The translations under genes were made by a program, and so were the position numbers. This document shows positions 1-51,775 of a DNA stretch of 51,775 nucleotides, piece by piece. The notes below the pieces were generated by a model. The model ran no database searches. It saw only the letters and a program-made list of their open reading frames with translations, and had not been told where the DNA came from. The DNA is from Azospirillum sp. 47_25. GTDB taxonomy: Bacteria; Pseudomonadota; Alphaproteobacteria; RF32; CAG-239. The stretch covers positions 35,697-87,471 of the forward strand of contig MNTU01000046.1 in NCBI GenBank assembly GCA_001917125.1, in the 5' to 3' direction. The first letter of the stretch is position 1, and each line of letters starts with the position of its first letter.

Positions 1-1536
<1,536 letters not shown>

Positions 1537-1538
<2 letters not shown>

Positions 1539-1640
1539 AATGTGCTAAATGCAGGTCATGCTTGAAATTTTGTCGTTTGTGTATTGATTTATACACGTCC
1601 CTTCAAAATTTCTTCGCAGCACCTGCATTTAGCACATTTT
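1537..1640 (+). repeat. Three-tier nested palindrome, family I copy 1 (terminator-like)
   Basis: Three nested inverted repeats: outer arms 1537-1556 and 1621-1640 (20 bp, perfect), middle arms 1564-1572 (GAAATTTTG) and 1604-1612 (CAAAATTTC), inner arms 1579-1584 (GTGTAT) and 1591-1596 (ATACAC). The outer left arm begins in the stop codon of the preceding gene, and the right arm runs into a T-rich tract (1637-1644), so it could terminate that gene. Its core (about 1557-1620) recurs at 1653-1712 and 46644-46707 with different arms. Confidence 0.85.
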
Positions 1641-1652
1641 CTTTAAGGCAGC

Positions 1653-1712
1653 CATGCCTGAAATTTTGTTGTTCGTGTATTGCTTTATACATATCTTTTC
1701 AAAATTTCAGGC
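1653..1712 (+). repeat. Nested palindrome, family I copy 2
   Basis: Second copy of the core, starting CATGCCTGAAATTTTG. The middle arms are 1656-1668 and 1700-1712 (13 bp, perfect). The inner arms are GTGTAT 1675-1680 and ATACAT 1687-1692 with one G-T pair. It sits between two convergent genes, about 96 bp from copy 1. Confidence 0.8.
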
Positions 1713-1725
1713 CGCCTGTTTTGTC

Positions 1726-2571
1726 TTATTTTTTGTTCAGCGGAAAGATTTGAACATTAGTGTTCATTTCAACTTTTTCTTCGGTGACGGCAGGCGCGGC
1801 CGCTGTTCCGTTAAGCAGGGAGCTGACGCTGCGTCCGGCGCTTTCCGGCTGACGGAGTTCCGGAGCCAGGGGATAAGCGTCTTTGGGCAGGCGTATCATC
1901 ATATAGCCCGAACCGCCGCCATAAGCGGGGCCGGAAAAGCCGATGGAATAATAGCCGCCGATAAAGCCGTAGTCCAGGTCAATGTAATCAATTGCAAACA
2001 GCGTTTTAATCGTTGTCTGGCCGATGGTGGTCATTTTGCAGTTATAGCCGGCGTCTTCCAGAATGATGTTATTGACATTTTTGACATACATCAGGCTTTT
2101 GGCGGGAACACAGCTCGGGGTCTGTCCGTTGTAGGTAACATTGTAGTTGAGAACCAGTCCCAGTTTGGTGGTGCCGCTGCCGACAGAAACGTCGGTGATT
2201 TTAACGGCGTCGATATAGGCGTAAGCCGGAGTGATGCCGACGGTTATCGGCATGGTGATGAAAGTTTCGGTGCAGGTATGGCTGCCGGGGTTGGCGGCGC
2301 AGATAAGGGCGGTTTTGTGATTATTGTTGTCAAAAAGGTGGAGCAGGCTGTTGTATATGTACTCTCTGGACATGGACAATTTGGCGGCAGCGCATTGTTT
2401 GCTGCGGCAGACGACGACTGAATTCGGCATTTTTATCGGCGCATCATAAGCGGCGCCGCCGTCTTTTTCAAAAGGATGGTCCAGAAAGTTAAATGTGCTC
2501 TGGAAATTGCAGCCGCCGACGGCCAGCAAGGCCAAAACCGACAGGCTCTTTTTGGTGATAATCTTCAACAC
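1726..2571 (-). CDS. Predicted lipoprotein of unknown function
   Basis: A 281-residue protein starting at GTG (2569-2571) with an AAGGG ribosome site about 10 bases upstream on the minus strand; no better ATG precedes the signal peptide. The N-terminus is basic, then hydrophobic, and ends in a lipobox (AVGGC, Cys21), so the mature protein should be lipid-anchored, probably in the outer membrane. The body has scattered cysteines, a Gly/Tyr-rich stretch (residues ~205-230, with GGYYSIGFSGPAYGGGSG) and a Pro/Ala/Glu-rich tail. I recognise no family. It is convergent with the Glu-Pro-rich protein gene, separated by the nested palindromes, and divergent from the thermonuclease gene. Confidence 0.8.
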   Translation of the reverse strand: MLKIITKKSLSVLALLAVGGCNFQSTFNFLDHPFEKDGGAAYDAPIKMPNSVVVCRSKQCAAAKLSMSREYIYNSLLHLFDNNNHKTALICAANPGSHTCTETFITMPITVGITPAYAYIDAVKITDVSVGSGTTKLGLVLNYNVTYNGQTPSCVPAKSLMYVKNVNNIILEDAGYNCKMTTIGQTTIKTLFAIDYIDLDYGFIGGYYSIGFSGPAYGGGSGYMMIRLPKDAYPLAPELRQPESAGRSVSSLLNGTAAAPAVTEEKVEMNTNVQIFPLNKK

Positions 2572-2739
2572 GACTTTATACCCTTTGTGTTCTTCATGAA
2601 AAACCTGCCCCTATCATAAGCTAAAGATTATAAAACAACAAAGTTTTTTTTCAGGTTATCAAGCGTATTTTAGGGGAAGACTCGGGGAAGGTCTTGCTAT
2701 CGGCGGAAATAGGTTTATAGTCGGAATAAAGGAGGGAAA

Positions 2740-3195
2740 ATGCGTTTTTGCGGATTGTTTGTTTTGTTGCTGCTGGGAGCCGGGAACGCGGCGGCGGAAG
2801 TACGGGCGGTTGACGGCGACAGTCTGGTTGCGGAAGGCAGGCGGGTGCGTTTGCTGGGAATTGACGCGCCGGAGTATGCCCAGACATGCGGTGATGCCCG
2901 GGGCTGTGATTATCCCTGCGGGCGGGAGGCACTGGCTTTTTTGCAGAAGCTGATTGCTTCGGAAAAAGTCGAATGCCGCAAAAAACAGCAGGATATTTAT
3001 AAGCGGGATTTGAGCATTTGTTATGCCGGCGGCCGGGATATTAACCGTCTGATACTGGAAAACGGCTGGGCGGTAGTTTACCGCAGCGATAATCCCGATT
3101 ATCTGGCGGCAGAGGAAAATGCCCGCCGAAACAAACGCGGAATCTGGCAGGGAAAATTTATGAAACCGGAATTGTATCGGATTTTGATGAAATGA
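2740..3195 (+). CDS. Secreted thermonuclease (staphylococcal nuclease-like)
   Basis: A 151-residue protein with an N-terminal signal peptide (residues 1-19, ending AAA) and one SNase-like domain. The signature is present: VDGDS with Asp25 and Asp27, RRVRLLGIDAPE with the basic patch and Glu45, and YKRDLSIC with Arg89, matching the Ca-binding Asp, catalytic Arg/Glu and second Arg of micrococcal nuclease. Four cysteines between residues 50 and 80 suggest disulfides after export. It should cut DNA and RNA endonucleolytically in the periplasm or outside. A strong AGGAGGG site lies 4 bases before ATG. It stands alone; the next genes (rplU) have their own promoter. Confidence 0.9.
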   Translation: MRFCGLFVLLLLGAGNAAAEVRAVDGDSLVAEGRRVRLLGIDAPEYAQTCGDARGCDYPCGREALAFLQKLIASEKVECRKKQQDIYKRDLSICYAGGRDINRLILENGWAVVYRSDNPDYLAAEENARRNKRGIWQGKFMKPELYRILMK

Positions 3196-3226
3196 CCGGA
3201 AAAGTGCATTTTTGCACAGATTCTTG

Positions 3227-3254
3227 TTGACAGAGCTGAAAACTTATGTATATT
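3227..3254 (+). promoter_or_regulatory. Sigma70-type promoter for rplU-rpmA
   Basis: TTGACA at 3227-3232, a 16-bp spacer and TATATT at 3249-3254, about 48 bp before the rplU ATG. A small GTGCA-TTTT-TGCAC hairpin lies just upstream (3204-3217). Confidence 0.7.
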
Positions 3255-3302
3255 GCAAGCAACGTTTTATGTTTAAAATAACGAAAAATTAGGTGAATAA
3301 AA

Positions 3303-3605
3303 ATGTACGCAGTAATTAAAACAGGCGGAAAACAATACAAAGTCGCCTCAGGTGATGTTGTTAAGTTGGAAAAAATCGCCGGTGAAGAAGGTAAAGAAGT
3401 AGTTTTTAACGAAGTTCTGGCTTTGGACGATACCATCGGTACGCCGTTGGTTGCCGGTGCCAGCGTTAAGGCTAAAGTATTGAAGCAGACCAGAGATGAC
3501 AAAATTATTGTCTTCAAAAAGAAAAGAAGACAGAATTACCGTCGCAAGAACGGCCACAGACAGAGCATCACTTTGGTTAAAATTACCGACATTCTCGGTA
3601 AATAG
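3303..3605 (+). CDS. rplU: 50S ribosomal protein L21
   Basis: A 100-residue protein of the usual L21 length. It opens with [20 protein letters not shown], the conserved L21 N-terminus, and carries the basic C-terminal region [16 protein letters not shown] that binds 23S rRNA, followed by TLVKITDI. It is a structural protein of the large subunit. An AGGTG site precedes ATG. rpmA follows after 22 bp and obgE after that, the order found in most proteobacteria, so co-transcription of rplU and rpmA is expected. Confidence 0.98.
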
Positions 3606-3627
3606 TTAGGTTTTAGGAGATTAAATC

Positions 3628-3882
3628 ATGGCACATAAGAAGTCAGGCGGCAGCTCAAACAACGGACGCGATTCCGAAGGACGCCGTTTAGGTTTGAAAA
3701 AGAGCGGCGGTCAGTCCGTTATTCCGGGCAACATCATTATCCGCCAGCGCGGCACCAAATATCACCCGGGTGAAAATGTCGGTCTGGGTAAAGACCATAC
3801 GATTTTCGCTACGGCTGAAGGCAAAGTTGAATTCAGCAAAAAAGCCGGTGACAAGACAGTCGTTTCTGTTGTTACCGAGTAG
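3628..3882 (+). CDS. rpmA: 50S ribosomal protein L27
   Basis: An 84-residue protein with the conserved L27 N-terminus [20 protein letters not shown] and the motif [16 protein letters not shown]. In other bacteria the N-terminal tail reaches the peptidyl-transferase centre and helps place the tRNA end. There is no N-terminal extension that would need the Firmicutes-type processing protease. A TAGGAGA site lies 8 bases before the start. It is followed by a rho-independent terminator, so obgE may be transcribed at a lower level or from its own promoter. Confidence 0.98.
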
Positions 3883-3906
3883 TTGAAAGTTCAATCAACA
3901 GGTGGA

Positions 3907-3936
3907 GGGGGTGTCTAACATCCCCTTTATTTTTCT
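3907..3936 (+). terminator. Rho-independent terminator after rpmA
   Basis: An 8-bp stem (3907-3914 with 3918-3925, one G-T pair) around a CTA loop, followed by a T-rich run at 3926-3936. It separates rplU-rpmA from obgE. Confidence 0.75.
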
Positions 3937-3984
3937 AATCGGAAGATTACTTTGAAAGTATCTTTTCTTTGGATTGTAAAGTAG

Positions 3985-5052
<1,068 letters not shown>

Positions 5053-5099
5053 ATTTTACAATCGGATTGACGGAATCTAAATATAAAAGGAGTTATGAC

Positions 5100-5462
5100 G
5101 TGGCGAAAGCAGCTGTTCAACAAGATGAAGACAAGGTCTTGGAAATTATTGAAAAAACATTGGATGACAACAAAGCCGAAGATGTTGTTGTTATTGACCT
5201 TCGCGGCAAAACTTCGATTGCCAACCAAATGGTGGTTGCCAGCGGTACATCGCAGCGTCATGTCGCTTCTCTGGCGGAGAAAGTTCAGGAAAATCTGAAA
5301 GCAGCCGGTTTTTCTTCTACGATTGAGGGTGAAGAGAAAGCCGATTGGGTTTTGATTGATGCCTTTGATGTCATTGTTCATATTTTCAAGCCGGAAGTGA
5401 GGGCGTTTTATAGTTTGGAAAAAATGTGGTCCTCTTTAAAAATTCGTTCTGTGGACAACTAA
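5100..5462 (+). CDS. rsfS: Ribosomal silencing factor RsfS
   Basis: A 120-residue RsfS/YbeB/iojap protein. I place the start at GTG 5100 because AAAAGGAG ends seven bases upstream; the frame stays open further 5' to 5037, but that extension overlaps obgE and adds nothing conserved. Family motifs are visible: DVVVIDLRGKTSIANQMVVASG, then DWVLIDAFDVIVHIFKPEVRAFYSLEKMW. RsfS binds L14 on the free 50S subunit and blocks joining with 30S when nutrients are short. In many bacteria rlmH follows directly; here about 2 kb of accessory DNA separates them. The final codons and stop recur as an imperfect repeat downstream. Confidence 0.95.
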   Translation: MAKAAVQQDEDKVLEIIEKTLDDNKAEDVVVIDLRGKTSIANQMVVASGTSQRHVASLAEKVQENLKAAGFSSTIEGEEKADWVLIDAFDVIVHIFKPEVRAFYSLEKMWSSLKIRSVDN

Positions 5463-5478
5463 TACAGAATTTTCAAGA

Positions 5479-5522
5479 CGGAAGTTTCCTCACGTACTAG
5501 TGTGTACGCTGCGGTACTTCCG
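5479..5522 (+). repeat. Nested hairpin, family II copy 1 (terminator-like, after rsfS)
   Basis: Outer arms CGGAAGT 5479-5485 and ACTTCCG 5516-5522; inner arms CGTAC 5493-5497 and GTACG 5504-5508. A T-rich tract follows (5524-5540). The core contains CTCACGTACT (5489-5498), which recurs exactly in the next hairpin. Confidence 0.65.
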
Positions 5523-5606
5523 CTTTTAATTCTTATTATTTGTCACACATACCAAATTTTTAGGTAAAGTTTGTTCTGTGGCCGATTAATACAGATTTAG
5601 CAGGTT

Positions 5607-5631
5607 GGCAAAATGCTCACGTACTTTTGCC
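5607..5631 (+). repeat. Hairpin, family II copy 2
   Basis: Arms GGCAAAA 5607-5613 and TTTTGCC 5625-5631 enclose the core TGCTCACGTAC, sharing the 10-mer CTCACGTACT with copy 1 but with unrelated arm sequence. Confidence 0.6.
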
Positions 5632-5701
5632 CATTCCGACTAAGTTGCTGTATCGTTGCGCTGTCACTAGCTTGAAAATCAACAAACTTTGTCTGTTGTC
5701 A

Positions 5702-5773
5702 GAAAACAATTCACCGGATTGTTTTCTTTCCGCCAGTGCTTTTCGGCGAAAAATAGTCCCCCAGACTATTTTT
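5702..5773. repeat. Two further perfect inverted repeats
   Basis: GAAAACAAT 5702-5710 pairs with ATTGTTTTC 5718-5726, and AAAAATAGTC 5749-5758 pairs with GACTATTTTT 5764-5773. Both have short loops (7 and 5 bases). Their role is unknown; they add to the dense hairpin structure between rsfS and the VirB2-like gene. Confidence 0.6.
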
Positions 5774-5876
5774 ACTGCCGCAGTACTCCGCTTTTTCCCC
5801 CTTAAAATCTTATTACTCGCCGCATATAATGTTTAGTTCTACGGACAACTAATACAAAAATATCAGGTTACTTTGG

Positions 5877-5901
5877 GCCTCCCGGAAGGGAGGCTTTTTT
5901 T
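5877..5901 (+). terminator. Rho-independent terminator
   Basis: GCCTCCC 5877-5883, loop GGAA, GGGAGGC 5888-5894, then seven T (5895-5901). It closes the rsfS-side repeat region before the VirB2-like gene. Confidence 0.85.
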
Positions 5902-6020
5902 GTGTAACAAAAAATTCATGAAAAAAGTTCGTGCATTTTTAAAATAAGTATATTATTCTAAAAGCAGGCTGATTTTTATGTCAGTCCAAGAATGGACTTT
6001 AGAATTAGAGGAGACGGAAC

Positions 6021-6359
6021 ATGAATTTTTTGAAAAAGAATCTTTTTACCGTTTGCGGTTTGGTTTTGCTGGTAACAATGGGGTTGTGCAGCGAGGCTTG
6101 GGCAGACGGTGCCAGTTTAATGACGACGGCGCAAACCAAAACCCGTAATGTGTTTGACAATGTCAAGACGATTACTTTTATTATCGGCGGTTTCGGCTTG
6201 GTCGGGATTGCTTATTCGGCAATTATCGGCAAGGTTAATTTGAAGTGGTTTGCCGGTTTGGCTTTGGGCTTGGCTATTTTGGCCGCCGCCGGGTCAATCG
6301 TTGAGTATGCGACAGGTTCAACCGATGCCGGTTTGGCAACGACTTTCGGCAATATCTGA
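6021..6359 (+). CDS. VirB2/TrbC-like pilin, orphan
   Basis: A 112-residue protein with a signal peptide (residues 1-29, ending SEAWA) and two hydrophobic segments (about 50-72 and 75-97) joined by a short basic turn, GKVNLKW. This is the size and layout of VirB2/TrbC major pilins of type IV secretion and conjugation systems, which are cleaved and stored in the inner membrane before pilus assembly. An AGGAG site precedes the ATG. No other virB/trb gene is in the window, so it may be a solitary pilin serving a distant locus or a small membrane protein of similar shape. A TATATTAT stretch at about 5950 may be its promoter; a strong terminator follows. Confidence 0.65.
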   Translation: MNFLKKNLFTVCGLVLLVTMGLCSEAWADGASLMTTAQTKTRNVFDNVKTITFIIGGFGLVGIAYSAIIGKVNLKWFAGLALGLAILAAAGSIVEYATGSTDAGLATTFGNI

Positions 6360-6411
6360 CAGGTTTACCTATTATTATGTTCTCCGGAAAATTTAGCAAA
6401 ACTTCGTGGAG

Positions 6412-6446
6412 AAAAAAGCCCGCGTTCCTAAACCGCGGGCTTTTTT
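6412..6446. terminator. Bidirectional rho-independent terminator
   Basis: GCCCGCG 6418-6424 and CGCGGGC 6434-6440 around a 9-base loop, with six A before and six T after (6441-6446). It serves the VirB2-like gene on the plus strand and the convergent small gene on the minus strand. Confidence 0.85.
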
Positions 6447-6463
6447 AGAGGTTGAACAATTTT

Positions 6464-6793
6464 TTAATAAAAACGGCGGTCGATAAAATGGGCGGTTGTT
6501 CCGCCGCATTTGACAAAGAAGTAACCGTCCTGCTGTTGCCATATCCAGCCCCGGGTTTTGTGCTTAAAACCCGGAAGCTGTATCCAAGTCAGGGTCAAAT
6601 CGGCTGTCCGGGGCGGAAAATCCATAAATTTCCGGCAGAAGTTCAGCACTTGTTTGAGCGTGTAAACGGCCTTGTCGTTGGTTGCGACGGTAACCAGGCC
6701 GGTTTCTACTTTTTCATCTTCTCCGGCGTTTTCGAATAATTCGTCGTTTTTCTTCAGGTATTCCTGAATTTTTGTTTTTGCTTCTTGTTTCAT
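6464..6793 (-). CDS. Small protein of unknown function
   Basis: A 109-residue, probably cytosolic protein: charged N-terminal helix (Lys/Glu-rich, residues 1-30), then a more hydrophobic part rich in Trp, Phe and Gln (GWIWQQQDGYFFVKCGG at about 81-97). No signal peptide or known motif. It starts 11 bp downstream of the HAD-like gene on the same strand and ends at the shared terminator, so the two are probably one transcript from the promoter at 7328-7356. I do not recognise it. Confidence 0.65.
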   Translation of the reverse strand: MKQEAKTKIQEYLKKNDELFENAGEDEKVETGLVTVATNDKAVYTLKQVLNFCRKFMDFPPRTADLTLTWIQLPGFKHKTRGWIWQQQDGYFFVKCGGTTAHFIDRRFY

Positions 6794-6804
6794 AATAGTA
6801 AAAT

Positions 6805-7290
6805 TTATAGATGTTTTTGTTTATGGGCGATTTCTTCGGCAAGTTTTACCATTGAGAGAAAAACTTTGTGGGTAATGCCGTCGAACGTATCGGTTTGAAA
6901 ATAGTTTAATCCCTGATTTTCATACCAGAAGGGTTCATCATCCAGAACCAGATGATGTTGAACCTGATATTTTTGCAGGATATCCCTGACGTAGAGCTGG
7001 CGATCGGTTCGTACCGGGGTTATTTCAATTTCCGGATGCAGGAAGAGGTTATCAACCTGGTAAACCTTTCTGAACATTTGTTCCAGTTCTTTCCGGCTGT
7101 ATTTTCCCGGGCTGGATGAAATCGGAATGAAGTAGGCGGGCAGGGCTGCTTCCCATGCTATGTAGGAGAGGACCCTTATCATTGAATGGCTGAAAGGAGC
7201 CTGTTCCCGATTGTGATAAGTCGGAAATCCTTCCGCATAAGTTTTGACCACGCCGTCATAATCGACAAACATATATAAGTACGTATTCAT
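6805..7290 (-). CDS. HAD-like hydrolase domain protein
   Basis: A 161-residue protein. Near the N-terminus it has FVDYDGVVK (Asp10, Asp12), the DxD nucleophile motif of haloacid dehalogenase-fold phosphatases, and later LVLDDEPFW (residues ~115-123), which fits the acidic motif IV of that fold. The short length and lack of a large cap resemble the compact HAD domains found in some RNA-repair and stand-alone phosphatase proteins. The substrate is unknown. It is the first gene of a two-gene minus-strand unit and has its own promoter with the TTTAGACAAAA spacer motif. It belongs to the accessory stretch between rsfS and rlmH. Confidence 0.7.
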   Translation of the reverse strand: MNTYLYMFVDYDGVVKTYAEGFPTYHNREQAPFSHSMIRVLSYIAWEAALPAYFIPISSSPGKYSRKELEQMFRKVYQVDNLFLHPEIEITPVRTDRQLYVRDILQKYQVQHHLVLDDEPFWYENQGLNYFQTDTFDGITHKVFLSMVKLAEEIAHKQKHL

Positions 7291-7327
7291 GATAATTGGT
7301 TTTAATTAATAATAAAAAGATAGTCAG

Positions 7328-7356
7328 ACTATGCCTTCTTTTGTCTAAAATGTCAA
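7328..7356 (-). promoter_or_regulatory. Promoter with TTTAGACAAAA spacer motif (HAD-like gene)
   Basis: Minus strand: TTGACA at 7356-7351, a 17-base spacer containing TTTTAGACAAAA, and CATAGT at 7333-7328. The start codon is about 38 bases downstream. The same spacer 11-mer, in one or the other orientation, lies in the promoters at 27102-27130 and 43738-43766. Confidence 0.65.
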
Positions 7357-7423
7357 TCATAACTTAGGGCTTGTTTTGCCGCCGCGTTCAATGTTAAACT
7401 GTCTGGAATTTATGGAGGATGAA

Positions 7424-7864
7424 ATGAAAGTTTTAATTATAGCTATCGGCAAGTGCAGGAAGAATTCTCCCGAAGCGCAGATTATTGCGGAGTATATCAA
7501 ACGTTCAGGCTGGGAAGTGGTTGTTAAAGAAAAGGATAATGCCACACAGGCGGAAGAGGCAAAATTTTTGCAGGAATCCATTCCCGCCGGAGCCAAAGTT
7601 ATTGTTCTTGATGAGCGCGGGGAAAATATCAAAAGTTTGGAATTGGCGCACCGAATCGAAAACTGGATGCTGAACGGCTGTTCTGAAATTTGTTTTTTAA
7701 TCGGCGGCGCTGACGGACATTTGCCTTCAACCCGTGAACGAGCCGACATGCTGCTGTCTTTCGGCAGGCTGACTTTACCGCATATGCTGATGCGGGCGGT
7801 TCTTGCCGAGCAGATTTATCGGGTTCAGACGATTATCGCTCATCACCCTTATCATCGGGAGTGA
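7424..7864 (+). CDS. rlmH: 23S rRNA (pseudouridine1915-N3)-methyltransferase RlmH
   Basis: A 146-residue SPOUT methyltransferase starting at ATG 7424 with GGAGGA five bases upstream; the frame extends to a TTG at 7376 but that part is not family-like. Hallmarks: N-terminus MKVLIIAIGKCRK, the SAM-binding knot LIGGADGH (residues ~102-109), LTLPHMLMRAVLAEQIYR and the C-terminal HPYHRE. RlmH methylates pseudouridine 1915 in helix 69 of 23S rRNA on the assembled 70S ribosome. Normally next to rsfS; here separated from it by accessory DNA. Confidence 0.97.
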   Translation: MKVLIIAIGKCRKNSPEAQIIAEYIKRSGWEVVVKEKDNATQAEEAKFLQESIPAGAKVIVLDERGENIKSLELAHRIENWMLNGCSEICFLIGGADGHLPSTRERADMLLSFGRLTLPHMLMRAVLAEQIYRVQTIIAHHPYHRE

Positions 7865-7956
7865 AAAGCTTTCTCCCTGTTTATGCATGCTTTTGGATTT
7901 GAATATTAACGGTGCACTTATCCGAACTCTTTGATTTTGTGTCAGGCCGGTATCAT

Positions 7957-7979
7957 AAAAAAAGCGGCCCTGAGGCCGC
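7957..7979 (-). terminator. Rho-independent terminator (minus strand)
   Basis: GCGGCC 7964-7969 and GGCCGC 7974-7979 around CTGA, with seven A at 7957-7963 that read as a T run on the minus strand. It terminates the 133-residue gene at 8003-8404. Confidence 0.85.
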
Positions 7980-8002
7980 CGGTTAAACTGTCAGACTTTG
8001 GA

Positions 8003-8404
8003 TTACTTATAGACGGCGAGGGTTTGACCGTCAAAGATTTTTTTGATTTCGGCAATGCAGTGTCTGCTTTTTTTGCCGATTTTGTAAATGCGCTGATCCA
8101 AGACATACAGACCGTTGTTGCCGATAGCGAGGATGGTCTGACTGTCTATGATCGTCAGATACAGCTTGGCAGGAATGTCGTCTTCGCCTTGAACTCTTTC
8201 AATCTTTTGGAGGGAAAGCTGTTCATATTCCAAGCAGTGCTGGAAAATTTCCATAGCGGTCTGAATGTCTTCGACCGGCTGCTTGAAAGTCAGAACCGGT
8301 AAATTGCGAGCCGGAATTCCGGTATTGAGCGCGTTGCTGTTGTTGGTAAACTGCCGGCGGATGTCAGCGATTAATTCTGTCTGAGAGAAATTAAGCTTTT
8401 TCAT
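8003..8404 (-). CDS. Small protein of unknown function
   Basis: A 133-residue, probably soluble protein starting at ATG (8402-8404). It has an N-terminal helical part (KLNFSQTELIADIRRQFTNN) and a C-terminal half with alternating hydrophobic strands (YLTIIDSQTILAIGNNGLYVLDQRIYKIG) ahead of a basic helix. There is no signal peptide or transmembrane segment. I recognise no family. It is a single-gene unit: its own minus-strand promoter lies at 8448-8477, a strong terminator follows, and the uvrB gene downstream of that promoter region ends at 8506. Confidence 0.65.
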   Translation of the reverse strand: MKKLNFSQTELIADIRRQFTNNSNALNTGIPARNLPVLTFKQPVEDIQTAMEIFQHCLEYEQLSLQKIERVQGEDDIPAKLYLTIIDSQTILAIGNNGLYVLDQRIYKIGKKSRHCIAEIKKIFDGQTLAVYK

Positions 8405-8447
8405 TTTTTAATAATTTTAAGTGTTATAAAAATAGAAAATTTGCTTT

Positions 8448-8477
8448 CTATTATGTCTAATTTCTGTCAATTGTCAA
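8448..8477 (-). promoter_or_regulatory. Promoter (minus strand) for the 133-residue gene
   Basis: Minus strand: TTGACA at 8477-8472, an 18-base spacer, TAATAG at 8453-8448. The spacer ends in TTAGACA directly before the -10 box, a partial match to the TTTAGACAAAA motif of three other promoters but at a different position. Confidence 0.55.
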
Positions 8478-8505
8478 GATTTAATTGTGTCGGGAAATTT
8501 TTTTG

Positions 8506-10491
8506 TCAGAGGTTTTTCATGGCCAGGAGTTCAAGTTCTTTGATTTTGTCACGATAAACCATAGCTTCCTCGAATTCCAGGTTTTGGGCGGCTTCTTTCA
8601 TTTTACGGTTATATTCCTTGAGCTTTTTATCAATATTCTTAAGATCTTCGACTTCTTTACTGTCGTCTTTGATAAAGTCGCCTTCCGTCATTTCCTTGAG
8701 TGAAGAAGCGATGCTTTTTTTGATGGTTTTGGGGGTAATGCCGTGTTCGGTATTATATTTTATTTGTTTTTCCCGGCGGCGGTTGGTTTCTTCCAGCGCG
8801 GCTTCAATGGAACCGGTCATACGGTCGGCGTAAAGAATGACTTTACCCTCGGCATTGCGGGCAGCCCGGCCGATGGTTTGAATCAGCGAACGGGTTGAAC
8901 GCAGAAAACCTTCTTTATCGGCATCCAGAATGGCAACCAGCGAGCATTCCGGAATATCCAGCCCTTCGCGCAGCAGGTTGATGCCGACTAAAACGTCAAA
9001 AACGCCGAGACGCAAATCACGAATGATTTCGATACGTTCGAGCGTGTCGATGTCTGAATGAAGGTAGCGCACTTTGATGCCGTTTTCGTTGAGATATTCG
9101 GTGAGGTCTTCGGCCATTTTTTTCGTCAGGGTCGTTACCAGAACGCGTTCTTTTTTGGCAATGACCTTGCGGCATTCTTCCATCAGGTCATCTACCTGAT
9201 TCTCGACCGGACGGACAACGCAAACGGGATCGGTCAGGCCGGTGGGGCGGATAACCTGCTCGGCAAAGACGCCTTTGCTCTGTTCCAGTTCCCAGTCGCC
9301 GGGGGTGGCGGAAACAAAAACGGTTTGTCCGCGCATCATATTCCATTCTTCGAATTTCAGCGGACGGTTGTCAACGCAGGACGGCAGCCGGAAGCCATAT
9401 TCCGACAAGGTTTTTTTGCGGTTATAGTCACCCCGAAACATGCCGCCGATCTGAGGAACGGAGATGTGGCTTTCGTCAATGAAAATTAAGGCATTGGGCG
9501 GCAGGTATTCAAACAGGGTCGGCGGCGGTTCGCCTGGTTTGCGGCCGGTCAGATAACGGGAGTAGTTTTCAATGCCTTTACAATGGCCGGTGGTTTCGAG
9601 CATTTCCAAGTCGAAACGGGTGCGCTGTTCGATACGCTGGGCTTCCAGCAGTTTGTTGTTATTTTTGAAGTTTTCGACAGTTTCGGCCAGTTCTTTGCGA
9701 ATGCCGGTAATTGCCTGAGAAATGGCCGGGCGCGGCGTGACGTAATGATTGGCCGGGTAAACGGTGACTTTTTGCAGAGAAGCGGTCTTTTTGCCGGTCA
9801 GGCTGTCAAATTCATAGATGTCATCTATCTCATCGCCGAAGAAGGATATTCTCCAGGCCCGGTCTTCATAGTGGGCGGGAAAGATGTCCAGCGTGTCTCC
9901 CTGAACCCGGAAAGTGCTGCGGACGAAATTCGTCTGATTCCGTTCGTATTGTAATTCGGTTAGGCGTTTGTAAACATCCCGAGGCTCCACATTGTCGCCG
10001 ACGGCCAGCGGCAGGGTCATGGCTGCATAAGATTCAACGTCGCCCAAACCGTAAATGCAGGAGACAGAGGCCACGATAATGACGTCGTTGTTTTCCAGAA
10101 TGTTACGGGTGGCCGCGTTGCGCATGCGGTCAATCTGCTCGTTTAAGGCCGAATCCTTTTCGATATAGGTGTCGGTTTTGGGAACATAGGCTTCGGGCTG
10201 GTAATAGTCGTAGTAAGAGACGAAGTATTCAACATGGTTGTTGGGGAAAAACTCTTTCATCTCGCTGTAAAGCTGGGCGGCTAGAATTTTGTTGGGTGCC
10301 ATAATCAGTGACGGCCGCTGACATTGTTCAATTACTTTGGCCATGGTGAAGGTTTTGCCGCTGCCGGTTACGCCAAGCAGAACCTGATTCTTTTCGCCGC
10401 GTTCAATGCCTTCGCACAAATCGCGGATTGCCTCCGGCTGGTCGCCGGAAGGTTCAAACGGACTTTCGATTTTAAATTTATTGTCGGACAT
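8506..10491 (-). CDS. uvrB: Excinuclease ABC subunit UvrB
   Basis: A 661-residue helicase-like repair protein, close to the E. coli length (673). Walker A is GVTGSGKT (residues 40-47). The tyrosine-rich beta-hairpin ([11 protein letters not shown], ~93-103) clamps the damaged strand. The Walker B-like FIDESH, the helicase motif RTIGRAARN region and a C-terminal UVR motif (~627-661, [12 protein letters not shown]) that contacts UvrC follow. UvrB verifies lesions delivered by UvrA and recruits UvrC for dual incision. Its start overlaps the end of the upstream TPR gene by 14 bp, so it may be the last cistron of the flagellar-side transcript; the ribosome site is weak. Confidence 0.98.
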
Positions 10492-13400
10492 TGTTTTGAA
10501 CTGCTGGCGCTTCGGTTAAGTTCGATTTCAGCAGCGACTTGTTGTAAATTTTGGCGAAGTCGCTGAATGTTTCAATATCGTTGATTGCCTTGTCTATGAC
10601 TCTAATATTGATTTGGTCGTTTTCAAGTGTATCGGTAAGAACGCTGAAGGCGCTGTAATATTTCGTATCTTTGAAGTAAGGCATAAATTTGTTGCGCAGG
10701 CGTACAATTACGGTTTCCCTTCCGGCTTTTTTCAGTGCGGTTGCCCAGTCAAGAATATAATTTATCTGCTCTTCGCTCAGCGGCTGGCCGGGGGTCGGTT
10801 TTTCAATGAGGTATTTAATGGCGTCGGCAGCGTCGCCCCACATATTTCCGTTCCAGAAAATTTCGCTTTTAAGCAGCAGGGCATTTTTGCTGTAATCGTC
10901 TTTCAGCAGTTCCAGAGCCTGAGCTTCGTTGCCGGTTCCGGACAGAGCTTTGGCGCGGACGATGCGGCGTTGCAGCTCAATGGTTTTCGGCAGGCCGGGC
11001 GTCTCCGTCCGGTCGAGAATGTCCAAAGCTTCGTGGTTTTGACCGTTAAACAGCTGGATTAATGCCAGACGGGAACCGAACGTCGCTTTTTCCAAAGCGG
11101 TCAATTCTCCGGTTCTTAACCGGGAATCGAGCAGTTCATATGCCCGGTCAAGCAAGTCAACCGCGACCAGACGGTCGGCCAGTTTTTGGATAATGGCATT
11201 GTAATGACGGCTTTTCGGCGGCAGCCAGTTGTAATCCTGATAAAGGGCCAAAGATTTTAAGGCACTCAAATTGTCGGCCTGATTATTAAGATAAATGTCT
11301 TCAATCAGTTTGACCATGCGGCGTTCGATTTTCGGCTTATCCACGGCGGGAGATATTTTTTCCAGGTTTTGCAGGGTGCGGAGCGCCTGATAGTAATCGA
11401 AATTGCGAACATACAAGTCGCTGAGGTCGCTGAGCAATTGTTTTTTGAACTCTATTTCGCCCCAGGCAAAGCGTAGCCCCTCCAGCTCGCGAATCGCTTT
11501 GGCAGGAGGAATAACGTTAAGGCGGATTTCCAAATCGGCAATTTTTTTGCGGGCAAGGGATGAATATTTGAGGTCGTTGCTGTTGGCCGCTTTGCGATAT
11601 TCCTGAATGGCGTTGCGCGGATATCCCTGCATGAGGATTTTTTCCGCGGTCAGATAATTGACCAGCGGCATCAGGTTGCGCGGGGTATCCATGGTTTTCA
11701 GAATATCGATAAAGCTTTGGGCGGTGATGTCATCTCCGGCGGCGATTGCCGTAACCGCACCGACTTTGGCGATGGCACTGCGGATTTCCGGCGGGTAGTT
11801 GCGTACCAAATTGAGATAGCTGATTAATACGGCGTTGTTTTCCGGGGTAGGTTCCAGTGCCGAAGCAGCCAGCGTTCGCCAGAAAACAGCTTCGTTAATT
11901 TCCGGCAATCGTCCGAATGAGAAGTTTTCCAGAGCCTGTTCATAGCGTCCGGCCAGAAAATTGGCCACGCCCAGCAATCCGTGGAAACGTTCCGTTTCGG
12001 TCTCGGGAGCTTTGTCTGCAATCAGTTTGTTCAGAATATTCAGCGCATTGGTGCCCAGACCTTGAGAAATGTAGTATTTGGCCAATTCAAGTTTGGCGTT
12101 GTTTTTTTGCTCGTCTTCCGCTTTGATTATTTCCTGACGAAGCTGATCTTCCGCTTCGGCAAATGTTTTTCCGAGAAGCTCTTTGTTGAAGTCGGCGGAC
12201 AGGCGGGCGATGCGGTTGTCAATCTGATTGAGCTGTTCCTGATGTTTGAGAAAGTCCAAATCGGGCGAAATGTTTAAACCGCGGCGGACAGCCTGAATGG
12301 TGTAACCGGTATTTCCCCGGCTGAGTGCAATGTCCAATGCGTCGGCATTAAGAGCCACACCCTGAATTGTCGGCAGCAGGGTTAAGTCGGGATAGCGGTA
12401 TTCGTCTTTGATTCCCAGGCCGATGTCGGTGCTGGTTCCGGTGACGATCAGGTCTCCGACTTCCGGGTCAATAATCGAAACAACTTCTCCGGCTGCCGTG
12501 GAAGGGATAAACAGGTAAGGCTGATTGCTGACGTTGTATTGGGTATAAACCGGGAGGTCCTTGGTTTCTTCCGGCGCATCGCGGGTAAAAAGGTCAACAA
12601 TCCACAGCAGTCCTTCCTTACGGACGGAAGCGTTGAGCTTGGTCTTGGGCAGAATGCGGAGAATGGCTGCTCCGGGATGGGGAATTTGCAAGACTTCATC
12701 GGCTACGGGAGCGGCCGCTTCCCGCAGGCTCTCAATATCCAGATTTTGCGGGTGGTCAAAAATAACCCAGATGTAATTGCCGCGGCGGAAAACGGAGAGG
12801 CCGACCGGCATATTCCAAGAGAAGCTTAAACTGGCGACCTGGTTGGGCTGGACCGGCGCAACCTGCGCCGAAGTCATGGCTGTTTGGAGCCGGGTCAGAT
12901 TCTGATTGCGAATATTTATCGGAGCCGTGGCTACCGGCGGCACTATTTCGGTGTTTTGTTGTGGCGGAAGGAGGCTGTTCTCCAGATCAAAAACAATTTT
13001 GTTTTCGTGTTCGAACGATTTTTTCAGTTTGGCCGGGAAAATGATGTCCAATCCGCCTTCAGGGTTAATCTGCTGGAGAACATATGCCGCTTTGCCGTAG
13101 TTTTCCAGTTTGGAAGTTTTGAGGTCCGGTCTTTTTTTGAATGAAACGGTTGTCGTTTCAGGGCCTGCCTTGACGATATATTCAGGTTTACGGCCGGGAG
13201 CAAATTCAAAGCTGAAGCGAGAAAAATCCTGGTGATTGCCGTAGTTGAGCAGCAGACGGTTGAGACGGCTGTCTATTCCCCTGTCGGCCAGTTCGCCGTC
13301 TTGTTTCCGCAATTTGATAATCAGATTGCCGTCGTTGCGGAAGTTTTGAACCGATAGCGGTTCTTTCAGCGTCAGAAGCATGCTCTTTTGATTGTTGGCG

Positions 13401-13672
13401 ATGTTTGCGGCAGCAACCAGCGACGGAAGCTTTGCGGCAATATCCTGCAACCGGTCGGCCAGCGGGCGGCTGAAAGACAGATAGAGTTCCCTGTCTTTGC
13501 CTTCAATCGTATAATCAACATTATCGGCAAGAGGAAGGGTGATGATGGTTTCTTCCGCGGTACCGGTATATTGCGCAGTTTGGGCAAAGGTATCGAAACA
13601 GCTCAAAAAAACGGCGCTGCAGATTGTTGTCTGCAGAAAAAAACGAAATCTATGTTGCCGTTTGATTGTCAA
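10478..13672 (-). CDS. Large periplasmic TPR-type repeat protein
   Basis: A 1064-residue protein with a basic, hydrophobic signal peptide (residues 1-30, ending in TFAQ). The first ~450 residues form beta-rich modules with short repeats such as [19 protein letters not shown], similar in texture to AMIN-type domains but without a certain match. From about residue 480 to the end the sequence is helical with TPR-like pairs ([51 protein letters not shown]). A related large protein next to motE/fliM genes is what I would expect from alphaproteobacteria, which suggests, but does not show, a role in motility or the envelope. It begins 14 bp after motE. Confidence 0.75.
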
Positions 13673-13686
13673 GTTTTTTATCCGGG

Positions 13687-14343
13687 TTAAAAATTATTGC
13701 CTATGATTTTGTCGGTTATCTCTTTGGCTTTTTCCGCTTTCATTTGCGAGAGGATGGCCGAAGAGGTGGACGGTTTCATTTCTTTAAGCAGCGAGACGGT
13801 TACGTCAATGTCAAGCGTGTTGAAAATGCGAGCAGCATCTTTAGGTTTCATGGTTGAATAAACTTTGACCAAGGCGTTGATTTTAGCCCGTTCTTTATCG
13901 TTGTATTCTTTAATCAGTTTGCGCAGTCTTTGTTCATAATCCTGCAACTGTTTCAGCCGTTTATCAATTTCCTGCTCGGCAACTTTGAGCTGGACGGCTT
14001 TCTTGTCGATTTCGCGGCTGCGGATGTCAAGAGCTTCCCGACGTTCGGCCAGTTCCTGCAAAATCATGATTTCTGACTGGGTGAAGCCGGAGTTTGGGGT
14101 GGGCGTTCCGGCCGGCGTGTCGGAACCGACGGAATCCGAGGCTTCGAGAAGTTTATTCAAATCGGCGGTTTCTTTATTGTTTTTTTCTTCGGCCGCGGCG
14201 AGAGACTGGGAAATGCTGAACCTGTCGGCTGCGGGGTTTTTCAACATGTCGAAAAGGTTATTGATACGGACGGACAGCATTAACGTCGCCATAAAAATAA
14301 CCATGGGCAAAATGCGAAAATGTTGTTTCAGTGTTTTAAACAT
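13687..14343 (-). CDS. motE: MotE-like flagellar motor chaperone
   Basis: A 218-residue protein with an N-terminal membrane anchor or uncleaved signal (residues ~11-27), a low-complexity linker, a long coiled coil (about 90-145, rich in Glu, Lys and Arg) and a C-terminal domain with MKPKDAARIFNTLDIDVTVSLLKEMKPSTSSAILSQM, which resembles the MgtE N-terminal/MotE fold. MotE in Sinorhizobium is a periplasmic chaperone that protects the stator-linked protein MotC. It lies in the same leftward operon as fliL, fliM and DUF6468, 10 bp from the next gene, which supports the assignment. No motC is in the window, so the gene symbol rests on similarity of layout only. Confidence 0.75.
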   Translation of the reverse strand: MFKTLKQHFRILPMVIFMATLMLSVRINNLFDMLKNPAADRFSISQSLAAAEEKNNKETADLNKLLEASDSVGSDTPAGTPTPNSGFTQSEIMILQELAERREALDIRSREIDKKAVQLKVAEQEIDKRLKQLQDYEQRLRKLIKEYNDKERAKINALVKVYSTMKPKDAARIFNTLDIDVTVSLLKEMKPSTSSAILSQMKAEKAKEITDKIIGNNF

Positions 14344-14353
14344 GCGGCAAACC

Positions 14354-14800
14354 TTATTTAATAGAGCGCAGGGCTTTTAATAATTCCATTTCGGCGAGAG
14401 AACGCGAATCTTCGGCTTCTTCGTGCAGTGAAAATTTTGCTGTTTGCGGGGCAGAAGAATTTCCGGTTTTGATTTCCCGGCCGGCATGGATAACGTTTTC
14501 CAGACGGTCGGCCAGATTGTCGGCCCGTTCGTTGATGAAGGTTAAGTCATCTTTGAGATTTTTGGCGCTGTCAATAACCTCTTTCAAGTCTTCCGACGAA
14601 TGTTCGGTAACCGATTTCAGTTTCGGAATGGAGTTTTCGGCCTTGTTGGTGGCTTCGTTGAGGGAAGAAATCAGCTGTGACAGGCTTTTCTGGTTCTGGC
14701 GGAGCAGACTCAGATTCTTATTCAGCTTATAAGCGTAAATAATGGTGGGGATCAGCAAAATGATAATGCTCAGATTTATGATTAATTCCAAACTATCCAT
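14354..14800 (-). CDS. DUF6468-type flagellar-cluster protein
   Basis: A 148-residue protein. I start it at ATG (14798-14800), overlapping the fliM stop (ATGGATAG); the frame remains open upstream inside fliM, but that part is a shadow. It has one N-terminal transmembrane helix (SLELIINLSIIILLIPTIIYAY, residues 3-24) and then a coiled coil with DLTFINERADNLADRLENVI. This matches a family found beside fliL/fliM in alphaproteobacterial flagellar operons and usually annotated as DUF6468; its molecular role is not established. Translational coupling to fliM is likely from the overlap. Confidence 0.75.
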   Translation of the reverse strand: MDSLELIINLSIIILLIPTIIYAYKLNKNLSLLRQNQKSLSQLISSLNEATNKAENSIPKLKSVTEHSSEDLKEVIDSAKNLKDDLTFINERADNLADRLENVIHAGREIKTGNSSAPQTAKFSLHEEAEDSRSLAEMELLKALRSIK

Positions 14801-15881
14801 TTTTTTCTGCCTTGCCTTGAATCTTGATGACAACGTTTTCCTCTTTGCGTCCCATGGAGCCGGTGAACAGCGGCACGTCGCCGCAAAGGACGGTGACATC
14901 GTCGTGGGGATACATGTCAAGCGGGAGGAAAGACCCTTTGTCCCATTTGGCAATTTCGCCGAGGGTAATCATTTTTTCTTTGAGAATGGCCTGCAATTCG
15001 ACGTCGGTTTCCCACAGCTGTTCAATCAGGTGGTTTTCCCAGATGGCGTCACGGCCGTAGCGTTCACCCATAAACATTTGGAGCAGCAGGTCGCGGATGG
15101 GTTCCAGTGTGGCATAGGGAATCATCAGATCGATTTTGCCGCCGCGGTCTTCCATGTCTATCCGCAGGCGGGCAACAATGACCGCGTTGGACAAGCGGGA
15201 GATGGTGGCAAAGCGGGGATTGGTTTCCAGCCGGTCGTAACTGAACGTGACTGAGGTGATGGGGTCAAAGGCGGTAGAGAGGTCGGCCAGAATGAGATCG
15301 ATCATGTCTTTGACCAGATTGAGTTCAATGGTGGTGTAAGGGCGCCCTTCAATGCGCATGGCCGCGGTGCCGCGCCGTCCGCCGAGCAGAACGTCAACAA
15401 TCGAATATACCAGCGAGGAGTCAAAAGACATCAGCCCGTAGTTGTCCCACTCTTCGGCTTTGAAAACGCCGAGCAGGGTCGGCAGGGTGAGCGAATCGAT
15501 ATATTCGCCGAAGCGCATGGATTCAATGTTGTCGAGCGAGACTTCGACGTTATCCTGCGTGAAGTTGCGCAGCGAGGTGGCCATCATACGGATAAGACGG
15601 TCGAAAACGATGTCAAGCATCGGCAGTCGTTCGTATGACACCATGGAAGAATTTAAAATAGCCTGGACGCCGGTTTTCATAGTGTAGCCGTCGTCTTCCC
15701 CTTCCTTGTCGGCGGAATAACCGAACAGGGTATCAATTTCTTCCTGATTCAGAATTTTGGAATCGCCGTCGCCGGAAACGGAAGCCGCATTGCCGCGGTC
15801 ACGAACCTCAATCATGTCCGTCCAGTCTTGATTCTTTTCTTCCGGGGCGTTTGCCGGAGCGGGATTGTTTTCTTCAGCCAC
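14793..15881 (-). CDS. fliM: Flagellar motor switch protein FliM
   Basis: A 362-residue C-ring protein. The CheY-P binding peptide near the N-terminus is LNQEEIDTLFGY (residues 44-55). The middle domain follows with YDRLETNPRFATISRLSNAVIVARLRIDMEDRGG, and the C-terminal SpoA domain with LPLDMYPHDDVTVLCGDVPLFTGSMGRKEENVVIKI. FliM passes the chemotaxis signal to the rotor and sets rotation direction. It starts 14 bp after fliL and overlaps the next gene by 8 bp, so fliL-fliM-DUF6468-motE forms a tight operon. The 40-residue N-terminal extension before the peptide is acidic and proline-rich. Confidence 0.97.
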   Translation of the reverse strand: MAEENNPAPANAPEEKNQDWTDMIEVRDRGNAASVSGDGDSKILNQEEIDTLFGYSADKEGEDDGYTMKTGVQAILNSSMVSYERLPMLDIVFDRLIRMMATSLRNFTQDNVEVSLDNIESMRFGEYIDSLTLPTLLGVFKAEEWDNYGLMSFDSSLVYSIVDVLLGGRRGTAAMRIEGRPYTTIELNLVKDMIDLILADLSTAFDPITSVTFSYDRLETNPRFATISRLSNAVIVARLRIDMEDRGGKIDLMIPYATLEPIRDLLLQMFMGERYGRDAIWENHLIEQLWETDVELQAILKEKMITLGEIAKWDKGSFLPLDMYPHDDVTVLCGDVPLFTGSMGRKEENVVIKIQGKAEKNG

Positions 15882-15895
15882 TTTTCAGTCCTCTT

Positions 15896-16441
15896 TTAAT
15901 TATTTTTCTGAATATCAAAGGTTTTGAAATTCAGGTTGGATACTTTAACCGGGGCAGTCAGCAAATTGATGCGGTAAAGCAGCTCTTCCTTGAGATTGTA
16001 CAATCCGTCAGAGCCGCTGATTTCATCCGGCGTCAGTTCGACAATGTGAGCCAGCAGGGTGTCGTTAATCCGCGGAAGCATGGCTTCGATTGTCTTTATA
16101 TCATCGACCGAGGATAATTCAATGCTGATTTTTACTTTGACGTTTGATGACGTTTCGGCAGATGAGCGCAAGCGGACGGATAACTCGGGAAGCGTGTAAA
16201 AAACGGTTATTTTTCCGGCGTCTTCGCCTTCACCGGCAGTTGTTACAATACTGAAATCGCCTTCGCCGCCGAGGTGGTCCTTGCGAGTGAAGACGGTGAT
16301 AAAACTGACTGCCAGGCCGATGACGACAATAACCGGCACAACGTAAATTAAAACCTTTTTTTTGTTAAAAGGTTTAATCTGCAGTTCTTCGTCTTCGGCT
16401 TTGTCGAAGCTTTCGTCTGGTTTGACCATAGTTTTCCCCAT
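15896..16441 (-). CDS. fliL: Flagellar basal body-associated protein FliL
   Basis: A 181-residue single-pass membrane protein: acidic cytoplasmic N-terminus, transmembrane helix at about residues 28-52 (KKVLIYVVPVIVVIGLAVSFITVF) and a periplasmic stomatin-like domain ending LNFKTFDIQKN. FliL encircles the stator and supports torque. A second in-frame ATG lies four codons in (MVKPDES), so the exact start is uncertain by 12 bp. It is the first gene of the leftward motility operon; the 300-bp AT-rich region upstream probably holds its promoter. Confidence 0.92.
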   Translation of the reverse strand: MGKTMVKPDESFDKAEDEELQIKPFNKKKVLIYVVPVIVVIGLAVSFITVFTRKDHLGGEGDFSIVTTAGEGEDAGKITVFYTLPELSVRLRSSAETSSNVKVKISIELSSVDDIKTIEAMLPRINDTLLAHIVELTPDEISGSDGLYNLKEELLYRINLLTAPVKVSNLNFKTFDIQKNN

Positions 16442-16743
16442 TCTTAAACTATTCTCACAGGCATTTTACATTATTAATTTTATTATTAAACATTAAAAAG
16501 CGACTTATTAAACGGATTTAAGGTTTTAAGCCTCCGGTGAGAGGTTTTTTTCTGATTTTAACCAATAATTATCGAATAAAAGAGTAGAATTAGGCGAATT
16601 GGAGTAATCGGGCCGCAGTTGGGCGGATTTTTATGTTACAGATATGTTAAATTTGCAGTGGATTAAAGGCTTAACCATAGCAAAAACAGGTGTTTTATGG
16701 TAATATAAAAGAGACGCGAAACGGCCAAATAAGGTGCAATGTT
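16442..16743. other. Intergenic region between divergent fliL and pilus operons
   Basis: About 300 bp, AT-rich, with no convincing gene. It must carry the divergent promoters of fliL and the pilus-like operon. I see several TTAA pairs with spacings of 3, 4 and 8 bases but none with the 7-base spacing of a CtrA site. AGATATGTTAAATTTG at about 16638 is a possible -10 region for the rightward operon. Confidence 0.6.
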
Positions 16744-17454
16744 ATGTATGTTTGGGTATTGTTGGCGACATTTATTGCGATGTTGTATGCCTTTAACCTG
16801 TCAACCAGGGAAGATATGCGCTCCCTGTACACGGTTCCGCAGGCAGAATCGGTTGTGGCCAAAATCGTTACCCAGCATCGGGCAGCCCGGCAATATATGA
16901 AAGACCATCTGCCGCCGGATAACGGGACGACGACGATTTCCTACTATCCCGGCGAAATTAAGATTGATGACTTGCAGTATTATCTGCCGTACGGTTTTGA
17001 ACGTGACAGCGAATATACGTCGCTGATTTATTGTCTGGACAGGGAAAGCACCAATCTGTCGCAGGCGGTGCCCGGGTGTTCCGCAACCGGAGCCAGCTGC
17101 TGCAATGATCCGAAAACGGTGGCTTATCTGGTGACTTTCGGCTGTGTGCCGTCGCGGTGGCGGAATATTTTTACCGGAAAGCCGGACAATGACTTGCTGA
17201 AAGCGATGGAACGTGTGGTGGGGGCCGGCTCCGACTTCGGTTATGCCGACAAATCAGATGCCAGCCGCTGGGCAGCAACGGAAACGGTTAAGTCAACCAT
17301 GGCAATCCGCGGGCGGGAGGTGACTTATACCTCTATTCCGCAGTATATAATTTCCAACAGTTTGGACGGGGTCGGAAACAAATCGTTCAACAAGGTTTGC
17401 GTCAATAACAAAAACTGTCCTTACTGTTTGATTTATATGACCTCTTATCACTAG
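16744..17454 (+). CDS. Membrane-anchored protein of a PilV-like operon (possibly PilM-like)
   Basis: A 236-residue protein; start chosen at ATG 16744 because AAGGTG lies seven bases upstream, rather than the open-frame extension from 16690. It has one N-terminal transmembrane helix (MYVWVLLATFIAMLYAF) and a periplasmic remainder with seven or more cysteines (e.g. GASCCNDP, VCVNNKNCPYC), suggesting disulfides. The N-terminus resembles R64-type PilM proteins, but the match is by eye and weak. It shares the segment YLPYGF with the next protein, 19 bp downstream, so the two probably work together in the same pilus or adhesin structure. Confidence 0.6.
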   Translation: MYVWVLLATFIAMLYAFNLSTREDMRSLYTVPQAESVVAKIVTQHRAARQYMKDHLPPDNGTTTISYYPGEIKIDDLQYYLPYGFERDSEYTSLIYCLDRESTNLSQAVPGCSATGASCCNDPKTVAYLVTFGCVPSRWRNIFTGKPDNDLLKAMERVVGAGSDFGYADKSDASRWAATETVKSTMAIRGREVTYTSIPQYIISNSLDGVGNKSFNKVCVNNKNCPYCLIYMTSYH

Positions 17455-17473
17455 GAAAACGGGGAGAAAAACA

Positions 17474-20400
17474 ATGCAAAAGCAATTAAAGTCAAAATTA
17501 AACGAGCTCGGCAGCTTGATGATTGAGGCTATGGCAATGTTGGCCCTCATTTCCATGGTGACGCCGATTTTGTATAAAAAGTCCGCCGAACGAACGACTG
17601 AGCTGCAGGATATTAACGCGGCGAGCGAGGTGCGGGCGCTGATTAAGTCGCTGGACGATTATGTCAGCGACCACTATGATGATATTATTCAGGGTAAAAA
17701 GGTGCAGCAGAACTGTAATACGGCCGAAGTGAATTACAGTGATATGATTGCAACATCAGGGCAATCTACGCAGAAGAAAACAATTAACATCAACCATTTT
17801 TGCGAATATCTGCCGTACGGTTTTCTGGATAAAAGTAAAAATGCACAAGATTCCAAGACTTTCAGCAAAAACTATCAGGTGGTTTTGAAAAAAGTTGACG
17901 GCGGTGACGGCCGGAAGAGAGTGGTTACCGCGTTTTTGATTACCGAACCGAGTGACGGCGGGACTTTCCCGAAACTGCGCGCTTCCCGTATTGCGTCAAT
18001 GATCGGGAGCAACGGCGGTTATATTAACGTTGCCAATAATGTTGCTTCGGCGATGGGTACCCAGGGTATTTGGAGTGTAGATAATCTGAATACTGATTTG
18101 GGAATTGCCGCCAATAAGGTGAAAGACGGAGCGATTATTGCCTCTTCGGTACAGGGAATTGCCGCGCAGGGCGGTGTGGATAATGAAAACGTGCTGTATC
18201 GCAAATGGCGCAGCAATCGTGAGTTAAATACGATGGAAACGACGTTGCTGATGGGTGCAAATGCGGCGCAGGGACAAAATATTATCAATGTAAACCAGAT
18301 GATTATCGAGGCAGGGCGGCCGGGAAATTTTGAAACCGGAACGTCAGAGGCGGATCATGCTCTGTATGTTAAAAAAGGCGGGGCAACGATTAAGGGCGGT
18401 ATTAAAGCCGCGGATGCTTTGTTTACGGTGGATACGGCAGGTAAGACGACGGCTGTGGAATTTGTGGCCGGCAATTTTGACGCCAAGCAGGATTTGTTAA
18501 AACTCGGCGATGCCTTTACGGCAACCAACAGCGGACTGACGGTAAAATATAACGGCGGCACCTGGGGAGATGAAACAGGTGTTACCGATGCTCCGGTTAA
18601 TATTAATGCCAATACCAAAATAACCGGAAATCTGCATGTGACCGGAAATGAATATGTCGGCGGTAATTTGAGAGTTAAAGGTACGATTGATGCCGATAAA
18701 CTGCATGCGCGGACACAATTGACCGTCGGCGGTACGCCGTCTGCCCCGACCAATGCAGTGGTTACGGAAACCAGCTCCGTCTTTAAACAGCCGGATTTCC
18801 GAATTGGCGGTACCAATAAAAATGATGCCCGTTTGTTTACCAATGCGACAGAATCTGTTTTGCGCGGCGGAACCGGCGGCTTGCTGTTGGATTCTTCACA
18901 GAATGTGACAATGAAGAGTGCAACTTCTGGTAATGTTACCGTGTCGGCAGGCAGTGGTCATTTGTATCTTAATTCGACAGGAGATGTTAAAGTAGATTCA
19001 GGAACTTCAGGAATTGTTTGGATTAATGATCAGATGATGAAGTTTTATCGAGCGGGTTCTTTAAATAAAATTGAATCTATTGTCAATTCGTTTTTGGTAA
19101 CATCTTCTTCAGCTGGAACTACTTACGGATATATTAATCCGGGCGGAAAGCAGTTTGCTACTCGAAATTTGAAGATGCAGGTTGCGGATTCTGCTGGAAC
19201 AGATGTTTTAACGGTTGATCCTTTAACGACTAATAGTGCAACTGCAACGATGCGAGGTAAGTTTACGGTTACCAATAATCCGAGCGGCGGTACTACAACT
19301 AACGTTTTTCAGGTTAATCCGTCAAACCAAACAGAGGGGGTAACCGCTAATCCGGCAGCGGTTGTTGTAAACAATGATTATTTTAAGGTCAATAATTTGA
19401 CGGATTCTACACGTGTTTTAACTGTTGATATGAAAGGGACGCAAAAAGCGGCAGCAGAAGCAAATAAAGGGCCGGTTTATATCCGTAAGGGAGTTATGGA
19501 GCTGGCAACAAATACCGGGACGACGGCTAGGGTTTTATCAGAACACCAGGGGTATGTCAAAGCCGACCGTTTTGTTGATAATAAAGGGTTGGATACATCG
19601 GCTCTGAGCAAACCGACAGATTTGGGAGTTTCTTTTGTTCAGCAGGGGGCTGCCGGAGCCTATGACTATTATCAGGTTAATCCGGCTTACACTTCGGTGA
19701 TGCATGATATTAAACTGACGACCCGCGGCGGGGCTCGGTTGAGCGACATTCTGCCTGACTTTATCAATAAGGGGATTTATATTGTCGATAATACCTATAA
19801 AGCAGATGCAGTCGGTGATTCCTGGGCCAAGCGGGATGCCAACGGCTATCATACCGGCGGGTTTAATCCTCTGACGGCTTTTTCCGACTGCGGGACTACT
19901 CACTCCTGTGAGGTCAGTCCGTGGGCCGGTTTTGTGCCGGCACCGCAATGTCCGCCGGGATATATGAAAGTTATTACGTTAACGCCGGCAACGTTTTCGA
20001 TGGCTCAGGCGGGTATTCCGGGGCCGATTACGACAAAGAAACCGGACTTGATTATTGACTATAATGTTCGTGATCCGAACGAATATGTGGAGGGTGATAC
20101 CGGGACGCATTACTATAATAAGTCTTCTTATGTAACGACGGCGCCGACTCCTCTGTATTTCCAGAAGAACACCTGGCTGCGTTCAATGGTTATTCCTTAT
20201 TTGACCGGTTCGAACAGTTCGACTTTCCGTGGCTGGAGTACGGCAATGGGCTTTATTTATCCTTATACTTATTATAAGAAATATATTGATTTACTGGGAC
20301 TGACGGTCGATACCAGCGGCGGTGCAAACAAAACGGTTATTTGGAATCTGTTTCCGGTTTATAACCAGACGCTGGAGGGCTATGCAACGGTTTATTGCTA

Positions 20401-20551
20401 CTTTAACCGCAAAGAATCGGTTTGGAATGAGACTTTGGTTGATAAAGACTATGACCAGCTGAATAACTGGCGGGCGGTTTACAGTAAAGGCAATACCAAT
20501 TATAATAAGCGTCTGAATGATCCGACGCTGGGTTATACCGACCCGTGGTAG
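17474..20551 (+). CDS. PilV-like pilus tip adhesin with type IV prepilin N-terminus
   Basis: A 1025-residue protein. The N-terminus (KLNELG-SLMIEAMAMLALISMV) is a class III signal: Gly13 before the cleavage point, Glu at mature +5 (Glu18) and a hydrophobic helix. After a pilin-like head (to ~residue 180) come long Gly/Thr/Asn-rich stretches with repeated beta-helix-like units (e.g. NITGNLHVTGNEYVGGNLRVKGTI), then a C-terminal head with Cys (CGTTHSCE, CPPG) and many Trp/Tyr. This is the layout of shufflon-type PilV tip adhesins of thin type IV pili and of phage tail fibres. No recombinase or shuffled 3' ends are nearby. A stretch at about 18930-19440 is visibly more AT-rich and uses different codons. 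A strong terminator follows. Confidence 0.75.
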   Translation: MQKQLKSKLNELGSLMIEAMAMLALISMVTPILYKKSAERTTELQDINAASEVRALIKSLDDYVSDHYDDIIQGKKVQQNCNTAEVNYSDMIATSGQSTQKKTININHFCEYLPYGFLDKSKNAQDSKTFSKNYQVVLKKVDGGDGRKRVVTAFLITEPSDGGTFPKLRASRIASMIGSNGGYINVANNVASAMGTQGIWSVDNLNTDLGIAANKVKDGAIIASSVQGIAAQGGVDNENVLYRKWRSNRELNTMETTLLMGANAAQGQNIINVNQMIIEAGRPGNFETGTSEADHALYVKKGGATIKGGIKAADALFTVDTAGKTTAVEFVAGNFDAKQDLLKLGDAFTATNSGLTVKYNGGTWGDETGVTDAPVNINANTKITGNLHVTGNEYVGGNLRVKGTIDADKLHARTQLTVGGTPSAPTNAVVTETSSVFKQPDFRIGGTNKNDARLFTNATESVLRGGTGGLLLDSSQNVTMKSATSGNVTVSAGSGHLYLNSTGDVKVDSGTSGIVWINDQMMKFYRAGSLNKIESIVNSFLVTSSSAGTTYGYINPGGKQFATRNLKMQVADSAGTDVLTVDPLTTNSATATMRGKFTVTNNPSGGTTTNVFQVNPSNQTEGVTANPAAVVVNNDYFKVNNLTDSTRVLTVDMKGTQKAAAEANKGPVYIRKGVMELATNTGTTARVLSEHQGYVKADRFVDNKGLDTSALSKPTDLGVSFVQQGAAGAYDYYQVNPAYTSVMHDIKLTTRGGARLSDILPDFINKGIYIVDNTYKADAVGDSWAKRDANGYHTGGFNPLTAFSDCGTTHSCEVSPWAGFVPAPQCPPGYMKVITLTPATFSMAQAGIPGPITTKKPDLIIDYNVRDPNEYVEGDTGTHYYNKSSYVTTAPTPLYFQKNTWLRSMVIPYLTGSNSSTFRGWSTAMGFIYPYTYYKKYIDLLGLTVDTSGGANKTVIWNLFPVYNQTLEGYATVYCYFNRKESVWNETLVDKDYDQLNNWRAVYSKGNTNYNKRLNDPTLGYTDPW

Positions 20552-20561
20552 GACCGGCAAG

Positions 20562-20594
20562 AAAAAACACCCCGCTGCAGCGGGGTGTTTTCTT
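20562..20594. terminator. Rho-independent terminator after the PilV-like gene
   Basis: CACCCCGCTG 20568-20577 and CAGCGGGGTG 20578-20587 form a long perfect palindrome flanked by A and T runs (20562-20567 and 20588-20591), functional in either direction in principle. Confidence 0.85.
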
Positions 20595-20671
20595 ATGAAC
20601 AGCCGGTTTATATTTTTAAGGTAATGTTTAAATATTTCCGTTATACTGATTTTATCAGCAAGGAGATTAAG

Positions 20672-21433
20672 ATGATGAAGATGACAGCCTTATTGACCGC
20701 AGCTTTAATGTCTTTGGGATACGGGGCATATGATGCCAAAGCCCAGGCCACTTATTTCGGCGATGAGCCGGAGGGTGTGCAGTCGTTTCAGCAGGACAAA
20801 GACGCCTGGCGTCGCAAAGACGGAAAAAGGCTGCAGATTCTGCAGGGAATCAGCGATTCAATCGGTCAGGCGGCACTGGCCAACATTACCGGGGCGGAGC
20901 AGGTGTTTTGTTATCAGATAACCAGCCGTCCGAACAATTACAGCGGCTATACGATTAACGGCATGGTCGTCACCGGTTTTTGCGGCGTGGTGGCTCCCCA
21001 GTTGCAGGAAACGATTAAAGAGCAGTTTTTTTCAACGGCGGACAACATTGATTTTGTTAATTCAGAAAAATGCATTATTAAGCCGAAGATTATGATTCGC
21101 TGGGTCAGAGGGGTGGATTTTACGGATATGCTGATTTCGGCTCCGTGCTATTCTTATTCCATTTTTTACGGCGGCAAAGTGAGAACCTTTAATTTCCGCC
21201 CGGGGGCCGAGCTGGTGGATGCCATGGTTGACGCTTTTAAAGATTTGACGGTGCCGTTTGTTTCTCCGGCGCTGCTTAACCAACTGCTTCCGGTCGGGGT
21301 TCCGCAGACGAAAGAGCAGCAGGAAATCGTCAAAGAGCAAAGCGGGCCGATACGCAAATGGGAACAGCCCAAGGCGCAGCCGGTTCAGGAAAAGAAAAAC
21401 AAGGGCTGGAACAGCCTCAAATTCGGGGTGTGA
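20672..21433 (+). CDS. Secreted protein of unknown function
   Basis: A 253-residue protein; ATG 20672 has AGGAG six bases upstream, and the frame's extension to 20585 runs through the terminator and is discarded. It has a cleavable signal (residues ~1-26, ending AKAQA), four or more cysteines in the mature part, and a Lys/Gln/Pro-rich tail. The central part (AEQVFCYQITSRPNNYSGYTINGMVVTGFCG) gives no recognisable fold. It stands between two terminators, so it is a single-gene unit. Location next to the pilus/adhesin operon is the only hint to role. Confidence 0.7.
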   Translation: MMKMTALLTAALMSLGYGAYDAKAQATYFGDEPEGVQSFQQDKDAWRRKDGKRLQILQGISDSIGQAALANITGAEQVFCYQITSRPNNYSGYTINGMVVTGFCGVVAPQLQETIKEQFFSTADNIDFVNSEKCIIKPKIMIRWVRGVDFTDMLISAPCYSYSIFYGGKVRTFNFRPGAELVDAMVDAFKDLTVPFVSPALLNQLLPVGVPQTKEQQEIVKEQSGPIRKWEQPKAQPVQEKKNKGWNSLKFGV

Positions 21434-21450
21434 TTTTGTTGCTTGATTCA

Positions 21451-21484
21451 GCGGGAGGACGGAAAGGGCGTCCTCCCGCTTTTT
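21451..21484 (+). terminator. Rho-independent terminator
   Basis: GCGGGAGGACG 21451-21461 pairs with CGTCCTCCCGC 21469-21479, followed by five T. It lies between the convergent secreted-protein gene and the phosphate transporter gene. Confidence 0.9.
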
Positions 21485-21505
21485 GTGAAAAGATTTTGTC
21501 TTCGG

Positions 21506-22558
21506 TCAGGGCAGGTAAACGACCTGATTGAAAACATTTTCCAAAAAGAAGAGAGATATAAAGCAAATGACGGCGGAGATGACCGGCGTGGTGAACCAGC
21601 CGAGCGCAATGCGCGCCAGCAGACCCCAGCTCATGTTGTGGCCGCCTTTGGCAAGGCCTATTCCCATAACGGCGCCGATAACCGCCTGCGAACTGGAAAC
21701 CGGAACCAGCGGCAAAGCGGGCAGACCGCGGGAAAGCAGAAACTGTTCCAGCCCCTGTGAGGCGAAGATGAAAAGGACAATCGACTGGGAAATAACAACA
21801 ATCCAAGCGGCAACAGGGGTCATTACCATAATTTTTTTGCCGATTGTGCGCATGATCTTGTGGGAACGGGTGAAAATGCCGACGCTGACGGCAAGGCTGC
21901 CGATCAGAAACAAAAGCTGAGTGCCGCTGAGGTGCAAATATTTGAGGGAGACGCTTTGCAGCGGATTGGCGTCAACAAAAACGCCCATGACATTGCCGAT
22001 GTTGTTTGAGCCTAAGGCATAGGCGCCGAAAGCACCTGTTATGATAAGGGCAATGCGAGTGTAGCTGTCCTGGCGCAGCAGGTGAATGCGCGAATGTTTG
22101 AGCCAAAAACGAATCAGCCAGTAAAGCAAAATGGCGATAATGCCGGCCAGCAGCGGGCAGAGAATCCAAGTGCTGACAATCTGGGAAAGAATGCCGTAGT
22201 CGGTTTCTTTTCCGCTGTAAAAGTTCCAGCCGATGATCGCGCCGACGATGGACTGAGAGGTGGAAACGGGAATGCCGCTGTTGACCATCCAGTAAACGGT
22301 GAGGGCTGCGGCGCAGGCGCACATAAACGAACCGGCAATGGCATTGACGGCACCCAGTTCAACCAGAGTGGTGCTGGCGCCGCCGCCGGAAAAAACGGCG
22401 CCCAGCATGACGAATACGGAGGCAATGACGGCCGCGGTACGGAAACGAACCATTTTGGTGCCGACGGCAGTGCCGAAAATGTTGGCGGCGTCGTTGGCAC
22501 CCAATGACCACCCCAGAAACAGGCCGCTGCTTAAAAAAATAAAAAAGGAATAGTCCAT
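21506..22558 (-). CDS. Inorganic phosphate transporter, Pit family
   Basis: A 350-residue multi-pass membrane protein with the two family signatures in inverted halves: GANDAAN (residues 20-26) and GSNNIGN in the second half, plus PVSTSQSIVGA and PVSSSQAVIGA. Pit proteins take up phosphate (usually as metal-phosphate) driven by the proton gradient. This is the short form; E. coli PitA has about 500 residues. It follows the DUF47 gene after 12 bp on the same strand, the common pairing in which the DUF47 protein is thought to control the transporter. Confidence 0.93.
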   Translation of the reverse strand: MDYSFFIFLSSGLFLGWSLGANDAANIFGTAVGTKMVRFRTAAVIASVFVMLGAVFSGGGASTTLVELGAVNAIAGSFMCACAAALTVYWMVNSGIPVSTSQSIVGAIIGWNFYSGKETDYGILSQIVSTWILCPLLAGIIAILLYWLIRFWLKHSRIHLLRQDSYTRIALIITGAFGAYALGSNNIGNVMGVFVDANPLQSVSLKYLHLSGTQLLFLIGSLAVSVGIFTRSHKIMRTIGKKIMVMTPVAAWIVVISQSIVLFIFASQGLEQFLLSRGLPALPLVPVSSSQAVIGAVMGIGLAKGGHNMSWGLLARIALGWFTTPVISAVICFISLFFLENVFNQVVYLP

Positions 22559-22570
22559 TCCGTTTCTCCG

Positions 22571-23230
22571 CTAGATATCACGCTTGATAGTGAAAATCAG
22601 CAATTCGTCGATGCAGTCTTCGGCAATGTCGGCGATGTCGGCAACTTCTGTAATCAGGTTGCTGAGCTGGAGTTTGTTGGCCAGCGGCAGTTCCGAGTCA
22701 AAAATCGCTTCTTTCATATGACCGGAGGTTAAATCGGTTTCATGTTCCATAAAATAGACTTTCTGCGAATAGTCGCGGACGGTGCTGATGTCTCGAAAGA
22801 AAGCCCGTGAAGCGATTGCCAGGTTTTCGCAGCAGTCGGTTACCTGATCGCAAAGTTCAAGCATGCGGATGTGGTATTCGGCAGGAAAATCAGGGCGCTC
22901 AATATAAAAGCGGTAGCAGACTTCGTCAAATTTATTGATAACCTTATCGAGATTTTCAACCAGATTCAGCACATCGGCGCGAAGGTCGGGAATCAGGTTC
23001 TGTTCGTAAAGCCGGCTTTCAATGTCACGGCGGGTGATGTCGGCGTCGTGTTCTATCTGTTTGATTTGTTTGTTGAGCTTTTTGTATTCGTCGCTGCGCT
23101 GTTCGGCCAGATAAATGCGGATGGCTTTTTTGAAAGTCATGGCGGCGTCAATGATTTTATCGTGGAAGAGGTCTATTTTGCTTTCCAGCGATTTGGTTTG
23201 CGAAAACAGCGACAGCTTGACGTGAAACAT
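22571..23230 (-). CDS. DUF47 (PhoU-like) Pit accessory protein
   Basis: A 219-residue all-helical protein of the TIGR00153/DUF47 family, distantly like PhoU, with repeated helical motifs such as KQIKQIEHDADITRRDIESRL and MEHETDLTSGHMKEAIF. The conserved E/H-xx-(A/T)D pattern that binds metal in PhoU is present twice (IEHDAD and MEHETD). It probably regulates the Pit transporter encoded directly downstream. The ATG has an AGGA site. No pho-type two-component genes are nearby. Confidence 0.88.
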   Translation of the reverse strand: MFHVKLSLFSQTKSLESKIDLFHDKIIDAAMTFKKAIRIYLAEQRSDEYKKLNKQIKQIEHDADITRRDIESRLYEQNLIPDLRADVLNLVENLDKVINKFDEVCYRFYIERPDFPAEYHIRMLELCDQVTDCCENLAIASRAFFRDISTVRDYSQKVYFMEHETDLTSGHMKEAIFDSELPLANKLQLSNLITEVADIADIAEDCIDELLIFTIKRDI

Positions 23231-23408
23231 TCTTCTTTTTCCTTATCCTGAACAGTTTGCCATAAATTATAACCGCTAATTATGAAAAAAGTTTTAGCGG
23301 AAGAGATATTTATTTAGCAAATATAATTATATTTCTCTTGTAAATATATGGGAGATTGGCTAGATTATATGATGTTTTAATTATAATTCGAAACTTAAGG
23401 ATACAACT

Positions 23409-24125
23409 ATGAACAAATTGAATTCAATTTATGTTTCCATTCTGGCTCTGGTTGTTGCCATTGCAGCTCTGGTTATGTGCATCATGTGCTGCAACAACAA
23501 ACAGTCCGTCAGCGTTGAACAGGCTTTGCTGGATAATCCGGAAATGATTGTCAATGCAATGCAGAAATATGAAGAAAATATGCGTGAACAGGCTTTGGCC
23601 GGCGCTCAGAAATTGATTGACGCCAATATTGAAGATGTCAACAATGATGCCAATACCCCGTTTGTCGGCGCGGCCGATGCGGAAAAGGTCGTTGTTGAAT
23701 TTTATGACTATTCCTGCGGCTACTGCCACAGACTGTTCCCGGAACTCAAAGCCGTTATGGCGAACAACGGCGATGTTAAATTTGCGTTCAAACCGTTGAC
23801 TTTCGTTTCTCCGATTTCCGAATATGCTGCTCGTGCCGCTTTGGCTGCCAACAAACAGGGCAAATTTATCGAAATGCACAATGCCATGTTTGAATTCGGC
23901 GGTCAGCTGACCGAAGCCGCGATTGATGAAATTGCCGGCAAACAAGGTTTGGATATGGAAAAATACAAAGCTGACCTGAATTCTCAGGCGGTTTCCGATG
24001 AACTGGCCGCAGTCAGCGAACTGGCTAACAAGATTCAGATCAACGGTGTTCCGGCTCTGGTAGTTAACGGTAAAATGGTTCAGACTCTGGACGGTTCCGT
24101 TATTCAGGATGCGCTGAACAAATAG
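23409..24125 (+). CDS. DsbA-family thiol oxidoreductase, membrane-anchored
   Basis: A 238-residue protein with an N-terminal hydrophobic segment (residues ~8-28) that ends in a Cys cluster (CIMCC), then a helical segment with DNPEMIVNAMQKYEENM typical of Com1/BdbD-like proteins. A thioredoxin fold of the DsbA type follows, with active site CGYC (residues 103-106) and the cis-Pro loop GVPALVVNG. It should form or rearrange disulfides in periplasmic proteins; this genome segment has several Cys-rich exported clients. It is a single-gene unit ended by a perfect terminator. Confidence 0.9.
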   Translation: MNKLNSIYVSILALVVAIAALVMCIMCCNNKQSVSVEQALLDNPEMIVNAMQKYEENMREQALAGAQKLIDANIEDVNNDANTPFVGAADAEKVVVEFYDYSCGYCHRLFPELKAVMANNGDVKFAFKPLTFVSPISEYAARAALAANKQGKFIEMHNAMFEFGGQLTEAAIDEIAGKQGLDMEKYKADLNSQAVSDELAAVSELANKIQINGVPALVVNGKMVQTLDGSVIQDALNK

Positions 24126-24140
24126 TTCTGAACGGAAATT

Positions 24141-24171
24141 AAAAAAAGGGAGTTTAAAACTCCCTTTTTTT
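24141..24171. terminator. Bidirectional rho-independent terminator
   Basis: A perfect 15-bp palindrome, 24141-24155 with 24156-24170, with seven A at the left and seven T at the right. It ends both the DsbA-like gene and, from the other side, ispA. Confidence 0.9.
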
Positions 24172-24187
24172 ATGTCTGAGCGAATGA

Positions 24188-25087
24188 TTAATATTTGCGG
24201 TCAATGATGTATTGTGCCAGAGCGCTGAGATTTTCGGCTTTGTCTCCGAAAATGGCGATGATCTGCCGGGCTTCGTCGATAAGTTGCCGGGATATCTGTT
24301 TGGCATTGTCAAGGCCGTACAGTGTGACGAAAGTGACTTTCCCCTGAGCCGCGTCTTTGTTCAGGGTTTTGCCGACCAATTCCTGCTCGCCCTCAACGTC
24401 AAGAATGTCATCGGCAATTTGGAAAGCGATGCCGATTTTGCGGGAATAGTCAATCAAAGCTTGGCGCTGCTGCGGAGAGGCTTTGCCGAGGATGGCTCCG
24501 GCTTCGCAGGCATAGCGGATTAAACGGCCGGTTTTCATCTCTTCAATATGCTTAATCAGGGCTTCGGCATCGGTTGAGGCGGGAAGCTTTTCTGCATAGA
24601 GATCAAGCATCTGACCGGCAATCATACCGTCAAAGGCTCCCGCGCCGTTGGCCAGCAGGCTGATGAGTTCGCAACGGGTTTCGGCATCGGCGGCAGTTTG
24701 CGGCGCGCTTAAAATTTCAAAGGCATAAGTCAGTAATCCGTCGCCGGCCAAAATGGCGGTAGCCTCGTCAAACTGTTTGTGACAGGTCGGTTTGCCGCGG
24801 CGGAGGTCGTCGTTGTCCATGGCCGGCAGGTCATCGTGCACGAGAGAATAGGAGTGCAGCATTTCCAATGCGACCGCCGTACGCAGGGAAGAGGAAAAAT
24901 CAACACCGAAGAGGCGGGCCGTTTCATAAACCAAATAGGGGCGCAGTCGTTTGCCGCCGTTGGTAACGGCATATTTCATCGCTTCGACGACGCGTTTTTC
25001 AGGGCCGTCAGGCAAAGAAAAGAAATCCGGCAGACGGCGGTTAAACTGTTCGGAATATTCGGCAATAACCGTTTTGATATCATTCAT
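24188..25087 (-). CDS. ispA: Polyprenyl (farnesyl/geranyl) diphosphate synthase
   Basis: A 299-residue trans-prenyltransferase. The first aspartate-rich motif is DDLPAMD (85-91, followed by NDDLRRGKPTCH), the second is DDILD near residue 229, and the substrate loop GGKRLRP is at 44-50. It condenses isopentenyl diphosphate with allylic diphosphates, most likely to farnesyl diphosphate, for quinone and undecaprenyl carrier synthesis. Chain length is inferred from family placement, not proven. The start overlaps the xseB stop by one base (TAATG), the usual xseB-ispA order. dxs, often next, is absent; a terminator follows. Confidence 0.95.
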   Translation of the reverse strand: MNDIKTVIAEYSEQFNRRLPDFFSLPDGPEKRVVEAMKYAVTNGGKRLRPYLVYETARLFGVDFSSSLRTAVALEMLHSYSLVHDDLPAMDNDDLRRGKPTCHKQFDEATAILAGDGLLTYAFEILSAPQTAADAETRCELISLLANGAGAFDGMIAGQMLDLYAEKLPASTDAEALIKHIEEMKTGRLIRYACEAGAILGKASPQQRQALIDYSRKIGIAFQIADDILDVEGEQELVGKTLNKDAAQGKVTFVTLYGLDNAKQISRQLIDEARQIIAIFGDKAENLSALAQYIIDRKY

Positions 25088-25335
25088 TACTGTTCGTCCA
25101 TAGCTGCCAGCGGAGCCGTTTTGATTTCTCCGTCCGGCGCGATTTCAATTTTTTCGATCTTCAGCTGGGCCGCCTGAAGTTTCTGTTCGCAGAACTGTTT
25201 GAGTTTAACGGCCTGTTCATAAGCCGTGACGGCGTCATCAAGCTTAATCCGTCCGCTTTCAAGTTCGCGGACAATGTTTTCAAGTTTAAGCAGGGCGTCT
25301 TCAAAGCTCAGCCCTTGTAAATCTTCGTCTTTCAT
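25087..25335 (-). CDS. xseB: Exodeoxyribonuclease VII small subunit
   Basis: An 82-residue protein starting at ATG (25333-25335) with AGGAGGA just upstream; a longer open frame to 25395 has no ribosome site. It carries the XseB signature LSFEDALLKLENIVRELESGRIKLDDAVTAYEQAVKLKQFCEQKL, two helices that wrap the large subunit XseA. ExoVII degrades single-stranded DNA in repair. xseA is not in the window. Translational coupling with ispA is likely from the one-base overlap. Confidence 0.95.
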   Translation of the reverse strand: MKDEDLQGLSFEDALLKLENIVRELESGRIKLDDAVTAYEQAVKLKQFCEQKLQAAQLKIEKIEIAPDGEIKTAPLAAMDEQ

Positions 25336-25503
25336 TTGTCCTCCTCTTTGGTTTACGGCAATTTTATTATATTCGCCGGGGAAAGGCAACAGCAATATAG
25401 CCGATGTGACTAAAGGCTAAAGTCTATATAGCTCTTAGTTGTTCTATAACTCCCAATCTATTGAATTTTATGCTAAATTAGAAGGAGTTAAAGGAGGAAG
25501 AAA

Positions 25504-25806
25504 ATGAAAAATCTGGCTATTACGCAAGGAGCGGCAATGTTAAAGGCTTTGGGCAACCAGAAACGGTTGGAAATTCTTTATCATCTGTCGGGCAAAGAAT
25601 TGAACGTGGGTGAGCTGGAAAAAATGGTTGATCTCAGCCAGTCGGCATTATCGCAGCATCTGGCGGTTTTGCGGAACAACGGAATTGTTAAAACCCGCCG
25701 TTCGGCACAGACAATTTTCTATTCAATCCGCAGTGAAACGGCGCTTAAGCTGATTAATCTGCTGGACAGGCTTTATAATAAGCCGTATCAAAACGGCGAG
25801 TGCTAG
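25504..25806 (+). CDS. ArsR/SmtB-family transcriptional regulator
   Basis: A 100-residue winged-helix protein: LKALGNQKRLEILYHLSG, then recognition helix LSQSALSQHLAVLR (residues 43-56) and the wing VKTRRSAQTIFYSI. The classical ELCVC metal site of ArsR is absent; the only Cys is the last residue, so it is probably not an arsenic sensor. Related BigR/SqrR or metal-independent types are possible. A GGAGG site precedes ATG. The promoter region has TTTATGCTAAATTAG (25467-25481). Its stop overlaps that of the convergent rnd gene. Confidence 0.9.
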   Translation: MKNLAITQGAAMLKALGNQKRLEILYHLSGKELNVGELEKMVDLSQSALSQHLAVLRNNGIVKTRRSAQTIFYSIRSETALKLINLLDRLYNKPYQNGEC

Positions 25807-26984
25807 GCGGAAACGTCCGCAACGGGCGTAATGCTGACACAATGTTTAATGTTGTCGTAGCGGATGCTGAGTTTGCCGTTGCGCAGTTCAATCGCCCGGT
25901 TGCCGAACAATTCTTTGCGCCAGCCCTTTAAAATCGGATTGTTGCGGTCTTTAAACGTGGCAAAACGTTTCAAATCGTCATCAGAAGCAATGAGTTTGGC
26001 AACGACGCCGCTTTCCTGGCTGGTGAGTTTCAACAAAAGTTTCAACAGTTCATGAAGGCCGGCTGCTCCTTGGGGCAGGGGCCTTTCTTTCGGCAGTTTG
26101 ACATATTGCGATGCCGGAATCTGACGGGCGGCATTGAGGACTTCGATTATTTCGTTTCCGAGTTTTCCGGTTGCGACTTCTTTGCGCATGTTGCGTATTT
26201 GTTCCAGCTCTTCTATTGAGGTCGGGCAGAGTGCGGCAATGTTGAGCAGAAGGTCGTCTTTAATGACGTTTTGCCGCGGGGTATCTTTGCGTTGGGCCCG
26301 GCTTTCGCGCCAGGCTGCCAGTTCTTTCAGAACGGTCAGCATTTTGGGATTATGGGAGCGGTGTTTGATTTTTTGCCAGGCGTCCTGAGGGTTAACGGTA
26401 TAGGTTTCCGGATTTTTCAGGATTTCCGCTTCTTCATCCAGCCAGTGGATGCGTCCGTTCTGTTTTAATTGTTCACGCAGAGCCTGATAAACGTTTACCA
26501 GGTGGGTGACATCGCTCAGAGCATAGCAGAGCTGGCTTTTATCGAGCGGTCGGATAGACCAGTTGGACAGACGGGATGATTTGTCGAGCTCAACGTCACA
26601 GATTTTTTTGACCAGTGTTTCATAACTGACGGAATCGCCGTAGCCGCAGACCATGGCGGCAATCTGAGTGTCAAAAAGCGGTTCGGGAATAAAGCCGGTC
26701 AGCATGTAAAGAATTTCGATGTCCTGGCGCCCGGAATGGAAAACTTTGGTGATGCCGGGGTTTTTCAGCAATTCGACAAAGGGGGAAAGGTCCAATCCCT
26801 CGGCCAGCGGATCGATAACGGCAGCGTCATCCGCAGCTCCGACCTGAATCAGGCAGAGTTTTGCATAATATGTTTTTTCGCGCAGGAACTCCAAATCAAT
26901 GGTGATAAATTCCCGGTTTTGTAAACTGTGGCAAAATTCTGTCAATGCCGCCGTCGAATCAATTACTTTCATAGATAAGCCCAA
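25803..26984 (-). CDS. rnd: Ribonuclease D
   Basis: A 393-residue 3'-exoribonuclease with the DEDDy site: TIDLEF (Asp30, Glu32), HSGRQDIEIL (Asp88) and CYALSDVTHL (Tyr/Asp), followed by an HRDC domain with LKELAAWRESRAQRKDTPRQNVIKDDLLLNIA. RNase D trims the 3' end of tRNA precursors. The likely start is TTG 26984, as AAGGAAG lies just upstream; an ATG five codons in (26972) is the alternative but sits about 16 bases from that site. The last codon overlaps the ArsR gene end (four bases, convergent). Confidence 0.93.
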   Translation of the reverse strand: MGLSMKVIDSTAALTEFCHSLQNREFITIDLEFLREKTYYAKLCLIQVGAADDAAVIDPLAEGLDLSPFVELLKNPGITKVFHSGRQDIEILYMLTGFIPEPLFDTQIAAMVCGYGDSVSYETLVKKICDVELDKSSRLSNWSIRPLDKSQLCYALSDVTHLVNVYQALREQLKQNGRIHWLDEEAEILKNPETYTVNPQDAWQKIKHRSHNPKMLTVLKELAAWRESRAQRKDTPRQNVIKDDLLLNIAALCPTSIEELEQIRNMRKEVATGKLGNEIIEVLNAARQIPASQYVKLPKERPLPQGAAGLHELLKLLLKLTSQESGVVAKLIASDDDLKRFATFKDRNNPILKGWRKELFGNRAIELRNGKLSIRYDNIKHCVSITPVADVSA

Positions 26985-27101
26985 CCGTCTTCCTTTCTAA
27001 AGTTTTTTGTACTGCGAAATAATTATAGTTCCTGTTATTTAATATTGTTTTAATGGCGGTGCAACAGAAAAATCTGTTTCGCAAAATTTTAAAAAAAAGA
27101 C

Positions 27102-27130
27102 TTGCACTTTTGTCTAAATTGGGATATAGG
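27102..27130 (+). promoter_or_regulatory. Promoter with reversed TTTAGACAAAA spacer motif
   Basis: TTGCAC 27102-27107, a 17-bp spacer that begins TTTTGTCTAAA, and TATAGG 27125-27130. It drives the 176-residue gene at 27252 with a leader of about 115 bases. The spacer motif is the reverse complement of that in the promoters at 7328-7356 and 43738-43766. Confidence 0.65.
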
Positions 27131-27251
27131 GAAACTCATACTTTCTATTATTTGAGATATATTACATCAGATACAGGCCTGTTGCGTGGTTAACTTCAGG
27201 TTTTTGTGACAACCAAAAATTATTGTTAAATTTTCAAAAAGTTCAAGCTTT

Positions 27252-27782
27252 ATGGAAACAAGTAAAGTTAAGAGATTTATCTTCGCACCGAAGAATGAAT
27301 CTTTGAAAGCAGCTCTCGAGAGCCAGTCAAACAACGTGCGTAAATCTGTTTATCTTTCGCCTTACAGCGAAGAAGAGTTTATGCGTATCCGTGTCCGCAA
27401 CCATTCGAACACGACGCAGGGCATTTGCCGCGCTTTGGCACACCGCGTTTCACCGATTACCTATTATAAGCTTCATGCTTACGGTCACGGTGACGAATTG
27501 TGTTCTGCCGTTGTCGGAACCATTCGCGTTGAGAACAAACCCTACGACGAAGTGGTTCAAACGGTGAAAAAAGTGCTGGACGAAGTTCGGGCAGAGAGCA
27601 AGATTTTCCTTAAACTCAAGGTTTCGGATATTCTTGCCAAAGACGAGACGCCGTGGGTGGAAGTTTTCTGCTCCAAAAACCGCCGTTTGACCGTGGAACA
27701 GTGGCAGCCGCAGCTCGCTAAAGTCGCAGCAGCATTGGGTGCCGAGCTTGTTCTCTGGGATGCCGAGATCCGCGAAATGTAG
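27252..27782 (+). CDS. Conserved-looking soluble protein of unknown function
   Basis: A 176-residue protein without signal peptide or membrane segment, of mixed charge with several Arg/His-rich stretches (RIRVRNHSNTTQGICRALAHRVSP, residues 45-68) and a C-terminal Trp-rich part (DETPWVEVFCSKNRRLTVEQWQPQ). It ends with AALGAELVLWDAEIREM. I do not recognise the family. It is a single-gene unit with its own promoter (27102-27130) and terminator (27811-27845). The promoter carries the spacer motif shared with two other unknown genes. Confidence 0.7.
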   Translation: METSKVKRFIFAPKNESLKAALESQSNNVRKSVYLSPYSEEEFMRIRVRNHSNTTQGICRALAHRVSPITYYKLHAYGHGDELCSAVVGTIRVENKPYDEVVQTVKKVLDEVRAESKIFLKLKVSDILAKDETPWVEVFCSKNRRLTVEQWQPQLAKVAAALGAELVLWDAEIREM

Positions 27783-27810
27783 TTTCTTTTAAGCCAGAAA
27801 AAAGAAATTT

Positions 27811-27845
27811 AAAGAGTTGGTGTGTGAACACCGACTCTTTTTTTA
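27811..27845 (+). terminator. Rho-independent terminator
   Basis: AAAGAGTTGGTGT 27811-27823 pairs with ACACCGACTCTTT (one G-T) around a short loop, ending in a run of T to 27844. Confidence 0.85.
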
Positions 27846-28005
27846 TGTCCGGCAAGGGAGGAAAATAAATCGGTTTGGCGGCGTTTGCGATTAAAAGCCT
27901 GCTCTTTTATGCGCTTTTCCGGGTGATAGCGCGTTTAAGGACTTGCCAAGCCGGGAATTTGGTTCTACAAATAGAGAGTTTTTTAATTAAACGTATGAGG
28001 TTTTT

Positions 28006-29778
28006 ATGAATCAATATCGAACACATACCTGCGGGGAACTGCGGGAAGCGGATGTGAATAAGACCGTGACTTTGGCGGGTTGGATTCACCGTAAACGGAA
28101 TTTGGGCAATCTCTGCTTCGTGGATTTGCGAGATCACTACGGCATTACACAGTGCGTTGTGGACAGTTCTTCCGATTTGTTCGATAAACTCAACGATATT
28201 CGCGTGGAAAGCGTTATCGGTGTAACCGGCAAAGTTCTGCATCGCGAAAGCGTCAACAAAAATATGCCGACCGGCGACATTGAAATCAAGGTTGAAGCCG
28301 TGGAAGTTTATTCCCGGGCGGAAATGCTGCCTTTTCAGGTGGCGATGGAAGACGACGCGCCGGAAGAACTGCGTTTGAAATATCGTTTTCTTGATTTGCG
28401 CAAAGAGCGCATTCATCAGAATATTATGCTGCGTTCAAAAGTTATTGCCGCGATGCGCCGTTTGATGGTTGAACAGGGCTTTACCGAGTATCAGACGCCG
28501 ATTTTGACTGCCTCTTCGCCGGAGGGTGCGCGCGATTTTCTGGTGCCGTCCCGTATTAATCCGGGCAAATTTTACGCGTTGCCGCAGGCTCCGCAGCAGT
28601 TCAAACAACTGCTGATGGTTGCCGGTTTTGACAAGTATTTCCAGATTGCGCCGTGTTTCCGCGATGAAGATCCGCGTGCCGATCGTTCTCCCGGAGAGTT
28701 CTATCAGCTGGATATGGAAATGTCTTTTGCCACGCAGGAAGATGTTTTTAAAGTCATTGAGCATGCCATGGGCGGTGTTTTTAACGAATTCGGCGCCGGA
28801 AAGAAAGTTGATCAGGCTCCGTTTATGCGTATTCCTTTCCGGGAGGCAATGCTGAAATACGGTTCGGATAAACCTGATTTGCGCAATCCGCTGATTATTC
28901 AGGAAGCAACCGCGCTGTTCGGCAATTCCGGTTTCGGCGTATATGACGGCAAAGTTGCCGAAGGCGCAAGCGTACGGGCCATCGTTGTGCCGGGAATTGC
29001 AGACAAGCCGCGTTCTTTCTTTGATAAGCTGGATGCTTTTGCCAAAGAAAACGATATGGGCGGCATGGCTTATATTGCTTTTGCCGAAGGCGGAGCCAAG
29101 GGAATTGCCAAGCTGCTGAGCGCCGAGAAATTGGCAGAAATCAAACAAACGCTGGGGGCTAAAGACGGCGATGCCGTGCTGTTTATGATCGGCAGCGGTT
29201 TGAAACTGGACAAGTTTGCCGGCAAAACCCGCTTAAAACTGGGCGAAGATTTGGATTTGAACGAGAAAAACGTTTTCCGCATCTGCTGGGTGGTTGATTT
29301 TCCGTTTTATGAGGAAAATGAAGAAACCGGCGCAGTTGAATTTTCGCATAATCCGTTCTCAATGCCTCAGGGAGGTATGGACGCCCTGTGCAACAAGAAA
29401 CCGCTGGATATTCTGGCTTATCAGTATGACCTGGTTTGCAACGGTGTGGAACTGGCTTCCGGCGGCGTTCGCAACCATGAGCCGGAGATTATGTATAAGG
29501 CGTTTGAAATTGCCGGTTATAACAAAGAATTTGTGGACAGCAAATTCGGCGGCATGATTAATGCTTTCAAATACGGGGCTCCGCCGCACGCCGGCTGCGC
29601 TCCCGGAATTGACCGGACGGTTATGCTGCTGCTGGATGAGCCGATTATCCGCGACGTTATTCTGTTTCCGTTGAACGGCAAAGCACAGGATCTGATGATG
29701 CAGGCGCCGAACTTCGTGACAGAAAAACAGCTGGAAGAACTGCATATCAAGATTGTTCCGGCAGAAGACAAGAAATAA
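28006..29778 (+). CDS. aspS: Aspartate-tRNA ligase
   Basis: A 590-residue class II synthetase: N-terminal OB-fold anticodon domain ([22 protein letters not shown]), motif 2 [10 protein letters not shown], the bacterial GAD insertion (about 300-420) and motif 3 [12 protein letters not shown]. It charges tRNA-Asp. At the OB-fold site RKRNLG it has Leu where, as far as I recall, the non-discriminating P. aeruginosa enzyme has His31; that hints at, but does not prove, Asp-only specificity. Whether Asn-tRNA is made by transamidation cannot be judged here. An AT-rich leader precedes it; a hairpin follows the stop. Confidence 0.97.
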
Positions 29779-29785
29779 CGAATTT

Positions 29786-29818
29786 AAGGGCTTTTCCGGA
29801 GAAAAGCCCTTGTTTGTT
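29786..29818 (+). terminator. Possible terminator after aspS
   Basis: AAGGGCTTTT 29786-29795 pairs with AAAAGCCCTT 29802-29811; the following tract (TGTTTGTTCC) is only moderately T-rich. Confidence 0.6.
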
Positions 29819-29842
29819 CCAATATGTATCAGGAAGAAGACA

Positions 29843-30514
29843 ATGAAAAAGTTTTGGTTGAGTTTGACTGTTCTCATCATGTTGTCGGCGTGCAAATCGG
29901 TGACGTTTAACGATTTAAATGTTCAGATGCCGAATGCGAATCTGCTGCCGCCGCTGAATACGGAAGTGGACAGGGAAAGTGTCCGCGACAGTTTTGACGT
30001 TCAGTATTCGGGGAGTTCTTCCCGTTCGGGCTATACGGATGCCAGCGGCTGGGGCGGAAGCATTGACAGCGTTAATATCGTGCGCAAGCGCGACCGGCGG
30101 ATGCGCGACATGATAACTTTGTTTGACCGCAATGCGGCCAATGTGTCGCAGGCTTACGGCGAACGCAAGGGAACAATTAAGCTGCGGGTGACCAACAGCA
30201 GTGTTTACAATTCAGGGCTTTATTATGCCGTTCCCTCGATTTTGAGTCTGCATACGCTGAATTTGCTGGGAATGCCGTATCTGTATGCAAATACGGATTT
30301 GGAGACGGAAGTTTCGATTTATGACCGCAGCGGCGATTTGGTCTGGAAAACAACAGTGGTCGGGCATGGTGAGGAAGTGGTAGCCATGTATTACGGCTAT
30401 AATGAGGAAGAAGCTCATGTCATGAGCAGCATTCGGGCGATGAAAGATGCACTGGCTAAGGTTAATATGAATATTGCCAATGATTTTCAAATGATTAAAA
30501 AAGGTTTGCAATAA
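29843..30514 (+). CDS. Predicted lipoprotein of unknown function
   Basis: A 223-residue protein; the start is ATG 29843 with AGGAAG nine bases upstream, not the open-frame extension from 29753 that crosses the aspS terminator. Lys-rich N-terminus and lipobox LSAC (Cys19) mark it as lipid-anchored. The mature part is Ser/Asp-rich, with IKLRVTNSSVYNSGLYYAVPSILSLHTLNLLGMPYLYANTDLETEVSIYDRSGDLVWKTTVV suggesting a beta-rich fold. Some DUF799/GNA1162-like envelope lipoproteins look similar, but I cannot confirm it. Confidence 0.75.
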   Translation: MKKFWLSLTVLIMLSACKSVTFNDLNVQMPNANLLPPLNTEVDRESVRDSFDVQYSGSSSRSGYTDASGWGGSIDSVNIVRKRDRRMRDMITLFDRNAANVSQAYGERKGTIKLRVTNSSVYNSGLYYAVPSILSLHTLNLLGMPYLYANTDLETEVSIYDRSGDLVWKTTVVGHGEEVVAMYYGYNEEEAHVMSSIRAMKDALAKVNMNIANDFQMIKKGLQ

Positions 30515-30539
30515 AATGCAAAAAAAATAAAAAAATCTT

Positions 30540-30567
30540 TTGACATTCATAAAAAAATGGCTTAAAT
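30540..30567 (+). promoter_or_regulatory. Promoter of tRNA-Gln
   Basis: TTGACA 30540-30545, 16-bp spacer, TTAAAT 30562-30567, ending 16 bases before the mature tRNA. Confidence 0.6.
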
Positions 30568-30583
30568 ATCAGCATCAGTTTGA

Positions 30584-30657
30584 TGCCTCGTCGTCTAACG
30601 GTAGGACACGACACTCTGGATGTTGGTATCTTGGTTCGAATCCAGGCGAGGCAGCCA
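30584..30657 (+). tRNA. tRNA-Gln (anticodon CTG)
   Basis: A 74-base gene with CCA encoded. The acceptor TGCCTCG/CGAGGCA pairs fully. Anticodon stem CGACA/TGTTG (one G-T) holds the loop CTCTGGA with anticodon CTG (positions 34-36). T stem CTTGG/CCAGG with loop TTCGAAT. The D arm is short (GTC/GAC with GGT in the loop). Position 1-72 is T-A, common in bacterial glutamine tRNAs. It is followed by a terminator and is transcribed alone. Confidence 0.96.
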
Positions 30658-30664
30658 TAAAAAA

Positions 30665-30690
30665 GCACCCTTAACAGGGTGTTTTTTTTT
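30665..30690 (+). terminator. Rho-independent terminator after tRNA-Gln
   Basis: CACCCT 30666-30671 and AGGGTG 30676-30681 around TAAC, then nine T. Confidence 0.85.
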
Positions 30691-30860
30691 ATTCAAATTT
30701 CTGAGAAAATATGCGGCGGCAGATTTTTTTGTTAACGCTGTTTTTATCTTTGTTGCGGCATACTATATTATACCTGTATTCCCAAGTGAAAATCAGAAAA
30801 AGAAAGGCTTTACAATTTCAGTTGTGAGGACTAGATTGTGCGGCCGAGAGGTGAGTAAAG

Positions 30861-32267
30861 ATGATTAAGGATATGACGGCCGGTTCGCCGATTAAGCTGA
30901 TAATGACTTTTGCGGTTCCGGTTTTAATCGGAAATATTTTTCAGCAACTGTATAATATTTCGGATATTCTGATTGTCGGACGTCTGCTCGGTGTAGAGGC
31001 ATTGGCGGCAGTCGGCGTGTCGGCGCCGATTTTTATGGTGCTGCTGATGATAGCTTTCGGTTTTACCGGCGGTTTGACGGTGATTACGGCGCAGCGTTTC
31101 GGAGCCAAAGACGTGTCGGGCGTGCGTGCTTCGGTGGTGCATAGCCTGATTGCCAGTACAATATTGAGTCTGGCGATGACCGGGCTGACGTTGTTTTATT
31201 TGCCGCAAATCCTGCATTTGATGAATGTGCCTGAGAATATTTGGGACAATGCTTACCGTTTCTTGTTTGTTTTGTGTTCGGGGCTGGTTCTGGTTGTCAG
31301 CTATAACCTCCTGTCCGGATTTATCAGGGCTTTGGGTGACAGCAAGACACCGCTTTATTTTCTGATTTTTTCAACGGTGCTCAATGCGCTGCTGAATCTG
31401 GTTTTGGTTTATTTTACGGGGCTCGGCGTCGTCGGTTCGGCTTTGGGAACGCTGACGGCGATGACTATTTCGGTCGTTTTATGCGTGATTTATATCGGCC
31501 GGAAGTTTCCGATACTGCGTTTGCGGCGTACGGACTGGGTTTATAATCCGGCCTTTATGCGCGAGCATTTGTATGTTGCTGTGCCGATGGCTTTGCAGTT
31601 TTCGGTCATTGCACTGGGACTGATTATTATTCAGACGGTTTGCAACTCGTTCGGTTCCGATACTATTGCCGCTTTTACCTCGGCTTTGAGAATCGAACAG
31701 CTGGCAACGTCGCCGCTGGTTGCTTTGGGGTTTGCCTTGGCGACTTATACGGCGCAAAACTTCGGAGCCGGAAAAATCGGCAGAATCCGCCGCGGAGTGG
31801 TGCGCAGTTCTTTGGTTTCGGTTTTGTTCAGTATTTCCGTTGCTTTACTGGTGCGCTTTGTCGGCGAAGATATGATCGGGGTCTTTATTAAAGGCGAAAA
31901 ACCGGAGATTATTGATATCGCCAAAGGGTATTTGGACATTTCGACTTTGTTCTATGTCTTTTTGGGGCAGATTTTTATTTTCCGCAATACGTTGCAGGGA
32001 ATGGGGCAATCGGTTATTCCGATGGCGGCCAGTATCGTTGAATTGGTTATGCGTTCCTTTGCCGCGGTTTATCTGGCCTCACGGATGGGATATGAAGGAA
32101 TCTATTTTGCCAGTCCGATTGCCTGGGTTGGGGCTGCGGCGGTGGTTTCTTTCGGCTATCTGAAAATGGTTCGCTGGTTTAGGCATTGTCTTTCCTGTCG
32201 GAAGAAACATTTCCGGTCGGAAGATGCCGATCTCCGATCCGAAGCGGAGACGGTTCCCGCCGAATAA
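30861..32267 (+). CDS. MATE-family efflux transporter
   Basis: A 468-residue protein with about 12 transmembrane helices in two MatE halves; the N-terminal KDMTAGSPIKLIMTFAVPVLIGNIFQQLYNISDILIVGRLLG is typical of the DinF/NorM-like branch. The loops have GVEALAAVGVSAPI and, in the second half, GSDTIAAFTSALRIEQL, equivalents of family positions. These export cationic drugs or metabolites in exchange for Na+ or H+. The C-terminal tail (Arg/Ser/Glu-rich, about 25 residues) is longer than needed and cytosolic. GTGAG lies about five bases before ATG. Confidence 0.93.
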   Translation: MIKDMTAGSPIKLIMTFAVPVLIGNIFQQLYNISDILIVGRLLGVEALAAVGVSAPIFMVLLMIAFGFTGGLTVITAQRFGAKDVSGVRASVVHSLIASTILSLAMTGLTLFYLPQILHLMNVPENIWDNAYRFLFVLCSGLVLVVSYNLLSGFIRALGDSKTPLYFLIFSTVLNALLNLVLVYFTGLGVVGSALGTLTAMTISVVLCVIYIGRKFPILRLRRTDWVYNPAFMREHLYVAVPMALQFSVIALGLIIIQTVCNSFGSDTIAAFTSALRIEQLATSPLVALGFALATYTAQNFGAGKIGRIRRGVVRSSLVSVLFSISVALLVRFVGEDMIGVFIKGEKPEIIDIAKGYLDISTLFYVFLGQIFIFRNTLQGMGQSVIPMAASIVELVMRSFAAVYLASRMGYEGIYFASPIAWVGAAAVVSFGYLKMVRWFRHCLSCRKKHFRSEDADLRSEAETVPAE

Positions 32268-32289
32268 AATCCGGGGCTTAATATTTTTA

Positions 32290-32318
32290 TTGACAAGAAG
32301 GCCGGCCAAAGTTATAAG
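32290..32318 (+). promoter_or_regulatory. Promoter of tRNA-Thr
   Basis: TTGACA 32290-32295, exact 17-bp spacer, TATAAG 32313-32318; the tRNA begins 15 bases later. A near-consensus sigma70 promoter. Confidence 0.85.
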
Positions 32319-32333
32319 ATATTTCGAAACGTT

Positions 32334-32409
32334 GCCGACTTAGCTCAGCTGGTAGAGCTACTGATTTGTAATCAGTGGGTCGGGGGTTCAAGTCCCTCAG
32401 TCGGCACCA
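32334..32409 (+). tRNA. tRNA-Thr (anticodon TGT)
   Basis: A 76-base gene with CCA encoded. Acceptor GCCGACT/AGTCGGC, D arm GCTC/GAGC, anticodon stem ACTGA/TCAGT with loop TTTGTAA (anticodon TGT), T stem GGGGG/TCCCT-type pairing with loop TTCAAGT. It has a strong promoter and terminator of its own. A decayed copy of its 3' end lies about 190 bp downstream (32581-32607). Confidence 0.96.
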
Positions 32410-32410
32410 T

Positions 32411-32443
32411 AAAAAAAGCCTCCCATCGCGGAGGCTTTTTTTT
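32411..32443 (+). terminator. Rho-independent terminator after tRNA-Thr
   Basis: GCCTCC 32418-32423 and GGAGGC 32430-32435, followed by eight T; seven A precede the stem. Confidence 0.85.
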
Positions 32444-32580
32444 ATGGTATTAATCTGGGAACTTGAAGCAAAGCGGGCGTGAACCGATAGAAACACCGTT
32501 GTTCCGGTGTTTTCGTTGTGAGCGGTGAGAGTTTGTCGGCAAGCAAATGAGCGTGAGCGAAGTTTACAAACCGAAGTTTC

Positions 32581-32607
32581 TAAGTTCCTCAGTCGTCACT
32601 ATAAAAA
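32581..32607 (+). repeat. Degenerate copy of the tRNA-Thr 3' end
   Basis: The 27 bases at 32581-32607 match 32389-32415 (T arm to just past CCA and the A run) at 23 of 27 positions. Such a short direct repeat of a tRNA end is what an integrated element leaves as attL/attR. The enclosed DNA (about 190 bp) holds a CACCG/CGGTG hairpin and no gene, so any element has been lost. Confidence 0.6.
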
Positions 32608-32721
32608 CGTGTATTACGATCGTCAGGACGGAGGACTGTTTTTTGATTTCGGCGATTGAGCCTTTATTAACTTTTTTGCGTTTAAGATGAGGCAGATTAA
32701 TTGAGCGAAAAGGATTCAGCA

Positions 32722-33336
32722 ATGAAAAAACTGTTGGCTTTGCTGGCCGTGATGTTGGCGGCTTTGGGAATTTGGGGAGCGTACCGGGTTTTGTCTTATG
32801 CGGAACCGGATGCGGCTTTTTATGCGGAGAAGGTGAATCGCGCTCTTGAAGAAAATGAGCCGCAGCAGGCCTTTGATTATATTAATCTGGGAATTGAAGC
32901 TTATCCTGACCATTTGGATTTGCGTTTCGGCAAAGTTTATATGTGTCAGATGATTGCCGATTATGACTGTATGGGAAATGAGCTGGTTAAGATTCTGGAT
33001 TATTCGGCCGCTAATGACAATCGTTGGAAATGGCTGAAAGAGGAAGACCGTGACAGGCTTTTTATGCTCGGGGTCGTGCAGAATTATCAGAAAATTCTGT
33101 GGGAAGACAATAAGACGGATGTAATGCGTCGGGTGGCGGAGACTGTTCTGCGTTATTATCCCGATCATGTTGAAAGCCTGAATACAATGGCTGTCAGTTA
33201 TTTGAGCGAAGGGGACTGGCAAAATGCGGAATCGTATTTGCAAACGGCTCGTCAGCTGGCACCGGAAGATAACGTCGTACAGGCCAATCTGAAACGCTGG
33301 GCAGAGATGAAGGAAGAAGGAAAAGGCAAAAATTAG
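32722..33336 (+). CDS. Membrane-anchored TPR-repeat protein
   Basis: A 204-residue protein; ATG 32722 has AAAAGGA about seven bases upstream (a TTG at 32701 in the same frame is less likely). The N-terminus is a signal anchor (KKLLALLAVMLAALGIWGAYRVL). The rest is helical with TPR-like motifs (AFDYINLGIEAYPDHLDLRFGKVY and, at the C-terminus, NTMAVSYLSEGDWQNAESYLQTARQLAPED). It is expected to face the periplasm and mediate protein contacts. No partner is evident from neighbours. Confidence 0.75.
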   Translation: MKKLLALLAVMLAALGIWGAYRVLSYAEPDAAFYAEKVNRALEENEPQQAFDYINLGIEAYPDHLDLRFGKVYMCQMIADYDCMGNELVKILDYSAANDNRWKWLKEEDRDRLFMLGVVQNYQKILWEDNKTDVMRRVAETVLRYYPDHVESLNTMAVSYLSEGDWQNAESYLQTARQLAPEDNVVQANLKRWAEMKEEGKGKN

Positions 33337-33482
33337 TTTTTGCCGTTATCTGCACCGTATGATTGCATTTGTAGTTATTCACAAGTTAAATCGGGCTGAA
33401 AAGTCCGGTTAGAGCCGCTTTTTGATAATTATAGATTTAATTTGCAATCTTGTTAAAGCTTTTAGTTTTAATTAAATTTATT

Positions 33483-33560
33483 TATGCTAATTTAGCATTC
33501 AGAGGGGATTAGTTGTCTGAGAGAACTAATTCCCTCACTTTGGGAAAACGACGTTTTTTT
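33483..33560 (+). ncRNA. Possible small structured RNA or leader in a gene-free stretch
   Basis: The stretch 33337-33699 has no gene. It contains ATGCTAA-T-TTAGCAT (33483-33497 region, overlapping a TATGCT -10-like box), then a 13-bp stem (33502-33514 with 33524-33536, one G-T) around a 9-base loop, and AACGACGTT followed by seven T near 33550. That is promoter-like box, hairpin and terminator-like end. It could be a small RNA or a leader of the YbhN-like gene. No covariation evidence is available within the window. Confidence 0.3.
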
Positions 33561-33699
33561 CGTTTCTTATCCGTTTTGTGTTTCGTTCCGATTTTTCAGA
33601 ATAACTGTTTATTTGATTTGATTAATCGGGCAAAGCAGTTTATAACGGTTAAAACAGTGCTTATATTATAGTGGAAAATTTAGCAGGAATTGATAAATA

Positions 33700-34677
33700 A
33701 TGTCGTTTAGAGCCAAACGTTTGATAAAAAAGATTATTTCCTGGTCAGGGTTGTTTTTCTTTGCCCTGGCCGCTTACATGCTGTATCGGCAGTTGTCGAA
33801 ATATCATTTGCAGGATATTCAGGATGCGCTGATGAGCATTCCGCGGCAGAATTTGCTTTATGCCTGTGCGGCGTCTTTTATCGGTTATGTGGCTCTGTCT
33901 TCTTATGATTTTCTGGCGCTGAAATACATCGGGCGCAAGCTGGCTGCCTGGAAATGGATATTTGTCGGCTTTATCGGTTTTTCGGTCAGCAATAATGCGG
34001 GGCATGCCATTGTTTCCGGCGGCGCTATCCGTTATCGTCTTTATACCCGCTGGCGTTTTCATGGCGAAGATATTGTCAAAATGGTGACCTTTTCCGGTTT
34101 TACTTATCTGGTGGCCTGTTTCTTTTTGGTGATTATGGGGTATGTTTTAACGCCGGATCATGCTTTCGGCGAAGGATCGGTTTCCAAAATGACGACAACC
34201 GTTACCGCATTGTGTTCGGCTGCCGGGCTGGGCGTTTACTTCTGGGCCTCGCTGTTTTATAAAAAACCGATCGTAATTAAAGACATTGAATTTGACATTC
34301 CGAGCTTTAAAATGGCTTTGGCGCAGGTGTTTATCGGCGGCGCAGACATTTTAATGGCTTCTCTGGTATTGTATTTTTCATTGATTCCGTTTGTGAACAT
34401 TCCGTTTGACGTTTTCATCGGGGTCTTTCTGATTGCCCAGGTTTTGGGGGTATTCAGCCAGGTTCCGGGCGGTTTGGGCGTGTTTGAGGGGTTGTTTATG
34501 TTTATTATTCCCGGCGAGCACAATCAGGCGATGCTGTTCGGGGCGTTGATTGCTTACCGGATTATTTATTATCTGTTGCCGTTGGTGTTTTCCGGCATTA
34601 TTTTGCTTATTTATGAGCTGGGCCTGCGCCATGCCAAAAAGCTCAGGCTGCGCAAGTCAGCGGCAAGCCCTTCCTGA
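33700..34677 (+). CDS. YbhN/MprF-flippase-like membrane protein (UPF0104)
   Basis: A 325-residue protein with about eight transmembrane helices and the family motif QVPGGLGVFEGLFMF (about 249-263), plus GFSVSNNAGHAIVSGGAIRYRLY, found in the lysylphosphatidylglycerol synthase/flippase membrane domain (PF03706) and E. coli YbhN. There is no C-terminal aminoacyl-transferase domain, so it would be a stand-alone lipid-handling or flippase-like protein. The actual lipid is unknown. A hairpin overlapping its stop probably terminates it. Confidence 0.85.
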   Translation: MSFRAKRLIKKIISWSGLFFFALAAYMLYRQLSKYHLQDIQDALMSIPRQNLLYACAASFIGYVALSSYDFLALKYIGRKLAAWKWIFVGFIGFSVSNNAGHAIVSGGAIRYRLYTRWRFHGEDIVKMVTFSGFTYLVACFFLVIMGYVLTPDHAFGEGSVSKMTTTVTALCSAAGLGVYFWASLFYKKPIVIKDIEFDIPSFKMALAQVFIGGADILMASLVLYFSLIPFVNIPFDVFIGVFLIAQVLGVFSQVPGGLGVFEGLFMFIIPGEHNQAMLFGALIAYRIIYYLLPLVFSGIILLIYELGLRHAKKLRLRKSAASPS

Positions 34678-34693
34678 CGGAGGGCTTTTTTTT
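34665..34693 (+). terminator. Terminator overlapping the stop of the YbhN-like gene
   Basis: AAGCCCTTCC pairs with GGAGGGCTT (one bulge) around TGAC; a run of eight T follows. The stop codon TGA lies in the loop. Confidence 0.75.
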
Positions 34694-34790
34694 GTGAAAA
34701 CTCACTTGTTTTCTTTAAATTTTGTCAAATATTTTAATTGACGAAGGCAGCCCGTTTTGTTACTATCCGCGGGAAAAGGATAGTTTAAAA

Positions 34791-37682
34791 ATGAAGATTG
34801 CCAATTTCAGAGATTATGTCAATGTGCTGCGTGAGGTCTATTCCCGGGAAAATATGGATGAGCTGGGAAATTATTATCGTACTCTGATGGCTTCCGGCAA
34901 TGCGTTAAAAAAGCAGAAAGCCCTTTTGCAGAAAGAGGTTTATCATTTGAATGCGGCGATTAAACGGCAGGCGGAGAAAATCAGACAAGCCGAAGACAAA
35001 AAAGCTGCCGGTTTGGCGATGGCGGAACTTCGCCGCCAAAAACAGGAACAGGTCAAGTGTCTGAAAGAGCTGCAGAACAGCGATCATTTCAATGTTCTGA
35101 GTGAAGAAGCCAAAGTTTGTGTGTGCAGCGGATTCCTGTTGCAGAAATATATGGCAAGAGAATTGCTGGAGAATAATCCGCTGCATTTTCCCACAGATGC
35201 CAAAGGAAACCTGGTGGTGAACACAGATGAACTGCGGCGGTCGGACATTTTGCAAGAGGCGGGACATATCCGCGATTTTGTGGCGGCTTATTTGGTTCAT
35301 TACCCGGAGAAAGTGAAAACGCCCGGGCATTTCAAAACCATGCTGAACGGTGTGCGGGACTGGCGGGGGCTGCTGGAATATGCCAATGATTTTTTTGAAA
35401 AGCTGAATGACAACGATTTTCTGGAAGAAGGACCGGTGAAGGCTAGCAGGCAAGGAACAGAAGTTATTCAGACCTGGCCGGACAGAAAATTGCAGCTGGT
35501 CCGGCTGCATACGCAGAAAGCCCTGGATTATGAAAGCGACAAAATGAACCATTGCGTCGGCAAGGGCGGGTATGACAAAGACGTTTTGAGCGGAAAGACC
35601 TTTATTTACTCCCTGCGGGATAATTGTGCGGACGGCGAATGGCTGCCGCATGCCACGATAGAATACCGTGACGGCAAGATTAAGCAGATTAAAGGCTATA
35701 AAGACAAAGAGATTGACGCGGCTTATCGTGAGACGGCGCGGGAGGCGGTTATGTTTATTCTCGGCAGTGATATGGCCAGTTCGGTCATGTCAGACAAGCT
35801 TGCCGATGCGCGAAATCTGGGTTATATCGCCGATGTTTCCGGCAAGCTGTATGACGTGTCTTCTTTGCATGAGGAGATTGAGCTGCCTTCTTTTTCGCTG
35901 GATGACAAGCTTTTGCCGCCGGAAAAGTTTCCGTTATTGACTGTTAAATCCCTGTCGGTTTCGCGTCCGTTTAAAAACGAAGATTTTGAAATTTTGCGGA
36001 AGTTTAAGAAAATCAGATTTCTGGAAAACGGTTATGATTATGACGGAGATGCCTTGTTCCTGCGGCAGCAGATTTTTTCCGTATTGGGAATCCTTAATTA
36101 CAGGAAAGCGGAAGACAGGGTCGGTGTCAAGCTGTTGCAGACAATGGGGATTGTCAGTGACATTTACGGCAAGCTGCATGACGTTTATATGCTGAAGGAA
36201 GATATTGAACTTGCTTCGCTTCAACTGGACAGCAAGCTTTTTCCTGAAGACAAGCTGCCTTTTTTGACCGTAAAGACAATGTCGGCAGCCCGCCGTTTGA
36301 CGGATGCGGATTTTGAAAAATTAATGAAATTCAAAAAAATCGGATTTTTGAAAGCATCGGAAGGTTATGAGGGAGATTACCGTATGCTGCGCCGGCAGGT
36401 TTTTGCTCTGACGGGCGGGCAGAGTGCCGAGGATGTCAAAACCAGGGTCGATGCCGGGCTTATGTCGGCAATGGGGTTTGCAATAAAAGTAGAGGATCCC
36501 TCCCGATATGACAAACGCGGCCGAATCTGTTTTGATTTGTCGGAATCGGGACAAAACAGGCCTGAAGAGAAATGGGTTGACGTGACGGATTTGGACGAGA
36601 CGGCCCATATCGGACAGGTTTCGTGCGGCGGAGATGTGTGGCGGGATGCAGATATGTCCCATTTGATTTGTCGTGATGTGAACGTGAAAGGAGAGCTTCA
36701 GCCGGAGGATGCGGTGCAGCTTTCCCGTTTGTCGGGCGCTTATGACGTTCATTTTGACCATGTGTCGTTTAAACAGATTCAAACACTTGATTTGAGCGGT
36801 TTGCAGATGTTTGAAAGACAGTTGGAAAAAACAGACGTTATGACGGCATCTTCTTTCTTTTTGGAAGGTTATACCGTTTCTCATTTTTTTGCGGGGAGTT
36901 CGGTGATATTCCACGGGTGTCGCGATTTGTCGCCTGAGGCAATAAGGCTGCCGCGGGGGATTAAGCATATTATGTTTGACACGGCAGATTGCGGGACGAA
37001 AATAAAATTGCCGGATTTCAGCCGCTATGAAAATCTGGAGAGCTTGCAGGTCAATCATTTTGATTTGTCGGAAAACGAGACTGTCCGGCTGCCGAAGGGG
37101 CTTAAGTATCTGGCTTTTTACGATTGTTCGTTCGGTTCGGGAAAAAATATGGATTTGAGCCGTTTTGAAAATTTGTCGGTTTTGCGTGTCAAAGGCTGTG
37201 ATTTGCAAGGGGTTGAGCGTTTTGCCTTTCCGTCCGGTCTGGAGGCGTTTGCAATCGGCGGGGCCCTCTTTGCCCGGGGAGCTGCGTTGGATCTTTCCGG
37301 CTGTCATCAGATGAAAATTTTTGACGTTGACGCTTCATTTGAAAATAAAGAGATTGCATTGAGCCGAATAACTTTTCCGGAGGAAATCGAAGAGATTAAA
37401 CTGTGCGGGCTTAAATTCAGCGAGATAGAAAGTTTTGACTTGCGCGCTTATCCGAATCTGCGATGTGCAGACGTGGAGAGAAGTGCTTTCCCGAAATTGC
37501 GTAAACTGTTGCTGCCGGCCGGCTGTGAGCTGAAAAAGGACAATTGGGAGATTCCGGCGGAAACAGAAGTTGTCCGGGGCGAGGGAGCGAAGGAGTTTCC
37601 GCCGCAGGAAGTTAACTTGTCAGAGCATTTTTTGCGGGAATTGAAGTTTAAAGGCGTCAAAATAATTGATGCCGGCCGATAA
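34791..37682 (+). CDS. PcfJ-domain protein with internal duplication and leucine-rich repeats
   Basis: A 963-residue protein from ATG 34791 (AAAAGGA upstream; the open frame reaches 34722 without a site). Segments: a coiled-coil region (~30-95, Lys/Gln/Glu-rich); a PcfJ-like domain around residue 254 with HCVGKGGYDKDVLSG, IYSLRD, PHATIEY and KQIKGYKDKEI; two tandem ~110-residue repeats (~340-450 and ~450-560, each with GKL(Y/H)DV, a Glu-Leu block, LTVK and KFKKI-FL); and a C-terminal array of leucine-rich-like units (e.g. LPKGLKYLAFYDC, NLSVLRVKGCDL). PcfJ comes from the pCF10 conjugation cluster and has no settled function. Such PcfJ-LRR fusions may be recognition proteins; that is inference. 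The next gene starts 40 bp downstream without a terminator between. Confidence 0.75.
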   Translation: MKIANFRDYVNVLREVYSRENMDELGNYYRTLMASGNALKKQKALLQKEVYHLNAAIKRQAEKIRQAEDKKAAGLAMAELRRQKQEQVKCLKELQNSDHFNVLSEEAKVCVCSGFLLQKYMARELLENNPLHFPTDAKGNLVVNTDELRRSDILQEAGHIRDFVAAYLVHYPEKVKTPGHFKTMLNGVRDWRGLLEYANDFFEKLNDNDFLEEGPVKASRQGTEVIQTWPDRKLQLVRLHTQKALDYESDKMNHCVGKGGYDKDVLSGKTFIYSLRDNCADGEWLPHATIEYRDGKIKQIKGYKDKEIDAAYRETAREAVMFILGSDMASSVMSDKLADARNLGYIADVSGKLYDVSSLHEEIELPSFSLDDKLLPPEKFPLLTVKSLSVSRPFKNEDFEILRKFKKIRFLENGYDYDGDALFLRQQIFSVLGILNYRKAEDRVGVKLLQTMGIVSDIYGKLHDVYMLKEDIELASLQLDSKLFPEDKLPFLTVKTMSAARRLTDADFEKLMKFKKIGFLKASEGYEGDYRMLRRQVFALTGGQSAEDVKTRVDAGLMSAMGFAIKVEDPSRYDKRGRICFDLSESGQNRPEEKWVDVTDLDETAHIGQVSCGGDVWRDADMSHLICRDVNVKGELQPEDAVQLSRLSGAYDVHFDHVSFKQIQTLDLSGLQMFERQLEKTDVMTASSFFLEGYTVSHFFAGSSVIFHGCRDLSPEAIRLPRGIKHIMFDTADCGTKIKLPDFSRYENLESLQVNHFDLSENETVRLPKGLKYLAFYDCSFGSGKNMDLSRFENLSVLRVKGCDLQGVERFAFPSGLEAFAIGGALFARGAALDLSGCHQMKIFDVDASFENKEIALSRITFPEEIEEIKLCGLKFSEIESFDLRAYPNLRCADVERSAFPKLRKLLLPAGCELKKDNWEIPAETEVVRGEGAKEFPPQEVNLSEHFLRELKFKGVKIIDAGR

Positions 37683-37722
37683 AATTGAAATTATTTATTG
37701 TGTCACTTAAAAATTTTTGTGT

Positions 37723-38325
37723 ATGGATAAACTGGAAAGAAAACTGAAAAGTTTGGCCGAACAGGTTGAACTTTGGGGCCTGAGCAAAGAGGATGTGGTG
37801 CGTTTTATCAAAGATTTGATTTCTTTGCATAAAATCTCATTTACCGATATTTATCCGGCTCTGGGTGAAAATTTTTCCCGGCTTAAGAGTCTGCTGACGG
37901 AAGCGCAGAAACATGCGTCCGCCATTGAACTTAAGCAGGAAATCCGTCAGGAAACGGTTGAGAAGAAAGGCGAAAGCCTGTCGATGGAAGTTTTGTATGA
38001 AGGCGATTTACGCAGCAAGCAGGTCATTGCCGGCCGTATGCCGATCGGCGTTATTATTCCGCAGCTGGGGATTGTTCTTTACTGGCATGAGAGCGAGGCT
38101 CCTTTGTCGCGCCGGGCTGCCGGAAATTATGTTTCCAAGCTGCCGAAGGGGTTTGACTGGCATATTCTTCGTCTGAAAGAAGCGGTCGGAATTCGCAATA
38201 TGACTTCTTCGGTTAACAGTGTGTTACGAGCCATCGGCGGAGACGCCGTCGGTTCACGCAATTACATGCTGGATGACGACGGCCAGTCCGAGGGTATTGT
38301 CCGCTATGCGGCGCCTTATCATTAA
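37723..38325 (+). CDS. Protein of unknown function next to the PcfJ-LRR gene
   Basis: A 200-residue soluble protein from ATG 37723 (a TTG two codons upstream is possible). No clear ribosome site is present, which fits translational coupling or leaderless-like use. The N-terminal half is helical and charged (DKLERKLKSLAEQVELWGLSKEDVVRFIKDLI); the second half has VIIPQLGIVLYWHESEAPLSRRAAGNYVSKLP and NSVLRAIGGDAVGSRNYMLDDDG, with no recognised motif. It lies 40 bp after the PcfJ-LRR gene on the same strand and is closed by a terminator, so the pair is probably one transcript. Confidence 0.65.
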   Translation: MDKLERKLKSLAEQVELWGLSKEDVVRFIKDLISLHKISFTDIYPALGENFSRLKSLLTEAQKHASAIELKQEIRQETVEKKGESLSMEVLYEGDLRSKQVIAGRMPIGVIIPQLGIVLYWHESEAPLSRRAAGNYVSKLPKGFDWHILRLKEAVGIRNMTSSVNSVLRAIGGDAVGSRNYMLDDDGQSEGIVRYAAPYH

Positions 38326-38345
38326 ATGCTTTTCAGATGTTCAAA

Positions 38346-38372
38346 AAAAGAGCTCCGTAACGGAGCTCTTTT
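38346..38372. terminator. Bidirectional rho-independent terminator
   Basis: AAAAGAGCTCCG 38346-38357 and CGGAGCTCTTTT 38361-38372 around TAA. It separates two convergent units. Confidence 0.85.
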
Positions 38373-38378
38373 GGTTTT

Positions 38379-38837
38379 CTAATCGGTATTGAGGAAGGAG
38401 TTAATTTGGTATTGAAGGTTTTCGCTGAAACTGACAGGGTCGGAAATCTGATTTTGCAGATATTCGAGTTTACGGAAAGCCGTCATTTGTCCGTCTTCTA
38501 CCCGCTGCAGAACAACTTCCAGCGGCAGGCTGAGATTATAGTTTTGAATAAAGTTGTAGTTTTCGTCGTCTTGGTAGTTGATGATGTAAAAGTCATATTG
38601 GTCCGCAAAATATTTGTTATAAATATTTTCAATCAGTTCTATGGTTTGCGGGCATTCATAGCAGGGGTTGTTGTCATAAAAGACAAAGATAATCGGCCGC
38701 GGATAGCGCGGATTGTCTTCGGCAAGCTGCTGTTGCAGCGTTTGATTCGGATTGTAGCCGCCTTCGTAATACAATTCGGCATGCAGCGGCAGGGCGATGG
38801 CCACCAAAATCAAAAACGACCAGAATATTTTAAGCAT
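38379..38837 (-). CDS. Periplasmic thioredoxin-like protein
   Basis: A 152-residue protein with signal peptide (residues 1-20, ending LHA) and a CxxC site, CYEC, in FVFYDNNPCYECPQTIELIENIY, followed by YDFYIINYQDDENYNFIQNYNLSLPLEVVLQ, a thioredoxin-type beta-alpha-beta arrangement. It resembles exported CxxC thioredoxin-fold proteins in which substrates are unknown. The cis-proline is in LSLPLEVV. Divergent or downstream partners (pepP, on the same strand 26 bp upstream) give no hint. It may supply reducing or isomerase activity to Cys-rich exported proteins. Confidence 0.75.
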   Translation of the reverse strand: MLKIFWSFLILVAIALPLHAELYYEGGYNPNQTLQQQLAEDNPRYPRPIIFVFYDNNPCYECPQTIELIENIYNKYFADQYDFYIINYQDDENYNFIQNYNLSLPLEVVLQRVEDGQMTAFRKLEYLQNQISDPVSFSENLQYQINSFLNTD

Positions 38838-38862
38838 GGTTTTCTCCTCGGATTGACTGTTA

Positions 38863-40581
38863 TCAAAGCGGGGAGCAGGCCTCCTGCAGCCAGTTTCTTT
38901 CAGCCGCCGTCAGATAGGGAGACAAAGCTTCTTCAACCTGCCGGTGGTAATTGTTTAACCAGTCGATTTCCCCGTCGTTCAACAGATATTTATTAATCAG
39001 GCGTTTATCAATGGGGATGAGGGTTAAATTTTTAAATTTTAAATAACCGGCCGGCAATTCGGGAGCGGCATCGGTAATTTCGACCAGATTTTCAATGCGG
39101 ATGCCGTAACGGTTTTCTTCATAATAACCGGGTTCGACGGAGGTTATCATTCCGGCGGCCAACGGGTAAGCTCCGTTTGAGCGGGAAATGCGCTGCGGAC
39201 CTTCGTGTACGTTAAGAAAACAGCCGACACCATGTCCGGTTCCGTGGTTGTAGTCTTTACCTGCGTTCCACAGGGGAGCACGGGCAAGCACATCCAGTGC
39301 GCCGCCGGGCGTGTGTGTCGGGAAAACCGCCGAACTCAAGGCAATGTGCGCTTTCAGAACCAGCGTAAAGTTTTCGGCCATTTCCCGGGAAGGAACGCCC
39401 AGGGCAACAGTGCGGGTGACGTCGGTGGTGCCGTCCTCATATTGAGCGCCGCTGTCAAGCAGCAACAGAGAATTATCATCAAGGCGACGGTTGCTGTGAC
39501 TGTCCGGATGATAGTGGACAACGGCGCCGTTCGGGCCGGAAGCGGCAATGGTGGCAAAGCTTTCGGAAAAATAGTTGTCGCCTTTGGCGCGGAAAGCGTG
39601 CAGTTTTTCAACAATGTCCAGTTCGGTTTTTCCCTGTCGGTTTGCGTCAAGCCAGCAAAGAAATTTGGTGACGGCGACGCCGTCGCGGAGGTGGGCGCGG
39701 CGGATACCCGCAAGTTCGACCGGGTTTTTGACGGCTTTAAACTGTTGAATTTTATCCGGTGCGGAAATTATGTCCGTTTGATTGCTTTTCAATATTTCGA
39801 GCAATGCCGCGGCATTGGCATCGGGGTCAAGCATTATCTTTTTTTTCTTAAACCGGCGCAGGACGGCGGGAATTTCGCTCAAGGCCAGCAGCGGGTAATC
39901 CAGCTTGAGATTTCCTGTGTTCAGATTATTTCCGAAAAGCCAGGCCTTTCCGTTTTTTTCAACCAGAGCCATTGCCCGGAGAATCGGGGTTTCGGGCAGA
40001 GCGTCGGAGCGAAGGTTAAACAGCCAGGAAACGTCGTCGGCCAGGCTGAAAAACGCGGCGTCAGCTTTTTCCCTGAGCAGGGCGTTGCATAACCGGCCGA
40101 TTTTTTCGGCGGCGCTTTCGCCGGCAAATTCGAGTTTGTGTTCAAAAACGTTGGCGGCGTCAGCGGACAGCATCGGCGGCAGAAAGTCAGGCACGGCAGA
40201 AACGGAGATACAATTGACGGACAGAGCTTCCTTTTCCGTTTGGGTCAGACACCAGGGATTGATGCCCAGGCGGAAACGGGTAAGGTCTTGCGTGTTCTGA
40301 GCCAGCCAGCGGTGAAAAGAACAGTCTTTGGTGCAGAAGACTTCTACTTCGCGGGAATCGGTTTCCCGCGGGGCCTGGAGTTCATAACGCCCGTCCACAA
40401 AGAGAATCGCCTTGTCGCGGAGAATAAGCAGGCTGCCGTCCGAGCCGGTGAACCCGGTCAGCAGGCGGAGCAGGTTTTCGTCATTGCGGACATCCTGGTT
40501 AAGAAACATATTATTGCGGGTAACCAGATAGCCGTCGAGTTTGGCGGGTTTCAGTTTTTTCTGCAAGTCAGCGAGTTTCAT
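38863..40581 (-). CDS. pepP: Xaa-Pro aminopeptidase (M24B)
   Basis: A 572-residue long-form aminopeptidase P. Two creatinase N-domains precede the pita-bread catalytic domain with metal ligands LLLDSGAQYEDGTTDVTRT (two Asp), GTGHGVGCFLNVHEGP (His) and SVEPGYYEENRYGIRIENL (two Glu). It removes N-terminal residues that precede proline, with Mn as the usual metal, in the cytosol. The long form is usual in alphaproteobacteria. Its start overlaps the stop of prmA by four bases (ATGA), so the two are translationally coupled. Confidence 0.93.
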   Translation of the reverse strand: MKLADLQKKLKPAKLDGYLVTRNNMFLNQDVRNDENLLRLLTGFTGSDGSLLILRDKAILFVDGRYELQAPRETDSREVEVFCTKDCSFHRWLAQNTQDLTRFRLGINPWCLTQTEKEALSVNCISVSAVPDFLPPMLSADAANVFEHKLEFAGESAAEKIGRLCNALLREKADAAFFSLADDVSWLFNLRSDALPETPILRAMALVEKNGKAWLFGNNLNTGNLKLDYPLLALSEIPAVLRRFKKKKIMLDPDANAAALLEILKSNQTDIISAPDKIQQFKAVKNPVELAGIRRAHLRDGVAVTKFLCWLDANRQGKTELDIVEKLHAFRAKGDNYFSESFATIAASGPNGAVVHYHPDSHSNRRLDDNSLLLLDSGAQYEDGTTDVTRTVALGVPSREMAENFTLVLKAHIALSSAVFPTHTPGGALDVLARAPLWNAGKDYNHGTGHGVGCFLNVHEGPQRISRSNGAYPLAAGMITSVEPGYYEENRYGIRIENLVEITDAAPELPAGYLKFKNLTLIPIDKRLINKYLLNDGEIDWLNNYHRQVEEALSPYLTAAERNWLQEACSPL

Positions 40582-41453
40582 GCTTTTTTCTCCAACAGAG
40601 CGGCGCGCCAGTTATCGAGTTTGTAAAGTTCAACCAGTTTCAGGCCGAGTTTGGTATGTTCGCCGATAACCCAGTCTTCCTGGTCATCGACAAAGCCGGA
40701 AAGAATGCAGAACCCGCCGGGAGCCAATGCCTGATTTAACTGCGGTGCCATTTCGATTAACGGACGGGCGAGAATATTGGCGATGATGATGTCATAGGGG
40801 GCGTTGTTCCGTACCAGATCAGAGTTGTATCCGTTGCTGACGGCAACGGTCAGGTATTTTTCCAAATGGTTGTCACGGGCGTTTTGCCGTGTGACGGCAA
40901 CGGCTTCGGGATCAATGTCTACGGCGGTAATCCGGGCAGCGTCCGGCCAGAGTTTGGCGGCTGCCAGCGCAAGAATGCCGGAGCCGGTACCCATGTCGAG
41001 AATGTTTCGATGAGCGGCGCCGAGGCGATTTAAATGGCTGATTGCGCGCAGGCAGGATTTTGTCGTTTGGTGTTCCGAGCCGAAAGCGGTGGCGGCGTAT
41101 ATGCGCAGGGTGACTTTGTCTGACGGCGGAATGTCTTTTTCGTGGATGCCGTAGATAATGAAGTCTTCCACTTCAACCGGCGCGAATTTGATGACGTTTT
41201 CTTTCAGCCAGTTTTTGCTTTCAAGAAATTCGGTTTGAAAAGGCGGAAGTTCAATGCCTGCCGCGGCGGCTTTCTCCCGCAGGTCATGTTCAACAAAGCC
41301 GGGGCCTTTGTAACCGACGTATTGTTCAAGTCCGTCGTCGGTGTAGTCGACGGCAACGACGTCAAAGTATTCATCAAAGAAGAAAGAACGTTCTTCGTCC
41401 ATGTTTTCGCACGGGGCGAATTTTATCAGCCAGCAGCTTCCAGATCGGGTCAT
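40578..41453 (-). CDS. prmA: Ribosomal protein L11 methyltransferase
   Basis: A 291-residue SAM-dependent methyltransferase. The PrmA marker ATAFGSEHQTTKSCLRAI precedes the SAM motif ILDMGTGSGILALAA (~150-164), and NILARPLIEMAPQL and PGGFCILSGF follow. The N-terminal domain that reaches L11 is present (to ~110). It trimethylates L11. Start ATG with an AGGA site seven bases upstream. It lies upstream of pepP in a two-gene minus-strand unit. Confidence 0.94.
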   Translation of the reverse strand: MTRSGSCWLIKFAPCENMDEERSFFFDEYFDVVAVDYTDDGLEQYVGYKGPGFVEHDLREKAAAAGIELPPFQTEFLESKNWLKENVIKFAPVEVEDFIIYGIHEKDIPPSDKVTLRIYAATAFGSEHQTTKSCLRAISHLNRLGAAHRNILDMGTGSGILALAAAKLWPDAARITAVDIDPEAVAVTRQNARDNHLEKYLTVAVSNGYNSDLVRNNAPYDIIIANILARPLIEMAPQLNQALAPGGFCILSGFVDDQEDWVIGEHTKLGLKLVELYKLDNWRAALLEKKA

Positions 41454-41545
41454 TATTTTTCCTATAACTCATAATCAATTATTTACTAACCGCCGATTAT
41501 AGTATAATTACTATATTAATTAAAACCCAAAAAAGAGATTATGCG

Positions 41546-42316
41546 ATGAAAAAATTTGCCGCCGGTTTAAGTATTCTTTTGCTGTCATCCTGTCTGCAGG
41601 CCGGAGATTATTCGATTTTGCCGCAGAGAAACAGCTTTTTCGAGGCATGGGATTCATACCCCATAGACTATTATGACACTGATTTGCAGCTGGTGAAGTC
41701 GGAGTATATTACCGAACGGGAATTTGAACCCAATAAGATTTTGTCGGCTTATGTCGGCTACAGCGTGGCAGATTTGAAAACTTACCGCAAAGATTTCTTT
41801 AAAGCGGAATATGTGCGTCCGGCCATGGACGGCGTGCTGAACAGTGCGTCTATACCGGTTGCCTATACCAAGAAAGAAAAGCTTCAGGTTATCGGCGAAG
41901 TGACCATTGACGGGGAAAGATATATGTTGCTGCCGACCAAGCAGGACAAGGCGGTGGTTTTGATTAACGGCGACGGTGTGCCGTATGAAAAAATGGGACA
42001 AATCCGCAACGGGCGTCTGGTTTTGATGCTGCCTGACTATATTCCGTATCCGGCGAATTTTTACTTTGAGCCGGTTATCACTTCCAAGACGGAGCAGACC
42101 AAGCCGGTCAAAGGCTATGACATTAAATACGGCGGGGTCAAGCTTGACCGTATGCTGTTCACTTATTACGACTACAGCAGTTCTGGCGGCGACAACGGGC
42201 GTTTTGAGAATATCAGTTTTCCCAACAAGCCGGGGCTGATTGATATTTACGGCGTGGGAATCAAGGTTTTGCATGCCGGCAATCAAAAGCTTGATTATAT
42301 TCTGATGCCCGAATAG
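41546..42316 (+). CDS. Predicted lipoprotein of unknown function
   Basis: A 256-residue protein with lipobox LSSC (Cys16) after a Lys-Lys hydrophobic N-terminus (MKKFAAGLSILLLSSC). The mature part is Tyr- and Asp-rich with a probable beta structure (VAYTKKEKLQVIGEVTIDGERYMLLPTKQDKAVVLINGDG). No family is recognised. It starts 92 bp after the divergent prmA and ends 91 bp before yebC. Its promoter region (TATAGTATAATTACTATA, about 41500) is palindromic. Confidence 0.75.
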   Translation: MKKFAAGLSILLLSSCLQAGDYSILPQRNSFFEAWDSYPIDYYDTDLQLVKSEYITEREFEPNKILSAYVGYSVADLKTYRKDFFKAEYVRPAMDGVLNSASIPVAYTKKEKLQVIGEVTIDGERYMLLPTKQDKAVVLINGDGVPYEKMGQIRNGRLVLMLPDYIPYPANFYFEPVITSKTEQTKPVKGYDIKYGGVKLDRMLFTYYDYSSSGGDNGRFENISFPNKPGLIDIYGVGIKVLHAGNQKLDYILMPE

Positions 42317-42407
42317 ATTCCGGCGAAAAATTTTGCGCAGGGGGTTGATTTTCGCTATAATTTGCAGTAAAAGCAATCCGAATTAAAGTTTTTTAGGAGA
42401 AACGTAA

Positions 42408-43163
42408 ATGTCTGGACACTCCCAGTTTAAAAATATTATGTACCGTAAAGGTGCTCAGGATGCCAAAAAGGCCCGCGTTTTTGCCAAATTGGCCCGCGAT
42501 ATTACCATTGCCGCCAAGAGCGGTTTGCCGGAACCCGATAAAAATCCGCGCCTGCGTTTGGCCATTCAGGCGGCCAGAGCCGAGAGCATGCCGAAAGACA
42601 ATATTGAGCGCGCTATTGCCAAAGCCAGCCAGACGGCCGGCGGAAACGATTATGTTTCCGTTCGCTATGAAGGTTTCGGTCCGGGTAAAGTAGCGGTTAT
42701 CGTTGAAGCGATGACCGACAATAAAAACCGTACGGTCGGCAATGTCCGCACCATCTTCGGCAAGCGCGGCGGCATGATGGGCGAATCCGGTTCGGTTACT
42801 TTCAATTTTGAGCGTATCGGCTTTATTCAGTATCCGCTGAGTGTTGCCGACAGCGATAAAATTTTTGAAGCCGCATTGGAAGCCGGAGCCAATGATGTTG
42901 TTTCCGACGAGGAACATCATGAAATCGAAACCCTGCCGGATGATTTGAATGCGGTTACTGAAACTTTGGAGAAAGAGTTCGGCACGCCGTCAGCTTCCCG
43001 TTTGGACTGGAAGGCAACCGTCAAAACCGAGGTTACGGACAAAGAAACCGCTCAGAAGCTGCTGGATTTCATTGACGCATTGGAAGAAGACGACGATGTT
43101 CAGCGTGTTTACCACAATGCCGAATTTTCGGATGACGTGATGGCTGCTTTGGAGCAGGAATAA
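42408..43163 (+). CDS. yebC: YebC/PmpR-family protein
   Basis: A 251-residue protein with the family start MSGHSQFKNIMYRKGAQDAKKARVFAKLARDITIAAKSG and the acidic loop LEEDDDVQRVYHNAEF near the end. YebC proteins were described as transcription regulators and later as aids to translation of polyproline-containing messages; both roles should be considered. AGGAG precedes the start. It is the first gene of the yebC-ruvC-ruvA-ruvB run and is followed by a terminator-like hairpin before ruvC. Confidence 0.94.
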   Translation: MSGHSQFKNIMYRKGAQDAKKARVFAKLARDITIAAKSGLPEPDKNPRLRLAIQAARAESMPKDNIERAIAKASQTAGGNDYVSVRYEGFGPGKVAVIVEAMTDNKNRTVGNVRTIFGKRGGMMGESGSVTFNFERIGFIQYPLSVADSDKIFEAALEAGANDVVSDEEHHEIETLPDDLNAVTETLEKEFGTPSASRLDWKATVKTEVTDKETAQKLLDFIDALEEDDDVQRVYHNAEFSDDVMAALEQE

Positions 43164-43172
43164 ATTTTAACA

Positions 43173-43198
43173 AGCCGCTTTCGGGCGGCTTTCTTTTT
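43173..43198 (+). terminator. Terminator-like hairpin between yebC and ruvC
   Basis: AGCCGC 43173-43178 and GCGGCT 43185-43190 around TTTCGG, followed by TTCTTTTT. ruvC starts only 14 bases later, so read-through or a promoter inside yebC would be needed. Confidence 0.7.
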
Positions 43199-43211
43199 AC
43201 GGGGAGCAGGT

Positions 43212-43685
43212 ATGCGGATTTTGGGGCTGGACCCGAGTTTGTCTTCGACAGGCTGGGGAATTGTGGAGGTTGAAAACAATCGTTTGCGCTATGTGGCGGA
43301 CGGTTTTATCAAAACGGATCCGAAACTGCCGATATATGACCGTTTGGCGGTTATTCACCGGGCGCTGAACGAGGTGATTGAAACTTATCATCCGCAAGAG
43401 GCTGCAATCGAACAGGTTTTTCTCAACGAAAATCCGACATCGACGATTAAACTGGGCATGGCGCGCGGTGTGGTTATTCTGGCGCCGGCATTGTTTGGAA
43501 TTCCGGTTTGCGAATATGAACCGACCAAAGTCAAAAAAGCGGTGGTCGGGGTAGGCCGTGCGGAAAAGTCTCAGGTAGAAACCATGGTCAAGATTCTTCT
43601 GCCCGGGTGCAAGCCGAAAAACAACGATTCGTCGGATGCTTTGGCAATGGCAATATGCCACAACAGTTATCGGACGGCGCGCTGA
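43212..43685 (+). CDS. ruvC: Holliday junction resolvase RuvC
   Basis: A 157-residue endonuclease with the four acidic residues in place: Asp7 (LGLDPS), Glu67 (AIEQVF), Asp138 and Asp141 (NDSSDALA). The C-terminus is about 15 residues shorter than in E. coli. RuvC cuts Holliday junctions held by RuvAB in recombinational repair. GGGAG precedes the start. In related genomes ruvA follows directly; here a 176-residue unknown gene intervenes. Confidence 0.96.
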   Translation: MRILGLDPSLSSTGWGIVEVENNRLRYVADGFIKTDPKLPIYDRLAVIHRALNEVIETYHPQEAAIEQVFLNENPTSTIKLGMARGVVILAPALFGIPVCEYEPTKVKKAVVGVGRAEKSQVETMVKILLPGCKPKNNDSSDALAMAICHNSYRTAR

Positions 43686-43737
43686 CGGCAGTTATGTTCC
43701 GCCGGGAACATTTTTTTATTTTTTTCTTAAATAGGAC

Positions 43738-43766
43738 TTGTATCTTTTAGACAAAAATGGTATGTT
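43738..43766 (+). promoter_or_regulatory. Promoter with TTTAGACAAAA spacer motif
   Basis: TTGTAT 43738-43743, a 17-bp spacer CTTTTAGACAAAAATGG and TATGTT 43761-43766. The start of the 176-residue unknown gene is 34 bases downstream. The spacer 11-mer is identical to that of the minus-strand promoter at 7328-7356. Confidence 0.7.
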
Positions 43767-43800
43767 TGAAATAACGTAAAATTATTAATTTTCTACGGAT

Positions 43801-44331
43801 ATGGACAAAAAGATATTTGACGCGACGATTGCGCGCAGCAACGAGTGGAAAGAGGTTATTTTCAACATTCTGCAGGAAAGCGATGAAACTGCCGGATGTC
43901 TCAGCCTCAGAGAACAGCTTGAGGAAATGTTGGATGTTGATACGGTTTGCCTGAGCGACGTTGACATGTTCAAAAAACTCAAACGGGAATACGGTCTTCA
44001 TGTTTCAATTCAGATTCCTGAGCTGAAACAGCTGCCGGAGGTTGTCAGACTAACTTTCAAAATGTGCGAGGATATGCTGAAACGGCTTCCGACGGACATG
44101 ATGCAAGGGGTTGACGAATCGGTTCCGGCCAGACATGAGCCGCTTTTCCGTCAGCGCGGCGAACAGGTGCTTTACCGAATACACCGAACGCTGAATATGA
44201 CGCTGATAGACGTTCAGGTTCGCACCGATGAAGTTCAGTGTGAGGATCTTCTCTACTGGAGCCAGGACAAGCTGTTTATCATGACATTTGCTCCCGAGCT
44301 TGAAGAGGCGGAGGATTATGTCTTAATCTAA
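43801..44331 (+). CDS. Unknown soluble protein inserted between ruvC and ruvA
   Basis: A 176-residue protein with no signal peptide or membrane segment; acidic, with helices (QESDETAGCLSLREQLEEMLDVDTVCLSDVDMFKKLKREY) and a C-terminal part VLYRIHRTLNMTLIDVQVRTDEVQCEDLLYWSQDKLFIMTFAPEL. I recognise no family. No good ribosome site is seen before ATG 43801, only an AT-rich leader. It has its own promoter and terminator and so is an independent unit within the ruv cluster. Length (176) equals that of the unknown protein at 27252, but the sequences do not look related. Confidence 0.65.
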   Translation: MDKKIFDATIARSNEWKEVIFNILQESDETAGCLSLREQLEEMLDVDTVCLSDVDMFKKLKREYGLHVSIQIPELKQLPEVVRLTFKMCEDMLKRLPTDMMQGVDESVPARHEPLFRQRGEQVLYRIHRTLNMTLIDVQVRTDEVQCEDLLYWSQDKLFIMTFAPELEEAEDYVLI

Positions 44332-44337
44332 GAAAGG

Positions 44338-44373
44338 AAAAACACCCCGGTTTGACAGCCCGGGTGTTTTTTT
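44338..44373 (+). terminator. Rho-independent terminator
   Basis: AACACCC and GGGTGTT arms, extended by GG/CC past one mismatch, enclose a short loop, and a T-run follows (44365-44373). Confidence 0.8.
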
Positions 44374-44409
44374 GTGCCGGAAATGATGTTGCCTATTGTG
44401 AGAAAGTGC

Positions 44410-44438
44410 TTGTATGAGACTGGCTTTTTGTTTAGGAT
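44410..44438 (+). promoter_or_regulatory. Promoter of ruvA
   Basis: TTGTAT 44410-44415, 17-bp spacer, TAGGAT 44433-44438; the ruvA ATG lies about 30 bases downstream. The terminator just upstream makes a new promoter here necessary. Confidence 0.55.
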
Positions 44439-44467
44439 AAGACGTAATTGAATGAGAGGATGTTTAT

Positions 44468-45142
44468 ATGATAGCAAAACTGCGCGGCATTATAGATACA
44501 ATCGGCGACGATTACTGCATTGTTGATGTCAACGGCGTGGGGTATTTGGTTTTTGCTTCGGCCAAAACGCTTGGAAAGCTGACCCGGGGCAAACAATACT
44601 GCCTGCTGACTGAAACGGTTGTGCGCGAGGACAGCATTTCGCTGTTCGGCTTTTATGACGCCTGGGAAAAAGAATGGTTTCTGACGCTGACGAAGGTTCA
44701 GGGGGTCGGGGCCAAGGTTTGTCTCAGCATCCTTTCGGTGCTGTCACCGTCCCAACTGGCGCAGGCCGTGGCCGCACAGGATAAAAATTCGTTTACCCGG
44801 GCCAGCGGTGTCGGCCCGAAACTGGCGGCGCGTCTGGTTACCGAACTGAAGGACAAGATTGTGACCGTGCCTTGGGAAGCAACGTCAAACGGCGACTTGA
44901 GCCAAGAGGGAAAAATGGACGAACAGAAAGCTGCGGAAATAACCGAAAATTATGAAGACAATCTGGTAGCAATGACTGATGACCCGAGCAAAATGGAAGA
45001 TGCGATTTCTGCTCTGGTTAATCTGGGCTATCAGCGTCTGGAGGCTTATCAGGCGGTTAATAAAGCCAGTGCCGCCAATCCGGAGGCAGACGTGTCCGGT
45101 TTAATCCGTCTCGCCCTGAAAGAATTTGCAAATAAGGAATAA
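44468..45142 (+). CDS. ruvA: Holliday junction branch migration protein RuvA
   Basis: A 224-residue protein: OB-fold N-terminal domain ([29 protein letters not shown]), helix-hairpin-helix motifs [16 protein letters not shown] and [22 protein letters not shown], then an acidic linker and the C-terminal domain that touches RuvB ([21 protein letters not shown]). About 20 residues longer than E. coli RuvA, mainly in the linker. RuvA tetramers hold the junction for RuvB. ruvB starts one base after its stop. Confidence 0.96.
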
Positions 45143-45143
45143 T

Positions 45144-46211
45144 ATGGAAAACGAGCGACTAGTCAGCCCTGAAAAACTGCATGAAGACGAACAAAGCGCC
45201 GGAGCGCCGGTCAGCCTGCGTCCGAACAGCCTGAAAGATTTTGTCGGGCAGCCGTTGGTTTGTGAAAATCTGAAGGTTTTTATCGAAGCGGCAAAAAAAC
45301 GCGGCGAAGCCTTGGATCATGTGCTGCTGTTCGGTCCTCCGGGGCTGGGCAAAACCACGCTGGCTTCAATTATAGCCAAAGAGCTCGGGGTCGGTTTCCG
45401 GGCGACCTCGGCGCCGATGATTTCCAAGTCGGGCGATTTGGCGGCAATTTTGACTAACCTGGAACGCAACGACGTTTTGTTTATTGATGAAATTCATCGC
45501 CTGAATCCGGCAATTGAAGAGGTTCTGTATTCGGCAATGGAAGATTTTCAGCTTGATTTGATTATCGGCGAAGGACCGTCGGCCCGCTCGGTGCGAATCG
45601 ACTTGCAGCCGTTTACGCTGGTGGGAGCCACCACCCGTTCGGGATTGCTGACAACCCCGCTGCGGGAGCGTTTCGGCATTCCGCTGCGGCTGGATTTTTA
45701 CAGTCCGGAGGAGTTGAAAAAAATCGTTATCCGCGGAGCGCATCTGCTGGGTATGCCGATTTCCGACGACGGGGCAATGGAAGTGGCCAAACGTTCGCGG
45801 GGCACGCCGCGCGTGGCCGGGCGCCTGCTGCGTCGGGTGCGCGATTTCGGGGCGATGGCCGATGCGAGCGAGGTTAACAATAAAATTGCCGATAAGGCTT
45901 TGCGCCGGCTTGATGTTGACAAATACGGGCTTGATGCGTTTGACCGCCGTTATCTGCAATGTATTGCGGTCAATTACGGCGGCGGGCCGGTCGGTGCGGA
46001 TACGCTGGCGGCAGCTTTGTCGGAGGAGCGGGATACGATTGAAGAAGTGATTGAGCCGTTTTTGCTGAAACTCGGCTTTTTGCAGCGGACGCCGCGCGGC
46101 CGCGTGATTTCCGACAGCGGACGTGAATATCTGGGGTTGCCGCAGGTGCGCAAAACCCGGGCGGCAGATTCGCAGTTTGATTTGCTGAAAATAATTGAAG
46201 AGGATATGTGA
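45144..46211 (+). CDS. ruvB: Holliday junction DNA helicase RuvB
   Basis: A 355-residue AAA+ motor; ATG 45144 follows AAGGAAT by a few bases (a TTG six codons earlier overlaps ruvA). Walker A is GPPGLGKTT (64-72), Walker B LFIDEIHR, the arginine finger region [17 protein letters not shown], sensor [19 protein letters not shown], and the C-terminal winged helix with [10 protein letters not shown]. It drives branch migration. Its stop overlaps the ybgC start (TGATG). Confidence 0.97.
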
Positions 46212-46654
46212 TGACTTATGACGTGCAGCCGGCGGCCGGAAAGTTTTACGGCGCCAAGTTTGTCTATCCGGTTCGGGTTTACTATGAAGATACCGATGCC
46301 GGCGGGATAGTCTATTATGCCAATTATCTGCGTTTTGCCGAGCGGGCAAGGACGGAATTTATCCGCGCCTTAGGCTGCAATCAGCAGGATGCGCTGGAGG
46401 CGGAAGACAAATGCGGTTTTACGGTACGGAGCTGTACGACGGATTATAAGCTGCCGGCCGTTTTGGACGATGCTCTGGCGGTCACCTGCGAACTGCGCGA
46501 TGCCAAGGGCGCATCAGCCGTTATGTTTCAGGAAATTTACCGGGGCGATACTCTGCTGGCAACGGTTGAAGTTAAAGTGGCTTATGTTAATTTGGGGCGC
46601 AAGCGTCCGGTTCGTATTCCTTCAGAGTTGCTGAACAAGTTGTCATGCTTGTAA
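46211..46654 (+). CDS. ybgC: Tol-Pal associated acyl-CoA thioesterase YbgC
   Basis: A 147-residue hotdog-fold thioesterase, starting at ATG 46211 inside the ruvB stop (a GTG one codon earlier is possible). The active-site region is YYEDTDAGGIVYYANYLRFAERARTEF, with the catalytic Asp in EDTDAGG; many enterobacterial homologues have His where this has the second Tyr of VYY. The gene leads the tol cluster. Its last codons (SELLNKLSCL) form one arm of a nested palindrome, and the final Ser-Cys-Leu-stop are encoded by the repeat core. Confidence 0.93.
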   Translation: MTYDVQPAAGKFYGAKFVYPVRVYYEDTDAGGIVYYANYLRFAERARTEFIRALGCNQQDALEAEDKCGFTVRSCTTDYKLPAVLDDALAVTCELRDAKGASAVMFQEIYRGDTLLATVEVKVAYVNLGRKRPVRIPSELLNKLSCL

Positions 46655-46726
46655 ATTTTGCGCTTGTGTACGTTTATGTACACGTCGCTTAAAATTTCCG
46701 TCGCAGCACAACTGTTCATCAGCTCT
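46624..46726 (+). repeat. Nested palindrome, family I copy 3, overlapping the ybgC end
   Basis: Outer arms 46624-46643 (inside ybgC) and 46708-46726 pair at about 17 of 20 positions. The core is CATGCTTG...GTCGCAGC (46644-46707), with middle arms AAATTTT 46653-46659 and AAAATTT 46691-46697 and inner arms GTGTAC 46666-46671 and GTACAC 46678-46683. The inner stem differs from copy 1 (GTGTAT/ATACAC) by a compensatory pair change. Confidence 0.8.
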
Positions 46727-46747
46727 GAGAGCTGCAAGAGCAAGTAG

Positions 46748-46800
46748 GCATGTTTGTATGTTTTGCGCTTGTGTGTTTTTAATACATTTCGCATAAGGCG
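46748..46800 (+). repeat. Degenerate family I copy 4
   Basis: GGCATGTTTGTATGTTTTGC followed by GCTTGTGTG and AATACATTTCGCATAAGG resembles the family I core but with eroded stems. It lies about 104 bp from copy 3, the same kind of tandem spacing as copies 1 and 2. The rest of the 46655-46974 gap holds no gene; TTTATGCTAGTTTG at 46911-46924 may be the tolQ -10 region. Confidence 0.5.
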
Positions 46801-46974
46801 TTCTGTGTACGTTCGATTGTTTCCGCTGCGGAAAACGGTCGGGGTTTTGTGCGGAAAAAAGTTCGTTTTTCTGTGAAAACAATGTGATTAATTAATTGAA
46901 TCTTTAATATTTTATGCTAGTTTGCGCATAAATGTTATGCACAACCTTAATTTATGCTGATGAAAGAGTAAAAA

Positions 46975-47724
46975 ATGGATACGGAAACTTTAACTGATGT
47001 TGCTTCAACTGCTGCACAGCAGATGTCTATGTGGGATTTGGTCTGGGCCTCGGATATGGTCACCAAGGTGGTGATGATCGGGTTGATTGCGGCTTCGGTT
47101 TGGAGTTGGGCGATTATCATTGAAAAAATCGGCACGCTGCGTCAGGTGAAACAGTTTACCAAGAGTTTTGAAGAAAAATTCTGGTCCGGCGGGTCGTTGG
47201 ACCGTTTGTATGAATCTATCGGCAACCGCCCGCGGGACCCGATGTCGGCAATGTTTGTGTCGGCCATGAAAGAGTGGAAACGCACCAATATTCTGAAATC
47301 AAAAACCGACCGCGGCATTCGCGGCGTGTCGCTGCAGCAGCGTATTGAAAAGGCGATGATGGTTTCAATGGATAAAGAGCTGGACGAGCTGGATACCCGG
47401 ATGGGCTTTTTGGCGTCCACCGGTTCGGTTGCGCCGCTGGTCGGCCTGTTCGGAACGGTGTGGGGTATTATCAACAGCTTTAACGCCATTGCCGCCACGC
47501 AGAGCAACTCCTTGTCCGCAATGGCTCCGGGTATTGCCGAGGCGCTGTTTACGACGGCTTTCGGGTTGATTGCGGCTATTCCGGCCGTGGTGGCTTATAA
47601 CAAAATTTCTTCGGATATCGACCGTTTTGCCAAAAAACTGGAGAATTTTATGGCCGAGTTTTCGAGCATTCTGTCGCGCGAAATTGACGATACGGCGATT
47701 AAAGCCGACATGGCCGGAGAATAA
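46975..47724 (+). CDS. tolQ: Tol-Pal system protein TolQ
   Basis: A 249-residue MotA/TolQ/ExbB-family protein with three membrane helices (about 30-52, 150-175, 190-215); the conserved part is DELDTRMGFLASTGSVAPLVGLFGTVWGIINSF and GIAEALFTTAFGLIAAIPAVVAYN. With TolR it forms the proton-driven motor that energises TolA to pull the outer membrane inward at division. Ribosome site is weak (AAAGAG). A start box TTTATGCTA lies about 60 bases upstream. tolR starts two bases after its stop. Confidence 0.95.
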   Translation: MDTETLTDVASTAAQQMSMWDLVWASDMVTKVVMIGLIAASVWSWAIIIEKIGTLRQVKQFTKSFEEKFWSGGSLDRLYESIGNRPRDPMSAMFVSAMKEWKRTNILKSKTDRGIRGVSLQQRIEKAMMVSMDKELDELDTRMGFLASTGSVAPLVGLFGTVWGIINSFNAIAATQSNSLSAMAPGIAEALFTTAFGLIAAIPAVVAYNKISSDIDRFAKKLENFMAEFSSILSREIDDTAIKADMAGE

Positions 47725-47726
47725 CG

Positions 47727-48182
47727 ATGGGATATATTGTTCAACAGCAGGGCGGCCGCCGCGCATCGCGTTATGCGAGCCGCCGCAATGCCGATATTAA
47801 TATGACCAATCTGATGGACGTGATGATGGTGCTGCTGGTGGTGTTTATGGTGGCGGCGCCGCTGATGACCTCCGGTATTGCGCTTGATTTGCCGAAAGTC
47901 GGCGGAAAGGCGCTTTCGGGAGACGATACGTCGGTCAACATCAGCGTTGACAAAGACGGTTATTATTACATCGGCAAAACGGAGGTTCCGGCGGAAGAAA
48001 TCGTCGGTAAGCTGCAGGCCATTCGCGGGCAGAATGCCGAACTGACGGTTACGATTTCGGGTGATACCGGCGCCGAATACGGCCGGGTTATCGGTTTGAT
48101 GGCTCTGCTGAAAGAAGCCGGTTTTGACAAGGTCGGCTTAAAGACCGAACCCCAACCCTACAGCGGTAAGAAGAAAAAATAG
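47727..48182 (+). CDS. tolR: Tol-Pal system protein TolR
   Basis: A 151-residue ExbD/TolR protein: one N-terminal membrane helix (residues ~29-47, TNLMDVMMVLLVVFMVAAPLM, with the functional Asp at LMDVM) and a periplasmic domain (TVTISGDTGAEYGRVIGLMALLKEAGFDKVGLKTEP). It partners with TolQ and TolA. The tail is Lys-rich (GKKKK). tolA begins three bases after its stop. Confidence 0.95.
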   Translation: MGYIVQQQGGRRASRYASRRNADINMTNLMDVMMVLLVVFMVAAPLMTSGIALDLPKVGGKALSGDDTSVNISVDKDGYYYIGKTEVPAEEIVGKLQAIRGQNAELTVTISGDTGAEYGRVIGLMALLKEAGFDKVGLKTEPQPYSGKKKK

Positions 48183-48185
48183 CCG

Positions 48186-49136
48186 ATGAAACAGTCTTTA
48201 TACAAATCGCTGGCTCTGCATTTTGTGGTTTTTCTGCTGATAATGGTGGATATTCCGCTGTTTTGGCACAATAAAACCACGCTTAACCAGGTGCCGATTA
48301 TTGTCGATTTGAATAACGTTAAAATTTCGGAGATGACCAATCTGCCGCCGAAAGCAAAAATGGGCAAGGAAGACAAAGCGGCCAGCAAAGTCAAACGCAA
48401 AATAGAAAACAACTATACCAAAGAAGAGCCGAAAAAGGACGACAAACGCCCGACAGCCAAAGAGCCGGAGGAAGAAACGGCTCCGGAAGAGGCTGCGCCG
48501 ACAGAGCCGAAGAAAGATTATCTGGTTGCGCCGCAGCCCAAGAAACCGAAAGCGCCGAAGAAAAAGCCGACGCCGCCGGTTCCCGCGGCCAAGCCGAAAC
48601 CCAAGCCCAAACCTAAACCGGAAGTTAAAAAGGAGCAGAAACAGCCCGAAAAAGGCAAACCTCAGCTGGCGAATCCGCTGAAGAGTCTGCTGGCCTCGGT
48701 TGACGCGTTGGAAAAAGAGGTCGGCAACACCAATCAGGAAGCGACCATTAAAGAGGGAACCGAAGTCAACAATATGGGGATTGAAGGCGGTACCGGCGGC
48801 TCTTATTTCAGCGAGCTGTCAATTTCTGAAATCGACGCGATTGCCGGACGTCTGCGCGCCTGTTGGAACCTTGATCCCGGGGCGATGGGAATTAAGGACA
48901 TGATTATTGAAATCCGCGCTTTCCTCAACAAAGACGGCAGCGTGCGTAAAGTGGACATTATCAACACTTCCCGCTATAACAGCGATGCGCATTTCCGTTC
49001 GGTTGCCGACAGTGCCCGCCGTGCCGTTTATATTTGTGCGCCTTATTCCATTTTTGCCGATAAATATGCCGACAAATATGACAAGTGGAATACGATGCTG
49101 TTGCGCTTTAATCCGCTTGACGGACAAATTCGCTGA
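48186..49136 (+). CDS. tolA: Cell envelope integrity protein TolA
   Basis: A 316-residue protein: short N-terminal membrane anchor (residues ~10-26), a long Lys/Pro/Glu/Ala-rich segment (~60-165) that spans the periplasm, and a C-terminal domain (KLSISEIDAIAGRLRACWNLDPGAMG...) like TonB/TolA C-terminal folds, with two Cys. TolA links the TolQR motor to the outer membrane. tolB and pal, which usually follow, are not present in the remaining 2.6 kb; a strong terminator follows TolA instead. Confidence 0.9.
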   Translation: MKQSLYKSLALHFVVFLLIMVDIPLFWHNKTTLNQVPIIVDLNNVKISEMTNLPPKAKMGKEDKAASKVKRKIENNYTKEEPKKDDKRPTAKEPEEETAPEEAAPTEPKKDYLVAPQPKKPKAPKKKPTPPVPAAKPKPKPKPKPEVKKEQKQPEKGKPQLANPLKSLLASVDALEKEVGNTNQEATIKEGTEVNNMGIEGGTGGSYFSELSISEIDAIAGRLRACWNLDPGAMGIKDMIIEIRAFLNKDGSVRKVDIINTSRYNSDAHFRSVADSARRAVYICAPYSIFADKYADKYDKWNTMLLRFNPLDGQIR

Positions 49137-49157
49137 CGGGTGATTGGCAGAAGTTTG

Positions 49158-49195
49158 AATACGATTTTTCAGTTCTGAAAAATCGTATTTTTTTT
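49158..49195. terminator. Rho-independent terminator after tolA
   Basis: A perfect 15-bp stem (49158-49172 with 49175-49189) around TT, ending in a T run. Confidence 0.9.
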
Positions 49196-49240
49196 GTGGC
49201 ATATTCTGCGTTGTTTATAAGTATGTGCTATGGTTTTTTA

Positions 49241-49585
49241 CAGTCATTGCCCTATTGGCTTTCTTTAGCGTTATTGTCCGGCTTGATTCCTTTAGTGTCA
49301 TTGCCCGACTTGATCGGGCAATCTGAATTGGAGATGTTCCGGCCAGCCGCACCCGGCGGGAGAGGTCATATCCGGCGGAGAGATGACAGAAGACAGGGAG
49401 AATGATGCTTTGCGGTGTGGATTATCCGGTCAAGCCGGATAATGACAGAGAAAGAGAATGCCAGATAATGACAGGAGAAAGATAATGCTGGATAATGACA
49501 ATAATAAAATCAGCCGGGTAATGGCAGGAGGAGGGGATTGCCCGATCAAGTCGGACAATGACAGGAAAAGTCGGATAATGAATAG
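49241..49585. repeat. Array of REP-like palindromes
   Basis: Three full units of 29 bases: 49296-49324 (ATTGCCCGA/TCGGGCAAT), 49419-49447 (ATTATCCGG/CCGGATAAT, reverse orientation) and 49535-49563 (ATTGCCCGA/TCGGACAAT, one mismatch, reverse orientation). All share a CTTGA/TCAAG loop and a TGTCAT flank. Half or eroded units lie at about 49245, 49270-49290, 49461-49475, 49489-49500, 49514-49528 and 49567-49585. The loop is constant while the stem base pairs change in step. The region has no convincing gene; small open frames across it follow the repeats. Confidence 0.85.
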
Positions 49586-49629
49586 AGGCAGAGCGAAAAT
49601 GACAGTAAGGAAAGAACAGCGCCCGACGG

Positions 49630-49989
49630 TTATTTTTCGGCGGCTTTGAGAAGAATATCAATCGCTTTGTCAACCAGTTCAAGGAACTCTTTGTCATGAG
49701 GTTTGAGTTTATTGGCGATTTCTTCGATTTTTTTGCGGGTGATTTTGTCCTGCGGCAGAATTTTGGAGAACTCAAACAGTTCCGACATGCTGACGTTCAG
49801 TTTTTCGGCGATTTTTCTTAAGGTTTCGATTTTGGGAGAGATTTTGCCGAGTTCGATGCCGGAGATGGTGTTCATTGACATATCCATATCATAGGCGAGC
49901 TCAAGCTGGCTTACACCTTTAATTTTTCGGAGTTCACGGATGCGGTTTCCGAGTTTTATGGCAAAATCGTCGTCGGTCATAGCGTTCAT
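49630..49989 (-). CDS. XRE-family transcriptional regulator
   Basis: A 119-residue protein with an N-terminal helix-turn-helix (LGNRIRELRKIKGVSQLELAYDMDMSMNTISGIELGKISPKIETLRKIAEKLNVSMSELF) and a C-terminal helical tail (KKIEEIANKLKPHDKEFLELVDKAIDILLKA). The start may be ATG 49989 or the ATG three codons in (49980); AGGA lies 2 or 11 bases before them. A small regulator of this kind may control itself or nearby surface genes; no phage gene is near. It is divergent from the Cys-rich gene. Confidence 0.85.
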   Translation of the reverse strand: MNAMTDDDFAIKLGNRIRELRKIKGVSQLELAYDMDMSMNTISGIELGKISPKIETLRKIAEKLNVSMSELFEFSKILPQDKITRKKIEEIANKLKPHDKEFLELVDKAIDILLKAAEK

Positions 49990-50041
49990 ATTCCTATTTT
50001 ATTGTGAACTTCGATATACTATAAACTTGTAATTTTGCATC

Positions 50042-50070
50042 TTGACTCTCTAAAATTACTAATGTATTAT
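50042..50070 (+). promoter_or_regulatory. Promoter of the Cys-rich protein gene
   Basis: TTGACT 50042-50047, exact 17-bp spacer, TATTAT 50065-50070. The transcript would start near 50077, leaving a leader of about 165 bases before the ATG at 50243. Confidence 0.7.
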
Positions 50071-50149
50071 GAATTTAGTAGCTTAGATAAGTAAAATTAA
50101 CAGTTAACCATTAATTCTTAATCGAATTATCTAGCTGCGCTGAGGAAGG

Positions 50150-50217
50150 GGTCGGAAACGTTATACTGAATCAAAGCCAAACCTAAATAGTACACCTTGT
50201 TTTCCGACCTTTTTTTT
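50150..50217 (+). promoter_or_regulatory. Leader hairpin with T-tract (possible attenuator)
   Basis: GGTCGGAAA 50150-50158 pairs perfectly with TTTCCGACC 50201-50209 around a 42-base loop, followed by eight T (50210-50217) and only 25 bases before the ATG of the Cys-rich gene. This is a terminator shape inside a leader. The loop is long enough to form alternatives, but I see no obvious leader peptide. Confidence 0.5.
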
Positions 50218-50242
50218 CAAATTTTTATGTGGGAGGTAAGAG

Positions 50243-51076
50243 ATGATTAAGAAGTGGCAAATCGTTACAGCAAGTATGCTTTTATCTCTGTTGTCTTTTA
50301 AAGTTCAAGCAAATGTAAAGTTTATTGTTGACAACAAGCCCGGAGAACTCGTCTTCGGGTATGAAGCGTTGTGTGTTGATAAGGGCTATTCGGTCAAAGC
50401 GTCCGACTGTGCGGAAGGCATGGTGGGAAACAGCTGCCCCTACAGCGACGAATATGTTGACAAATGTCTGACACCGACGGAATGGTGCACGGCCAATGGC
50501 TACGGCAAAGTGGCTTCCGACTGCGTTAAGCCGGAATATCCTTATGAGGCCTGCCCCAAAGACGGAACAAGGTTCAAAAGCTGCCTCAGGGACAACGGGC
50601 GGGCTTGTCAGGAAGAAGACTATTATCTGGTTTGCAACGAGACCGGAACCATACCGGACACCTCGGCGGCAGGCTGCCCTTATGATACTTCCTATAAAAA
50701 ATGCGTGTGCAATCCCTGTGAGGGGTACACTTATACTCTGGCTGAGGCAACGGCGCAGGGTTATGTGGCGGGGCCGTCGTGCAATTCGTGCGGAACGGTT
50801 AAATATATGCGTTTGCCGGCAGACTGCGGGTCGTATGTGGAATGCGACTGCGGCGGTATCGGTACGGCCTGCTGGAGCGGTACGAAAAAACTCTATGCCT
50901 CCTGCCAGTCATGCTGCGAGAATCGTTGCAGCATTGCCGACAGCGACCGGCAAGACGGCATTTTGTATGAGTATGAGGAGTGCTCGGGCAAATATTGCGA
51001 CATCGGCTGCGCAATGGGTTATGAAGATTTGGATAATTACTGGTGTGACGGCGCTTTAAGGTGCCTGGTGAAGTGA
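50243..51076 (+). CDS. Cysteine-rich secreted protein with repeated modules
   Basis: A 277-residue protein with signal peptide (residues 1-23, ending VQA) and about 29 cysteines in the mature part. It has a repeated module: Cys, Gly-Tyr, ser-Asp-Cys, Cys-Pro-Tyr, then a Tyr and Lys-Cys (e.g. SCPYSDEYVDKC, GCPYDTSYKKC). Later Cys are in GTACW, ASCQSCCENRC and SGKYCDIGC. All should pair as disulfides after export. A GGAGG site precedes ATG. I do not recognise a family, although similar modular Cys proteins accompany surface proteins in some gut bacteria. After its TGA the same frame stays open for 24 codons with one more Cys. Confidence 0.8.
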   Translation: MIKKWQIVTASMLLSLLSFKVQANVKFIVDNKPGELVFGYEALCVDKGYSVKASDCAEGMVGNSCPYSDEYVDKCLTPTEWCTANGYGKVASDCVKPEYPYEACPKDGTRFKSCLRDNGRACQEEDYYLVCNETGTIPDTSAAGCPYDTSYKKCVCNPCEGYTYTLAEATAQGYVAGPSCNSCGTVKYMRLPADCGSYVECDCGGIGTACWSGTKKLYASCQSCCENRCSIADSDRQDGILYEYEECSGKYCDIGCAMGYEDLDNYWCDGALRCLVK

Positions 51077-51175
51077 GGCAACTGCTCCGGCAAGGGCGAA
51101 AAGGGTTCTGCGGCGGCAAAAAGCGTCCGAAGGCGCCGAGAAGAAGCTTAAGAGAATAACTGACTAAGGAGAAGG

Positions 51176-51775
51176 ATGATGAACAAGAAGTGTAAACAAA
51201 TGATGGGAGCGGTGCTGCTCATGGCATCTTTCTCCCAAAGCGGCTCCGCTCTGGCAACATCATGTGCGGTTCCGCCGACCTGTGAACAGCTGGGTTATAA
51301 AATGAAGGTTGATGACTGCGGTGAGAATCCGGTTTTGCGTTGTCCTTTTGCTTTGAGTGACGATAATCAGGTTTATTGTACCGAATCGGCGCAAAATCAG
51401 GTTGTGAGCGTCGGTGCCATTCTGTATGGCGACGGAACGGTCGCGAGCGGTCTGGTAACGGGCAAAACGCCGATTGGTATCGTGTTTGATACGGCGAATC
51501 GTCTGGCCGTTGCGCTGACGGATATTAACAGTAGCGGTTCCGCGGGCAGCTCGACAATGTATTGGTCTGCTAACTATTATGATATTCCTGCGTTAGGTAA
51601 CTGTACCAGCAGTACGGATTTAACGACTTGCGGGGTAGATGGCCGAGCCAATACGACAGCGATACTGAACTGCGGTAGCAGTTGCGGTACAACGCCGGCT
51701 GCGACAGCAACCAACAGTTATGAACCGAGCGGGTGCAGCAAGGATTTCTGTAAGAAAACGAAGTGGTTTTTGCCG
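51176..51775 (+). CDS. Secreted protein with Cys, truncated by the window end
   Basis: An open frame without a stop runs to the right edge from ATG 51176 (AAGGAG just upstream), 200 codons so far. The signal peptide ends near SGSALA (about residue 26). The mature part begins TSCAVPPTCEQLGYKMKVDDC, similar in style to the modules of the previous protein, then a part that looks like a folded ligand-binding or C-type-lectin-like region with VASGLVTGKTPIGIVFDTANRLAVALTDINSS, and ends at KWFLP. Endings of that kind often continue into W-x-LP-x-x-EL of DUF1566/Lcl-type domains; this cannot be checked here. Probably a surface protein. Confidence 0.75.
   Translation, partial: MMNKKCKQMMGAVLLMASFSQSGSALATSCAVPPTCEQLGYKMKVDDCGENPVLRCPFALSDDNQVYCTESAQNQVVSVGAILYGDGTVASGLVTGKTPIGIVFDTANRLAVALTDINSSGSAGSSTMYWSANYYDIPALGNCTSSTDLTTCGVDGRANTTAILNCGSSCGTTPAATATNSYEPSGCSKDFCKKTKWFLP

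Follow-up and report, generated by a model that had tools for sequence, protein, structure and literature searches.

The window, that is, the whole 51,775-nt stretch of DNA analysed here, carries copies of a dispersed palindromic element that is real and widespread. We read it, with a little less than even confidence, as a once-mobile hairpin of gene 3' ends and intercistronic gaps that is now kept for a role like that of the ERIC or REP repeats and whose arms are partly matched at the DNA level.

The first-pass annotation of the window had described nested palindromes with a constant core and variable, self-complementary outer arms, and a check of the sequence bore this description out for the copies at 1537-1640 and 46624-46726 (copies 1 and 3): in copy 1 the outer arms form 20 bp without a mismatch, and those of copies 1 and 3 bear no relation to each other. 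The covariation reported for the inner stem is real, but it extends to a single pair, which is T-A in the one and C-G in the other. Tandem copies were indeed seen at the two loci, but an additional site, at about 5435-5705, had been overlooked. The features are given below, with scores of two covariance models, R1, built from four copies, and R2, built from 21 copies, and with fold z values against dinucleotide shuffles.

3..1538, + strand: ORF open at the window start; its stop codon adjoins copy 1
1533..1642, + strand: copy 1, full element; R2 100.7 bits; single-strand fold z -9.7, 0 of 200 shuffles as good
1537-1556 / 1621-1640, + strand: outer arms of copy 1, a perfect 20-bp stem in which the outer internal loop is closed
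1580-1584 / 1591-1595, + strand: apical stem of copy 1
1647..1717, + strand: copy 2, core with short arms of its own; R1 73.8 bits; R2 30.8 bits for the core only; RNA fold z -6.0
5103..5462, + strand: rsfS (Pfam PF02410); its stop codon lies within the third site
5435..5563, + strand: third site, a long nested palindrome across the rsfS end; fold z -5.5; R2 22.2 bits, E 0.004
5562..5705, + strand: degenerate second palindrome of the rsfS site; fold z -2.4, 3 of 200 shuffles as good
46208..46654, + strand: ybgC-like thioesterase gene (Pfam PF13279/PF03061); its stop codon lies within copy 3
46619..46729, + strand: copy 3, full element; R2 97.5 bits; single-strand fold z -5.5, 0 of 200 shuffles as good
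46743..46812, + strand: copy 4, an eroded tandem copy with part of the left arm; R1 29.9 bits; R2 17.7 bits, E 0.06; RNA fold z -0.2

Copies 1 and 2 stand in tandem between convergent genes. The left arm of copy 3 lies in the coding end of ybgC, and the right arm repeats it imperfectly in inverted form. The third site has diverged, with an apical core that reads CTCACGTAC..GTACGCTGCG, and the second palindrome behind it contains a repeat of the rsfS gene end (repeat family D3). The first ORF begins with a tandem CAGAGC repeat (window 1-102) that encodes Glu-Pro repeats, and no Pfam family was found for its part at 132-1535. Judged by RuvB, the nearest relative of the window is a metagenome-assembled genome (L001, 92%). 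Only two tRNAs in the window exceed the Rfam gathering thresholds, and a permissive Rfam scan of 1480-1760 returned miRNA models only, far below threshold, in agreement with the earlier remark that no named family has this layout; nor did the searches made in open-access literature show one.

Covariance models were needed because a plain DNA search with the core of copy 1 gave weak matches only, in 4 of 5 related genomes with a best E of 0.05, none of them recognisable as the element. R1 matched in all 7 genomes placed in the genus of G001 (E<=0.1). R2 matched in 139 of the 152 genomes of the nearest relative's family (E<=0.01, 25 candidates scored per genome), with no match in the other 13, and in 136 of 153 genomes of the order (E<=0.001). 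Thus, the core is by no means confined to two loci, and the arms of copies in other genomes are self-complementary too, as the first-pass model demanded. A deeper search of six genomes returned 16, 20, 27, 25, 33 and 28 matches, 149 in total, among them a few partial and opposite-strand ones. Outside the order the element is rare: with at most 9 candidates scored per genome, 17 of 385 sampled genomes of the class matched, 4 of which belong to the order (G001, G012, G105 and G106), and in the phylum 7 of 398 genomes did, namely G001 and six with weak matches of at most 42.5 bits, a search that also pictures the background. The strongest match outside the order (E 2.5e-16) was obtained in G402, where a strong copy (L153) directly follows what by eye appears to be the 3' end of a tRNA. 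The apical core is also present at 2414-2516 of a viral contig (L310; 31.7 bits for the full model), which in addition carries ORFs that we named, by eye, serine recombinase-like and LexA-like.

The element is about 110 nt long, and R2 describes it with 110 positions and 40 pairs. From the outside in, the stems P1 and P2, of 10 bp each, are separated by an outer internal loop, and P2 is followed by a junction, the stem P3 (9 bp) and a tip. The 5' side of the junction reads TCATRCTTG and its 3' side CGnCGnAGCA, the inner half of P3 is usually TTTT/AAAA, and the tip is composed of CGC-TTA-TGTAC, a loop of about 6 nt and GTACA-Cn-GCG. The conserved parts are the apical stem TGTAC..GTACA and the middle junction, and the outer stems vary yet stay paired. 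Among 37 non-redundant copies, the mean share of the commonest base increases from P1 (0.58), P2 (0.66), the apical flanks (0.67) and the outer internal loop (0.71) to P3 (0.77), the junction pairs (0.81), the junction loops (0.84) and the apical stem (0.94). Conservation is graded, which corrects the proposed contrast between a constant core and arms that vary at random. P1 and P2 are regular in length across copies. Of 93 copies, 84 have an open outer internal loop, 3 (including copy 1 of the window) have a perfect stem in its place, and 6 are unclear. Palindromic repeats of bacteria are usually recognised by their common stems; here it is the junction and the tip that are common, and the outer stems are nearly free.

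In the alignment of 21 copies, 34 of the 40 pairs change on both sides, pairing holds in 86.1% of cells (67.1% in shuffles) and covariation reaches 0.514, compared with 0.164 in shuffles, none of 500 being as high, and at most 0.200 for slid structures; the structure of analysis A3, drawn from the same sequences that were tested, and the alignment of analysis A6, fitted to the structure, both lean towards structure. Together with the open outer loop, this covariation supports the earlier suggestion of selection for structure. The variation does not lie only between unrelated copies, because an orthologous site, the gap between rpmD and rplO, covaries as well. This site, assigned by eye from its flanks, is common to many genomes, and in its 18 distinct sequences 24 of 40 pairs have changed on both sides (in an alignment fitted to the model). 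Eleven genomes without a visible element in the gap, most of them picked because R2 matched nothing in them, were compared with these; in 10 of the 11 the gap holds another hairpin (L268-L278; z -2.0 to -6.4, three being weak at -2.0 to -2.7), the G074 hairpin possibly being the remnant of an element. In G010 the gap measures 21 nt and has no hairpin. The rpmD-rplO site seems to need a hairpin.

Pairing in RNA alone would make G.U mismatches far exceed A.C mismatches. In the covariance-model alignments the ratio of G.U to A.C was 57:24 (37 copies) and 184:104 (93 copies), from an aligner that itself rewards G.U. When the arms of 93 non-redundant copies were aligned with equal mismatch scores, it was 39:53 if a mismatch had to be flanked by one paired position on either side, 26:42 if by two, and 78:68 with no neighbour rule, none significantly off equality; a first unbiased run that was not restricted to stems gave 26:43 (p 0.053). 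As a control, 16 tRNAs of these loci gave 16:1 in their acceptor and T stems, although ARAGORN itself favours paired stems. Selection on the stems as RNA only, which the biased wobble counts had favoured, was rejected, since the aligner without wobble bias showed no G.U excess. With the two counts similar, the arms behave as if they were DNA-matched, and we read this as a sign that they are kept complementary partly at the DNA level, which is the strangest part of the element. Such stems are reported to arise by template switching during replication, in which one arm serves as the template for the other (PMC8794818). It would be expected to close internal loops, yet most outer loops are open, and thus something seems to keep the loop open.

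The position of the element relative to genes was determined in 80 regions picked from the 149 matches, five further G010 copies being excluded. They contain 91 matches at E<=1e-6, at least two of which are opposite-strand matches to copies already counted (L205, L209). In 48 of the 91 rows a long same-strand ORF has its end no more than 30 nt from the 5' end of the element, and in 9 an opposite-strand ORF ends equally close to the 3' end. Without G012, which accounts for 23 rows, the five genomes left have stop codons on the sense side in 46 of 68 rows and on the antisense side in 9 of 68, and random same-strand positions in the same loci fall near a stop codon in 7.3% of 4550 cases. Most such stop codons end at model positions -6 to +7, at the edge of P1 or inside it. 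A hand-chosen 30 of the 47 upstream proteins were scanned with NCBIfam, and 10 of these 30 are ribosomal proteins (10 of 47 being the safe lower figure), namely L10 three times, L1 twice, L15, L19, L30, S1 and S15. EF-Tu, RpoA, Rho, an HU-like protein, enolase and others were also identified, as were two phosphoglycerate kinase-like proteins below the cut-off of the NCBIfam model. The pattern spans a whole family of uncultured alphaproteobacteria, and the genes that the element follows often encode ribosomal proteins. Copies at typA are antisense.

A position at gene ends, and terminator-like hairpins that follow some copies, are what a family of intrinsic (Rho-independent) terminators might present. 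We disfavour this explanation as very improbable: a T run directly follows the 3' arm in only 4 of 65 copies, and some copies stand within operons, as between rpmD and rplO, or before a 123-codon ORF that follows rplJ and an element copy and is presumed to be rplL. A downstream terminator scan, with 3 hits in 65 copies and 0.1 expected, was too strict to inform. In G012, the element is found antisense and in frame within the leaders of a multicopy gene family (L222-L241) in 19 of the 23 rows. This family has the segment M[V/I]EMLGVLAIIGVLS, and we take it, by this motif, for type IV pilin-like genes. As the flanks belong to one gene family, most of these rows are taken for copies of the gene family and not for separate insertions.

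Two loci of the window suggest where arms may come from. Among 16 sequences compared at ybgC, the element is present in the window, G001, G007 and G009 (in tandem in G009 and G007), represented in G008 by its left half only, and absent from 11. Its left arm encodes E-L-L-N/D-K-L and aligns with element-free relatives, with a gap of one residue before it; the aligned residues are E-W-L-V-K-L in G010 and, without a long gap, D-L-L-R-K-V in G002. In the window, some 20 nt of the right arm are the reverse complement of the left apart from one gap and two mismatches, a G.T being among the latter, and the outer internal loop is, by eye, kept here too. At rsfS the left arm encodes L-K-I-R-S-V-D-N, and no element was found in the eight relatives displayed (five further loci, missed by the motif, lie outside this comparison), four of which are 87-90% identical and have ends of the form W-S-A-L/I-K-P/S-R-S-G-E. 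Since the left arms at both loci are host-coding, the right arm came to match host sequence at least twice, by copying or by selection.

These loci could be explained if a short core seeded a hairpin and the nascent strand, during replication, folded back and copied the end of the host gene, each site growing arms of its own with little or no function. Copying of this kind has a published mechanism (PMC8794818), and it would yield host-coding left arms with right arms close to their reverse complement, as at ybgC and similarly at rsfS, and perfect stems like those of the three copies with a closed outer loop. It does not lead one to expect an outer loop kept in the large majority of copies and also at ybgC, regular lengths of P1 and P2, or arms that travel with the core, and we consider it distinctly unlikely.

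Travel of the latter kind is evident in G083, which contains 12 copies that closely resemble one another but mostly differ in their left flanks. The 12 rows share P1, P2 (in two variants) and P3 (in two variants), the left arm of L261 having diverged, and in 11 of them one and the same terminator-like hairpin follows downstream; the twelfth is truncated by the end of its contig. Thus, in G083 the whole unit travelled, arms with core. These copies support the earlier description of the element as mobile and divide the suggestion that came with it, of a mechanism by which the arms become complementary wherever the element lands: the host-coding left arms at ybgC and rsfS and the similar G.U and A.C counts agree with such a mechanism, but the arms common to the G083 sites do not. 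The G083 unit (L194-L201, L258-L261), the element together with the terminator-like hairpin, has spread recently, and its P2 and P3 variants occur in different combinations. Half-unit tandems in this genome are cut near the same junction position, and the flanks hold another repeat family (GCTGGGGCAGCTTGACC...).

The G083 copies, the tandem copies at ybgC in G009 and G007, the G012 copies within genes and the similar numbers of G.U and A.C mismatches would all fit a mobile element acting at the DNA level, of MITE or REP-like kind; its recognised form would be a cruciform or a folded single strand, with a transposase or recombinase contacting the junction and the tip and gene ends serving as safe landing sites. 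This explanation is possible but somewhat doubtful, given the bias towards the sense strand, the rpmD-rplO site common to many genomes, a Y1 transposase found in 5 of the 13 genomes with the element and in 3 of the 11 without it, and the fact that no target duplication was recognised by eye at the G083 copies.

In the reading that we prefer, the element, dispersed over the genome and about 110 nt long, would act in cis: it would be transcribed and become part of the 3' untranslated or intercistronic mRNA. The transcript would fold into one long hairpin just behind the stop codon, which it often overlaps, and P1 would be opened by ribosomes that terminate there. The junction and the tip might then act as a recognition or cleavage signal, separating the upstream cistron or protecting it in the way reported for ERIC, and selection would maintain the internal loops. 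The element would have spread first as a small mobile repeat and been retained later, with stem complementarity renewed partly by template switching during replication, one arm being copied from the other. Speaking for this reading are the occurrence across the family, the covariation of the stems, the position behind same-strand stop codons, the ribosomal and other upstream proteins, the other hairpins in the rpmD-rplO gap, the open outer loop and the precedent of ERIC. Counting against it are the lack of a preference for G.U, the antisense rows within G012 genes, the antisense typA copies and the 13 family genomes without a match. A more novel reading appears rather unlikely: a mobile core would land by a stop codon and gain a site-specific stem when replication folds back at the core and copies the host gene end, a factor that reads the junction and the tip would keep the loops open, and the stems would be renewed by copying and not by paired point mutations. 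With its many paired stems at known sites, the element offers a test of whether compensatory changes come about step by step or through template switching, and it also lets one ask how a mobile repeat joins the architecture of operons.

Integron attC sites are palindromes of variable sequence at gene 3' ends with conserved unpaired bases, and the element resembles them in these respects; however, the R-box pair of attC sites was not seen in it by eye, and its sites are in core operons. Rickettsia palindromic elements (RPEs) are described as alphaproteobacterial palindromes of 105-146 bp, some of them in frame inside genes (PMC2229807), which the G012 copies resemble by their in-frame, putatively translated position in pilin-like leaders; compared by description only, RPEs differ from the element, which outside G012 mostly follows stop codons. 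R2 had no match in the sole Rickettsia genome searched (G534) and a weak one in a Rickettsiaceae genome, G535 (29 bits, E 0.0015).

ERIC and REP are probably best read as the functional neighbours of the element. The ERIC repeats of enterobacteria (also IRU or RU-1, 127 bp) are likewise long imperfect palindromes of similar size in intergenic regions, reported to be co-transcribed and to affect the upstream mRNA depending on orientation (PMC2229807), whereas here, on a comparison by description only, the outer stems vary, the junction and the tip are conserved and the hosts are alphaproteobacteria. REP repeats and BIMEs of the GTAG and CGTC families are described as palindromes located mostly downstream of coding regions, the REP being 20-40 bp long with a terminal unpaired GTAG or CGTC tag; stems of the CGTC type measure 8-9 bp, and the CGTC families are mainly alphaproteobacterial, apparently without a dedicated transposase (PMC3733652). 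The element, with its 40 pairs and conserved internal parts over about 110 nt, does not belong to these tagged repeats. Nor does its distribution follow a REP/RAYT system: PF01797 is absent from 8 of 13 element-bearing and present in 3 of 11 element-free genomes, although both sets may include incomplete genomes. Elsewhere in the window, at 49291-49323 and 49536-49568, an inverted pair, TGTCATTGCCCGACTTGATCGGGCAATC, resembles a head-to-head dimer of CGTC-type REP elements.
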